From Fibrobacter sp. (GTDB lineage Bacteria; Fibrobacterota; Fibrobacteria; Fibrobacterales; Fibrobacteraceae), in contig JAISUZ010000003.1 of the NCBI GenBank assembly GCA_031271785.1, positions 1-44,387 on the forward strand: a DNA stretch of 44,387 nucleotides, in the 5' to 3' direction. Below, piece after piece: positions 1 through 44,387 of the stretch (the stretch's first letter is position 1; every line of letters begins with the position of its first letter). The notes beneath the pieces are model-generated. The model did not search any database. It was not told the origin of the DNA and saw nothing but the letters and a program-made list of their open reading frames with translations. The position numbers and the translations under genes were made by a program.

Positions 1-6
1 GAAGTT

Positions 7-1125
7 TTAATAGGGTGCACTCGCTGGCACACCGCGTTCACAAAATAATCCGGTATCCAGAAACCAATCCAGGTCACGGTATTCGTTAAAAAGCAAATCA
101 TTTTCAACCGAAATATAAACTCCGACTCCGGAAACTTTTTCAAGCTCAAATTCCTGTAAAAACCGGAGCGTAAAATCTTTGAATAAAACAACTTTATTGA
201 GCTGCCGCCGAATGGAATTCATGTTAAAACCAAGTTGCTTCAGATAATCTTCAAAATCAAAAAACAAGGCGGGTTCTTTAGTATCGTATCTTTGAATTTG
301 TTCACGGTCAGGACAAATTAAACCGGATTCTTTTTGAATATTTTCTCTCACTAAAACCGCTAAAGGTTCTAACTCTTTGGTATCGATAACCGTAATAGAC
401 GCCGATTGCAAAGCGCCGGTTTTGTCTTTGAAGTAATCCATGTAACTTTGAGCCGCTTCGTTATACTTGGGCTGCGGTAAAAATAAAAACGGTAATACGG
501 AATCGTAAGGGAAACCGGCAGCCAAACTCTCCGTAGGAGAAGCGATAATCACACCGGCTTTATGGCGCAGTTGATATAAAATTTCAATGCCGCTCATCAG
601 GCAAGCGTCAAAAATAAGAAACTCCAAATAATCGGGGAGAGCTTCCGCCAAATCGGTGATTTCCATTTCTTTGCCGTTGTCTCTGCCGAAAGAGCGGAGC
701 ACGGGATTTTTTAATTCGTCAAATTTACCGCTCGGCAGCCAGCCTGTTCCGTGCGACCACAAAACCAAACCGTAATGCTCTGCCGAAAACAGGGCAAAGG
801 ATTCGTCAATTACGGATTCGAGTACCTGTTTGGATGCCGAATTTTGGGGTTCATAAATTTTCAGAGTATCAATGGAACCGTTTTGAATTTTCAGTAAGCA
901 CGGTTTCTGATTGGGCGTATCCATATAAACAATTAAGTTATACTCATTTGAAAATGTAACGGAACGCATTTCCAGTATATCTTTTTCGGCATTGCGGGAA
1001 AGATTATTATCCGCAGCCATATAAACTAAAACCGTGCGCTCGGAACGGATTTTAATTTGCACGCCGGGTACGGAACAGGAGACACACAAGCATACGGTAA
1101 AGAACAAGGAAAATAATCTATACAA
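7..1125 (-). CDS. Clostripain-like (C11) cysteine peptidase, lipoprotein
   Basis: Secreted protease of the C11 (clostripain) family, about 372 residues. The family catalytic dyad is visible as His125 in SHGTGW and Cys175 in FDACLMSG, with the N-terminal VLVYMAADNNLS strand typical of the family. No ATG lies near the expected N-terminus. I place the start at a TTG one base after the stop of the upstream gene, because it directly precedes a lipoprotein signal peptide (lipobox VSC, Cys17). The longer ATG-initiated frame would overlap the coding end of the upstream lipoprotein and only adds a shadow of it. It is the last gene of a five-gene operon starting at 3922. C11 enzymes usually cut after Arg/Lys and some activate other secreted proteins (fragipain in Bacteroides fragilis); whether this one matures the C10 protease of the same operon is inference. 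Family is near certain; the start is moderately sure. Confidence 0.9.
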   Translation of the reverse strand: MYRLFSLFFTVCLCVSCSVPGVQIKIRSERTVLVYMAADNNLSRNAEKDILEMRSVTFSNEYNLIVYMDTPNQKPCLLKIQNGSIDTLKIYEPQNSASKQVLESVIDESFALFSAEHYGLVLWSHGTGWLPSGKFDELKNPVLRSFGRDNGKEMEITDLAEALPDYLEFLIFDACLMSGIEILYQLRHKAGVIIASPTESLAAGFPYDSVLPFLFLPQPKYNEAAQSYMDYFKDKTGALQSASITVIDTKELEPLAVLVRENIQKESGLICPDREQIQRYDTKEPALFFDFEDYLKQLGFNMNSIRRQLNKVVLFKDFTLRFLQEFELEKVSGVGVYISVENDLLFNEYRDLDWFLDTGLFCERGVPASAPY

Positions 1126-1126
1126 A

Positions 1127-1540
1127 TTATTCCGCGGATTGGGTGATGGTGAAACCGGTTGCGCAATTCCTGGCAGGCATATAAACTCTAAACAACCTTT
1201 CTTGATTGCTTCCATTCGGATTTACAAAAACCGTGATTGTATATGCATCTGTTTTTTGCAGTTCAAACCAGGAACATTTTGCTTTTATGATCTCACCATA
1301 ACAAGATTCTTCTGCACAATATTCCGAAATGGTACCGCGATATTCTTCGCAATTATTTTCTGCAAAATCATAATTAGCAAACCTCCAAAAAGATTCGCTT
1401 ACGGATACACTATCCACACCACCTTGTGCACTAAAAGATAATGTATCTTTGGATACTCCAATAGGATTACAATAACCAATTGGCCCGGTATGCTCACAGG
1501 CAATTAGGACTAAAAGAATGAATAAAAGTAAATATTTCAT
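1127..1540 (-). CDS. BACON-like small lipoprotein (third of tandem trio)
   Basis: 137-residue lipoprotein: signal peptide with lipobox LIAC (Cys15), then one domain. The domain carries FSAQGGVDSVSV near its start and a C-terminal QERLFRVYM...GFTITQSA segment, the pattern of BACON domains (Ig-like beta sandwich, 'it-it-Q' ending). Six cysteines in the middle and C-terminal part are shared in position with its two upstream paralogues (C..., YC, C, KCSW, NC), so disulfides are likely. Four bases separate it from the stop of the previous gene and one base from the TTG of the next. Function unknown. BACON domains are usually carbohydrate or mucin binding, but the position beside secreted cysteine proteases also fits an inhibitor. 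Confidence 0.88.
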   Translation of the reverse strand: MKYLLLFILLVLIACEHTGPIGYCNPIGVSKDTLSFSAQGGVDSVSVSESFWRFANYDFAENNCEEYRGTISEYCAEESCYGEIIKAKCSWFELQKTDAYTITVFVNPNGSNQERLFRVYMPARNCATGFTITQSAE

Positions 1541-1544
1541 TCAG

Positions 1545-1967
1545 CTATTCCGCAGATTGGGTGATGGTGAAACCTGAATGACAATTGCCGGCTTGTATGC
1601 CAACTTCAAAAGATCTTTCTTGATTTGTTTCATTCGAATTCACAGTAACAAAAATGAGTTGCGATTTCGTTCTGGTGACTTCTAACCATGAACATTGGAA
1701 TTTCATAATCTCATCATTATTATGACAATAATTATTGGAACAATAATTAGAATCAAAGCTGTAAATCATTTCACAACCATTCTCCGAAAGATCGTAACCT
1801 GTAAGCCACCAGAAAGAATCACTTACGAATACACTGTCCACACCGCCTTGAGCATTAAAGGATAAAGAATTCTTGAATGTTTTAGGAGGATTATGACAAA
1901 GCCCCACAGGTTCTGAATATTCGCATGAGCATAAAATCAAACAAAAAATAAAGAATAAATATTTCAT
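1545..1967 (-). CDS. BACON-like small lipoprotein (second of tandem trio)
   Basis: 140-residue lipoprotein starting MKYLFFIFCLILCSC (lipobox Cys15), followed by a BACON-like domain with FNAQGGVDSVFV and a terminal GFTITQSAE. The open frame extends 31 codons upstream, but those overlap the end of the preceding gene. The internal ATG gives the signal peptide and reproduces the four-base spacing seen between the other genes of the operon, so I use it. This copy is the most diverged of the three (KFQCSWLEV instead of KAKCSWFEL) but keeps the cysteine pattern. Confidence 0.87.
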   Translation of the reverse strand: MKYLFFIFCLILCSCEYSEPVGLCHNPPKTFKNSLSFNAQGGVDSVFVSDSFWWLTGYDLSENGCEMIYSFDSNYCSNNYCHNNDEIMKFQCSWLEVTRTKSQLIFVTVNSNETNQERSFEVGIQAGNCHSGFTITQSAE

Positions 1968-1971
1968 TCGG

Positions 1972-2388
1972 TTATTTTGCCGATTGGGTGATGGTGAAAC
2001 TCGTGCCGCAATTACCGGCTTGCATAAAAACTCTAAAATGCCTTTCTTGATTGGTTTCATTCGGATTTACGGAAACCGTGATTGTATATGCATCTGTTTT
2101 TTGCAGTTCAAACCAGGAACATTTTGCTTTTATGATTTCGCCTCTATGACTACAATAATTATTAACACAATAATCAGTATCCGAATCATAAATTTCGTCA
2201 CAACCATTCTTCGTAAAGCCATAACTAGTAAGCCACCAAAAAGAATTGCTTACGGATACACGATCTATACCACCCTGTGTACTAAAAGATAAGGTATCTT
2301 TCGATAATTCGGGAGGAGTGCAAGTAAAGCGGTTTTCCTCGCAGGCAATTAAAAGGAATAATAACATAACATACAATAATTTCATCAT
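1972..2388 (-). CDS. BACON-like small lipoprotein (first of tandem trio)
   Basis: 138-residue lipoprotein, MMKLLYVMLLFLLIAC (lipobox Cys16), with FSTQGGIDRVSV and SFTITQSAK flanking a cysteine-rich centre. It begins four bases after the stop of the C10 protease gene and is therefore the first gene behind it, the position where the small inhibitor gene (Spi or staphostatin-like) sits behind C10 or staphopain proteases in Streptococcus, Bacteroides and Staphylococcus. Its DNA around 2064-2137 is almost identical to 1218-1291 of the third paralogue, indicating recent duplication or conversion. Binding partner and function are not established. Confidence 0.88.
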   Translation of the reverse strand: MMKLLYVMLLFLLIACEENRFTCTPPELSKDTLSFSTQGGIDRVSVSNSFWWLTSYGFTKNGCDEIYDSDTDYCVNNYCSHRGEIIKAKCSWFELQKTDAYTITVSVNPNETNQERHFRVFMQAGNCGTSFTITQSAK

Positions 2389-2392
2389 TTTT

Positions 2393-3922
2393 CTACCTAT
2401 AAATATGGGGTACTATTTCAATAAGATGCTGATAATTCCCTTCTTCATACGATTTAGTATTGGAAGCCAAACTGTCAAGATTGGTGTTGAAAAGGCCGGC
2501 CACCTGATAGCCATTTTCATCACCACCCCATCCCCAATTACTGTGAAAGAAAACAGCAGGTTCATAGAAAGGAGTAATGGTTCCATTAGTTAAGTAATAA
2601 TAATACATTACATTTTTCTTTAAATAACCGTCTATTACCCATGAATGACATTTATCTCCATAAGTATTATAAGTAATACCCAGTATTGTTTGCTTTATTT
2701 TTCTCGCGCAACCCTCAACTAATAAAGGCCGTTTATTCTTTAGCGAGCTAATAACCAAATCTTTCTTATAACTCACAATACCAGGCAGATCAACCAAAGA
2801 GGATTGAGTCGTTTTATATCCCTGTTTTTTTAAGAAGTTCACCGCATTTACCATCTTAGCGCTACTACCTTCGCAACCATACTTCATTCCCACACCTTTT
2901 CCGATTTTCTGAAATAGAGTGGCGATTTGATTTTTAACAGCAACCGGAGAACTATCATCCAGTTTCAATTTCCCAACCATATTAGAACCCGCTCTTGTTG
3001 GATTTGCCGTATATTGGTTTAAAATATTCCAGTCAAAGGAATAATTATCAATTTTCGCCGGATGTTTCCAGTAAGCCATAATTTGTGCCACCGAAGTCGC
3101 TACACAACCTGCCCAGTATTTTCCATTACCCGGCGCATCGGCAATGCCGGAACAATTACCACCTACATTATCATTATATATGTCCCATTGATTCCATTCC
3201 ACAGGAATAAGAGGGGATACCGATTCGAGTGTTTCCCTCAAATCACCGTAAACGTAATAACACCCCGAGACATTTACACAATTTGGCGCTTTGGTATCAA
3301 ATTCACTACTCAGTTTTTCTTGAGCACTCGCGAGCAAAGAATCCTTTTGTTCTTCCGTTTCTATAATATTATTCAAAATGAAATTTTCCATACGTTCCAG
3401 CATTAAAACCATTCCGGGATTATCCGTTGAGTCTATTAACGATCCCTGATCAAAAAAGCCCAAAATAGGACTCTCTACCCGCGTGTCGGCAGCGAGTATC
3501 GCAAAACCCTGATTATCTTGAAAATTCACTACATACGCCAAAGTATCCGGGATCTCAATTTCCGGCTCTCCGCCGGATTTCAGGGCAACGGCCTTTGAAT
3601 TTTCGGAAACAAGCGGGGTGATAGAGTGGACTTTTCTGCCGGTCCCTGATTTTAGGCCGGTTTCTTCGTCTAAAATCCCGATAACATTATCAATCAGTTT
3701 TACGATTTCTGCGCCGCTTATCCGGTGATTCGGTTCCCTCATTTTGTAAAGCATTTTTACTTCTTCCGGCGAAAGAGAATCATCGGTAACGGCAGCGGTA
3801 TCATGAGCGACTATAGGAGTGATATTGATAACTGCGCTTTCCGTATCATTGGAGCAGGAAATTAACCCCCCACCAAAAAGTGATAAACAGAAACCGGCAA
3901 AGACTTTCAAAGCGCTTTTCAT
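2393..3922 (-). CDS. C10 (streptopain/SpeB-like) cysteine protease precursor, lipoprotein
   Basis: 509-residue secreted cysteine protease. Order: lipoprotein signal peptide (LISC, Cys23), a propeptide of about 190 residues in the Spi/SpeB-prodomain style, then the papain-fold C10 catalytic domain. The catalytic Cys273 lies in AGCVATSVAQIMAYW, His426 in KCHSWVIDGY, and the family hallmark HSNWGWGGDENGY follows. I start at the second methionine of the open frame because GGAAGG lies just upstream of it and the signal peptide begins there. It heads an operon with three BACON-like lipoproteins and a C11 protease, all spaced by four bases or fewer. Family relatives degrade host or environmental proteins after self-cleavage of the propeptide. 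Here the lipid anchor suggests surface display. Family assignment is very secure. Confidence 0.94.
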   Translation of the reverse strand: MKSALKVFAGFCLSLFGGGLISCSNDTESAVINITPIVAHDTAAVTDDSLSPEEVKMLYKMREPNHRISGAEIVKLIDNVIGILDEETGLKSGTGRKVHSITPLVSENSKAVALKSGGEPEIEIPDTLAYVVNFQDNQGFAILAADTRVESPILGFFDQGSLIDSTDNPGMVLMLERMENFILNNIIETEEQKDSLLASAQEKLSSEFDTKAPNCVNVSGCYYVYGDLRETLESVSPLIPVEWNQWDIYNDNVGGNCSGIADAPGNGKYWAGCVATSVAQIMAYWKHPAKIDNYSFDWNILNQYTANPTRAGSNMVGKLKLDDSSPVAVKNQIATLFQKIGKGVGMKYGCEGSSAKMVNAVNFLKKQGYKTTQSSLVDLPGIVSYKKDLVISSLKNKRPLLVEGCARKIKQTILGITYNTYGDKCHSWVIDGYLKKNVMYYYYLTNGTITPFYEPAVFFHSNWGWGGDENGYQVAGLFNTNLDSLASNTKSYEEGNYQHLIEIVPHIYR

Positions 3923-4170
3923 AAACCTTCCTTTTATGCAATCCAAAACACGCTTAATAAATATATCTTAATATTTAAGAAATGCAACCCAAAAGAGTAT
4001 TTTAATGCAAAAGTTTTTGAGAGTGGTTTGCTTTTGATTCGGTTTTGCCATGTGATTCCGTATTTCTCGCGTTTTTACGCAATCGTGCTCCCCTGCATTT
4101 TATACCTAAAGAGAACCGCGCGGGAGTGGCATTTTACATTTTTAAGGCGTTTGTATATGCCTTTTCTTCG
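3923..4170. repeat. Intergenic leader with dispersed repeat fragments
   Basis: Upstream region of the protease operon. It holds an AT-rich stretch with a minus-strand TATATT about 40 bases before the C10 start (possible promoter). It also holds two short dispersed repeats found elsewhere in the window: 4058-4081 matches 29003-29027 with two differences, and a 28-base segment at 4090-4117 is identical to 28729-28756. No convincing gene. The open frames here are low-quality and read repeat sequence. Confidence 0.6.
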
Positions 4171-4405
4171 CGTGAGGGATAGTGACCCGAAGGGCGGAGA
4201 CGCGCGGGTTACTTGTCCGAAGTTTTAGTTCGCGCGGCTCCGTTTTTGCCGCATCAGCTGAAGTCGCAATGTCATGTAAGACTTTTCAGCTACTGAAATC
4301 CCGCATCCGGTGCGGGATGACTGAAACGCAGTGGGCGCTCGGCAAAAATATAGCCCGACCCGGCGATTCTTTTTTCATGCACGTGTGCAATCGCCGGGCA
4401 CGCCC
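4171..4405 (+). repeat. Composite repeat, B'-type 3' module (copy 1)
   Basis: Begins CGTGAGGGATAGTGACCCGA and ends GGGCACGCCC. The first 30 bases match the minus-strand copy at 8079 with one difference. Near the 3' end a 10-base stem CCCGGCGATT (4359-4368) pairs perfectly with AATCGCCGGG (4389-4398). The same position in other copies has different but still complementary arms. A nested REP-like palindrome lies at 4299-4320. Confidence 0.75.
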
Positions 4406-4415
4406 GTCGGATCCA

Positions 4416-4448
4416 TAAAAAAAACGCACCTCGTGAGACAAAGTGCGT
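4416..4448 (-). terminator. Intrinsic terminator of metY
   Basis: Read on the minus strand: ACGCAC (4448-4443), a loop, GTGCGT (4429-4424), then a run of eight T. It lies about 20 bases after the metY stop codon. Confidence 0.85.
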
Positions 4449-4468
4449 TGGATTCGATCAAGAACGGT

Positions 4469-5746
4469 TTAGAGAGCTTTGAAAGCTTGTTCCATGTCCG
4501 CAATAATGTCATGGACGTGTTCGATGCCGACCGAGAAACGGATCAGGTCCGACGGTACGCCGCTCGCTTTCAGTTGTGCTTCGCTGAGTTGCCGGTGGGT
4601 GGTGCTGGCCGGGTGCAGGCAGCAGGTTCTTGCATCGGCTACGTGAGTGACAATGCGGGCGATTTTCAGGTTTTCCATGAAACGGCAGGCGGCTTCGCGC
4701 CCGCCTTTCACACCGAAGGAGACTACGCCGCAAGTTCCTTGCGGCATATATTTTTTGGCACGCACATAATAAGGGCTGCCGGGGAGTCCCGGGAAATTCA
4801 CCCAGGAGACCTGCGGATGATTTTCCAGGTATTCGGCAACGGTGAGCGCATTTGCGGTATGGCGTTCCATACGGAGGGCGAGCGTTTCAAGACCGAGGTT
4901 CAAAAGGAACGCGTTTTGCGGAGAGAGCATGGTGCCCAAATCGCGCATGAGGTGCGTGCGGCATTTGATTATGTAAGCGGCTTTGCCGAACGCTTCCGTG
5001 TAAACGGTGCCGTGATAGGATTCGTCGGGCTCAGTCAGTTCCGGGTATTTTCCGGCGGCTTTCCAGTCGAAATTACCGCTGTCCACAATAACGCCGCCGA
5101 GGGAACAGGCGTGCCCGTCCATGTACTTGGAGGTGGAATGGACGATAATGTCTGCGCCGAACTTGAACGGATTGCAATGAATCGGAGTCGGGAACGTGTT
5201 ATCGACAATGAGCGGGACCTGGTGTTTGTGCGCGGCAGTCGCAAAAAGTTCTATATCCAATACGGTGAGCGACGGGTTCGTGAGAGCTTCCCCGAATACG
5301 CAGCGGGTGTTCGGACGGAAACATTTTTCCAGCTCTTCCGCCGTGATATCGGGAGCCACAAATTCAAATTCAATTCCCATTTCCCGCATGGTTTTGTTGA
5401 AAAGGTTATAGGTACCGCCATAAATCGCGCTGCAGCAAATAACGTGATCGCCGGCGCGCGCAATGTTCAAAACAGAGTTTAACGAGGCGGATTGTCCGGA
5501 GCTGCAAAGCATGGCCCCTACGCCGCCTTCGAGGTCGTTGATCTTTTGCTCGACCGCATCGACGGTGGGGTTGGCAAGGCGGGAATAAAAGAAACCGGCG
5601 GCTTTCAGGTCAAAAAGATCACCCATCGCCTGTGCGGTGTCGTAAGCAAAGGTGGTGCTTTGGTAAATCGGTAAAACGCGGGGTTCGCCGTTTTTGGGGT
5701 TCCAGCCGGACTGGATACATTTGGTTTCAATGTGAAGTTCTTTCAT
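4469..5746 (-). CDS. metY: O-acetylhomoserine sulfhydrylase (MetY-type)
   Basis: 425-residue PLP-dependent enzyme of the Cys/Met metabolism family, converting O-acetylhomoserine plus sulfide to homocysteine in the cytoplasm for methionine synthesis. The opening (HIETKCIQSGWNP, LPIYQSTTF), the YSRLANPT motif, and the PLP lysine Lys207 in HSTSKYMDGH fit the MetY subgroup, as does the length. A close alternative is another gamma-family enzyme such as cystathionine gamma-synthase, but the long GG-Y insertion region favours MetY. It has its own terminator. No clear Shine-Dalgarno is seen. A TATATT box ends eight bases before the ATG, so the transcript may be leaderless. It is divergent from the aldolase-like gene at 5851. 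Confidence 0.93.
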   Translation of the reverse strand: MKELHIETKCIQSGWNPKNGEPRVLPIYQSTTFAYDTAQAMGDLFDLKAAGFFYSRLANPTVDAVEQKINDLEGGVGAMLCSSGQSASLNSVLNIARAGDHVICCSAIYGGTYNLFNKTMREMGIEFEFVAPDITAEELEKCFRPNTRCVFGEALTNPSLTVLDIELFATAAHKHQVPLIVDNTFPTPIHCNPFKFGADIIVHSTSKYMDGHACSLGGVIVDSGNFDWKAAGKYPELTEPDESYHGTVYTEAFGKAAYIIKCRTHLMRDLGTMLSPQNAFLLNLGLETLALRMERHTANALTVAEYLENHPQVSWVNFPGLPGSPYYVRAKKYMPQGTCGVVSFGVKGGREAACRFMENLKIARIVTHVADARTCCLHPASTTHRQLSEAQLKASGVPSDLIRFSVGIEHVHDIIADMEQAFKAL

Positions 5747-5754
5747 GAAAAACG

Positions 5755-5760
5755 AATATA
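5755..5760 (-). promoter_or_regulatory. -10-like TATATT box for metY
   Basis: TATATT on the minus strand, eight bases before the metY ATG, with no ribosome binding site between. This predicts a leader of about zero to two bases. Confidence 0.45.
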
Positions 5761-5850
5761 GAAAAATAAAAATGCGGTAAAAATGGAGCGGTTCCGGAAT
5801 TTCGGGCGAGATAATTTCTATTTTATACGCCTCTTTTTTAAGGAGTTATT

Positions 5851-6801
5851 ATGTACTACGAAACCATTAAAGTCTTTGACTGCACCATCCGCGACGGCGG
5901 TTTGGTAAACAAGCACCAGTTCAGTTTGGAGTTTGTACGCCGTTTGTATCAACTCTTAAATGCGGCCGGAATCGACTATATGGAAATCGGGTATAAAAAT
6001 TCTCCGGAACTTTTCGACCCGAAAGAATACGGTCCCTGGAAATTTTGCGAAGACGATTTGCTCTGGCGCGTGAAAGAAGGTTTTGACGCCAAAACCAAGC
6101 TTTCCGTAATGGCAGACGTGGGCCGCGTGAATATGGATGCGATTAAACCGCGCAGCGAAAGCCCTTACGATATGGTGCGCGTGGCGAGCTATGTGAAAAA
6201 CATCGACAAAGGCATTAGCCTTGTAAACGCTTTTTCCGAACTCGGTTACGAAACCGCCATCAACATCATGGCGATCAGCCGCGACCGGGGTCCCGAACTG
6301 GACGAAGCGCTCGAACAAATCGAAAAAGAATGTAAAGCAAACGTGGTTTATATTGTGGACAGTTTCGGTTACTTCTATCAGGAAGATATCGACGAATGTG
6401 TAAAGCGCTACCGCAGTCACATTAAAAGCCGGAGCCTCGGGTTCCACGGACACAACAACCAGCAACTCGCGTTCAGCAACACCATTCAGGCGATTATGAA
6501 CCGCGTGGATTATCTGGATTGTACCGTTTCCGGAATCGGCCGCGGCGCGGGCAACTGCACCACCGAACTTCTGCTCGGGTTCCTGAAAAATCCGAAGTAC
6601 GATATTCGCCCGGTGCTGGATGCGATATCCGAACTTTTTGTTCCGCTCTCCAAGGAGTATGAATGGGGTTACATCATTCCGCAAATGATCAGCGGCATGC
6701 TGAACCTTCACCCCGAAGATGCGATCAAAGTGCGCAAAACCGCTGAAAAAGATGATTACCGCGCCTTTTACGAAAAAATGGTAAACGCCGGTTTGGTATA
6801 A
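5851..6801 (+). CDS. HMG-CoA lyase-like / DRE-TIM aldolase family protein
   Basis: 316-residue TIM-barrel protein of the DRE-TIM metallolyase superfamily. The N-terminal signature FDCTIRDGG carries the metal-binding Asp and catalytic Arg, and GFHGHNN supplies the two metal-binding histidines; GIGRGAGNCTTELL is the conserved C-terminal loop. These residues imply an active aldol/retro-aldol enzyme, but the substrate is not clear. Relatives include 4-hydroxy-2-oxovalerate aldolase and polysaccharide-cluster aldolases. A strong AAGGAG lies seven bases before the ATG. The gene ends just before an intrinsic terminator and is followed by a membrane acyltransferase, possibly pointing to surface polysaccharide chemistry (inference). 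Confidence 0.85.
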   Translation: MYYETIKVFDCTIRDGGLVNKHQFSLEFVRRLYQLLNAAGIDYMEIGYKNSPELFDPKEYGPWKFCEDDLLWRVKEGFDAKTKLSVMADVGRVNMDAIKPRSESPYDMVRVASYVKNIDKGISLVNAFSELGYETAINIMAISRDRGPELDEALEQIEKECKANVVYIVDSFGYFYQEDIDECVKRYRSHIKSRSLGFHGHNNQQLAFSNTIQAIMNRVDYLDCTVSGIGRGAGNCTTELLLGFLKNPKYDIRPVLDAISELFVPLSKEYEWGYIIPQMISGMLNLHPEDAIKVRKTAEKDDYRAFYEKMVNAGLV

Positions 6802-6806
6802 GAGAG

Positions 6807-6831
6807 AGACCTCCTTACGGAGGTCTTTTTT
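6807..6831 (+). terminator. Intrinsic terminator overlapping the next gene's ribosome site
   Basis: Hairpin GACCTCC-TTAC-GGAGGTC followed by six T. The 3' arm GGAGGT is at the same time the only Shine-Dalgarno-like sequence for the acyltransferase gene immediately downstream. Confidence 0.85.
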
Positions 6832-6835
6832 GCAG

Positions 6836-7927
6836 ATGGCAAAAAATTCTTTTTATTTTCCGGCGCTGGACGGGCTTCGTTTGCTCGCCTCGCTGAATAT
6901 TGTTCTCCTTCACCTCGGCTCGTCGAATGCCCTCGGTTATTTAAAATCCGAATGGCTGAAGCCGGTCATTCAAGCGCCGGCGTTTGCCGCGGGACTTTTC
7001 TTTGTGCTCGCCGGGTTCCTGTTCGGCTCCAAATTTCATGATCCGGAAAGAAAAGTGGCGTTTCTGCCTTTTATGCGCGCGCGGTTTCTCAAATTATACC
7101 GGCTGCATTTTGTCTGCACCATCCTGATGTTTGTGATCCTCGCGGTTCGTTTCGGCGGGCTCGAAGGCCTCTACCATCCGTGGCGCTCTCTCGTTTTGCA
7201 TTTAACGCTCACTTGGGCGATCGTCCCCGACCTCGGCATGAAATTAAACGAACCCTCGTGGGCGCTCACCGCATTCTTTTTCTGCTACGCCGTCACGCCC
7301 GCATTCAGCAAGCGGCTTAATTCAATCTCGATGAAAAAGGTTTACTGCCTCTGCGCGCTGGTTTTTATACCGGGAATCATTTGGGGGATTTTATTCGGAC
7401 TGAACTTCGGCGATTTCGCGAGTTACGAATCGCGCTACCGCTTTTACCATGTCTTTGTACCGGTGCGCATCTGCGAATATTTATTCGGAATGATATTATT
7501 CCGGATTTATAAAGAACGCGGCTTTGATTTCTTAAAGAAAAAATTCGTGAGCGGCGCGCTGCAGTTTTCCCTGCTCGCCTTGCTTTATGTAAGCCTCTTC
7601 TTTTTGGAAACGGAATCGGCGGCATGGAATTACATTTGCCACCACACCATACCGATACTCATTTACGGCGCGCTGATTTTAAGCCTCACGGCCTCGCGCG
7701 GATTTTTAGGAACCCTCTTTTGCATTCGCCCCGTGCGTCAAGTCGGAAAAGCCTCGTTTTACCCTTACCTGATTCACTTGCCGATGATCGCCGTCTTCTG
7801 GTGCTTCGCCGATCTGAACACGCCTTTGAATCTGCTCGTGTTCCTCGTGGTGATTTACGGTCTGAGCACATTTTATCAAATGTGGAAAGATTCCAAAAGA
7901 AAGAAGAAAATCTCGAAAACCGCGTAA
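6836..7927 (+). CDS. Acyltransferase family 3 membrane protein
   Basis: Integral membrane O-acyltransferase (Acyl_transf_3, OafA/YrhL-like), about 363 residues with roughly ten hydrophobic helices. The N-terminal ALDGLRLLASLNIVLLHLG carries the family signature including the conserved His. Such proteins move acyl groups onto surface sugars or lipids. The acceptor here is unknown. I start at ATG 6836; a TTG at 6830 in the same frame is better spaced from GGAGGT and could be the real start, adding two residues. It lies directly behind the terminator of the aldolase-like gene. A repeat of the opposite strand ends eight bases after its stop. Confidence 0.88.
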   Translation: MAKNSFYFPALDGLRLLASLNIVLLHLGSSNALGYLKSEWLKPVIQAPAFAAGLFFVLAGFLFGSKFHDPERKVAFLPFMRARFLKLYRLHFVCTILMFVILAVRFGGLEGLYHPWRSLVLHLTLTWAIVPDLGMKLNEPSWALTAFFFCYAVTPAFSKRLNSISMKKVYCLCALVFIPGIIWGILFGLNFGDFASYESRYRFYHVFVPVRICEYLFGMILFRIYKERGFDFLKKKFVSGALQFSLLALLYVSLFFLETESAAWNYICHHTIPILIYGALILSLTASRGFLGTLFCIRPVRQVGKASFYPYLIHLPMIAVFWCFADLNTPLNLLVFLVVIYGLSTFYQMWKDSKRKKKISKTA

Positions 7928-7934
7928 GAACGAT

Positions 7935-8079
7935 GGCGTGCCCGTGTCCGTTTTCAACGGGCGGGCCGGGCTGTATTTTTGCGGCAACAAGTCGCCTGCA
8001 AAAACGGAGCTTCGCTTGTCTGCTCTTTAGGTTTGTTCTTCACCGCGAATCTCCGCCCTTCGGGTCACGATCCCTCACG
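7935..8079 (-). repeat. Composite repeat, B'-type 3' module (copy 2)
   Basis: Reads on the minus strand from CGTGAGGGATCGTGACCCGA to GGGCACGCC. It has the variable terminal stem (CCCG, CCGTT against AACGG, CGGG with a small bulge). Its end is eight bases from the stop codon of the convergent acyltransferase gene. Confidence 0.72.
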
Positions 8080-8087
8080 CGAAGAAA

Positions 8088-8190
8088 AGGGGGTAGCGGA
8101 AGACGGAGCCCGCCGCCCGGCGACTGAAAGAAGCCGAATAAGGCGGCGGGGTAAAACTCCGGCTGAAGCGAGGGGGACGTGCCCCCTTCC
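8088..8190 (-). repeat. Composite repeat, A module (copy 1)
   Basis: Minus-strand copy of the A block: GGGGG/CCCCC hairpin, CTCGCTTCA, then a long stem closing on the conserved apical hairpin CGGCTTCTTTCAGTCGCCG. It is almost identical to the copy at 12732, including the CCGCCGCC/GGCGGCGG stem. Modules A and B' are adjacent on the same strand here. Confidence 0.8.
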
Positions 8191-8263
8191 AAACCACCTG
8201 ATGTATTTTTCGCCGACTTCACCGCTTTGTCCCTGAATTTCATGCCCGGAGAACCGGATTTAT

Positions 8264-8269
8264 TATATT
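8264..8269 (+). promoter_or_regulatory. -10-like TATATT box for the CDF gene
   Basis: TATATT ends seven bases before the ATG at 8277. No Shine-Dalgarno is present. Confidence 0.45.
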
Positions 8270-8276
8270 GTCAAAC

Positions 8277-9197
8277 ATGGCAAGAATCAAAGAACTGAAT
8301 AACAACGGGGCTCCCGTTCGTCATGTGACTTGGATCGGTTTTGTCATCAATCTCGTTCTTTCCGGCGCGAAATTTGCCGTCGGGTATTTCGGGGGGTCGC
8401 GCGCGCTCATTGCCGATGCCGTTCACAGTTTGTCCGATATGGTGACCGATGTGGCGGTGATTCTCGGTTCTTTTGTTTGGAATACGCCTCCGGATAAGCT
8501 TCATCCTTACGGACACCGCCGTATTGAAACCATTATTTCCATCGGTATCGGGCTTGCGATTTGCGTGGTCGGCGTGTTTCTCGCTTACGAATCCGTTCTC
8601 GCGATCGTAGAAGGAAAGTCGTCGCATCCGGAGTGGATTGTGGCCGTTACCGCCGCTGTTTCCATTGCCGTGAAAGAATTTTTATTTCAATACACGATCC
8701 GGAAAGCGAAACGCTTGAGAAGCCCTGCTCTTGTGGCTAACGCCTGGCATCACCGCAGCGATGCTTTCAGTTCCATTCCCGTGCTGCTCGCGGTTTTGTT
8801 CTCCATTATTTTCCCGCAGCTGGTTTTTCTGGATTCTCTCGGCGCCGCGCTCGTTTCCGTCTTTATTTTCAAATCGGGTATTGACATTGCGCTTCCGGGC
8901 ACAAAACAAATTATCGATACGGGCGCCGACGAGGCCTTATCCGAACGCTTGAAACAAATCGTGCTTTCCATTCCCGGCGTTATGAGCATTCATGGTTTCC
9001 GCACGCGTTATGTCGGAGATGATCTGTATGTGGATTTGCATATTGTAGTGGACACGCAACTGACTTTGGTCGCGGCGCACGCCATTGCCGAAAAAGCGGA
9101 GAAAAGCCTCCTCGCTTCCGGGGATCATGTGGTGGATGCCCTTGTTCATGTGGATCCTTTCGATAAAAATAAAGCTCAAACTAAAGAGAATGAGTAA
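8277..9197 (+). CDS. Cation diffusion facilitator (CDF) metal exporter
   Basis: 306-residue inner-membrane transporter of the cation diffusion facilitator family, exchanging Zn2+/Fe2+/Mn2+-type divalent cations for protons. Six hydrophobic helices occupy about residues 15-210. The family metal site appears as HSLSDMVTD in helix 2 and HHRSD in helix 5, with HPYGHRR in the cytosolic loop between them, and a ferredoxin-like cytosolic C-terminal domain follows (about 215-295). Exact metal cannot be read from the sequence. A TTG at 8268 would extend it by three residues, but the ATG is the natural start. No ribosome binding site is visible. Confidence 0.92.
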   Translation: MARIKELNNNGAPVRHVTWIGFVINLVLSGAKFAVGYFGGSRALIADAVHSLSDMVTDVAVILGSFVWNTPPDKLHPYGHRRIETIISIGIGLAICVVGVFLAYESVLAIVEGKSSHPEWIVAVTAAVSIAVKEFLFQYTIRKAKRLRSPALVANAWHHRSDAFSSIPVLLAVLFSIIFPQLVFLDSLGAALVSVFIFKSGIDIALPGTKQIIDTGADEALSERLKQIVLSIPGVMSIHGFRTRYVGDDLYVDLHIVVDTQLTLVAAHAIAEKAEKSLLASGDHVVDALVHVDPFDKNKAQTKENE

Positions 9198-9252
9198 TAT
9201 TTCCCCCCTTCTTTTGCTAAATTGAAGCGGTCTTAAAAAGGATTTTAAAATC

Positions 9253-12054
9253 ATGAGTTTTATTGATAAACTTCTGCATAAAGCATTCGGAACGCCGCAC
9301 GAACGAAAAGTGAAAAAATTGATGCCGGTGATCCGGGAAATTCACGCGGCTCGCGAATCAATTGCCAATTTAAACGATACCGAACTCGCCGCGAAAAGTG
9401 CGGAACTCCGCGAAAAGTTAGCCGCAGGCGCCACCCTCGAAGATATTAAGGTGGAAGCCTTCGCCGTCACTCAGGAAGCGTGCGACCGTCGTTTGGGTAT
9501 TTTCAATGTGTTTGACGCCAAATACGAATTTGATTTTTCAAGGCTCGGGGCGGATCTGCAAGAGGCCGCGGAGAAGGCGAAGGCGGAACTTGCCGCCGGC
9601 AAGCCGGAATATGAAGTGTATCTGCCGGCGGCGTTTTACGCAAAAGTGCGCGAACTTTATCCCGAATCGGTAAAGCCGTTCCGGATGATGCCTTTTGATG
9701 TGCAGCTCATCGGCGGCCTTGTGCTTCACGAAGGGGCGATTGCCGAAATGGCGACCGGTGAAGGTAAAACTCTCGCCGCCGCGTGCCCGGTTTACCTCAA
9801 CGGGCTTTCCGGTAAAGGCGTGCATGTGGTGACGGTGAACGATTACCTCGCCGGGCGCGACGCCGCGCAAATGGGCCGCGTTTACAAATTCCTCGGACTG
9901 AAAGTCGGTTTGATTGTCCACGGGCTGAATAACGATCAGCGCCGGGAAAGTTACGCCGCCGACGTGACATACGGCACCAACAACGAATTTGGGTTCGATT
10001 ATCTCCGTGACAATATGGCGATTGAGGCGAAAGATCTCACGCAGCGCGAACTCAATTTCTGTATTGTCGATGAAGTGGACTCCATTTTGATCGACGAAGC
10101 GCGCACGCCGCTCATTATTTCGGGCCCTACCGAAGCGACCACCGATAAATACACCAAAGCAAATACGCTCATCAAAAATCTCCAGCGCGATAAAGACTTT
10201 AAGGTCGATGAAAAAGACAAACACATTCAGATTACGGACAAAGGCGTTTCCCATATCGAATCTCTGATGGGAATCACAAACCTTTACGGCGAACACGCCG
10301 ACTGGGTGCACTTCATTAACCAGGCGCTCCGCGCCCATTACCTTTTTGAAAAAGATGTGGATTACATCGTTCGCGAAGGCGAAATTGTGATTGTGGATGA
10401 AAACACCGGGCGCTTAATGGAAGGCCGCCGCTATTCCGACGGCATGCATCAGGCGATCGAAGCCAAGGAAGGCGTGCAGATTCGCCGCGAGAACCAAACG
10501 CTCGCGACAATCACTTTCCAGAATTTCTTCCGGATGTATTCCAAACTTTCGGGCATGACGGGAACCGCCGAAACGGAAGCGACGGAGTTCTTCAAGATTT
10601 ACAATATGCAGACCTGGGTGATTCCCACGCATAAACCTTGCATTCGCGATGATATGCAAGACATGGTTTACAAAACCGAAGAAGCCAAATGGAAATACAT
10701 TGTCGCCGAAATCAAGAGACGCCATGAGAAAGGCCAACCGCTTCTCGTAGGTACCATCTCCATTGAAAAATCGGAAAAGATTTCCGGGCTTCTCAAAAAA
10801 GAAAAAATCGAACACGAAGTATTGAACGCCAAAAACCACGGCCGCGAAGCGGAAATTATTCAGTTTGCCGGTCACAAAGGTAAAGTCACCATCGCGACAA
10901 ACATGGCCGGCCGCGGTACCGATATTGCGCTTGGCCCCGGAGTGGTGGAACTCGGCGGGCTTCACGTTCTCGGTACGGAACGGCACGAATCCCGCCGTAT
11001 CGATAATCAGTTGCGCGGCCGCGCCGGCCGTCAGGGCGACCCCGGTTCGAGCCAGTATTTCCTCTCGTTGGATGACAACTTAATGCGGATTTTCGGCGGC
11101 TCCAATGTGAAGCAGCTCATGAGCCGTTTCGGTTTCAGCGACGACGAAGTGATTACCCACCCGTTTGTCTCCCGCAGTATCCGCACGGCCCAGCGCCGCG
11201 TGGAAAACCAGAGTTTCGAAGCGCGTAAATACCTGCTCGATTATGACAACGTCATGAACGAACAGCGCAAAGTGATTTACGGACTGCGCCGCCGCATTCT
11301 CGACGGGGACAATATCCAGCAGGATATCATGAACCGCATTGAAGATGCCATCGATATCAAGGTATCGGGATTTGTGGACCCGGGTTCTTACCCCGAAAGC
11401 TGGGATATGGAAGGGCTCACCACCGAACTCAAGCGGAGTTTCGATATTGATTACGCTCCCACAGCGGAAGAACTTCACGAAAAAACCGCCGAAACCGTTT
11501 TGGACGATGTGCTTGCGCTTTGCAAAGGGAAGTATGAGAAATTAAGCCAGGTGGTTCCGGAACAGGACCTCCGCTATATCGAACGCCGGATTCTCCTTGC
11601 AACGATCGACCTTCAATGGAAAGAACATTTGTACGGAATGGATCAATTGCGCGACGCGATTCGCTTCCAGGGTTACGCTCAAAAAGATCCTTTAATGGTT
11701 TACAAAAGCGAAGGCTTCAAGATGTTCCAGGACTGCCTTGAAACGATCGCCACTTACATGACGAACCGCCTGCTGAGCATTCGCATTCAACTCGCGGACG
11801 GCACAATGGTATCTCCGTCGCAGATCACGGTTCCGCAAGCCAAAGCGCCGGAACAAATGCAGGAAAACAGCAGCGAAATCAAAGGCGATAACAGCAGTCT
11901 GCCCGCTTCGGCGCTCCCCGGCACACGCCCGCAAAAGCCAAAAAAAGCGGCGGTGCCCGTGAAAAACGAAGGTCCGAAACTCGGGCGGAATGATCCTTGC
12001 TGGTGCGGCTCCGGGCTGAAATACAAAAAGTGTCACGGGAAATCCGAGGAATAA
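9253..12054 (+). CDS. secA: Protein translocase ATPase SecA
   Basis: 933-residue motor of the Sec pathway, driving unfolded preproteins through SecYEG. Walker A is ATGEGKT (167-173), Walker B lies in VDEVDSILIDEARTPLI, and the helicase motif VI region reads QLRGRAGRQGD. The C-terminal zinc motif DPCWCGSGLKYKKCH is complete, so SecB/ribosome/lipid contact is probably retained. Compared with E. coli there are about 64 extra residues between the N-terminal DEAD strand (EAFAV) and FDVQLIGG, a feature I associate with SecA of the Bacteroidota/FCB lineage. AAGGA precedes the ATG. The stop overlaps the start of tmk. Confidence 0.98.
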   Translation: MSFIDKLLHKAFGTPHERKVKKLMPVIREIHAARESIANLNDTELAAKSAELREKLAAGATLEDIKVEAFAVTQEACDRRLGIFNVFDAKYEFDFSRLGADLQEAAEKAKAELAAGKPEYEVYLPAAFYAKVRELYPESVKPFRMMPFDVQLIGGLVLHEGAIAEMATGEGKTLAAACPVYLNGLSGKGVHVVTVNDYLAGRDAAQMGRVYKFLGLKVGLIVHGLNNDQRRESYAADVTYGTNNEFGFDYLRDNMAIEAKDLTQRELNFCIVDEVDSILIDEARTPLIISGPTEATTDKYTKANTLIKNLQRDKDFKVDEKDKHIQITDKGVSHIESLMGITNLYGEHADWVHFINQALRAHYLFEKDVDYIVREGEIVIVDENTGRLMEGRRYSDGMHQAIEAKEGVQIRRENQTLATITFQNFFRMYSKLSGMTGTAETEATEFFKIYNMQTWVIPTHKPCIRDDMQDMVYKTEEAKWKYIVAEIKRRHEKGQPLLVGTISIEKSEKISGLLKKEKIEHEVLNAKNHGREAEIIQFAGHKGKVTIATNMAGRGTDIALGPGVVELGGLHVLGTERHESRRIDNQLRGRAGRQGDPGSSQYFLSLDDNLMRIFGGSNVKQLMSRFGFSDDEVITHPFVSRSIRTAQRRVENQSFEARKYLLDYDNVMNEQRKVIYGLRRRILDGDNIQQDIMNRIEDAIDIKVSGFVDPGSYPESWDMEGLTTELKRSFDIDYAPTAEELHEKTAETVLDDVLALCKGKYEKLSQVVPEQDLRYIERRILLATIDLQWKEHLYGMDQLRDAIRFQGYAQKDPLMVYKSEGFKMFQDCLETIATYMTNRLLSIRIQLADGTMVSPSQITVPQAKAPEQMQENSSEIKGDNSSLPASALPGTRPQKPKKAAVPVKNEGPKLGRNDPCWCGSGLKYKKCHGKSEE

Positions 12055-12686
12055 TGCTCCGCGTATCTCCCCGCTTTTTTTGCCTTGAAGGAATTGACGG
12101 CTCTGGGAAAACCACGCAGATGGAACTTCTCGAAGCCGCGCTCACAGAGCGCGGGCATGCATGCGTGCGGCTCCGCGAACCCGGCGGCTCTAAAATTTCG
12201 GAACAGATCCGCGCCCTCCTTCTGAATCCGGAATTTAAGGGTGTCATGGATGATAAAACCGAACTCCTGCTTTACTCCGCCGCGCGGGCGCAAGTCATTC
12301 GCGAACTCATCGCGCCCGCCCTCGACGCCGGAAAAGTCGTACTTGCCGACCGCTTTGTATGGAGCACCTTTGCCTATCAGGGCTTCGGCCGCGGCCTCGA
12401 CGCCCAAATGATCATGGAACTCTCCGAAATCACTTGCGGAAACTACTTTCCGGAACTCACGCTCGTGCTGGATGTCTCGGTAGAAGAATGTGCCGCTCGC
12501 ATGAAAAAAGGAGAACGCGTCCCCGACCGCCTCGAATCGGAAAAAAGCGTATTCTTTGAACGCGTACGCGCCGGTTACCGGCAAGCCGCCGCCGATTACT
12601 CCGAAAACGTCGTCTTGATCGACGCCTGTAAAACTCCCGAAGAAATGCACCGGGACATTTTGGAACGCGTCCTCGCCCGCATTTAA
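12054..12686 (+). CDS. tmk: Thymidylate kinase
   Basis: 210-residue dTMP kinase making dTDP for DNA synthesis. The P-loop is EGIDGSGKTT (about 12-21), the dTMP/Arg motif LREPGG follows, and DRFVWSTFAYQG is the conserved DRY/DRF region; length is normal. The start ATG shares its A with the SecA stop (TAATG) and GAGGA lies just upstream, so it is translationally coupled to secA. A longer frame beginning at 11997 would overlap the SecA zinc motif and is not used. Confidence 0.95.
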   Translation: MLRVSPRFFCLEGIDGSGKTTQMELLEAALTERGHACVRLREPGGSKISEQIRALLLNPEFKGVMDDKTELLLYSAARAQVIRELIAPALDAGKVVLADRFVWSTFAYQGFGRGLDAQMIMELSEITCGNYFPELTLVLDVSVEECAARMKKGERVPDRLESEKSVFFERVRAGYRQAAADYSENVVLIDACKTPEEMHRDILERVLARI

Positions 12687-12731
12687 GACAAATTCCGGTT
12701 GCCGGAACCGGAGAAAATCTTCAAATCATTT

Positions 12732-12835
12732 GGAAGGGGGGCACATCCCCCTCGCTTCAGCCGGAGTTTTATCCCGCCGCCTTATTCGGCTTCTTTCAGT
12801 CGCCGGGCGGCGGGCTCCGTCTTTCGCTACCCCCT
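12732..12835 (+). repeat. Composite repeat, A module (copy 2)
   Basis: GGGGG/CCCC hairpin, CTCGCTTCA, outer stem CGGAG (12762-12766) with CTCCG (12815-12819), inner stem CCCGCCGCC (12773-12781) with GGCGGCGGG (12806-12814), and the conserved apical CGGCTTCTTTCAGTCGCCG. It ends with CGCTACCCCCT. Confidence 0.85.
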
Positions 12836-12903
12836 GATCTTCGGGCATAAAAATCAGGGACAAGGGATACGGAGTTCAAGCAGAAACTTCACACAGGGAA
12901 ATG

Positions 12904-13012
12904 GTTTGTCATCGCGAACGCGGAACACACGAGCCACGCAGCGGCGTGGTGATCCGGTGAAGAACAATACAGTGTCCGGATGGCCGCGGGCTCTGCTCTC
13001 GCCATGACAAAT
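12904..13012 (+). repeat. MITE-like palindromic element
   Basis: About 109 bases bounded by imperfect inverted repeats: TTTGTCATCGCGA at the left and TCGCCATGACAAA at the right, with GC-rich partly self-complementary sequence between. This resembles the 'GTCATTGCGAG' class of small palindromic interspersed elements. It sits inside the composite repeat between modules A and C. Confidence 0.6.
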
Positions 13013-13059
13013 CCGGCATGAAAAACGTTCCTAATCTGCGATGATACTTATTACCTGTT

Positions 13060-13170
13060 TGCAATTTCCGAGGAACTCGGTAGCAATTTTTTATCCCTAA
13101 GCGCGGTTCTCAATGCTTTTTTCAAAACCTTTAGGCTGGAAGCCGCTCCGGTTTTGAAAAAAGTGTTGGA
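13060..13170 (+). repeat. Composite repeat, C module (copy 1)
   Basis: Starts with the small hairpin CCGAG-GAA-CTCGG, continues TAGCAATTTTTTATCCCTAA, and carries a perfect 13-base stem TTTTTTCAAAACC (13117-13129) with GGTTTTGAAAAAA (13150-13162). The stem encloses the invariant 20-base loop TTTAGGCTGGAAGCCGCTCC. Confidence 0.85.
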
Positions 13171-13184
13171 ATCGCGCGAAGATA

Positions 13185-13287
13185 CGTGAGGCAGGCGGAG
13201 GGTGCGCGCCTAAGGCGCGCAGTGCGCAGCACCGACCGGAGGGTAGCCCGGAGACACGCCGACCCGCGCTTCGCGCGGGGCACGCCC
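13185..13287 (+). repeat. Composite repeat, B module (copy 1)
   Basis: Begins CGTGAGGCAGGCGGAGGGTG, contains GCGCC-TAA-GGCGC inside a GGTGC/GCACC stem, then CCGGAGGGTAGCCCGG. It ends with the stem CCCGCGC-TTC-GCGCGGG and the tail GCACGCCC. The end is three bases from the stop codon of the convergent DUF3943 gene. Confidence 0.85.
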
Positions 13288-13290
13288 ATC

Positions 13291-14769
13291 TTACAAGCTA
13301 TACTGTATGTAAGTTCCGATGGAATGGATAATACGCGACATCGGGGAAAAATCTTTTCCGTCGTAAGCCGCGATTTTGATATAGGAATCCAGGCGAATGC
13401 CGATACTGAATTGCCAGGGGAGATAAGCTTCGATCATGGCGGTGTTGTTCCCCACAATATCGAATCCGGTAGCTCCGTAATGCGGTTCCGACCGGGGCAT
13501 GGTGCTAAACAGGTAGGCATTTACTTTGTCTTTGAATATGCCGTGTCCGAGCCATTCGACTTCCAAATTGAATTTGTAGTTAAGCCCGTAACTGAGCTGG
13601 TATGTGCGCGTGACTTCGTAGTTTTCCTTTCGCTTGGCAAGGATATCGTCATAGTTAAAATCGGAAGAACCGAGAACCACGACGGAGGGCAGGTGCGTCA
13701 TGCGGAAACGCCACATCGGGATAAATTCAAGGTTGAAGTCAAGCCCGACTCCAAGCGAAAGCGCGCCCATCTCTACGAGCTCGCCGTAGTAAGTGTCAAA
13801 GTGAGCGTAAGTGCCGACATCCGCCCAATTATTGCCCGAATTAAAATGAAGGTTAGCAAGTTTCCCGAGGGTGTTCATCCGGAAAAAGCCGCCGCCGGTG
13901 TGCCCCCAATCCTGCGTGAGGTCCACCGTGAAATACTCAAACGGTTCTTTAATCGTACGGTCCGGCGTTCCGTAAATCAGGTCGAACCCGACCATGGCAA
14001 AGCCGCCGTTCCAGCCGTCTATATCCGGATTGCTATAGAGTTCGTGATCATAATTATATTCATGCCCGAAGCGCGCGCCGCCGCCTAATTTTAAAGAAAG
14101 TTCCATCGGCATATAGCCGGGATTATGGGTACGCACGCCGAAAATTTTTCGCTCCAGCGAACTGAGGGGGTGTAAAATGAATCCCATACCCTCATCCAGT
14201 AAAGAGGGATTCGGCTTGGAAAGAAGTCTTTGAGATAGCCGGAAAAGGATTTCACCGTACATCGCCCCGCCGATAGACGTTACAATCAGGTCGTTTGTTG
14301 AAGGGTACTCCTCTTCGCAAAACATTTCCCAAACATAGGAGCCGGTGAGAGTATAAAGAAAACTCGGGTAGAATCCGTATCCCATTCCCCGGGCACCCAC
14401 GAAATAGAAAGATCCTTGATAGGGATGTCCGAAAAAATTGACGGCAAAATGATTGTTATCCCATTGCCAACCTTCTTCAAAATTGCGTTTCCAGATATGC
14501 GGACCGGTTTTAGCATAATGTTTTTGAAGAACAAAATAATCCCATGCCCAGACCGCCGCATTTTGAAATAGCGTCATGGAAAGCGGCACCCAAAAATCAA
14601 GCGGCGGCTTTACCGGTTCGACCGTATCTTGATTTTTCCCAAAGTCGGGATTCAGAACCAAGGGCCCCGTTACCGTATTTTCGGTTTCGGTTAATACGGG
14701 AGACTCCTTCGCTTGGAGTGCCGCCGCGAGAATCAAAAACGAAAATAAATATAAACGAAAGTAAGTCAC
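13291..14769 (-). CDS. DUF3943 family predicted outer-membrane protein
   Basis: 492 residues with a signal peptide (SFLILAAALQA) and no further hydrophobic helix. The middle contains NNHFAVNFFGHPYQGSFYF and ARGMGYGF, the hallmark of DUF3943 proteins. The rest is rich in alternating aromatic/polar segments and ends in SIGTYIQYSL with a terminal hydrophobic residue, as expected for an outer-membrane beta barrel (inference). Function of the family is unknown. The start is GTG, preceded by CATATT ending seven bases upstream and no Shine-Dalgarno. It is convergent with a composite repeat that touches its stop codon. Confidence 0.83.
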   Translation of the reverse strand: MTYFRLYLFSFLILAAALQAKESPVLTETENTVTGPLVLNPDFGKNQDTVEPVKPPLDFWVPLSMTLFQNAAVWAWDYFVLQKHYAKTGPHIWKRNFEEGWQWDNNHFAVNFFGHPYQGSFYFVGARGMGYGFYPSFLYTLTGSYVWEMFCEEEYPSTNDLIVTSIGGAMYGEILFRLSQRLLSKPNPSLLDEGMGFILHPLSSLERKIFGVRTHNPGYMPMELSLKLGGGARFGHEYNYDHELYSNPDIDGWNGGFAMVGFDLIYGTPDRTIKEPFEYFTVDLTQDWGHTGGGFFRMNTLGKLANLHFNSGNNWADVGTYAHFDTYYGELVEMGALSLGVGLDFNLEFIPMWRFRMTHLPSVVVLGSSDFNYDDILAKRKENYEVTRTYQLSYGLNYKFNLEVEWLGHGIFKDKVNAYLFSTMPRSEPHYGATGFDIVGNNTAMIEAYLPWQFSIGIRLDSYIKIAAYDGKDFSPMSRIIHSIGTYIQYSL

Positions 14770-14776
14770 TCAAATA

Positions 14777-14782
14777 AATATG
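14777..14782 (-). promoter_or_regulatory. -10-like CATATT box for DUF3943 gene
   Basis: CATATT on the minus strand, seven bases before the GTG start. It may give a leaderless mRNA. The match is weaker than in neighbours. Confidence 0.3.
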
Positions 14783-14867
14783 CTTTTTTTAGAAATTATT
14801 GAAAGGTCTTTTAAGACAAATTTTCTCATTTTTCGGATAAAGTGTGTGTTTTATCTTTTGATAGTTC

Positions 14868-14873
14868 TAAATT
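14868..14873 (+). promoter_or_regulatory. -10-like TAAATT box for the phosphoesterase gene
   Basis: TAAATT ends six bases before the ATG, the same arrangement as ispF. No Shine-Dalgarno is present. Confidence 0.4.
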
Positions 14874-14879
14874 AAAGCT

Positions 14880-15971
14880 ATGGTTATCTTGTTTTTCATT
14901 GTATTTGTTTGTTTTTTCTTTCATATTCAGCAGTTGTTTTCAAGTAAATCCGGGCGGATATTCTCCTTTATTTTTACGGTTTGCCTGTTTTCCATGGTAT
15001 TTCCCGGCGCGCCCGATTTTCTGAGAATCTTTCGACCGACCGTAATTGTTTATGTCAGTAACTTCTTTCTGTTATGGCTCTTATCGGATTTGGTTTTTCT
15101 TGTTTTCCGCCTTGTCAATCGCCGCCCTCTCCGCGGGAAGTATTTCCGCCGGTATTTGCGGATACTCGCAGGGTTCGGGCTTGTCTTTTCTACCGTTTTC
15201 TTTTTTGTCGGTAAGGAGAACAACGAAAATTTCAGAGTCCGCCATGAGGTTTACCCGCTTTTCGGGCTTCAAGAACCTTTGAGGGTGCTGTTTTTTTCCG
15301 ATTCTCATTTTGCCGCCGCTTTTGAACAGAAAAAACTGGAACGCCTGATTCATGTAATGGATTCCGTGAAGCCGGATGTGATTTTCTTCGGGGGCGACCT
15401 TGCGGATATGTCCGATTCGGCTCTCGATGCCGAAGGCTACGCCGCTTTGTTCCGGAAAATTAAAGCCCCGCTCGGTTTCTACGGAGTGACCGGGAATCAT
15501 GAAGGCTATCTTCACCGGAGAGGTACGGATTTGCCGGCGTGGATGCGGAAAAACGGAATGATTCTTTTGATGGATTCCACAGTGTGCCTTGAACAATTTT
15601 GTGTGAGCGGGCGGATTGACTCTCAAGCGGCTAAACAGTTGGAACTGCCGCGAAAACCGTTAGCGGACTTTGCTCCCGGCGAAGGGGATCTCGTTTTGAA
15701 ACCTTGGATCCTGCTGGATCACAAACCGCTGGGAATTACAAAAGAAGATTCGGTTTCGAGGCTCCCGGATTTTGCTTTTTCCGGGCATACGCACGGCGGG
15801 CAATTTTTCCCATGGACGCTTGTGATCGGGCTTGTCTGGGAATTACCGGCGGGGTTCGGCATTCTCTCCGGAACACCTTGGAACGTGTCCACAGGCTTTG
15901 GCAGTTGGGGACCGCCGGTTCGGATAGGAGCCTCCACGGAAGTTTTATTGATTGATTTTATTCCGGATTAA
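14880..15971 (+). CDS. Membrane-anchored metallophosphoesterase (YkuE/YaeI-like)
   Basis: 363 residues. The first ~120 form about four hydrophobic helices, followed by a calcineurin-like phosphoesterase domain. Metal-ligand motifs appear in family order: SDSH (first Asp/His), GGDLAD, GNHEG, LLDHKP and GHTHGGQ. The arrangement matches YkuE/YaeI-type enzymes, some of which cleave lipid A precursors or phospholipid-related substrates at the membrane. The exact substrate is not visible. It stands alone with no tight downstream neighbour (109-base gap). Confidence 0.9.
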   Translation: MVILFFIVFVCFFFHIQQLFSSKSGRIFSFIFTVCLFSMVFPGAPDFLRIFRPTVIVYVSNFFLLWLLSDLVFLVFRLVNRRPLRGKYFRRYLRILAGFGLVFSTVFFFVGKENNENFRVRHEVYPLFGLQEPLRVLFFSDSHFAAAFEQKKLERLIHVMDSVKPDVIFFGGDLADMSDSALDAEGYAALFRKIKAPLGFYGVTGNHEGYLHRRGTDLPAWMRKNGMILLMDSTVCLEQFCVSGRIDSQAAKQLELPRKPLADFAPGEGDLVLKPWILLDHKPLGITKEDSVSRLPDFAFSGHTHGGQFFPWTLVIGLVWELPAGFGILSGTPWNVSTGFGSWGPPVRIGASTEVLLIDFIPD

Positions 15972-16067
15972 ACGGATTTTGCCGTGAAAAAGCCAAACAG
16001 CTGCTCAAATGAGTAAAAACTCAAGCGGATTTTGAATTTTCATCTCCGTTAACGGTGCGAACCTTTC

Positions 16068-16073
16068 TATATT
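16068..16073 (+). promoter_or_regulatory. -10-like TATATT box for the NTase-like/LpoA-like operon
   Basis: TATATT ends seven bases before the ATG at 16081. No ribosome binding site lies between. Confidence 0.45.
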
Positions 16074-16080
16074 ATGCGCC

Positions 16081-16395
16081 ATGTTATCTCTTATTTTAGA
16101 TAAGGATCAGTTGGAGACGATTCAACGAATCCTTCAGCTTCATTTTGAAGGTCTTCGCGTGTATGCTTATGGGGAACGTCTTTCCGAAAATGAAACGGTG
16201 GCGCCGGATGCTGTTTTGAGCATTGCCGTCATTTCCGAAAAGCCCATCCCGTTTGAAGAAATGGTGGCGGTTGAAAAAGCCTTTTCGGAAAAGAATTTTC
16301 CTTTCCATATTGATATTGTGGATTGGTTAAAGCTTCCGGAAAGTCTCCAAAAAAGCATTAAAAAAGAATCCATCCTGATTCAGGGTGAATCATGA
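16081..16395 (+). CDS. Degenerate minimal nucleotidyltransferase-like protein
   Basis: 104-residue small cytoplasmic protein. Its layout (helix, YAYGER strand-turn, DAVLSIAVIS strand, then FHIDIVDWLKLPESLQKSIKKE) parallels MNT-type nucleotidyltransferases, where one expects GSRARG, then S-D-x-D, then the VDLVDL...I segment. Here GS is GE and the second catalytic Asp is missing, so enzymatic activity is doubtful. Its last four bases overlap the start of the LpoA-like gene (ATGA), so the two are translationally coupled. MNT proteins usually pair with HEPN toxins; no HEPN gene is next to it. The family call is tentative. Confidence 0.7.
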   Translation: MLSLILDKDQLETIQRILQLHFEGLRVYAYGERLSENETVAPDAVLSIAVISEKPIPFEEMVAVEKAFSEKNFPFHIDIVDWLKLPESLQKSIKKESILIQGES

Positions 16396-18221
16396 GCCGA
16401 CGGGTATCTTTCCTTGCCGTTTTAATTTTTGTTACCGGGGTTGTTTTTTCGTTTGCACAGAGCGCGGAAGACTCTCTCATTTTGCAGAAAAGTATCCGAC
16501 TGATTCAAGAAGGAAAGTTTGCCGAAGCTTCTCCGGCTCTAAGATTGCTCACGCAAAAGAAAATCACGAGTTCTGCCGGCGAAAAAGCGGCGGTCTTGCT
16601 TGCGGAAACCGATCTCCGTGAAAAAAAGCGGCAGGAAGCCTCCGACCTTGTTACTCGATTCCTTATTTATTACACCGAAAGCCCTTACCGCGAACGCATG
16701 GAAATTATCCGGGCGGTTTTGAAAATAGAGGACGCTCAGGTTTATGAAGGCGTGGAGTCGCTCCTCCGGATTCTCGTTTATACGGAAAACCCGGCTTCCC
16801 GCGCGCGCGCGAAAGAACTCGTTACCGGCACGCTCGCCGCTTCTCTCCTTACCTCCAAAGAACTCCTCTCCTTATGGGAAAAATACCCGGCGGATAAAGA
16901 TGTTTCGGCATGGATTCTCTTGCAGCTCGGCCGGGAAAGCCAGAACGAAGGGCGTTATCGGGCGGCGCGGTATTGGTATCAAAAGGTGTTGAATTTAAAT
17001 AACGATGCTCTCCGCGAAACCGCAGAAGCCGGAATCCACTCTTTAAAAGACCGCGGAGCCGGTATCCCGGCGGTGCTTGTTCTCGCCCCGCTTTCCGGGG
17101 AATTTGCCGAATTCGGCGTAGCGGCCATTCAGGGGATTGTCACGGCGTTTGAGCAGGCAAAGTTAGACGGCAAAGTTTTCCTGCGCATCGAAGATACGCG
17201 CGCCGACGCGGCAACGGCTTTACGGCAGGCTCAGCAGGCGTTAAGTCAGGATAGCGTGATAGCGATTATCGGGCCGGTGATGAGCGCGCCTTCGGCAACG
17301 GTGGCCGCCTGGCTCAGCTCTCATGCTCCGCAGATTCCGATGCTCACACCCACAGCAACCGACGAAGGCATCGCCCGCATGGGGCCGAATATTTTCCAAA
17401 TCAATATCAGCATGGATCTCCTTGCCGAACGCATTGCCGATTTTGCCATGAGCTGCCTGGATATTCACGAATTTGCGGTGCTTTCTCCGGCGGGAGACTA
17501 CGGAAACACCATGTCGCGTGGGTTTGTGCGGGCGGTAGAACGCCGCGGCGGCACGATTCTCGCCTACCAAAATTTCCTGGAAGGCCGTCCGGATTATAAA
17601 ACCGAAATCGACCTTTTGCGCGATGTCCGCGTAAAACAAATGAGCCGCCGTCAAAATGTGGCGCGGAGCGCTAAAAATATCGACGAAGTCAACCAAAGAG
17701 ACCGCCGGAGTTTCCTTGCGGATTCCGTGATTCAGTATCCGGGAATCTTTATTCCGGTATCGAACCCTTCCGATGCGGGTTTAATGGTGGGGCAGCTTGC
17801 GTTCCATAAACTCTCCGGAACGCTTTTAGGTTCTTCGGGCTGGTATGGGCGCGACTTGTTGATTCAAGGAAAACAGCTCGTAAACGGGACTTACTTCAGC
17901 GTGCCTTTTGCCGATTTGGAAAAGAATCAAAATTTTGTGACTTTTGACTCTCTGTTTAAGGCAAAATGGAGCGCGGAACCCGGCGAAGATCGCGTGAGCG
18001 GACTCAGTTACGACGCGGCAAATATTGTATTTTCGGTGATGAACAGCGGAAACGGAAACCTTACCGACCGCATCAATCAACGGAAAATTTTCCCGGGTGT
18101 TTACGGTGAAATTAAATTCGAAAACGGCGCCAACCGCAATTCTCATATAGTGACCGTTTATAAAAACCGTTTGGTCGGTAACGAACAATGCGCTCCTTAC
18201 GCTCCGCCGCCCGCGGAGTAA
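16392..18221 (+). CDS. LpoA-like periplasmic protein: TPR region plus type I substrate-binding fold
   Basis: 609 residues: signal peptide (VLIFVTGVVFSFAQ), a helical tetratricopeptide-like part (about 30-220), then a periplasmic-binding type I domain (Peripla_BP_6 style) from VLAPLSGEFAEFG to about residue 590. Motifs such as IIGPVMSAPSATVAAW and LTPTATDEG are typical of LivK-like binding folds. TPR plus this fold is the architecture of LpoA, the outer-membrane activator of penicillin-binding proteins. A stand-alone amino-acid receptor is less likely because no transporter genes are nearby. No lipobox is obvious, unlike enterobacterial LpoA. It is coupled to the NTase-like gene upstream and convergent with a small gene 14 bases away. 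Confidence 0.82.
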   Translation: MSRRVSFLAVLIFVTGVVFSFAQSAEDSLILQKSIRLIQEGKFAEASPALRLLTQKKITSSAGEKAAVLLAETDLREKKRQEASDLVTRFLIYYTESPYRERMEIIRAVLKIEDAQVYEGVESLLRILVYTENPASRARAKELVTGTLAASLLTSKELLSLWEKYPADKDVSAWILLQLGRESQNEGRYRAARYWYQKVLNLNNDALRETAEAGIHSLKDRGAGIPAVLVLAPLSGEFAEFGVAAIQGIVTAFEQAKLDGKVFLRIEDTRADAATALRQAQQALSQDSVIAIIGPVMSAPSATVAAWLSSHAPQIPMLTPTATDEGIARMGPNIFQINISMDLLAERIADFAMSCLDIHEFAVLSPAGDYGNTMSRGFVRAVERRGGTILAYQNFLEGRPDYKTEIDLLRDVRVKQMSRRQNVARSAKNIDEVNQRDRRSFLADSVIQYPGIFIPVSNPSDAGLMVGQLAFHKLSGTLLGSSGWYGRDLLIQGKQLVNGTYFSVPFADLEKNQNFVTFDSLFKAKWSAEPGEDRVSGLSYDAANIVFSVMNSGNGNLTDRINQRKIFPGVYGEIKFENGANRNSHIVTVYKNRLVGNEQCAPYAPPPAE

Positions 18222-18235
18222 GCGGCAGTCATTCG

Positions 18236-18460
18236 TTAGTGAAAATCTCCCTCTTCCCCGCAAAGCGCATCCAGCATATAGGGGATGGATTCTCCTTGCA
18301 GGTAATAGGAATAGAGAGTTTCGTCATCGGCGTAATAGTCGAGATGAATCCCTTTACTGGTGATTAATTCTTCCCGCAGCCGTTCTTTGAAAACTTGAAA
18401 TCCGGAAACAAAAAAATAACCGCTGTAATGGATTCGAGAGGTTTTTCCGAGCGTTTTCAT
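18236..18460 (-). CDS. Small hypothetical protein
   Basis: 74-residue acidic protein with no signal peptide or membrane segment. I recognise no family. A strong GGAGG six bases before the ATG supports it as real. It is rich in Tyr and acidic residues toward the C-terminus (DYYADDETLYSYY). It stands alone between two unrelated units. Confidence 0.7.
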   Translation of the reverse strand: MKTLGKTSRIHYSGYFFVSGFQVFKERLREELITSKGIHLDYYADDETLYSYYLQGESIPYMLDALCGEEGDFH

Positions 18461-18667
18461 AAGTGCCTCCTCTCCGAAGAATACTCAAAAAAAGAGGTAA
18501 AAGAACACGCGGTGCTAATAAAAATTGAGGTAAAATAAGGCAGACAAACTAACTTTTTCAAGGGCTTAAAAAGACTGTTTTCTAACTTGTTTGTAATCAA
18601 TGACTTGGGTTCTGCGCCTGAGTTTGAAGTTTTGTGAAAACCCAAAAATGCTTATTCCAAAGAGGAA

Positions 18668-18692
18668 TAAAAAAAGCACCCGGATGGGTGCT
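18668..18692 (-). terminator. Intrinsic terminator of the Hsp20 gene
   Basis: On the minus strand, AGCACCC-ATCC-GGGTGCT is followed by seven T, about 20 bases after the Hsp20 stop. Confidence 0.88.
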
Positions 18693-18710
18693 TGAGATAC
18701 TTACTTTCGG

Positions 18711-19091
18711 TTACTGAATGGAAAGTTTTCTTGCTTCCGCGCTTTTCTTTTTCGTGAGCGTGAGCTTCAGTACGCCGTCTTCCATGCTCGCTTCGATACT
18801 GTCGGAATCGATATCGTTCGAAACGCGGAAGGCACGGGAGTAGGTGACATCACCGCACTCGCTGTTGCCGGAACGCGTCCCTTTCACGGAAAGCACGTTT
18901 TGTTCCACATTCACTTCAACCTGATCTTTCTTGACTCCGGGCAGTTCGACTTCCAGCGTGTAAACACCGTCTTTTTCGTAACAAGCCGCTTGAGGAACGG
19001 CGGTTTTCGAAGAATTTGAGTCACAGCACGAGTTTTCAAAAAGATTTTTCCAACCGAAGAACGGGGAATTAAAGTATTGTCTGGTTTGCAT
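18711..19091 (-). CDS. Small heat shock protein (Hsp20/alpha-crystallin)
   Basis: 126-residue ATP-independent holdase chaperone. The alpha-crystallin domain spans about 36-120 with YTLEVELPGVKKDQVEV and the family signature MEDGVLKLTL. The C-terminus ends RKLSIQ and lacks a clear I-x-I tail used for oligomer assembly in most relatives. The start ATG has AAGGAG six bases upstream. The 220-base upstream gap shows no CIRCE-type inverted repeat, so control by HrcA is not evident. Confidence 0.95.
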   Translation of the reverse strand: MQTRQYFNSPFFGWKNLFENSCCDSNSSKTAVPQAACYEKDGVYTLEVELPGVKKDQVEVNVEQNVLSVKGTRSGNSECGDVTYSRAFRVSNDIDSDSIEASMEDGVLKLTLTKKKSAEARKLSIQ

Positions 19092-19278
19092 TTGAACTCC
19101 TTAGGTTTTTAGCCTGTTTATTTGTTTTCACACCCTTTATTAAAGCAAAGGGCGTGCCAAAACGCTTTTTTGCGGAATTTTCTCCAAAAACGGCTGGGAA
19201 TGGCTATTTTTTTTCAAGCAGAAACACTTTTGTTTCCGGATTAAACACGGTAATGATGCATTTTGAAAAGTCTGAGTT

Positions 19279-19284
19279 TATATT
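19279..19284 (+). promoter_or_regulatory. Possible -10 box for glk
   Basis: TATATT 29 bases before the glk ATG, leaving a short leader that contains AGGT about eight bases before the start. Confidence 0.3.
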
Positions 19285-19313
19285 TCGGAGAACCCAATTT
19301 TTAGGTAACGATT

Positions 19314-20390
19314 ATGGATGTTAAATGGTTGAATCCCAAAGCCTCTTTTGACAAGTTGATTCTCGCCGGCGATATTGGCGGAACTCATACGAATTTAGGG
19401 CTTGTAGGCTTTAAAAACGGAAAATTTACCCTTATTTTGGAAACCGTATCGGCTTCAAAACAAGTGACGGATTTGGCGGACCCTATCCGGGAAATTTTGA
19501 AAATCGCCTTGGAAGAACGCCCGGATTTAAAACCGTCCGAGTGCTGTATCAGCGCGGCGGGGCCGGTTTCGAACAACCGCTGTGTGATGACCAACCTCCC
19601 TTGGGCGGTGGACGGAAACAAGCTTTCTCCGGTCCTTGGAATTCCGGTGCTGATCATTAATGATTTTGTGGCGATCAGTTACGGTATTCCCACGCTCGAT
19701 GTCAATAATCCCGAACAGATTCACCCGCTTCTTCATTTGGACGGAGCCTCTCCGAAACCGGAGCCCGGCTTGAAAGCGGTGATCGGCCCCGGAACCGGGA
19801 TGGGAGTTTCGTTCCTCGCCTTTGACGGCAAAAAATATATTCCGGCAAGTTCCGAAGGCGGGCATATTACGTTTGCCCCGTTCGACGAAGATACTCAAAA
19901 GTTCCGCGATTATATGGCCCGTAAATTAAATGCGCTTCCCGATGTGGAGGTGCTGGTATCGGGCATTGGGCTTACCAATATGTATGAGTGGTGGAAAGCC
20001 GAAAAAGGCATCCCGGATAATGAAGCATTCCGTTTAATGGAAGCAGCCGATCCGAATGACCGCCCGAAATACATCAGCCGCGCAAGCGATACCGATCCGG
20101 TGGCAGCGGAGATGATGCGCCTTTTCGTGAAGATGCTCGGGCGTTACGCAAGCGATGTTTGTACGCTCCTGCTCCCGTTCGGCGGTTTTTATCTCGCGGG
20201 CGGCACGGTTCAAAAAGATCTGCGCTGGCTTGAAAATAACCAGCTGTTCATGAAATACTTTGAACAGAGCTATAACCCGAACATTTTGCCGCTCTTAAAG
20301 CGAATCCCGGTTTACATCATTCGCGATTACAGTATCAGCCTTTACGGAGCCGCGAACGCCAGTTTGCATTTACAAAATGCCAAAGCGTAA
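19314..20390 (+). CDS. glk: Glucokinase
   Basis: 358-residue glucokinase of the bacterial Glk family (hexokinase/actin fold), phosphorylating glucose to glucose 6-phosphate. The phosphate-1 motif is AGDIGGTHTNLG, the sugar-binding stretch is INDFVAISYGI with the catalytic Asp, GPGTGMGVSFL binds ATP, and ASSEGGHITFAP is the Glu/His sugar motif. Length is slightly above E. coli Glk. Its 3' end overlaps aroD by 14 bases, so both are probably cotranscribed. Confidence 0.95.
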   Translation: MDVKWLNPKASFDKLILAGDIGGTHTNLGLVGFKNGKFTLILETVSASKQVTDLADPIREILKIALEERPDLKPSECCISAAGPVSNNRCVMTNLPWAVDGNKLSPVLGIPVLIINDFVAISYGIPTLDVNNPEQIHPLLHLDGASPKPEPGLKAVIGPGTGMGVSFLAFDGKKYIPASSEGGHITFAPFDEDTQKFRDYMARKLNALPDVEVLVSGIGLTNMYEWWKAEKGIPDNEAFRLMEAADPNDRPKYISRASDTDPVAAEMMRLFVKMLGRYASDVCTLLLPFGGFYLAGGTVQKDLRWLENNQLFMKYFEQSYNPNILPLLKRIPVYIIRDYSISLYGAANASLHLQNAKA

Positions 20391-21099
20391 ACCGTTGATA
20401 GCGGGGCTTGTGACTCCGGAAGTTTTGGCCGGAGCGGTAGCGGGAGAACCCTCGATTTCGGAATCGCTTTCCTGCTGCGATGTGCTGGAACTCCGGTATG
20501 ATCTTTTTCCGGAACTCGAATGGAGCGCGCTTGCCGCCCGGGTACGCCAATTAAAGCCCGAAACCGTTTTACTTGCTACGATCCGGTTAAAGCGGGATGG
20601 CGGCGCATTTGAAAATGATCTTGCCCCGCGCCGCCGGGCATTGTGGGAAAGTCTCTTGGAAGAACCCGAATGTGCAGACTGGTTTGATATGGAGCGCGAA
20701 TCTCTCGCCGACGCGGAAGTTCTGCGCGCTAAAATGCGCGCCCGAAAAGTGAAACTCCTGCTTTCGCACCATGACTTTTCGGGGATTCCTGCGGAATCCG
20801 AACTTACCCGATTTGCCGGCGACTGTAAACGGGTTGGCGCCGACGGGTTTAAAGTTGCCGGGATGAGCCTCAAAACCGGAGACAGTGAAAGTCTTTATGC
20901 GTTTACCGAAAAAAATGCCATGGATTTTGAATGGTTTTCACTTTTTGCCATGGGAGAAACCGGGCGGGAAAGCCGGGTGAAATCCCTTGAGTTCGGCGCG
21001 AATTTAACTTACGGCGCTCTTCAGGAAGCGCTCGCTCCCGGGCAGATTCCGGTTCGGGAAATGCGAAAAATGATTGATAAATTGAAAGAAAGCGCCTAA
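20377..21099 (+). CDS. aroD: 3-dehydroquinate dehydratase, type I
   Basis: 240-residue type I dehydroquinase (shikimate pathway, Schiff-base mechanism). The first strand has LELRYDLF, the catalytic His132 lies in SHHDFSG, the Schiff-base Lys159 in ADGFKVA, and the substrate-binding MGETGRESR motif follows. Length is normal. It overlaps glk and is followed by a 95-base gap. Confidence 0.94.
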   Translation: MPKRKPLIAGLVTPEVLAGAVAGEPSISESLSCCDVLELRYDLFPELEWSALAARVRQLKPETVLLATIRLKRDGGAFENDLAPRRRALWESLLEEPECADWFDMERESLADAEVLRAKMRARKVKLLLSHHDFSGIPAESELTRFAGDCKRVGADGFKVAGMSLKTGDSESLYAFTEKNAMDFEWFSLFAMGETGRESRVKSLEFGANLTYGALQEALAPGQIPVREMRKMIDKLKESA

Positions 21100-21131
21100 T
21101 AATCGCGAAATAAAAGAGATTTGTTCTTTTT

Positions 21132-21160
21132 TTGACGATTGAGCTTATATTTTACTAAAT
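21132..21160 (+). promoter_or_regulatory. Possible sigma70-type promoter before the EIIA gene
   Basis: TTGACG (21132-21137), 15 bases, then TACTAA (21153-21158). The start codon is at 21195. Confidence 0.35.
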
Positions 21161-21194
21161 ATCCACAGAAGAATTTGCAGAGGTATTACAAGCT

Positions 21195-21659
21195 ATGCGT
21201 TTATCCGAACGGTTTGTTGACAACAGTATTATTATTGATTGTCAAAGCACCGATAAAAAGAGCGTTCTCAATGAATTGGTGGATACTCTTTGTCGCGCTT
21301 ATCAATTAGAACATCGTGATGAGATTTTTGAAATGGTTTGGAACCGCGAAAAGAGCCGTTCCACCGGAATCGGTTGCGGTCTCGCGGTACCTCATGCGAA
21401 AATGGATTATGTGGACCGCATGTGCATGGCGGCTGCGACCCTCGAAAAAGGGATTGATTTCGATGCTCTCGACGGGGAACCCGTTTACCTGCTCATTTTG
21501 ATTGTGAGCCCCGGGAACACGGTGGGGCCGCATTTAAAGGCTCTTTCTTCGGTGAGCCGTTTGCTTGCCGACGGTGTCGTTCGCAAAGAACTGATCAAAG
21601 CGAAGACTCCTGCAGAATTTTTGACGATTTTGCGCAACGCCGAAGATAAATATTTATAA
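21195..21659 (+). CDS. PTS EIIA domain protein (PtsN/fructose-type)
   Basis: 154-residue stand-alone EIIA of the fructose/mannitol/nitrogen group. The phosphoacceptor His67 sits in GLAVPHAKMD, preceded by the STGIGCG loop typical of the family. In many bacteria lone PtsN-type proteins act as regulators of potassium, nitrogen or carbon metabolism rather than sugar carriers. No PTS permease or HPr gene is near, favouring that role (inference). A tRNA gene follows 13 bases downstream. Confidence 0.92.
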   Translation: MRLSERFVDNSIIIDCQSTDKKSVLNELVDTLCRAYQLEHRDEIFEMVWNREKSRSTGIGCGLAVPHAKMDYVDRMCMAAATLEKGIDFDALDGEPVYLLILIVSPGNTVGPHLKALSSVSRLLADGVVRKELIKAKTPAEFLTILRNAEDKYL

Positions 21660-21672
21660 ATTTGGTTCGCCG

Positions 21673-21747
21673 GGACGATTAGCTCAGTCGGTTTAGAGCG
21701 CTGCCTTCACACGGCAGAGGTCACTGGTTCGAATCCAGTATCGTCCA
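21673..21747 (+). tRNA. tRNA-Val (anticodon CAC)
   Basis: Complete 75-base cloverleaf: acceptor GGACGAT/ATCGTCC, D stem GCTC/GAGC, anticodon stem CTGCC/GGCAG with loop TTCACAC (anticodon CAC, decoding GUG), T arm ACTGG-TTCGAAT-CCAGT, discriminator A. The CCA end is not encoded. Confidence 0.95.
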
Positions 21748-21755
21748 TACCGTAG

Positions 21756-21779
21756 CCCCGCTCTTCGAGCGGGGTTTTG
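21756..21779 (+). terminator. Intrinsic terminator after tRNA-Val
   Basis: CCCCGCTC-TTC-GAGCGGGG followed by TTTT, about ten bases after the tRNA. Confidence 0.88.
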
Positions 21780-21824
21780 CGTTTTTATTCGTGGGGCACA
21801 GATAAAGAAAGCGTCTAATGATTG

Positions 21825-21924
21825 GGAAGGGGGAGTGTCCCCCTCGCTTCAACCCGGGTGCCCGCGTTTTCTGGCCCGGCTTCTTTCAGTCGCCGGAAAA
21901 CGCGCCCGGTTTTGCGCTACCCCT
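21825..21924 (+). repeat. Composite repeat, A module (copy 3)
   Basis: GGGGG/CCCCC hairpin, CTCGCTTCA, inner stem CGCGTTTTC (21863-21871) with GAAAACGCG (21896-21904), the conserved apical CGGCTTCTTTCAGTCGCCG, and the trailing CGCTACCCCT. The stem sequence differs wholly from copies 1 and 2 but pairs perfectly. Confidence 0.85.
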
Positions 21925-21995
21925 CAATTCGAAAAGTCTTACATAATCGGGCAATTCTATTGATGCGCAAAAAGTGTTGGAATTGCGCGAAAACA

Positions 21996-22120
21996 CGTGA
22001 GGCAGGCGGAGGGTGCGCGCCGGCGCGCAGTGCGCAGCACCGACCGGAGGGTAGCCCGGAGACACGCCGACCCGGCGCGGTTTTCATGCCGGCGATGTAT
22101 GAACGCGCCGAGGCACGCCC
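21996..22120 (+). repeat. Composite repeat, B module (copy 2)
   Basis: CGTGAGGCAGGCGGAGGGTG through GACACGCCGACC, terminal stem CGGCGCG (22073-22079) with CGCGCCG (22104-22110), and tail GGCACGCCC. The C module is absent. A short GCAATTC/GAATTGC stem (about 21952-21987) occupies its place. Confidence 0.82.
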
Positions 22121-22179
22121 AAAAAACATACCGGAAGATTTTTCCGTTCCCGAAACGGTTCTTTGGCGCGTAAGAGTAT

Positions 22180-22185
22180 TATATT
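22180..22185 (+). promoter_or_regulatory. -10-like TATATT box for the LRAT-tolC-mac operon
   Basis: TATATT ends six bases before the ATG at 22192. No ribosome binding site is present. Confidence 0.45.
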
Positions 22186-22191
22186 TAAGTT

Positions 22192-23025
22192 ATGAACAAT
22201 ATCGATGAATCCAAGTTGCCGGAACCGCCTGTCGGCGCGCATTTGATTTCCCCGCGGAAGGGGTTTCATCATCATGGGCTTTATGTCGGAAATGGTAAAG
22301 TGATTCATTATTCCGGCATGGCGCGCACGCTCCGGTTTCAGGATCTTTTCCGGTTGCCGAAGCTGTTCCGCTACGGCGCGGTGGTGAAGACTTCGATGAA
22401 GCGTTTCTGCGAAGGGCACGGTTTTAAAATCAAGGAGCATCCGCAGGCGAAGTTCCCCGGCGATCTCGCGGTAACACGTGCAAAGAAACGGTTGTATGAG
22501 CGTTCTTATTATTTGTACAGCAATAACTGCGAACATTTTGTGAATTGGTGTTTGGATGATACGTTCCGGAGTCCGTTCATTACGCGTTTGCTGTGGGCGT
22601 TTGCTCTCGTGGGTTTTTTGGTGCACCGCTGGGTGGTGTCGAAGTTCGGAATTCGCATGTCGGAGCAGGAAAGCGTTTTTGTGGGCGGTTTTTTTGCGAT
22701 TGCGGGGGCGCTCGGTATGGGGCACCTGACTATGGAAACGATGCAGCCGGCGAAAGGGATTCGCGGGCGCGAACGGCATAACCGTTATATCGGGCGTATC
22801 GGTACGAGGCTCGGCGTGTTTCTTGCGATTCCGCTTTCTTTGCTCGGTATTAAGTGCCGCTGGCGGCTTTTTGCGGCGTTCGTTCCTTATTTTGTGCCGA
22901 TTTGGTCGGGTATCGGCGCTTATTTTATCGCGCGCGACAACGATATGCGCGAGAGAATCCGGCTGCGCGAAGAAAGGCAAGTGCTTGAGCAAATTCAAAA
23001 TAAGCAGCCGTCTTGCAACGGATAA
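22192..23025 (+). CDS. LRAT-domain membrane protein
   Basis: 277 residues. The N-terminal half (about 14-120) is an LRAT/NlpC-P60-type domain: His28 in HHGLYVGNG, a second His39 in VIHYSG, and Cys113 in NNCEHFVNWC form the expected catalytic set of lecithin:retinol acyltransferase-like enzymes (acyl transfer or lipid hydrolysis through a thioester). The C-terminal half has several hydrophobic segments (about 131-150, 161-180, 205-255) and a charged tail. It opens an operon with TolC and a MacAB-type pump, 18 bases before TolC. The substrate is unknown. A role in modifying a lipid or lipidated product exported by the pump is inference. Confidence 0.85.
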   Translation: MNNIDESKLPEPPVGAHLISPRKGFHHHGLYVGNGKVIHYSGMARTLRFQDLFRLPKLFRYGAVVKTSMKRFCEGHGFKIKEHPQAKFPGDLAVTRAKKRLYERSYYLYSNNCEHFVNWCLDDTFRSPFITRLLWAFALVGFLVHRWVVSKFGIRMSEQESVFVGGFFAIAGALGMGHLTMETMQPAKGIRGRERHNRYIGRIGTRLGVFLAIPLSLLGIKCRWRLFAAFVPYFVPIWSGIGAYFIARDNDMRERIRLREERQVLEQIQNKQPSCNG

Positions 23026-23043
23026 TGTTCTTTGTGCATCCAA

Positions 23044-24357
23044 ATGAAGATGCCGAAATATAACCTTTCACGATTTTTGCAAGCTGTCCTTTTCGGAGGA
23101 CTTTTTGTTTTTGCCCCGGCGAAAGAATGGACTTTGGCCGAGTGTTTGGAGCGCGCCAAGTCTTCGGGCCTTACCATGCAGGCGGCGAAGCTTTCGGAAG
23201 AGCGGGCGAGCGTTTCTTTGCAGCAGGCGAAAAACGGACGTTACCCTACGCTTTCCGCAAGTGTGAATCAGAGTCTTTACGATAGTCCGTTCCGCGATGT
23301 GCCGCAGGATCATTACCGTTTGTCGCTTGGGCTTTCCGGTTCGCTGAAACTCTGGGACGGCGGCAGTACCGGGCTTTCCATTGAGGCGCGTTCTCTCGAT
23401 TTGGCTTCCGCGAAATACAAAACGGTGTTGTCGGAGCTTCAAGTGCAGGAAGCGGTGATGAACGCTTATCTTTCTCTTCTCGCGGCTATGGAGAATACGG
23501 TTTCTTTTCAAAAGTCGCTTACGCTTTCCGGCGAACTTTATCAGGATAAAAAAAATCTTCTCGATGCGGGTATGATTACGCAAAGTGATTTTGCGCTTGC
23601 CGAGTCGGATTTGGCGCTCAGTCAAGTGAATCTGATTACGGCGGAACAGTCGGAAAATAACCGGCGCACCACTCTCCGGCAGTTACTCGAACTTTCGCGG
23701 CTCGATTCGTTTTCGGTTTCTACGGCGGAGTTCCAAATGAATTCTCCCGATTCTTTGGAGGCGCTTCCGGATTATGAGACGGCGATTGTTGAAATCCGGA
23801 AAAACAATCCCGGTTTGGCTGCCGATAGTTTGTCTTTGCTTTCGGCGCAGAAGTCGGTGAAGATCGCCGGGAAAACGAATTCGATTAACGTGACGCTCGG
23901 GGCGAATGCTTCTTCCGGTTTTACGGCTTGGGAGTCCGATGCTTACGGGCATCAAATGAAAGACGGCTACAATCACAGCCTTTCGCTTGGGATCAATATT
24001 CCGATTATCGACGGCGGGACGACCGCTGCGAATATTCTTTCGGCGCAAGTGGCGGCGGCACAGGCCGATATTGCCCGCCTGGAAACCGAGAAGAATTTGG
24101 ATAACCAAATGGAAACGCTTTACTTAAACGCGCTTTCCGCCGATGCGCAGTGGAAGGCCGCGCTGATTCAGCTAAAGGCGCAGCAAGAAGTGTTTCGCGT
24201 AAGCGAGGAACAGCAACGCGCGGGTTCCATCAGTTACACGGATTTTTTAGAACAAAAGAATAAGCTGGATAATGCGAATACGACTTTTACGCAGGCAAAG
24301 TATTCGAGTTTGCTTGCGCGCCGGCTTTTAGATCTCTACCGAGGAAAGTATCTATGA
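23044..24357 (+). CDS. TolC-family outer membrane efflux protein
   Basis: About 437 residues, with signal peptide ending FAPAKEW and then two homologous helical-barrel halves of the OEP family (WTLAECLERAKSSG... and DYETAIVEIRKNNPGL...), each with long heptad-like helices. It forms the outer-membrane channel for the adaptor and transporter encoded next. I start at ATG 23044; the frame also has a TTG 12 bases upstream and a second Met at 23050. The stop overlaps the adaptor start by four bases (ATGA). Confidence 0.93.
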   Translation: MKMPKYNLSRFLQAVLFGGLFVFAPAKEWTLAECLERAKSSGLTMQAAKLSEERASVSLQQAKNGRYPTLSASVNQSLYDSPFRDVPQDHYRLSLGLSGSLKLWDGGSTGLSIEARSLDLASAKYKTVLSELQVQEAVMNAYLSLLAAMENTVSFQKSLTLSGELYQDKKNLLDAGMITQSDFALAESDLALSQVNLITAEQSENNRRTTLRQLLELSRLDSFSVSTAEFQMNSPDSLEALPDYETAIVEIRKNNPGLAADSLSLLSAQKSVKIAGKTNSINVTLGANASSGFTAWESDAYGHQMKDGYNHSLSLGINIPIIDGGTTAANILSAQVAAAQADIARLETEKNLDNQMETLYLNALSADAQWKAALIQLKAQQEVFRVSEEQQRAGSISYTDFLEQKNKLDNANTTFTQAKYSSLLARRLLDLYRGKYL

Positions 24358-25526
24358 AAAAGAAAATCATCCTCCTTGCGGCGGTGGTGATTCTCGCCGC
24401 TGCCGGCGTGTTTATCTACCGCGTGTTTTTTTCGGCGGAAACCGGGAAAATGATTTATGTGGCGGAAGCGGTAAATACGCAAACGCTCATGACTACGATT
24501 TCTGCTTCCGGGAACCTTTCACCCGAAGATGAAGTGGAAGTGGGTACGCAGGTTTCCGGCGATATCAGCAAGATTTATGTGGATTTTAACGATGAAGTGA
24601 AAAAGGGTCAATTACTTGCCGAGCTGGATAAATCCAAATTGCAATCTGCTTTGCTGCAGGCGGAGGTGGCTTTTAAATCGGCGCAGAACGATTACACTTA
24701 CAAGAAAAGCGTTTATGAACGCACTCAAAAATTAGCGGAGAGCGGGAGTGCCAATAAGGTGGACTTGGAATCGGCGGAGTATGCGATGAACGATGCGCAG
24801 TATGCTCTGGAACGCAGTAAAAACGATGTGAACCAGGCGAAAATCAATTTGAATTATTGTTTGATCCGGAGCCCGATTGACGGCGTGGTTTTGGAGCGTT
24901 CCGTGGATGTGGGGCAAACGGTGGCCGCTTCCATGAGCGCGCCTACGCTTTTTATTTTGGCGAATGATTTAACGCAAATGGAAGTGATGGCGGCGGTGGA
25001 CGAAGCGGACGTGGGCGGCGTGAGGCCGGGGCAGCGCGTGGAGTTTACGGTGGATGCGTTTCCGGATGATACGTTCGGAGGCTCCGTACAGCAGGTGCGC
25101 TTGAACCCGACTTCAACTTCCAACGTGATCACTTATACGGTAGTGATTTCGGCAGAAAATCCGGACAAGAAACTTCTTCCGGGAATGACGGCGACCTGCA
25201 CGATTGTTACGGAAGAAATCAAGGATGCCGTAACGGTTCCGGTAGCGGCTCTGAAGTTTAACCCGAGCGAATCGGCGCCTGATTTTTCGGGAAAAGGGAA
25301 CCGTAAGAAACGGAACGGCAGCGCCGAAGTTTGGATTCTGCGCGGCGGAAAACCGGTGCCGCGGCAAGTAAAAACCGGGCTTAGTGACGGGGTGGTCACA
25401 CAGATTCTCGAAGGTGTTTCGGTGGGAGATTCGGTGGTAGTACGCGAAGAGTTGGAAGTGAAAAGCGCGAAAGAGAAAGCGGCGGAAAAAAGCCCGTTTA
25501 TGCCTTCGCGCTCGAGAAGGAGATAG
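24354..25526 (+). CDS. MacA-type periplasmic adaptor (membrane fusion protein)
   Basis: 390 residues: one N-terminal membrane helix (about 4-24), lipoyl half-motif VEVGTQVSGDISKIYV, a coiled-coil hairpin (about 100-165), second lipoyl half with SPIDGVVLERSVDVGQTV, then beta-barrel and membrane-proximal domains. This is the MacA/YknX layout and matches the neighbouring ABC genes. It bridges TolC and the MacB-type permease. The tail is highly basic (SRSRRR). Confidence 0.94.
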   Translation: MKKKIILLAAVVILAAAGVFIYRVFFSAETGKMIYVAEAVNTQTLMTTISASGNLSPEDEVEVGTQVSGDISKIYVDFNDEVKKGQLLAELDKSKLQSALLQAEVAFKSAQNDYTYKKSVYERTQKLAESGSANKVDLESAEYAMNDAQYALERSKNDVNQAKINLNYCLIRSPIDGVVLERSVDVGQTVAASMSAPTLFILANDLTQMEVMAAVDEADVGGVRPGQRVEFTVDAFPDDTFGGSVQQVRLNPTSTSNVITYTVVISAENPDKKLLPGMTATCTIVTEEIKDAVTVPVAALKFNPSESAPDFSGKGNRKKRNGSAEVWILRGGKPVPRQVKTGLSDGVVTQILEGVSVGDSVVVREELEVKSAKEKAAEKSPFMPSRSRRR

Positions 25527-25528
25527 TG

Positions 25529-26281
25529 ATGGAACTCTCTCCGATTCTTTCTATTCGGGACCTCAAACGGGATTTTCAGATGGGTGAAGAAACCGTTCAC
25601 GCGTTGCGCGGCGTGAGTTTCGATGTGTATCCGAAGGAATTTGTAACGATTATGGGTACAAGCGGTTCGGGAAAAACAACGATGCTCAATATTTTGGGCT
25701 GCATGGATAAGCCCACCGGCGGAGAGTATATTTTAGACGGCGTTCACGCCGAAAAACTTTCGGGAGATGCTCTCGCGCATATTCGCGGTCAAAAAATCGG
25801 GTTTGTTTTTCAGAGTTACAATTTGCTTTCGCGCACGAGCGCTGTAGAAAATGTGGAGCTCCCGTTACTTTATAACTCGGCGTATTCTTCCAAGGAACGC
25901 CGGGAGCGCGCGGTGGCGGCATTAGAGCGAGTGGGGCTTGCGGAGCGCATGGATCACATGCCGAACCAGCTGTCCGGCGGACAGCAGCAACGCGTAGCGA
26001 TTGCCCGCGCGCTTGTGAACGACCCGGTGATTATCCTCGCCGATGAAGCGACCGGAAATTTGGATACGCGCACGAGTTACGAAGTGATGATGCTTTTTCA
26101 GGAATTAAACCGCAGCGGAAAAACGATTGTGTTCGTGACGCATGAACCCGATATTGCGGCGTTTTCCGGGCGCACCGTGAGCCTGCGCGACGGTTTGCTG
26201 AAAAAAGATTTCAAGAATGAAAATGTCCGGGATGCCGCTCAAATGCTTGCGGAGTTGCCGCCGCCGGAGGAACACGGATGA
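25529..26281 (+). CDS. MacB/LolD-type ABC transporter ATPase
   Basis: About 250 residues. Walker [11 protein letters not shown]-loop FVFQSYNLL, signature [15 protein letters not shown], Walker [14 protein letters not shown] and H-loop FVTHEPD are all intact. It belongs to the MacB/LolD/FtsE subgroup and powers the permease encoded next. AAGGAG lies six bases before this ATG; a GTG three bases upstream overlaps the adaptor stop. In E. coli the ATPase and permease are fused as MacB, here they are separate genes. Confidence 0.95.
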
Positions 26282-27492
26282 CCCCGTTAATGCTTGTGCG
26301 TATCGCGCTGAAAGCGCTTCTCCTGAACCGCATGCGGACATTTCTTTCGGTGCTCGGCATTGTGATCGGCGTGGCGGCGGTGATTACCATGGTGGCGATG
26401 GGCGAAGGCTCCAAGCGTTCCATTCAGGCGAGCATGACTTCCATGGGAACAAAAGCGATTACGATCATGCCGAATTTTCAGCGGCGCGGCGGCGTTCAGC
26501 TCGATGCGAATTCCTCTCCGGAAGTGCTCGAAGAAGCCGATGTCAAACTCCTCCGCGATAAAGCGCGCTATATTAACGCCGTCTCTCCCATGGTCACGGC
26601 AAACGGGCAGGCCGTTGTGGGGAATAACAACCGCCCGGTCACTCTCTCGGGAGTCACTTCCGATTATTTAGTTATCCGCAATTACACCATTGAAGACGGC
26701 GTAATGTTTGACGATGCGACGGACAGAATGGCGAAAGTGTGCGTAATCGGGCAAACAGTTGTGACCAACCTTTTCCCGGAAGGAAACCCGGTGGGGAAAA
26801 CCATCCGTTACCGCGGCATCCCTCTCAAAGTTATCGGAACGCTCGAAGCCAAACCGGCAAACGATTTCGGGCAAGATCCCAACGATGTGATTCTTGCGCC
26901 GTATCAATCCGTAATGAAACGCTTTAACGGAAATACGGATATTCGTACTATTTTTGCCAATTCCATCGGTGAGGGCTACGCCGCTCAAGCAACGGAAGAA
27001 ATTATGAACCTCTTAAAGGAACGCCGGCACTGGACCGCGCCGACAGACCCTTTTATGGTGCGCACGCAAGAAGAAATGATCAATATGATCACCAGCACTT
27101 CCGATATGCTTTCCATTGTGCTTACGGCTATTGCGGGAATCAGCCTTTTGGTGGGCGGCATCGGAATTATGAATATTATGTATGTCTCCGTCACGGAACG
27201 CACGCGCGAAATCGGGCTCCGCATGGCTCTCGGCGCCCGCGGCCGCGATATTTTACTTCAATTCTTATTTGAATCCGTGATGATCAGCCTTCTCGGCGGG
27301 TTGCTCGGCATTATTCTCGGACTTTGTTCTTCCGAATTTATTCGTGTGTTCTTGAGTTGGCCCATGAATATTACGGTAACGAGCGTGGCGGTGAGTTTCG
27401 GCGTGTGTTTTGTAACCGGCGTATTCTTTGGCTGGTACCCGGCGCGCAAAGCAAGCCGGCTGGATCCGATAGAAGCGTTACGATTTGAATAA
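26278..27492 (+). CDS. MacB-type ABC transporter permease (FtsX domain)
   Basis: 404 residues: first membrane helix near 20-42 (FLSVLGIVIGVAAVITMV), a large periplasmic MacB_PCD domain (about 45-275), then three helices in the C-terminal FtsX domain, ending PARKASRLDPIEALRFE, the classic end of this family. The start overlaps the ATPase stop (ATGA). Together with the adaptor and TolC it forms a mechanotransmission-type exporter for a drug, peptide or lipid. It is the last gene of the operon. Confidence 0.95.
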   Translation: MTPLMLVRIALKALLLNRMRTFLSVLGIVIGVAAVITMVAMGEGSKRSIQASMTSMGTKAITIMPNFQRRGGVQLDANSSPEVLEEADVKLLRDKARYINAVSPMVTANGQAVVGNNNRPVTLSGVTSDYLVIRNYTIEDGVMFDDATDRMAKVCVIGQTVVTNLFPEGNPVGKTIRYRGIPLKVIGTLEAKPANDFGQDPNDVILAPYQSVMKRFNGNTDIRTIFANSIGEGYAAQATEEIMNLLKERRHWTAPTDPFMVRTQEEMINMITSTSDMLSIVLTAIAGISLLVGGIGIMNIMYVSVTERTREIGLRMALGARGRDILLQFLFESVMISLLGGLLGIILGLCSSEFIRVFLSWPMNITVTSVAVSFGVCFVTGVFFGWYPARKASRLDPIEALRFE

Positions 27493-27528
27493 TAAAAACA
27501 AACTGTTTCAGAACCAAAGAACAATCCG

Positions 27529-27681
27529 GTGTCGTTCCGTACTTGATACGGAATCCAGAGAAATGCAAGCGGCGGCGCAGACAAAGAAAATCTTATAGTT
27601 AATGGACTTGAAAGTTGTCTCAAAATCAGAGCTCAATCCAATCCTTTCTTTTTGGACCCCGGGTGAATCCCGAGGTGACGG
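27529..27681 (+). repeat. REP-like palindromes
   Basis: Two small palindromes of the 'GTCATCCCGGACTTGATCCGGG' type: GTCGTTCCGTACTTGATACG at 27531 onward and TTTGGACCCCGGGTGAATCC at 27651 onward. The 277-base gap 27493-27769 holds no gene I can support. Confidence 0.6.
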
Positions 27682-27769
27682 AAGTGAGCTTTTCCGGAAA
27701 AAACGTAGGAATCCAAAAAAGGTTCAAGAAAACTCCGTTACAACCTTGTCTGACGGCAGACAACCGTTT

Positions 27770-28306
27770 TCATTTACATTCCAAGACTTTCAGTTCCGAA
27801 AGCTTTTGTTGGGCGCGCCTTACCGCCGAATTTTGAGCCGCTTCCCGGGAATCAAAATAATATCGGCGCGGGCTCGAGAAAGCAAAAAAATCGCTTTCCT
27901 GCGGGTCCGAAGTGACCTCTAAAGCGAATGGTGTTGTTCCTTCGACTTCATGAAAAATAGGTTCCTGTTTCTCTAACCCGCCTTGCGGCACCAGCAAATA
28001 GTGAAGCTTGTATTTCCACTGATAAACCAGCTGAACTTTCGCGTCCCAAACTTTTACATAATCATTTTTGTTGGTGCCGGAAATTCTCTTTAAGTATTCG
28101 GTACGGCCTTGAGTGCTCGCTGTAAGAGCTTCCGGAGCCGGAAGATTTTGTATGCAACGTTCCAAAGTGTCGATGCGAAGCGCGGTGTATTGCACCGGCA
28201 AACCGTTTACTCTTACGCTAACGGATTTAACATTCGCGTTTATATTTTGTGCGAAACAAAATACACTTGTAAAAAGAACAGCGGCAATAATTTTGATTTT
28301 TGTCAT
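27770..28306 (-). CDS. Hypothetical secreted protein
   Basis: 178 residues with a signal peptide (IIAAVLFTSVFCFAQ) and no recognised domain. It is probably periplasmic. The C-terminal third contains a helical, Arg/Ala/Gln-rich stretch (DSREAAQNSAVRRAQQKL). The open frame runs 62 codons further upstream, but that extension translates the A-type repeat on the other strand and is rejected; TATATT ends six bases before the chosen ATG. It stands alone. Confidence 0.78.
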   Translation of the reverse strand: MTKIKIIAAVLFTSVFCFAQNINANVKSVSVRVNGLPVQYTALRIDTLERCIQNLPAPEALTASTQGRTEYLKRISGTNKNDYVKVWDAKVQLVYQWKYKLHYLLVPQGGLEKQEPIFHEVEGTTPFALEVTSDPQESDFFAFSSPRRYYFDSREAAQNSAVRRAQQKLSELKVLECK

Positions 28307-28312
28307 GATCAC

Positions 28313-28318
28313 AATATA
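28313..28318 (-). promoter_or_regulatory. -10-like TATATT box for the secreted protein gene
   Basis: TATATT on the minus strand, six bases before the ATG at 28306. No ribosome binding site is present. Confidence 0.45.
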
Positions 28319-28354
28319 ACAAATTGAGAATTTACAGAACACAGAGGAGGATAT

Positions 28355-28445
28355 TGGAAGGGGGCACGTCCCCCTCGCTTCAACCCCGCTGCTCGCGGTT
28401 TCTTGCCCGGCTTCACCCGTCGCCGGAAACCGCGGCGGGTTTTCC
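28355..28445 (+). repeat. Composite repeat, A module (copy 4)
   Basis: Outer stem AACCCCGC (28382-28389) with GCGGGTTT (28435-28442), inner stem CGCGGTTTC (28394-28402) with GAAACCGCG (28426-28434), and the conserved loop slightly altered to CGGCTTCACCCGTCGCCG. Both stems differ from other copies while remaining paired. Confidence 0.85.
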
Positions 28446-28514
28446 GTCTCAAAATAGGTCGAAAATATTACCGTTGTTATTGTCCTGTTCAAATCAAAAT
28501 CGTATCACCAAATC

Positions 28515-28545
28515 TGTCATGCTGATCCTGAAATAAATTCAGGAT
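28515..28545 (+). repeat. REP-like palindrome
   Basis: GTCATGCTGATCCTGAAATA followed by AATTCAGGATG: the same small palindrome class as at 44079. Confidence 0.55.
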
Positions 28546-28728
28546 GTTTTAGAATCCATTTTTATTTTTCTTTGGATGCCGACCAGGTGGCGGCACACAT
28601 TTAGAAAGCTTTTTATACAAGCGCGAACTAATCAGTGTGTAAAATGAATTCAGCATGACAGAAAGAGAATGTTGTATTAAGTTGTACTTTCATGTAAACT
28701 TTCCAAGTCTGCACCGCAATTTAGTGCG

Positions 28729-28756
28729 CCCCTGCATTTTATACCTAAAGAGAACC
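28729..28756 (+). repeat. 28-base dispersed repeat
   Basis: Identical to 4090-4117 (starts CCCCTGCATTTTATACCTAA). Both lie upstream of a B- or B'-type module on the same strand. Confidence 0.8.
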
Positions 28757-28828
28757 TCAATTCTTTTTGCGCATTTGTCAAGCTCGAACAGGCATGGAAG
28801 ACTTTCTTCATCTGTGCCGCCACTTGGT

Positions 28829-28875
28829 GGGACAAATTTTCAGGCCGGAAGCCGCTCCAATTTGTCGCGGAGCGT
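28829..28875 (+). repeat. Composite repeat, C module stem-loop (copy 3, partial)
   Basis: Stem GACAAATT (28831-28838) with AATTTGTC (28859-28866) around the 20-base loop TTCAGGCCGGAAGCCGCTCC, which differs at two bases from the other copies. The 5' half of module C is absent. Confidence 0.8.
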
Positions 28876-28892
28876 GAACCGTGCGAATATTG

Positions 28893-29100
28893 CGTGAGGC
28901 AGGCGGAGGGTGCGCGCCAAAGGCGCGCAGTGCGCAGCACCGACCGGAGGGCAGCCCGGAGACACGCCGACCCGGCGCATTATAGCGGGTATTTCTTTGG
29001 ATCCCGTATTCCTCGCGTTTTTATGCAGTTAGGACAATCGCGAGGACAGACTCCGTCCGGGATGAATTGATGATGACAGTGAATGCGCCGGGGCACGCCC
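28893..29100 (+). repeat. Composite repeat, B module (copy 3) with long terminal loop
   Basis: Conserved B core, then an 11-base perfect stem CCCGGCGCATT (28971-28981) and AATGCGCCGGG (29082-29092) separated by a 100-base loop. The tail is GCACGCCC. The loop includes a 25-base stretch (29003-29027) that recurs at 4058-4081. Confidence 0.85.
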
Positions 29101-29109
29101 ATTCTTTAT

Positions 29110-29139
29110 TTGCATGCCGGCATATACAAATTGTATATT
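29110..29139 (+). promoter_or_regulatory. Promoter of the MCE transport operon
   Basis: TTGCAT (29110-29115), 18 bases, TATATT (29134-29139). The predicted start of transcription is within a few bases of the ATG at 29150. Confidence 0.5.
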
Positions 29140-29149
29140 TCCCGAAAGT

Positions 29150-29953
29150 ATGAAAGAGGCGCTTCGTTTAGAGGATGTTCATTTCAGTTACCGCGATCAG
29201 GTGCCGGTAGTGTCTGCGCCTTTGTCGCTTTCCCGGATTGTGATGAAAGAACAGGAACGGAGCGTGGTGGAGGGTGCGAATCTTTCCATGGAACGCGGTG
29301 AGACGCTTTGTATTGCCGGGCTTTCCGGACAAGGGAAAAGCGTGTTGCTTCACTTGATTGCGGGGCTTGAGAAACCTTCCAAGGGGAAAGTTTGTTATTT
29401 CGGGGAGTATTTGTCGCCGGAACAGCATAATCCGCTTGAGATTGCGCGGCGCGGCGTCGGGATGGTTTTTCAGAACGGCGCTTTGATTTCCAATTTGAAA
29501 GTCCGGGAAAATGTGGCGCTCCCGCTTCATTATCATCATTTGGGCACTCCGGAGGAGATTGAGGAGAAAGTAAACCGCGCTTTGGATTTGATGCGGGTGC
29601 GTTCGGAAGAAAACAAATACCCGCACACCCTCAGCGTGGGGATGCGGAAACGTGTGGCGATTGCGCGGGCCTGGGCCATGGATCCGAAGCTTTTGCTGAT
29701 GGATGATCCCATGGCGGGGCTTGATAACTATAACCGCCAAAACCTTTTGCCGCTGATTGATAATATGCGTATTCTGTTTAAGACGGCGATTATTATTGTG
29801 ACTCACGATTTGTCGCTCGCGGAAGATTTGCAGTGCCGGATCAGTCTTTTTAGAAGTAAATTGTTAACCGAACCGCAAAGTTTTGATTATTGGAAGCATT
29901 CCGAGGAGCCGATGGCAAAAGAATTGTTCCGCGGTTTGCACCGGGCTTCGTGA
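29150..29953 (+). CDS. MlaF-type ABC ATPase of an MCE lipid transport system
   Basis: 267-residue ATPase. Walker A GLSGQGKSV, Q-loop VFQNGALISNL, signature LSVGMRKRVAIARA and H-loop IVTHDLS resemble MlaF. Two oddities: a ~25-residue insertion before the Walker A strand, and Walker B reads LLLMDDPMAGLD, with Asp where the catalytic Glu normally sits. The frame extends 12 codons upstream but this ATG gives the family start and lies ten bases after TATATT. It is followed by the MCE protein. The MlaE permease gene is not in the operon. Confidence 0.88.
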   Translation: MKEALRLEDVHFSYRDQVPVVSAPLSLSRIVMKEQERSVVEGANLSMERGETLCIAGLSGQGKSVLLHLIAGLEKPSKGKVCYFGEYLSPEQHNPLEIARRGVGMVFQNGALISNLKVRENVALPLHYHHLGTPEEIEEKVNRALDLMRVRSEENKYPHTLSVGMRKRVAIARAWAMDPKLLLMDDPMAGLDNYNRQNLLPLIDNMRILFKTAIIIVTHDLSLAEDLQCRISLFRSKLLTEPQSFDYWKHSEEPMAKELFRGLHRAS

Positions 29954-29984
29954 TTATTTATCTTAAGGAAATGAGGTTTAGCCT

Positions 29985-30947
29985 TTGAAATTGATGAAGC
30001 GAATCAATTGGACGGAATTGTCCAGTTTCCTGGTCGGCGTGTTTTTAGCGGCCGCGGCCATTATTTTTGCGGTGGTGTTATACGCGATGCTTTTTCAATC
30101 GGGTATTATCGGTGTCGAAGAATACAAACTCCACAGTCGTTTTGAAAAAGTACAGGGGATTCATGTCGGTTCCAAGGTACAAATTAACGGTGTGAATATC
30201 GGCCGGGTTTCGAATATTGAAATTGCGGCGGACGGTTTGGTCGGTGTCGAATTTACGATTCGCAAAGAATACGAGAACTGGATTACCGACAGTTCTTCGG
30301 TTTTTGCAATCCGCGACCAGAACCTGATTTCGGAACGGGTGATTAACATTGATATTCGGGGCCGTATGGGGCGTGTGCTTAAAGACGGGGATTTTATTCC
30401 CGCCGGGAAAGCGCAGGATATTGAGACCGTTCTTGAGACGGTGAATCAAGTGCTTGAACGCGTTACGATTTTGATTGACGCGGCCGATACGCTCGTGGAA
30501 CTTGTGATGGATACGGGAACAACTCTCGGCGCTCTTCTCGGTTCACGGCAGCTTTACGATGATCTTACGCTTCAATTGGGCCGTTTGGATAAAATCACTT
30601 ATTCGGGCGAGTTGGTGATGAGTTCTTTGAATCGCAGTCTCCCGCCTCTCCTCGGACGTGCGGATTCGATTACTTATTCCATGAAGGATCTTTTTACAGG
30701 GCTTGCTCCCATACCGGCGCGCATGACCGGGATGTTTAACTCGGTCGATTCTACGGTGGGCCGTATGAATGCGCTTGTGGATAATCTCGGGTCGGTGACG
30801 TCTTCGCTCGGGGATTTTATTGAGGGCAGCGAACAGACGCTCCATAATGCCGATGACTTGATTCAAGGGATGTCCAATATGTGGATTTTCCGCCGTTCGA
30901 TTCCTTCGAAAGATACGGTTCCGTTTGCCGTGGAGAATTTGTGGTGA
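29985..30947 (+). CDS. MCE (MlaD-type) lipid transport protein
   Basis: 320 residues: one N-terminal membrane helix (about 12-38), an MCE domain (about 42-125, with GIHVGSKVQINGVNIGRVSNI), then a long helical region (about 140-305) with hydrophobic spacing as in MlaD/PqiB-like tunnels. It would form a periplasmic ring with the ATPase and an unlinked permease for phospholipid movement. I use the TTG start because GAGGT sits about eight bases before it; an ATG nine bases downstream lacks a spaced ribosome site. The stop overlaps the next start (TGATG). Confidence 0.88.
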   Translation: MKLMKRINWTELSSFLVGVFLAAAAIIFAVVLYAMLFQSGIIGVEEYKLHSRFEKVQGIHVGSKVQINGVNIGRVSNIEIAADGLVGVEFTIRKEYENWITDSSSVFAIRDQNLISERVINIDIRGRMGRVLKDGDFIPAGKAQDIETVLETVNQVLERVTILIDAADTLVELVMDTGTTLGALLGSRQLYDDLTLQLGRLDKITYSGELVMSSLNRSLPPLLGRADSITYSMKDLFTGLAPIPARMTGMFNSVDSTVGRMNALVDNLGSVTSSLGDFIEGSEQTLHNADDLIQGMSNMWIFRRSIPSKDTVPFAVENLW

Positions 30948-31717
30948 TGCGCGTTTTGTTTGTAATGCTTTGTTTTTTAAGCGTGCTTGTACCGGCTTCC
31001 GAGTCCGGGCGATTGACTCACCGGGCAGCGGCGGTATTTTCGGAAGGGAAGCTCGCGAAGAGTTACGCTTTGTATGAAAAAGCGTTGCTTGCAAGCCGTA
31101 AGGAATCCAACCTGTACGCCGAAAACCGCGTGCTGATTTCCATGGCGCAAATCCGGGTGCAGAGTCTTGATTTTGCATTTGCCGACAGTCTCCTGACGCT
31201 TGTGCGGACTTCCGAATTTCAAGCGCCGGATTCGGCGGCGTTTTTGCAGGTTCGCCTTTTTTCTCTGAATGAACAGGGGCGGTTTGACGAGACCGTTCGC
31301 TTGGGCGAGCCGGCAGTTCAAAAGAAAATGAAGAATGTCTCCGATGCGTTACAGGCGGCGGTTTGGAGCGAACTCACTATTGCTTATGCCGCTCTCGGGC
31401 GCAAAGAGGATTCGGAGCGCGCGCTCAAGCAAGTGAAGAAATTCGGGCGTGAAGGTTTCTTTTATTTTACCCGCGCGCGAAGTTCTCAGCTGCTTGGGAA
31501 TTCGAACGCCGATGATGAGTATGCCGAGGCGCTGGAATCGGCGATTCAAAACAATGCGCCTTTTCAGTCGGCGAGTATTTTGTATTACCGCGGGCTTCTC
31601 GCCGCCGCCAATTCCCAAGAGAAAGCAAACGATTTCTTTTTGAGAAGCGCGAATGCGTTTGAACTGCTTGGGCTCCCTAACAACGAAAAACGAAGCCGGG
31701 AAAAAATTACGAATTAG
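30947..31717 (+). CDS. Periplasmic TPR-like protein of the MCE operon
   Basis: 256 residues with signal peptide (VMLCFLSVLVPASES) and a mostly helical body with repeated A/L/Y patterns (AAAVFSEGKLAKSYALYEKAL, ELTIAYAALGRKEDSERAL, LYYRGLLAAANSQEKANDFF) typical of tetratricopeptide repeats. Coupled to the MCE gene by a one-base overlap. It may be the periplasmic partner of this transporter (inference). Its 3' end overlaps the convergent gene by 11 bases. Confidence 0.82.
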   Translation: MRVLFVMLCFLSVLVPASESGRLTHRAAAVFSEGKLAKSYALYEKALLASRKESNLYAENRVLISMAQIRVQSLDFAFADSLLTLVRTSEFQAPDSAAFLQVRLFSLNEQGRFDETVRLGEPAVQKKMKNVSDALQAAVWSELTIAYAALGRKEDSERALKQVKKFGREGFFYFTRARSSQLLGNSNADDEYAEALESAIQNNAPFQSASILYYRGLLAAANSQEKANDFFLRSANAFELLGLPNNEKRSREKITN

Positions 31718-32474
31718 GTTCTTTTTTCATCGCGAGTAATTGGCGGTACGCGATGTTCGGGTCCAGTTTCCGGTCAATTACATTATTGATGATTTCGGAT
31801 ATGGCTTCGCGGTCGGGGTCTTTCGGGCTCAATGTGTAATGCCCGAGAACGCGGAGGGTTTTGGCAATAAGGTTTCCGCGGAACGCTTGATACTGCGGGT
31901 TCATGCTGTCTTCGAGAATGGTGGTGAGGGCGATTTCCGTTTGCATGGCGCCGAGAGCGAAAGTTTCGTGAATGGTGCGGATATACGGAGGCATGGTGGT
32001 GTCGGGACTTTCGGCATAGCGCGCCATGAGTGTTGCCGCTTCGGCGTTATTATGCGTGGGGCCGTTTGCAAGCCGGATGGCGAAATAAAGCGCAAGCCGC
32101 CAGTCTTCGGGGTAAACCCGGGTGGCTCTTCTCATCACGGGGAAATCGGATGTGTCCGTTGCCGAAATCGGTACCACGCCGCCGATAAAGTAATAGGGTG
32201 TGTAAAACAGGCTGTCCAGTTGCGTGGATATATCGGCCATGTAGCCGAGGTAATTGAACTCTTTGCCGGTGAGGTTGCTTTCGCCGAGTTTAATAACGCC
32301 TTGAATCCAAATGAGGCTTGAGGCGGTTACTTTTTGCCCTAGCGAGAGATAGCCTACATATTCGGCTTTGGGTAAAAACCGGAGGTCGTCATTCAATTCG
32401 GGGAGCGGTTTCGAGACGCGGAACATAAGCGCCACGAGCAAACAGAAGAGAACGAGGACAATTCCGTAACGCAT
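31707..32474 (-). CDS. Membrane-anchored hypothetical protein
   Basis: 255 residues: one N-terminal hydrophobic helix (about 3-20) and a soluble, helix-rich periplasmic domain. The body resembles TPR-like repeats loosely (LYFAIRLANGPTHNNAEAA, YAESPDTTMPPYIRTIHETF), but I recognise no named family. It starts three bases after the pyrF stop, so it is the last gene of the ispA-dxs-methylase-pyrF run. Confidence 0.78.
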   Translation of the reverse strand: MRYGIVLVLFCLLVALMFRVSKPLPELNDDLRFLPKAEYVGYLSLGQKVTASSLIWIQGVIKLGESNLTGKEFNYLGYMADISTQLDSLFYTPYYFIGGVVPISATDTSDFPVMRRATRVYPEDWRLALYFAIRLANGPTHNNAEAATLMARYAESPDTTMPPYIRTIHETFALGAMQTEIALTTILEDSMNPQYQAFRGNLIAKTLRVLGHYTLSPKDPDREAISEIINNVIDRKLDPNIAYRQLLAMKKEPNS

Positions 32475-32477
32475 AAA

Positions 32478-33344
32478 TCAAGCAAGTGAATCCGAGAGCC
32501 GCGCGAGGGCATCCACACAGGCGGAGGCAAACTTTTCCGGCCGGTTTTGAAGTTGCCAGGCAAAGTTGAGGCCGCTCGAACTGTTTAACACATGGAATTT
32601 TCTTTTTCCGCCGCCGCGGCGAATGGCTTCGAGAACCGTGCGCGCGTCGCCGCCTTGCCCGCCGGGTACTCCCGGAATGGATACGCCCGGAATGAGGAAC
32701 GGAATTTCGTGATCTTTTTCCGCAAAGAAACGGGTGATCGCTTCGAGTTCTTCGGGGTGAGTGGCTCCGACCACAGCGCCGATATTATGGGAGGTATCCC
32801 AATCGATGATTTTTTGCGCCACAGAGTAAAATGCTCTCTGCCCGTGTTCCGCCGGCAAATCCTGAAAGTCTGCCGCGCCCGGATTGCTGGTGCGCAGCAA
32901 AACGTAAATTCCCTTTTTAGAGGGATGATTATAGAACGGTTCGACCGAATCTTTTCCCATCCACGGATTGACTGTCACCGCATCGGCGCCGTAAATCCGG
33001 AATGCGGCGTCGGCATAAGCGGCGCTTGATTTTCCGATGTCGCCGCGTTTGGCGTCGAGAATTGCCGGGATCCCGGCGGCGGTATAATTTTTGATTAAGT
33101 CCGCAAGCACTTGCATTGCCTGAATGCTCACGCATTCGTAATACGCGCTGTTGGGTTTAACGACTGCCGGCGTGGTTCCCCGGCGGAGGCACTCTTCGAG
33201 AATTTCCGAATAGAAACGTTTGATTTTTTCTTCCGGCGAACCTTCCAGCGGAATCAGTTTTAAAACCGGATCCATGCCGAGACAAACCGGATTTCCGCAG
33301 GTGAGAATTCGCGATTCGAGTAAACCGGAAAATGAGGCGGTCAT
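32478..33344 (-). CDS. pyrF: Orotidine 5'-phosphate decarboxylase, type 2 subfamily
   Basis: 288 residues, catalysing OMP to UMP in pyrimidine synthesis. The catalytic motif DAKRGDIGKSS contains the Lys of the charge network, CLGMDP opens the barrel, and VNPWMGKDSVEPF is typical of the longer 'type 2' PyrF found in many bacteria. It is overlapped by the last codon of the upstream methylase gene and followed by a membrane protein gene. Confidence 0.95.
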   Translation of the reverse strand: MTASFSGLLESRILTCGNPVCLGMDPVLKLIPLEGSPEEKIKRFYSEILEECLRRGTTPAVVKPNSAYYECVSIQAMQVLADLIKNYTAAGIPAILDAKRGDIGKSSAAYADAAFRIYGADAVTVNPWMGKDSVEPFYNHPSKKGIYVLLRTSNPGAADFQDLPAEHGQRAFYSVAQKIIDWDTSHNIGAVVGATHPEELEAITRFFAEKDHEIPFLIPGVSIPGVPGGQGGDARTVLEAIRRGGGKRKFHVLNSSSGLNFAWQLQNRPEKFASACVDALARLSDSLA

Positions 33345-34813
33345 CAGAACAGTTCCTTTTGGAGGTGCGCGATTTCGTAAGATAAAATGCCGTGCGCTAC
33401 CGAAACATTGAGGGATTCAAGCGTGCTGCTCATCGGGATTCGAACGACTTCGTCTGCCATGTCGATAAAGCTCGGGTTGGCGCCCGCGCCTTCGTTGCCG
33501 ACGAGAATTGCGACTTTCTTTAATTTGTGCGGAGCAATGTCTTTTAGTTCCTGCTTACCGTGAAGGTCGGTGGCAATGACGGTATAACCTTTGGAGTGGA
33601 GGAAGTTGATACGCTCCACGAGGTCGGAGTTTACTTCAAAGGGAACGCGCAGGAACGTGCCCGAAGAGCCGCGAACCACTTTAGGGTTAAACGGGTTTAC
33701 GGAACCTTTCCCGAGAATCAATCCGGCGGTGTTGAAACCGAGCGCCGTGCGGAAGAGCGTGCCGAGATTGCCCGGGTCTTGAATGGCGTCCACCAGCGTG
33801 AGCACGCTGAACGTTTTTTCGTAATCGGGTTTTACGCTTGCGGCGCGGCAAACGGCGATAATGCCCTGGTGCGTGACGGTGGAAGAAATTTCTTTCATTT
33901 GTTCTTCGGAAATTTCATGCAAACGAATTTCTTTTTCTTTCGCTTTTTCAAGGAGGGCGGGTTCGCGGAAATTCGGGACGGTATAAATGTCAAGCAAAAT
34001 GTCGGTGTGGTATTCGAGCATTTCCTGTACCACGCGCACGCCTTCCGCTAGAAACTTCGCTTCGCGTTCCCGGCCTTTTTCGGTTGTCAGGAGAAGCAAA
34101 CGTTTGTACCAGGGCGGCGTGAAATTCTTTTCGCTTTCATTTTCCGGAGCGGCATCGAGAGAGGCGAGGATTGCTTCTTCGTCGCGTACCGGTTCTTCGG
34201 AAAATTCTTTTGCCGGCGCTTCTGCCGTTACACGTTTGCGGATAAAAGAAGGGCGTTCTTCGGATTCAAAACGCCGGGTTCTGTCTCCGCCGCGGTCTTT
34301 ATCAAACGGTCGCCGCGGTCTTGTGTTTGCAGGCGTTTCGTCGCGGTTGAATTCGCGGCGGCGCGGGCGTTCGCTCCCGAATCCGCGTTCCGGGCGGGAA
34401 TCCCGTTCGGAACGAAATTCTCTGTCGCGCGGCGGGCGGTCTCCGAAAGGCCTGTCGCGGAACGGTTTTTTGAAATCGGAGTTTCTAAAATCTCTTTGTT
34501 CCCGCGGGCCCCTGTCCGGAGAACCTTCCCGTTCTTGAAAAGGCTTGTCGCGGAACGGGCGTTTCATTTCACCGGATTTAAATCCGGGTTTTGAAAAACT
34601 CCGTTCGCCTCTCGGACTTTTTTCCGAAGAAAATTTCCGATCGGAAGAAAACCGTTTCCCTTCGGCAGAGGATCGGGTATTGGAGCGCGCGTCCTTTTCT
34701 TCGGCATTGGAGGAATAGGATTTCTTTTTTCCGGAACTGAGATTCCGGGAATTATCGCTCACACCGAATTTCCGGTCTAACTTAAATTTGACAGTACGTT
34801 TTTGATTGTCCAT
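33344..34813 (-). CDS. TrmH/SpoU-family RNA 2'-O-methyltransferase with disordered N-terminus
   Basis: 489 residues. The C-terminal ~265 residues are a SPOUT RNA methyltransferase: substrate-binding domain with LLLTTEKGREREAKFLAEG, then VDAIQDPGNLGTLFRTA, VGNEGAGANPSF and MSSTLESLNVSVAHGI, which are motifs 1-3 of the family (ribose methylation of rRNA or tRNA). The N-terminal ~220 residues are low-complexity, rich in Arg, Asp, Glu, Ser and Phe with repeats like FRDRPFGDRPPRDREF, an unusual extension that is likely disordered and RNA-binding. The target nucleotide is unknown. The start overlaps the dxs stop (TAATG). Confidence 0.9.
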   Translation of the reverse strand: MDNQKRTVKFKLDRKFGVSDNSRNLSSGKKKSYSSNAEEKDARSNTRSSAEGKRFSSDRKFSSEKSPRGERSFSKPGFKSGEMKRPFRDKPFQEREGSPDRGPREQRDFRNSDFKKPFRDRPFGDRPPRDREFRSERDSRPERGFGSERPRRREFNRDETPANTRPRRPFDKDRGGDRTRRFESEERPSFIRKRVTAEAPAKEFSEEPVRDEEAILASLDAAPENESEKNFTPPWYKRLLLLTTEKGREREAKFLAEGVRVVQEMLEYHTDILLDIYTVPNFREPALLEKAKEKEIRLHEISEEQMKEISSTVTHQGIIAVCRAASVKPDYEKTFSVLTLVDAIQDPGNLGTLFRTALGFNTAGLILGKGSVNPFNPKVVRGSSGTFLRVPFEVNSDLVERINFLHSKGYTVIATDLHGKQELKDIAPHKLKKVAILVGNEGAGANPSFIDMADEVVRIPMSSTLESLNVSVAHGILSYEIAHLQKELF

Positions 34814-36681
34814 TATAAAGCATCCATAATTTTTTGAGCGATTGATTTACCGTCAATGCCGAGCATTTTGTAAAGGTCGCTGACTTTTCCCTGTTCCACG
34901 AAATCGTCCGGCAATCCGAAGCGAAGTAATTGATGATTGAGATAACCGTCGTCGAATAACATATCGGCGATGGCCGAGCCGTAGCCGCCCACTACCGAAT
35001 TGTCTTCAAGTGTCACAACCATCGAATGAGTATCAAATAATTTCCGGTAGTCTTCCACGTTGAGAGGTTTTACAAAACGAACGTCCACGAGCGTGGGATT
35101 TTTTCCGTGCGCTTTTAGAATTTTTGCCGTTTCCTTAAGTTCTTTAAGCATGAAACCCACGCCGAGCAACAGAATATCTTTGCCTTCGTGAATCACCTTG
35201 AATCGCTTTTCTTTGATTGGAGAAACGGTCGCGTTCAGTTCCGCATGATAAGCGTTACCGCGCGGGTAACGGATTGCTACCGGCCCTTCCATATCGATCG
35301 CCGCGTGAATCATATCGCGGAGTTCGTTTTCGTTCGAAGGGGCCATGATCGTCATTCCCGGAACGGAACGCATGTAAGAAAGGTCGAGCGCGCCGTGATG
35401 CGTGGGACCGTCGGCGCCGACGAGTCCGGCGCGGTCCAAAACAAAAACGACGTGCAGATTCTGGAGAGCCACATCGTGAATAATTTGGTCGTAAGCGCGC
35501 TGCATGAAAGAAGAATAAATGGCGACAACCGGAATCATGCCGCCGCAAGCGAGTCCGGCGGCGAAAGTAACGGCGTGTTCTTCGGCGATACCAACGTCGA
35601 TGACTTGGTCGGGAAGTTCGCGCGCCACAATATCAAGCCCGCTGCCGTTTGCCATGGCGCCGGTGATGCCGATAATATTTTTGTTTTCCCGCGCGAGCGA
35701 AAGCAGCGTTTCTCCGAAAACGGCAGTGAGAGACGGCGTATTGGCGCCGGATTCTTTGGGGAGCCCCGAATCCGGATCGAACGGTACCGAAGCGTGCCAG
35801 CGGAACGGGTCTTTTTCGGCAAGTTTCAAGCCGCGCCCTTTTTCCGTAATCACCTGAATGAGACAAGGCCCCGGAATTACTTTCACGCGTTCGAGAATGG
35901 CAATCAGTTCTTCAAGGTCGTGTCCGTCGATCGGCCCGAAATAACGAATCCCCAAATCTTCAAAAAAGCGCCCCGGTTTCAGCGCGCTTTTCGCGGCACT
36001 CTCAACGGCCGAAAAAAGATTCCGCACATGAGAACCGATAGGGCCCGGGAGGCGTTTCATAACGCGGTCGATATCTTCACGGAGTTTGTTGTACATCGGG
36101 TCGGAAATTACGCGGTTCAGGTATTTCGAAAATCCGCCGACATTGGGAGCGATGCTCATTTTGTTGTCGTTCAGAATAATCGTCATGTTTTGGCGCGAGA
36201 TTCCCGCATTGTTGAGGGCTTCAAAAGCCATTCCGCCGGTCATCGAGCCGTCGCCGATGATCGCGACCACGCTGTTGTGTTTTTGAGCGTGGTCACGCGC
36301 AACGGCAAAGCCGAGCGCGGCGGAAATAGAAGTCGAAGCGTGTCCGCCGCCGAAGTTATCGTAAGGGCTTTCGCTCCGTTTCAAAAATCCGGAAAGTCCG
36401 CCCTGCTGCCGGAGCGTATTAAAGCGGTCGAATCGTCCCGTCAGCAATTTATGCACGTAAGCCTGATGCCCCACGTCCCAAACGAGAACATCTTCGGGAG
36501 TGTTGAAAACATAATGAAGCGCAATTGTAAGTTCCACCACGCCGAGGCTTGAAGCGAGATGCCCGCCGTGTTCGGCTACTTGCCCGATAATCGTACTGCG
36601 GATTTCTTTGGCAAGGGCTGTGAGTTCTTCGATGGAAGAACCCTTAAAATCTTGCGGGGATTTAATATCCTTTAAATGCAT
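34813..36681 (-). CDS. dxs: 1-deoxy-D-xylulose-5-phosphate synthase
   Basis: 622-residue thiamine-diphosphate enzyme joining pyruvate and glyceraldehyde 3-phosphate, first step of the MEP isoprenoid pathway. ThDP motif GDGSMTGGMAFEALNNAG, catalytic-domain stretch LASSLGVVELTIALH, GIAEEHAVTFAAGLA (conserved Glu) and ADGPTHHGALDLSYM are all intact; length is normal. It starts directly after the ispA stop, fitting an isoprenoid operon. Confidence 0.97.
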   Translation of the reverse strand: MHLKDIKSPQDFKGSSIEELTALAKEIRSTIIGQVAEHGGHLASSLGVVELTIALHYVFNTPEDVLVWDVGHQAYVHKLLTGRFDRFNTLRQQGGLSGFLKRSESPYDNFGGGHASTSISAALGFAVARDHAQKHNSVVAIIGDGSMTGGMAFEALNNAGISRQNMTIILNDNKMSIAPNVGGFSKYLNRVISDPMYNKLREDIDRVMKRLPGPIGSHVRNLFSAVESAAKSALKPGRFFEDLGIRYFGPIDGHDLEELIAILERVKVIPGPCLIQVITEKGRGLKLAEKDPFRWHASVPFDPDSGLPKESGANTPSLTAVFGETLLSLARENKNIIGITGAMANGSGLDIVARELPDQVIDVGIAEEHAVTFAAGLACGGMIPVVAIYSSFMQRAYDQIIHDVALQNLHVVFVLDRAGLVGADGPTHHGALDLSYMRSVPGMTIMAPSNENELRDMIHAAIDMEGPVAIRYPRGNAYHAELNATVSPIKEKRFKVIHEGKDILLLGVGFMLKELKETAKILKAHGKNPTLVDVRFVKPLNVEDYRKLFDTHSMVVTLEDNSVVGGYGSAIADMLFDDGYLNHQLLRFGLPDDFVEQGKVSDLYKMLGIDGKSIAQKIMDAL

Positions 36682-37569
36682 TTAATTTACTCGGGTGATA
36701 ATGAAAGCGGCGATCGCGCGGAGAATATCGGTATTTTGCGGAAGCGTATCAAGCACTTGAATCGATTCTCTGTAAAGCGCCTGTGCTTTTTCCCGTGAGG
36801 CTTCCAGTCCGATCACCGAAGGGTAAGTCGCTTTTTTCTTTTCAATATCGGAACCCGCGTCTTTACCTAAGGCTTCCGTTGTAGAAATAATATCGAGAAT
36901 ATCGTCCACCACTTGAAACGCAAGCCCGATGGTTCTCCCGAATTTTTGAATGACGGAGAGATCGGTTTCGTTTGCGCCGGCAAGGCGCGCGCCTACAATG
37001 AGAGACGCTTCGATCAGGGCGGCGGTTTTGTGGTAGTGAATGTAATCCACCATTTCAATCGTAACGGTTTTGCCTTCGCTTTCGATATCGGTAATTTCTC
37101 CGCCGATCATTCCGTAAGTCCCGAGGTGGCGTGCTAGAATTTCAATCGCTTTGGCGTTTCCGGTTTTCGCCATGAGTTCAAAAGCAAGAATGCAGAGCGC
37201 GTCTCCGGCGAGCACGGCCGTTCCTTCGCCGAACTGCTTGTGTGCCGTCGGTTTTCCGCGGCGGAAATCGTCGTTATCGATACAGGGGAGATCATCGTGA
37301 ATCAGCGAGAAGGTATGAAACATTTCAAGCGCACTTGCGGCATACCAAACGGAGTCGCCTTTGCCGCCGAACATGTCAAAAGCGGCGGTCACCAAAGCCG
37401 GGCGAAGACGTTTCCCGCCGGCGAACATGGAATAACGCATCGCTTTGTGTAAATTCTGAGGAATTTCCGTTTCCGGCGGAAGATGCCTGTCAAAAACAGA
37501 TTCCATTTTTTTAGAAATGTCTTCCAAATATTGATGAGCCGTCTCGGCTTGTTCTTTTGTCTTTTGCAT
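36682..37569 (-). CDS. ispA: Polyprenyl (farnesyl/geranylgeranyl) diphosphate synthase
   Basis: 295-residue trans-prenyltransferase, condensing IPP with allylic diphosphates. First Asp-rich motif IHDDLPCIDNDDFRRG, second motif VVDDILD, and GGKRLRPAL at the N-terminus are conserved. The spacing matches the bacterial FPP synthase (IspA) class, though product chain length cannot be proven. TAATAT lies nine bases before the ATG, a possible near-leaderless promoter. It precedes dxs. Confidence 0.94.
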   Translation of the reverse strand: MQKTKEQAETAHQYLEDISKKMESVFDRHLPPETEIPQNLHKAMRYSMFAGGKRLRPALVTAAFDMFGGKGDSVWYAASALEMFHTFSLIHDDLPCIDNDDFRRGKPTAHKQFGEGTAVLAGDALCILAFELMAKTGNAKAIEILARHLGTYGMIGGEITDIESEGKTVTIEMVDYIHYHKTAALIEASLIVGARLAGANETDLSVIQKFGRTIGLAFQVVDDILDIISTTEALGKDAGSDIEKKKATYPSVIGLEASREKAQALYRESIQVLDTLPQNTDILRAIAAFIITRVN

Positions 37570-37578
37570 GGAACAAAG

Positions 37579-37584
37579 ATATTA
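37579..37584 (-). promoter_or_regulatory. -10-like TAATAT box for ispA-dxs
   Basis: TAATAT on the minus strand ends nine bases before the ispA ATG. No Shine-Dalgarno is present. Confidence 0.38.
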
Positions 37585-37622
37585 AATTGGAATATTTTTT
37601 CGAAAAGAAAGAACGGAAAACC

Positions 37623-38105
37623 TTACTTTTCGGAGGCGGAACGGCTCTCCGAAATTATTTTGAAATCGGCTTTGAATTTCAAATGATTGATTTTCCCTTT
37701 GGAGGTGCATTCCGCTGTCCAGAAGCAAGTATTTGCGTTGGTTTCTCCGGGGAGAATCGGCGTTTTATTCCAGGAAACAGAGGCCGGAAGATTATTTTTC
37801 CCTAAAAATCTCAAGAGAGTGTCTTGAGCGGACTTGTAAACATAATATTGCACTTTAAAATCGAATTCGGGCGCGCTTTTTTGAATCTCCGGGTTTTGTA
37901 AAAGTTCCCGCATTAGGGAAACCATGCAGGGATTCGCACGCTCTGCCGCGGAATCCGGTGAAAGCGGCGTTTCGTTTTCTACAAACGCGGCTCCCTCGTA
38001 GGCATACCATTCGAGTTTCAGCGGAATGAATTCCGCTTCTTTCTGCTCGCGGGCGCACCCGGCCAAAAGCAATAGGAAAAATACCGGAAAGAGGCGGCGC
38101 ATCAT
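37623..38105 (-). CDS. Small lipoprotein of unknown function
   Basis: 160 residues with a clear lipobox (LLLAGC, Cys17) and a soluble domain of no recognised family. It contains two further cysteines near the C-terminus (NTCFWTAEC) that could form a disulfide. It overlaps the GGDEF gene by four bases (ATGA) and so is coupled to it. A 53-base gap then separates it from ispA. Confidence 0.82.
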   Translation of the reverse strand: MMRRLFPVFFLLLLAGCAREQKEAEFIPLKLEWYAYEGAAFVENETPLSPDSAAERANPCMVSLMRELLQNPEIQKSAPEFDFKVQYYVYKSAQDTLLRFLGKNNLPASVSWNKTPILPGETNANTCFWTAECTSKGKINHLKFKADFKIISESRSASEK

Positions 38106-39427
38106 TCTTTTTTCCTCGCGGAAGCCGTAACGCAGTTGCGGCCGTTCTGTTTTGAGGTGTAAAGCGCTTTATCGGCGCGGTTAAAGAACGCTTTGGTGTC
38201 TTCGCCGGGGAACATTTCGGCAACCCCGAAAGAACAGGTGATTTTTTGCTGAGGAATCAGAGCCGCCCGTTCGATAGCCTGCCGGAGTTTTTCGGCGAGG
38301 AACTGCGCGTTTTGAAGCGGTGTGTCGCCGCAAAGTACCACGAATTCTTCTCCGCCCCAGCGCACGAGAGAATCGGTACTGCGGATGCGGCTTTGCAAAA
38401 GTTTGGCAAGTTCGATCAGTGCGGTATCTCCGATGTCGTGCCCGTACTGATCGTTGATATCCTTGAAATGATCAATGTCGAGGATAATGAAAGAGAGCGG
38501 TGTGCCGTTATAATTCAGACGGAACTGTTCCCGCGTGAGAATGGAGCTGAAGCCCGCGCGGTTCAGGCAGCCGGTAAGCGGATCTTCTTTGCTCGATTTT
38601 TCAAAACTGTCTTTTTCGATTTTGAGCGCCTGCAGATTCTTTTCCAGTTCTTCGCGCTTGCGGCGGTTGATTTTTCTCTCGCGGCTGTAATCGAAGATAC
38701 GGAACACGAGAATCAGGAGGAACGCGATAAACCAAACGGCGACGAGAGAAGCGTAAAGCGTTTCTTTCGGGATGATTTTCCCGCGGAATGAAATTTTGAA
38801 AATTTCAAGCGTGCCGTAACCGAGCGCCGCGCCGGTACCGGTTTGAATTTCAATGAGAGGCACATTGGAAATATCCATGCGCGCCTTGTGGGCGTTAATT
38901 CCTTTTTGAGCGACCCACCAACCGGAAACGCGGAATTCTTCCGGAACAAAAACGGCGGGGTAGTTTTCTTCCAGAGGGAAATATTCGAGTTCGTTAAATT
39001 TTAAACTGCTGGGATCGTCTTTCCGGGAAAACGCCGGGTCCCAGCCCCGCAAATAAAAACGGACGGAACCTTCGCCGCGGGGTTTGATCCAAAGATAAAT
39101 GCTGTCGTAAACGGAAAAATCCTTACCGATGGTGCGGCCGTCTCCGAGGAAAATTTGGAGGTTCACATAAGGGTAGGGAATCCCTTCTTTCAGTTCATAG
39201 TCAATGATCACCGAAGAATCGGTTTTAATCAAATCGATGGTTGAGTTTCCGCCGTCCACCGAATCCGATTCCGCAACAATATACGGGTAAGTGGCGGGGG
39301 AAATAGTGAATGTGGTGTTCAAACTGTATTTGTTCAATAAGATCACCGCGATTGTCAGAGACAACAAAATGAAAATCAAAAAGTTGATTCTGAAAAAGAA
39401 CGCGATTTTCTGAAAAATAAACATCAT
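38102..39427 (-). CDS. GGDEF diguanylate cyclase with periplasmic sensory domain
   Basis: 441 residues: membrane helix (about 15-33), periplasmic domain (about 45-222) of beta-rich, jelly-roll-like character with FYLRGWDPAFSRKDD and ISFRGKIIPKE, second helix (about 228-245), coiled coil (250-280), then GGDEF domain. The active site is RWGGEEFVVL and the inhibitory I-site RSTD lies five residues before it, so it should make c-di-GMP with feedback control. The periplasmic part resembles carbohydrate-binding beta-sandwiches (weak). AAGGAG precedes two adjacent ATG codons; either may be used. A TATATT lies just upstream of that site. Confidence 0.92.
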   Translation of the reverse strand: MMFIFQKIAFFFRINFLIFILLSLTIAVILLNKYSLNTTFTISPATYPYIVAESDSVDGGNSTIDLIKTDSSVIIDYELKEGIPYPYVNLQIFLGDGRTIGKDFSVYDSIYLWIKPRGEGSVRFYLRGWDPAFSRKDDPSSLKFNELEYFPLEENYPAVFVPEEFRVSGWWVAQKGINAHKARMDISNVPLIEIQTGTGAALGYGTLEIFKISFRGKIIPKETLYASLVAVWFIAFLLILVFRIFDYSRERKINRRKREELEKNLQALKIEKDSFEKSSKEDPLTGCLNRAGFSSILTREQFRLNYNGTPLSFIILDIDHFKDINDQYGHDIGDTALIELAKLLQSRIRSTDSLVRWGGEEFVVLCGDTPLQNAQFLAEKLRQAIERAALIPQQKITCSFGVAEMFPGEDTKAFFNRADKALYTSKQNGRNCVTASARKKE

Positions 39428-39498
39428 TAGACTCCTTAATATATGAAATAAAAAGGCATTTTGAACAGCAAATTTTTCTTTGGAGAGGACTTTTTTGT

Positions 39499-39504
39499 TA
39501 AATT
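39499..39504 (+). promoter_or_regulatory. -10-like TAAATT box for ispF
   Basis: TAAATT ends six bases before the ispF ATG. No ribosome binding site is present. Confidence 0.42.
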
Positions 39505-39510
39505 CGCTTT

Positions 39511-40014
39511 ATGGAAAAAGTTTTTCGCACCGGAATCGGTTTTGATGTGCATCGTTTGGTGGAAAACCGGCGCTGTATCATCGGCGGAGTCGATATTCCT
39601 TCGGACAAAGGACTTTTGGGACACAGCGATGCCGATGTGCTCGCTCATGCCTTAAGCGATGCTTTGCTCGGCGCTGCCGGGCTCGGCGATATCGGTACTT
39701 ATTTTCCGGATCATGACCCCGCTTTTAAAGGGGCTGATAGTATTGTTCTCTTGAAAAAGGTCTGTAACGAGGTCGTTTCGAGAGGCTATCGAATTATCAA
39801 TGCGGATTGCGTAATTATTTGCGAAACCCCGAAAATCAACCCTCACCGGGAAGCGATGAAGCAAATTCTGGCCGGGGCGCTCGGGGTGGATATTACTCAA
39901 ATAGGAATTAAAGCGAGTACTTCCGAAAAACTCGGCTTTACCGGAAGAGGGGAAGGAGTGGCTGTCCAAGCGGTGGCGACACTCTACGGAGCGTTAATTC
40001 CCCAAAAAATCTGA
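39511..40014 (+). CDS. ispF: 2-C-methyl-D-erythritol 2,4-cyclodiphosphate synthase
   Basis: 167-residue MEP pathway enzyme. Metal ligands Asp12 and His14 (FDVH) and His46 (ADVLAHALSD), the loop GHSDAD, and KASTSEKLGFTGRGEG are all present. Length is normal. It lies near ispA-dxs but on the other strand, with its own probable leaderless promoter. Confidence 0.96.
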   Translation: MEKVFRTGIGFDVHRLVENRRCIIGGVDIPSDKGLLGHSDADVLAHALSDALLGAAGLGDIGTYFPDHDPAFKGADSIVLLKKVCNEVVSRGYRIINADCVIICETPKINPHREAMKQILAGALGVDITQIGIKASTSEKLGFTGRGEGVAVQAVATLYGALIPQKI

Positions 40015-40029
40015 TTTTTAATTTTTTTT

Positions 40030-40074
40030 CGGCCGCAGAGTAACATTTTTTACGCGGCCGGGTGTTTAATAGAC
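40030..40074 (+). promoter_or_regulatory. Inverted repeat and possible ECF promoter before the sigma factor gene
   Basis: CGGCCGC (40030-40036) and GCGGCCG (40054-40060) form a 7-base inverted repeat. GTAACA (from 40040) and GTGTTT (from 40061) are spaced 15 bases apart and could be an ECF-type -35/-10. This is tentative. Confidence 0.3.
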
Positions 40075-40578
40075 GTGAACACTTCTAAAGAGACCGAAAA
40101 ACTTCAATTGGATACCTTGTATCGCACTTACGCGCCGATGGTTCTCCGCCGGTGCCGCACCCTTCTCAAAAATGAGGAGGAGGCGCTCGATGTAATGCAG
40201 GATGTCTTTTTTCGGATTCTCGCGAGAAAAGAAGATCTGGAACTCGGGACGCCTTCAAGCCTTTTGTGGAATACCGCTACGCGGCTCTGTTTGAACGTCA
40301 TTCGGGACAAAAAGCGTCACGGAACTACCGATTCTTCGGAAGATTTGCTTTCATCCATCGCAAATCTCGATGACGAATCCGAAATCCATGAACACCGGAG
40401 TCTGCTTTCTCATTTGTTTCGTCACGAACCGAAGTCTTCACAGCTGATTGCAGTCTTACACCTTGTGGACGGAATGACCTTAGAGGAAACCGCCCGGGAA
40501 GTGGGAATGTCTGTCAGCGGCGTTCGCAAACGCTTAAAGTCGTTGCGGACATCACTCACGGCTATGGAGGCTTTATGA
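40075..40578 (+). CDS. ECF-type RNA polymerase sigma factor
   Basis: 167 residues with sigma region 2 (about 20-85, including DVMQDVFFRILAR for -10 melting) and region 4 (about 110-160, with the helix-turn-helix MTLEETAREVGMSVSGVRKRL). The start is GTG (ATG is absent upstream). It overlaps the next gene by four bases (ATGA), and that gene has the features of its membrane anti-sigma partner. Likely target: the promoter of this very operon, which contains an inverted repeat. Confidence 0.9.
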   Translation: MNTSKETEKLQLDTLYRTYAPMVLRRCRTLLKNEEEALDVMQDVFFRILARKEDLELGTPSSLLWNTATRLCLNVIRDKKRHGTTDSSEDLLSSIANLDDESEIHEHRSLLSHLFRHEPKSSQLIAVLHLVDGMTLEETAREVGMSVSGVRKRLKSLRTSLTAMEAL

Positions 40579-41318
40579 CTTTTCCGGATTGGAAATTAGA
40601 GCGTTACCTGCTCGGAGAGCTTTCTCCGGAGGCAACCGAAGAAATTCGCAAACGCGAACAAACAGAAGATATTTTACGGGAGCGCTTAAAGAAATTGCGG
40701 CAGGATAATGAAGAAATCCTCTCTCTTTATCCTCCCGAAGAAATGGTTCCGCAAATCAAGAGCCGTTCTTTTCAGGTGAAAAAGAAGGCGTCGTCAAGAA
40801 ATTATATCCCTCTTTGGGCGGCGGCTCTGTTTGCGATCGCCTGTATTCCGGGAATTCCTGTGATTTTCGATGAGATTCAAAACTCGGAAAGAGCGGGCGT
40901 CGTTTCGGAAAGCGGTATCGAAGTCACGCGGATCAAAGGATTTGCGCCGCGGCTCGAAGTTTGGCTCAAGCAGAGCGGCGAAGCCGAGGCTCTCGCGAAT
41001 AATGCGAGCGTAAAAGCAGGCGATGAAGTCCAGCTGCGTTATTCTGTGGCGGAACGCTGTTACGGCATGCTTGTGAGCCTCGACGGCAACGGGATTCTCA
41101 CCGCTCATTTACCTGAAAACAGTTTTCAGGCGCAGTTACTGGAACCCGGACAAATGACTTTCCTGGACAAAGCGTACCGGCTTGACAATGCCCCGGACTT
41201 TGAAATTTTTTATCTCATCACTTCGGCCGAACCTTTTGCAGTAGAGCCCGGAAAATTTGATTCCTTATTGAATCAAAAAGAAGTGACCATCACTCAACTT
41301 GCCTTGAGAAAAGGATAA
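40575..41318 (+). CDS. Candidate membrane anti-sigma factor with DUF4384-like periplasmic domain
   Basis: 247 residues: short N-terminal cytoplasmic region (about 1-70, acidic/helical, with LERYLLGELSPEA as in anti-sigma N-termini), one membrane helix (about 78-98), periplasmic domain (about 105-247) with GDEVQLRYSVAERCYGMLVS and DGNGILTAHLPEN. The latter resembles the DUF4384 fold. No zinc-binding HxxxCxxC motif is present. The position right after an ECF sigma gene supports an anti-sigma role (inference). Confidence 0.75.
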   Translation: MTFPDWKLERYLLGELSPEATEEIRKREQTEDILRERLKKLRQDNEEILSLYPPEEMVPQIKSRSFQVKKKASSRNYIPLWAAALFAIACIPGIPVIFDEIQNSERAGVVSESGIEVTRIKGFAPRLEVWLKQSGEAEALANNASVKAGDEVQLRYSVAERCYGMLVSLDGNGILTAHLPENSFQAQLLEPGQMTFLDKAYRLDNAPDFEIFYLITSAEPFAVEPGKFDSLLNQKEVTITQLALRKG

Positions 41319-41331
41319 TCCCGGAGGAACT

Positions 41332-43737
41332 ATGAAAAACTTACTTTGTGTACTCTTGCTCTTTTTCGCGGCCTCCGGTTTTGCCGCCGAAGAATCCGGT
41401 TTGATTGAGCGTTATTTGATTGCCGTGGGCGCCAATGACGGCGGCAACGACCGCCCGAAACTCCGCTATGCCGCTCAGGATGCCAAATCTTTTATGAGCG
41501 TACTTTCCGAAATGGGCGGCGTTTCCAAACAAAATGAAATTTTCTTGGAGGACCCTTCCGTAAAGGAAATCGATGCCGCCATGACAACCATGGAAAAACA
41601 TTTTGCCGCCGCTCCGAAAATCAAGGGACGGCGCGAAATACTCTTTTTTTACAGCGGTCATGCCGATGAACGCGGACTCTTGCTTGGAAAAGAAGTGTTC
41701 CCGTGGAAAGATCTCCGGAAACAGATTTCGAATCTTTCGGCAGATGTGAAAATTTCGGTGATCGATGCCTGCGGAAGCGGAGCGATTACGCGTTTGAAAG
41801 GCGGCGTTTCCGTGCCGGCGTTTCTGATGGACGAATCTTCGGACATGAAAGGCTATGCTTTTATTACATCGAGCACGCAGGACGAAGCGAGTCAGGAAAG
41901 CGATCGCATTAAAGGATCTTTCTTCACGCATGCTTTTGTGAGCGGCCTCCGCGGCGGCGGTGACCTTACCGGCGACGGAAAAGTAACGTTAAGCGAAGCC
42001 TATCAGTTTGCTTTTAATGAAACGCTCCACCGCACCCAGCAGACCATGGGCGGCGCACAGCATCCGAGCCGCGATATGAACCTTGCGGGTACAGGCGATG
42101 TGGTGATGACCGACGTACGCCGTACCAGCGCGACTCTCGCTCTCGACAGTGCGTTTGACGGCCGCTTTTTTATCCGGGACGAGAGCAATCTTCTCGTAGC
42201 GGAACTTTATAAAAAATCCGGGCGTGAAGTGGAAATCGGACTTCCGGCCGGTGAGTACAAAGTACAGCTTGACGTACCGAGTAAGAATTACGCCGCCGCC
42301 GTCCGAATTAAGGAAGGAAATAAAACCTATTTGAATTTCAAACAAATGAAAGAAGTGGCGGCGGAACGCACGGTATCCCGCGGCAGCGCGGTGGCGGAAC
42401 TGGATTCTTCCAAGGCGGTGAAAAAACGTTTTTCTTTCAATTTCTTTGATTTTGAAAGCGAACCGCGTAAAGGCGTGCAGCTCGGCTTTTTTGCCGCCAA
42501 AGCGCGTGAAAACATGAGCGGTGTGCAAGTGAGTCTTTTTGCAAACGTCGCTCAAAAAGAGTTTCGCGGCACTCAGGTTTCCGTAGGACTCAATTATGCC
42601 AAATATATCCGGGGCGCCCAATTTTCAATGCTCAACATTGCGGAATCAATTGACGGAGCGCAAGTGAGCCCGACAGTCAATATCGCGACCAATTCTTCTC
42701 AAGGGTTTCAACTGAGTGTGTCAAACTTTGCCGGCGATACTTTGGAAGGAGTGCAAGTCGGTGTGATGAACATAGGCGCACAAGTGAACCAAGGACAATT
42801 CGGCGTGTTCAATGCTGCGGGAAATGTGGGAACCGCTCAAGCGGGCGTTGCGAATTTCACCAAAACGGTTCCGATTCAGGCGGGTATATTTAACGCTGCC
42901 AAAGAGGTGAATTACGTTCAGGCCGGCGTGGCGAATTTCACCAAAACAACGGATACTCAGGTTGGTGTGTTTAACGCAGCCGGTAATGTCGGTGTTACGC
43001 AGGCCGGGGTCGGTAACTTCAGCGGAAAAACCGGTTATTCCCAAGCGGGCGTATTCAATGTCACCGGGAAAACAAAAGCGCAGGGCGGTGTAATAAATAT
43101 CGCCGGAACCGAAGATTTATTCCAGCTCGGTGTTATGAATATTGCCGGGAACGCCGGCGGCCGGCAAATCGGGATCATCAATATTTGCGGAACCTGCGAT
43201 AAAACTCCGGTCGGCATTATCAGCATTGTCGGAAACGGCGTGTGGGCGGCTTCGGCGATGATGGATGAGACTGCAAACCTTATCGGAAACCTGCGCCTCG
43301 GCACGGAATATTTTTACACGGTTCTTGAATACACTCGCGGATTCGAAGACAAAAAAATGTTCCGGGAATTCGGAAAAGACGTTCAGTACGGATTTGGATT
43401 CGGAACTCAATTCGGGCGCAAAGGCACTCATGTGAACATGGAATATGTGTTCCTGAATGTTTACTCCAAGCATCCGGGCGACGGCTTTTCTGTTGTGGAC
43501 ATAGGTTCGGATTCCGAAAGTAATTACCATCACCGCGTTCGCCTCGGCACCACCGTTCGGTTGTTTCCCTGGGTTGGTATCCGCGGCGGGATCTCGGCGA
43601 GCGTTGTTACCGAAGGTTATGCCGACCGGTTTAATATCGAACCGAAAGGCGAATGGCACGCCGAGTGGAATATCGCCGGCCGCGAAGTCCGCGTATGGCC
43701 GGGACTCTACGCCGGTTTGATTTTCGGAAAGTTCTAA
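41332..43737 (+). CDS. Secreted caspase-fold (C14) peptidase with LA_2272-like surface repeats
   Basis: 801 residues: signal peptide (LLLFFAASGFAA), caspase-like domain (about 25-250) with catalytic His110 in FFYSGHADE and Cys147 in VIDACGSGA, and a 12-residue EF-hand-like loop at 211-222 (DLTGDGKVTLSE). A linker with a PEGA-like beta segment follows (about 265-335). Then come about 18 tandem units of 13-16 residues (about 380-635) following x-Q-x-G-V-x-N, and a C-terminal beta-rich region of 165 residues that may insert in the outer membrane. GGAGG precedes the ATG. The repeats resemble LA_2272/LA_2273 surface proteins. Confidence 0.88.
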   Translation: MKNLLCVLLLFFAASGFAAEESGLIERYLIAVGANDGGNDRPKLRYAAQDAKSFMSVLSEMGGVSKQNEIFLEDPSVKEIDAAMTTMEKHFAAAPKIKGRREILFFYSGHADERGLLLGKEVFPWKDLRKQISNLSADVKISVIDACGSGAITRLKGGVSVPAFLMDESSDMKGYAFITSSTQDEASQESDRIKGSFFTHAFVSGLRGGGDLTGDGKVTLSEAYQFAFNETLHRTQQTMGGAQHPSRDMNLAGTGDVVMTDVRRTSATLALDSAFDGRFFIRDESNLLVAELYKKSGREVEIGLPAGEYKVQLDVPSKNYAAAVRIKEGNKTYLNFKQMKEVAAERTVSRGSAVAELDSSKAVKKRFSFNFFDFESEPRKGVQLGFFAAKARENMSGVQVSLFANVAQKEFRGTQVSVGLNYAKYIRGAQFSMLNIAESIDGAQVSPTVNIATNSSQGFQLSVSNFAGDTLEGVQVGVMNIGAQVNQGQFGVFNAAGNVGTAQAGVANFTKTVPIQAGIFNAAKEVNYVQAGVANFTKTTDTQVGVFNAAGNVGVTQAGVGNFSGKTGYSQAGVFNVTGKTKAQGGVINIAGTEDLFQLGVMNIAGNAGGRQIGIINICGTCDKTPVGIISIVGNGVWAASAMMDETANLIGNLRLGTEYFYTVLEYTRGFEDKKMFREFGKDVQYGFGFGTQFGRKGTHVNMEYVFLNVYSKHPGDGFSVVDIGSDSESNYHHRVRLGTTVRLFPWVGIRGGISASVVTEGYADRFNIEPKGEWHAEWNIAGREVRVWPGLYAGLIFGKF

Positions 43738-43870
43738 CCAAAGAATCCGTTTTTTCGGAAATAAAAATCCCGGGAAAAGGGATTCGGCCTTGCAGCCATT
43801 CCCGCAAAACATTCATCAAAAGATGGATGTTTTGTCGCATAGCGTTAAACGTCTATCCTTGAAAAATTAA

Positions 43871-43972
43871 GGAGGGGGAGTATCCCCCTCGCTTCAACCT
43901 CGCTTGATCGCGCGCCTTATTCCGGCTTCTTTCAGTCGCCGAGGCGCACGGCGAGTTTTTCGCATCCCCCCT
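43871..43972 (+). repeat. Composite repeat, A module (copy 5)
   Basis: GGGGG/CCCCC hairpin, outer CTCGC with GCGAG, inner GCGCCT with AGGCGC, and the conserved apical CGGCTTCTTTCAGTCGCCG. Stems differ from all other copies while staying paired. Confidence 0.83.
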
Positions 43973-44078
43973 CGAAACCGGGTCGAAAATATTCGACCCC
44001 TAACATCGTTATTGTTACGTTCAAATCAAAATAGGTGTTATTAAACAATTGGTTTTTTCGCTATGCCGATCTTAAAAC

Positions 44079-44155
44079 AGTCATCCTGAACTTGTTTCAG
44101 CATGACTGTTTCAGGATCCATGTTTTTGGACCCCGGATCAAGTCCGGGGTGACGG
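44079..44155 (+). repeat. Two REP-like palindromes
   Basis: GTCATCCTGAACTTGTTTCA with a following copy ending TTTCAGGATCC, then TTTTTGGACCCCGGATCAAG with CCGGGGTGACG. They belong to a widespread class of small palindromes and lie between modules A and C. Confidence 0.7.
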
Positions 44156-44209
44156 TATGTTCTTCGTGATTTCAATATTAGCGTATCCTGATGTCCATTC
44201 CCATGATTG

Positions 44210-44318
44210 CAATTCCCGAGGAACTCGGTAGCAATTTTTTATCCCTAAGCGCGGTTCTCAATGCTTTGGGGACAAATTTTTAGGCTGGAAGCCGCTCCAA
44301 TTTGTCCCGAAGCGTTGG
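44210..44318 (+). repeat. Composite repeat, C module (copy 2)
   Basis: CCGAG-GAA-CTCGG hairpin, TAGCAATTTTTTATCCCTAA, then stem GGGACAAATT (44269-44278) with AATTTGTCCC (44299-44308) around a 20-base loop identical to that at 13130-13149. Confidence 0.85.
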
Positions 44319-44334
44319 AACCGTGCGAACATTG

Positions 44335-44387
44335 CGTGAGGCAGGCGGAGGGTGCGCGCTGGCGCGCAGTGCGCAGCACCGACCGGA
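44335..44387 (+). repeat. Composite repeat, B module (copy 4, cut by window end)
   Basis: CGTGAGGCAGGCGGAGGGTG and the GC-rich hairpin up to GCACCGACCGGA, where the window ends. It completes the A, palindrome, C, B order seen at 12732-13287. Confidence 0.8.

Follow-up and report, generated by a model that had tools for sequence, protein, structure and literature searches.

A dispersed DNA palindrome with a conserved frame and an exchangeable hairpin in a Fibrobacter genome, with related copies on plasmids and in microviruses

REP elements can be sorted into two super-families, GTAG and CGTC, and the CGTC class has no known dedicated transposase (PMC3733652). Together with the Rickettsia palindromic elements they are the nearest described kind for the chromosomal copies of the element reported here. 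Like both (PMC3733652), the element is short, dispersed and mostly extragenic, lies near gene ends and sometimes in frame within genes, and has sub-families with different stems; it also shares with the CGTC class the lack of a known transposase. Unlike them, it has a long conserved frame containing two to three hairpins and no consistent GTAG or CGTC tag, its frame is common to phyla, plasmids and microviruses, and its stem sequence is replaced wholesale. The GTAG REP/RAYT system differs further in its associated Y1 (RAYT) transposase, which is absent from the source genome.

For the plasmid and phage copies, the nearest kinds are the Frpo/ssi sites and the complementary-strand origins of microviruses. 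At the Frpo/ssi sites of conjugative plasmids, hairpin DNA precedes ssb and anti-restriction genes and lies on their strand (PMC9849209, PMC11541004), and so does the element; in contrast, the element is GC-rich, has no evident -35/-10 boxes and is also a chromosomal repeat in other phyla. Leading-region genes have the transferred strand as their template (PMC9849209, PMC11541004), and an orientation bias of these genes has been reported (PMC11541004). The Microviridae origins (G4 type, phiX174 primosome site) are, like the element, short virion-strand signals between genes or at gene ends. The G4 origin also has three adjacent hairpins, and this layout is all that is shared with G4. The G4 and phiX174 origins show no sequence similarity by model, and a kinship in sequence with the known G4, phiX174 or F-plasmid (leading region) signals was rejected, these scoring at most 8.2 bits. 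By description, the element is also like the region of several inverted repeats upstream of ardC and other establishment genes in pLS20, whose mechanism is not known (PMC8708921); unlike the element, that region is 400-600 bp long and comes from Bacillus plasmids. No description of the frame was found in the open-access literature.

The element is approximately 100 bases in length and forms a dispersed family in the source genome, a draft of 2.28 Mb. Its 16-mer core, CCCCCTCGCTTCANCC, has 63 exact matches, spread over both orientations, against 0 for the reversed control. A covariance model (A2, R1) was built from 48 full-length copies of the source genome. A search with this model, the check proposed in the preliminary description, identified 73 copies at home and the frame in related genomes. 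The count of 73 is a lower bound because several copies are found no more than a few hundred bases from the end of a contig. Repeats break assemblies, so that repeat copies end up at contig ends.

From 5’ to 3’, the element begins with a hairpin (H0) composed of GGGGG, a variable loop of 2-6 bases and CCCCC, followed by the linker TCGCTTCA. Next is a purine paired with a pyrimidine on the far side (the R-Y pair), which is A-T in 24 and G-C in 24 of the 48 copies with 0 exceptions, and which adjoins a constant C-T mismatch and a constant C-G. A 4-bp variable stem, a bulge of 3-7 nt on the 5’ side only, a 9-bp variable stem and a second 5’ bulge lead to an apical CGGC/GCCG with a small closing loop, likewise covarying. 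The 3’ end is GTYTTNCGC followed by TACCCCC, ATCCCCCC or TCCCCCC. A CTAC/GTAG motif set apart from the stem is present in 34 of the 48 copies, with GTAG beside the hairpin on the G-rich strand, and is not kept in the other 14. One copy, L022 (G000:C23:20051), has halves from different stem types, CGCGCGTCC and GAAACCGCG, and is either a recombinant or an assembly chimera.

Five members of the family lie in the window (the whole stretch of 44,387 nucleotides that was analysed), with boundaries that differ by at most 1 nt from those first reported. The five copies and the parts of copy 4, the copy under study, are as follows.

8089..8190, minus strand: copy 1; stem type CCCGCCGCC/GGCGGCGGG, outer stem GGAG/CTCC, G-C at the R-Y pair, full 3’ box CGCTACCCCC
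12733..12834, plus strand: copy 2; stem type CCCGCCGCC/GGCGGCGGG as in copy 1, 93% identity to copy 1 over 114 nt
21825..21924, plus strand: copy 3; stem CGCGTTTTC/GAAAACGCG, outer stem CGGG/CCCG, A-T at the R-Y pair
28356..28446, plus strand: copy 4
28360-28364 and 28370-28374: copy 4, H0 hairpin, GGGGG/CCCCC
28375-28382: copy 4, linker TCGCTTCA
28383: copy 4, A, the purine of the R-Y pair
28386-28389 and 28435-28438: copy 4, outer stem, CCGC/GCGG
Between outer and inner stem: copy 4, 5’ bulge, TGCT
28394-28402 and 28426-28434: copy 4, inner stem, CGCGGTTTC/GAAACCGCG
28408-28411 and 28422-28425: copy 4, apical stem, CGGC/GCCG
3’ box of copy 4: GTTTTCCG, truncated, without CCCCC
43870..43971, plus strand: copy 5; stem CGCGCGCCT/AGGCGCACG with one mismatch, outer stem TCGC/GCGA, 3’ box CGCATCCCCCC

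Copy 4 is shortened at its 3’ end and lacks the TACCCCC box present in the other window copies. The shared GGGGG/CCCCC hairpin, the apical CGGC/GCCG and the swapped but paired stems read as the preliminary description gave them. The exception is copy 5, where the stem is paired as described but contains one mismatch, the GCGCCT/AGGCGC reported earlier being its inner six pairs only.

Pairing across the 48 full copies is kept in 96.9% of 1048 paired cells, and 14 of the 22 pairs show changes on both sides. The covariation score was reached by 0 of 500 shuffles; this control ignores the relatedness of the copies, so the number of independent changes matters. Pairing falls to 36-43% if the partners are displaced by 1-3 columns. 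There are 19 distinct 9-bp inner arm pairs and 15 distinct outer arm pairs, and one inner stem is combined with an A-T outer pair in some copies and a G-C outer pair in others, and with several loops. The copies of other genomes in the phylum, which are independent, behave alike: the R-Y pair is concordant in all 51 distinct copies (28 G-C and 23 A-T, no exception), and their uninterrupted Watson-Crick runs sum to 192, whereas shuffling gives 26 on average and 45 at most. The hairpin copies are far beyond chance, and the earlier observation that the stems change yet stay paired, with the outer stem covarying, stands.

The 624 cells of the 13 variable pairs divide into 595 Watson-Crick, 2 G-T and 27 with mismatches of other kinds. 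A selected RNA stem normally goes through G-U states often. Since G-T is no commoner than other mismatches here (2 of 29 non-Watson-Crick cells) and is not favoured over them in other genomes either, pairing appears to be kept at the DNA level, and the RNA reading is unsupported. Fully paired copies number 30 of 48, and stems change whole, with few half-changed states. Selection for a DNA hairpin could maintain the pairing, as could correction of the palindrome by template switching, or the two together. The element can still be described as intergenic, covarying and kept for its structure, as first proposed, with the reservation that selection need not be the only cause of the pairing. Even on the plainer reading, the element is a clean natural case of hairpin arms that change together without G-U steps. 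The upkeep of palindrome symmetry thereby becomes directly testable, and the case warns that covariation alone is no proof of RNA.

Genomes related to the source keep only the frame, which is GGGGG-loop-CCCCCTCGCTNCRRCC-[any hairpin]-GTYTTNCGCTACCCCC. The inner hairpins in other genomes of the phylum are entirely different and range from 6 to 35 nt. A search for the 5’ frame alone gave matches in 96 of 168 genomes, and none for the reversed control; most of these 96 have 1-7 copies, several have 15-27, and one has 67. A third hairpin and tail, TCTGCGGGG-n-CCCCGCAACGCCCC, occurs in relatives and plasmids and is absent from the window’s copies. The pattern GGGGGANNNTCCCCC misses the relatives, whose loop is one base longer. 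The exact long pattern gave 0 matches in GTDB r220 and IMG/VR because the apical CGGCTTC..GTCGCCG piece of the window copies is private to the source lineage. Judged from these comparisons, the frame appears to be old and the inserted hairpin does not. In one genome (L198, G146), and likewise in G156 and G165, another palindromic repeat, CATCCCCGCGCAGGCGGGGATC, is nested within the inner hairpin of the element.

Beyond the phylum, BLAST of the frame matches a Treponema plasmid, alphaproteobacterial and acidobacterial plasmids, and seven gut Microviridae, with one further microvirus match from yak faeces. A second model (R2) was built from 13 copies of the phylum only, without window, plasmid or phage copies, and so provides a non-circular test of homology. 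With R2, the Treponema, alphaproteobacterial, acidobacterial and Microviridae copies score 22-73 bits and the window’s five copies 20-40 bits; unrelated loci totalling 618 kb reach 17.6 bits at best, a level to which the weakest true matches are close. BLAST gave no match in E. coli genomes, and a search of 56 genomes from the class of one alphaproteobacterial MAG, run without a positive control, gave no chromosomal match. The preliminary description had left room for a known Rfam or IS family; no Rfam family was reached at the gathering threshold (best 22 bits against a threshold of 34), and no IS was recognisable. A new, widespread family of DNA hairpins is well supported by these results. 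One viral contig (L204) carries, in addition to the element, a TD-2 RNA (5997-6095) that points to a Treponema host.

The plasmid copies number 1-3 per plasmid and occupy the same kind of place on one strand in several genera. On eight plasmids the element lies upstream of ssb/ArdC-type genes and is co-oriented with them, a position that corresponds to a leading region by gene content. The neighbouring genes, all co-oriented with the element, are as follows.

Plasmid 1: DUF932
Plasmid 2: SSB and ArdC
Plasmid 3: ArdC, with a RepB-type primase and SSB nearby
Plasmid 4: toprim and ParB
Plasmid 5: SSB and LPD29
Plasmid 6: ArdC-like zincin and ParB
Plasmid 7: SSB and zincin
Plasmid 8 (Magnetospira): a co-directional block including SSB

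The neighbour genes on Treponema pTS1 are opposite to the element. Genes are also opposite to it in the microviruses, so the virion strand carries its reverse complement. The entering strand of the plasmids would carry the reverse complement as well, since the transferred strand is expected to be the template of genes with which the element is co-oriented. The plasmid and microvirus strands would then be concordant as incoming single-stranded DNA and discordant as mRNA.

Most likely, the element is a repeated DNA palindrome without a transposase, akin to one that serves as a priming or promoter site in single-stranded DNA. The fuller reading, favoured here tentatively, is that of a dispersed, gene-less DNA palindrome with a fixed frame and an interchangeable hairpin that itself acts in single-stranded DNA as such a site. 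The frame, a G5/C5 hairpin followed by TCGCTNCRRCC on one side and by GTYTTNCGCTACCCCC on the other, holds the exchangeable hairpin; the frame would be recognised, and the inserted hairpin would need only to fold. The active form would be the G-rich strand (GGGGGTAGCGGAAGAC-hairpin-GGYYGNAGCGAGGGGG) as single-stranded DNA, the strand that would enter in conjugation and in microvirus infection, and the element would tell host enzymes where to begin complementary-strand synthesis or early transcription. In the source lineage it has turned into a multi-copy intergenic repeat with REP-like habits. The element probably works while DNA is single-stranded because the same frame lies beside plasmid entry genes and in small single-stranded DNA viruses, and a function of this kind is plausible from position and strand. 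Against it, chromosomal copies show no bias with replication direction, a median position of 28 nt behind stop codons would suit a 3’-end RNA role too, the pTS1 genes are opposite, and the window copies lack the third hairpin and tail. A broader proposal, which we consider somewhat unlikely, is that conjugative plasmids, single-stranded DNA microviruses and the chromosomes of at least four bacterial phyla have one single-stranded DNA signal in common, that a conserved host enzyme of replication or transcription reads it at single-strand entry, and that in some chromosomes it has multiplied to dozens of copies.

To our knowledge, single-stranded DNA promoters and priming sites are largely unmapped outside enteric bacteria. 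If the single-strand reading is true, the element would be a recognisable plasmid establishment signal outside enteric bacteria and a candidate complementary-strand origin for gut microviruses.

Copies in the source genome lie in convergent, tandem and, less often, divergent spacers. By simple long-ORF gene calls, convergent spacers are enriched (18 of 47) and divergent spacers avoided (7 of 47). Copies that follow a gene of their own strand begin a median of 28 nt past its stop codon; the distance to a divergent start is approximately 128 nt. By GC skew, the copies of the source genome divide 32:33 with respect to replication direction. On this even split a lagging-strand or replication-polarity motif was rejected there, and the chromosomal copies are not obvious lagging-strand priming sites. 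A related genome (G085) shows a 12:2 division, with n=14 copies only.

In one related genus, a THUMP/methyltransferase-like gene holds the element in frame in several species, with differing inner hairpins. The same linker contains truncated versions, other palindromic repeats or nothing in other species. The in-gene copies have been inserted or, at the least, gained and lost in place, and the pattern is that of an RPE-like element, present in frame within a gene and absent from its orthologues. Palindromic repeats at this linker (L363-L392) differ between species and are always in frame, which makes it a hot spot of in-frame palindrome insertion in this one genus.

These contexts bear on a possible but rather doubtful alternative, a purely selfish REP/RPE-like repeat moved in trans by some enzyme, in which template switching restores the arms and the plasmid and phage positions are incidental. 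The approximately 73 dispersed copies, many at contig ends, agree with it, as do the in-frame insertion and the other palindromes at the same linker, the avoidance of divergent spacers, the whole-stem changes with few half-changed states, and the lack of a link to replication direction. It is opposed by the plasmid copies, whose recurrence in the same kind of place on one strand in several genera is unlike random insertion, and by the enzymes: the source genome has no Y1 transposase, and Y1 genes among relatives do not track copy number. Mobilisation by an IS200/IS605 or RAYT enzyme was rejected on these two findings about Y1.

A structured RNA or 3’-end signal, such as a terminator or mRNA stabiliser, is improbable in comparison with the single-strand reading. 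The short distance past same-strand stop codons, the enrichment of convergent spacers and the very high stability of the stems as RNA (z -2.2 to -3.9) would suit such a role, which the preliminary description had implied. It fits poorly with the near absence of G-U pairs, with copies in all gene contexts including divergent spacers and positions upstream of genes, and with the discordant orientation, as RNA, of plasmid and microvirus copies; nor does any Rfam family apply at threshold. Runs of T are short, and a terminator scan picked up a fragment of only one of the two copies scanned. The terminator-only reading was rejected on the divergent-spacer contexts and the short T runs.

It is very improbable that the element is a recombination site formed by the folding of single-stranded DNA, in the manner of an integron attC or an IS200/IS605 end, for although the conserved ends, variable inner hairpin, conserved 5’ bulges and GTAG beside the hairpin on the G-rich strand recall such sites, the copies are dispersed tens of kilobases apart with no cassette arrays, the source genome has no Y1 enzyme, and GTAG is lost in 14 of the 48 copies.

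Other repeats and genes were observed in the window. The intergenic regions that contain the element also have another dispersed repeat, CGTGAGGCAGGCGGAGGGTGCGCGCC...GACCGGAGGGTAGCCCGGAGACACGCCGACCCG (13185-13266, 21993-22074, 28893-28974 and 44335-44387), which includes its own small variable hairpin. An intergenic 64-nt pair (13056-13119 and 44204-44267) has 97% identity and is followed by a further conserved stretch (13125-13183/44274-44332), forming composite arrays of repeat modules behind the hairpin element. Palindromes GGACCCCGG..CCGGGGTGACGG at 27649-27681 and 44123-44155 resemble CGTC-type REPs. Related ORFs are arranged in tandem on the minus strand at 1127-2388 with a spacing of approximately 420 nt, and an 801 aa ORF at 41332-43737 contains a caspase (Peptidase_C14) domain and short internal repeats at 42808-43028.
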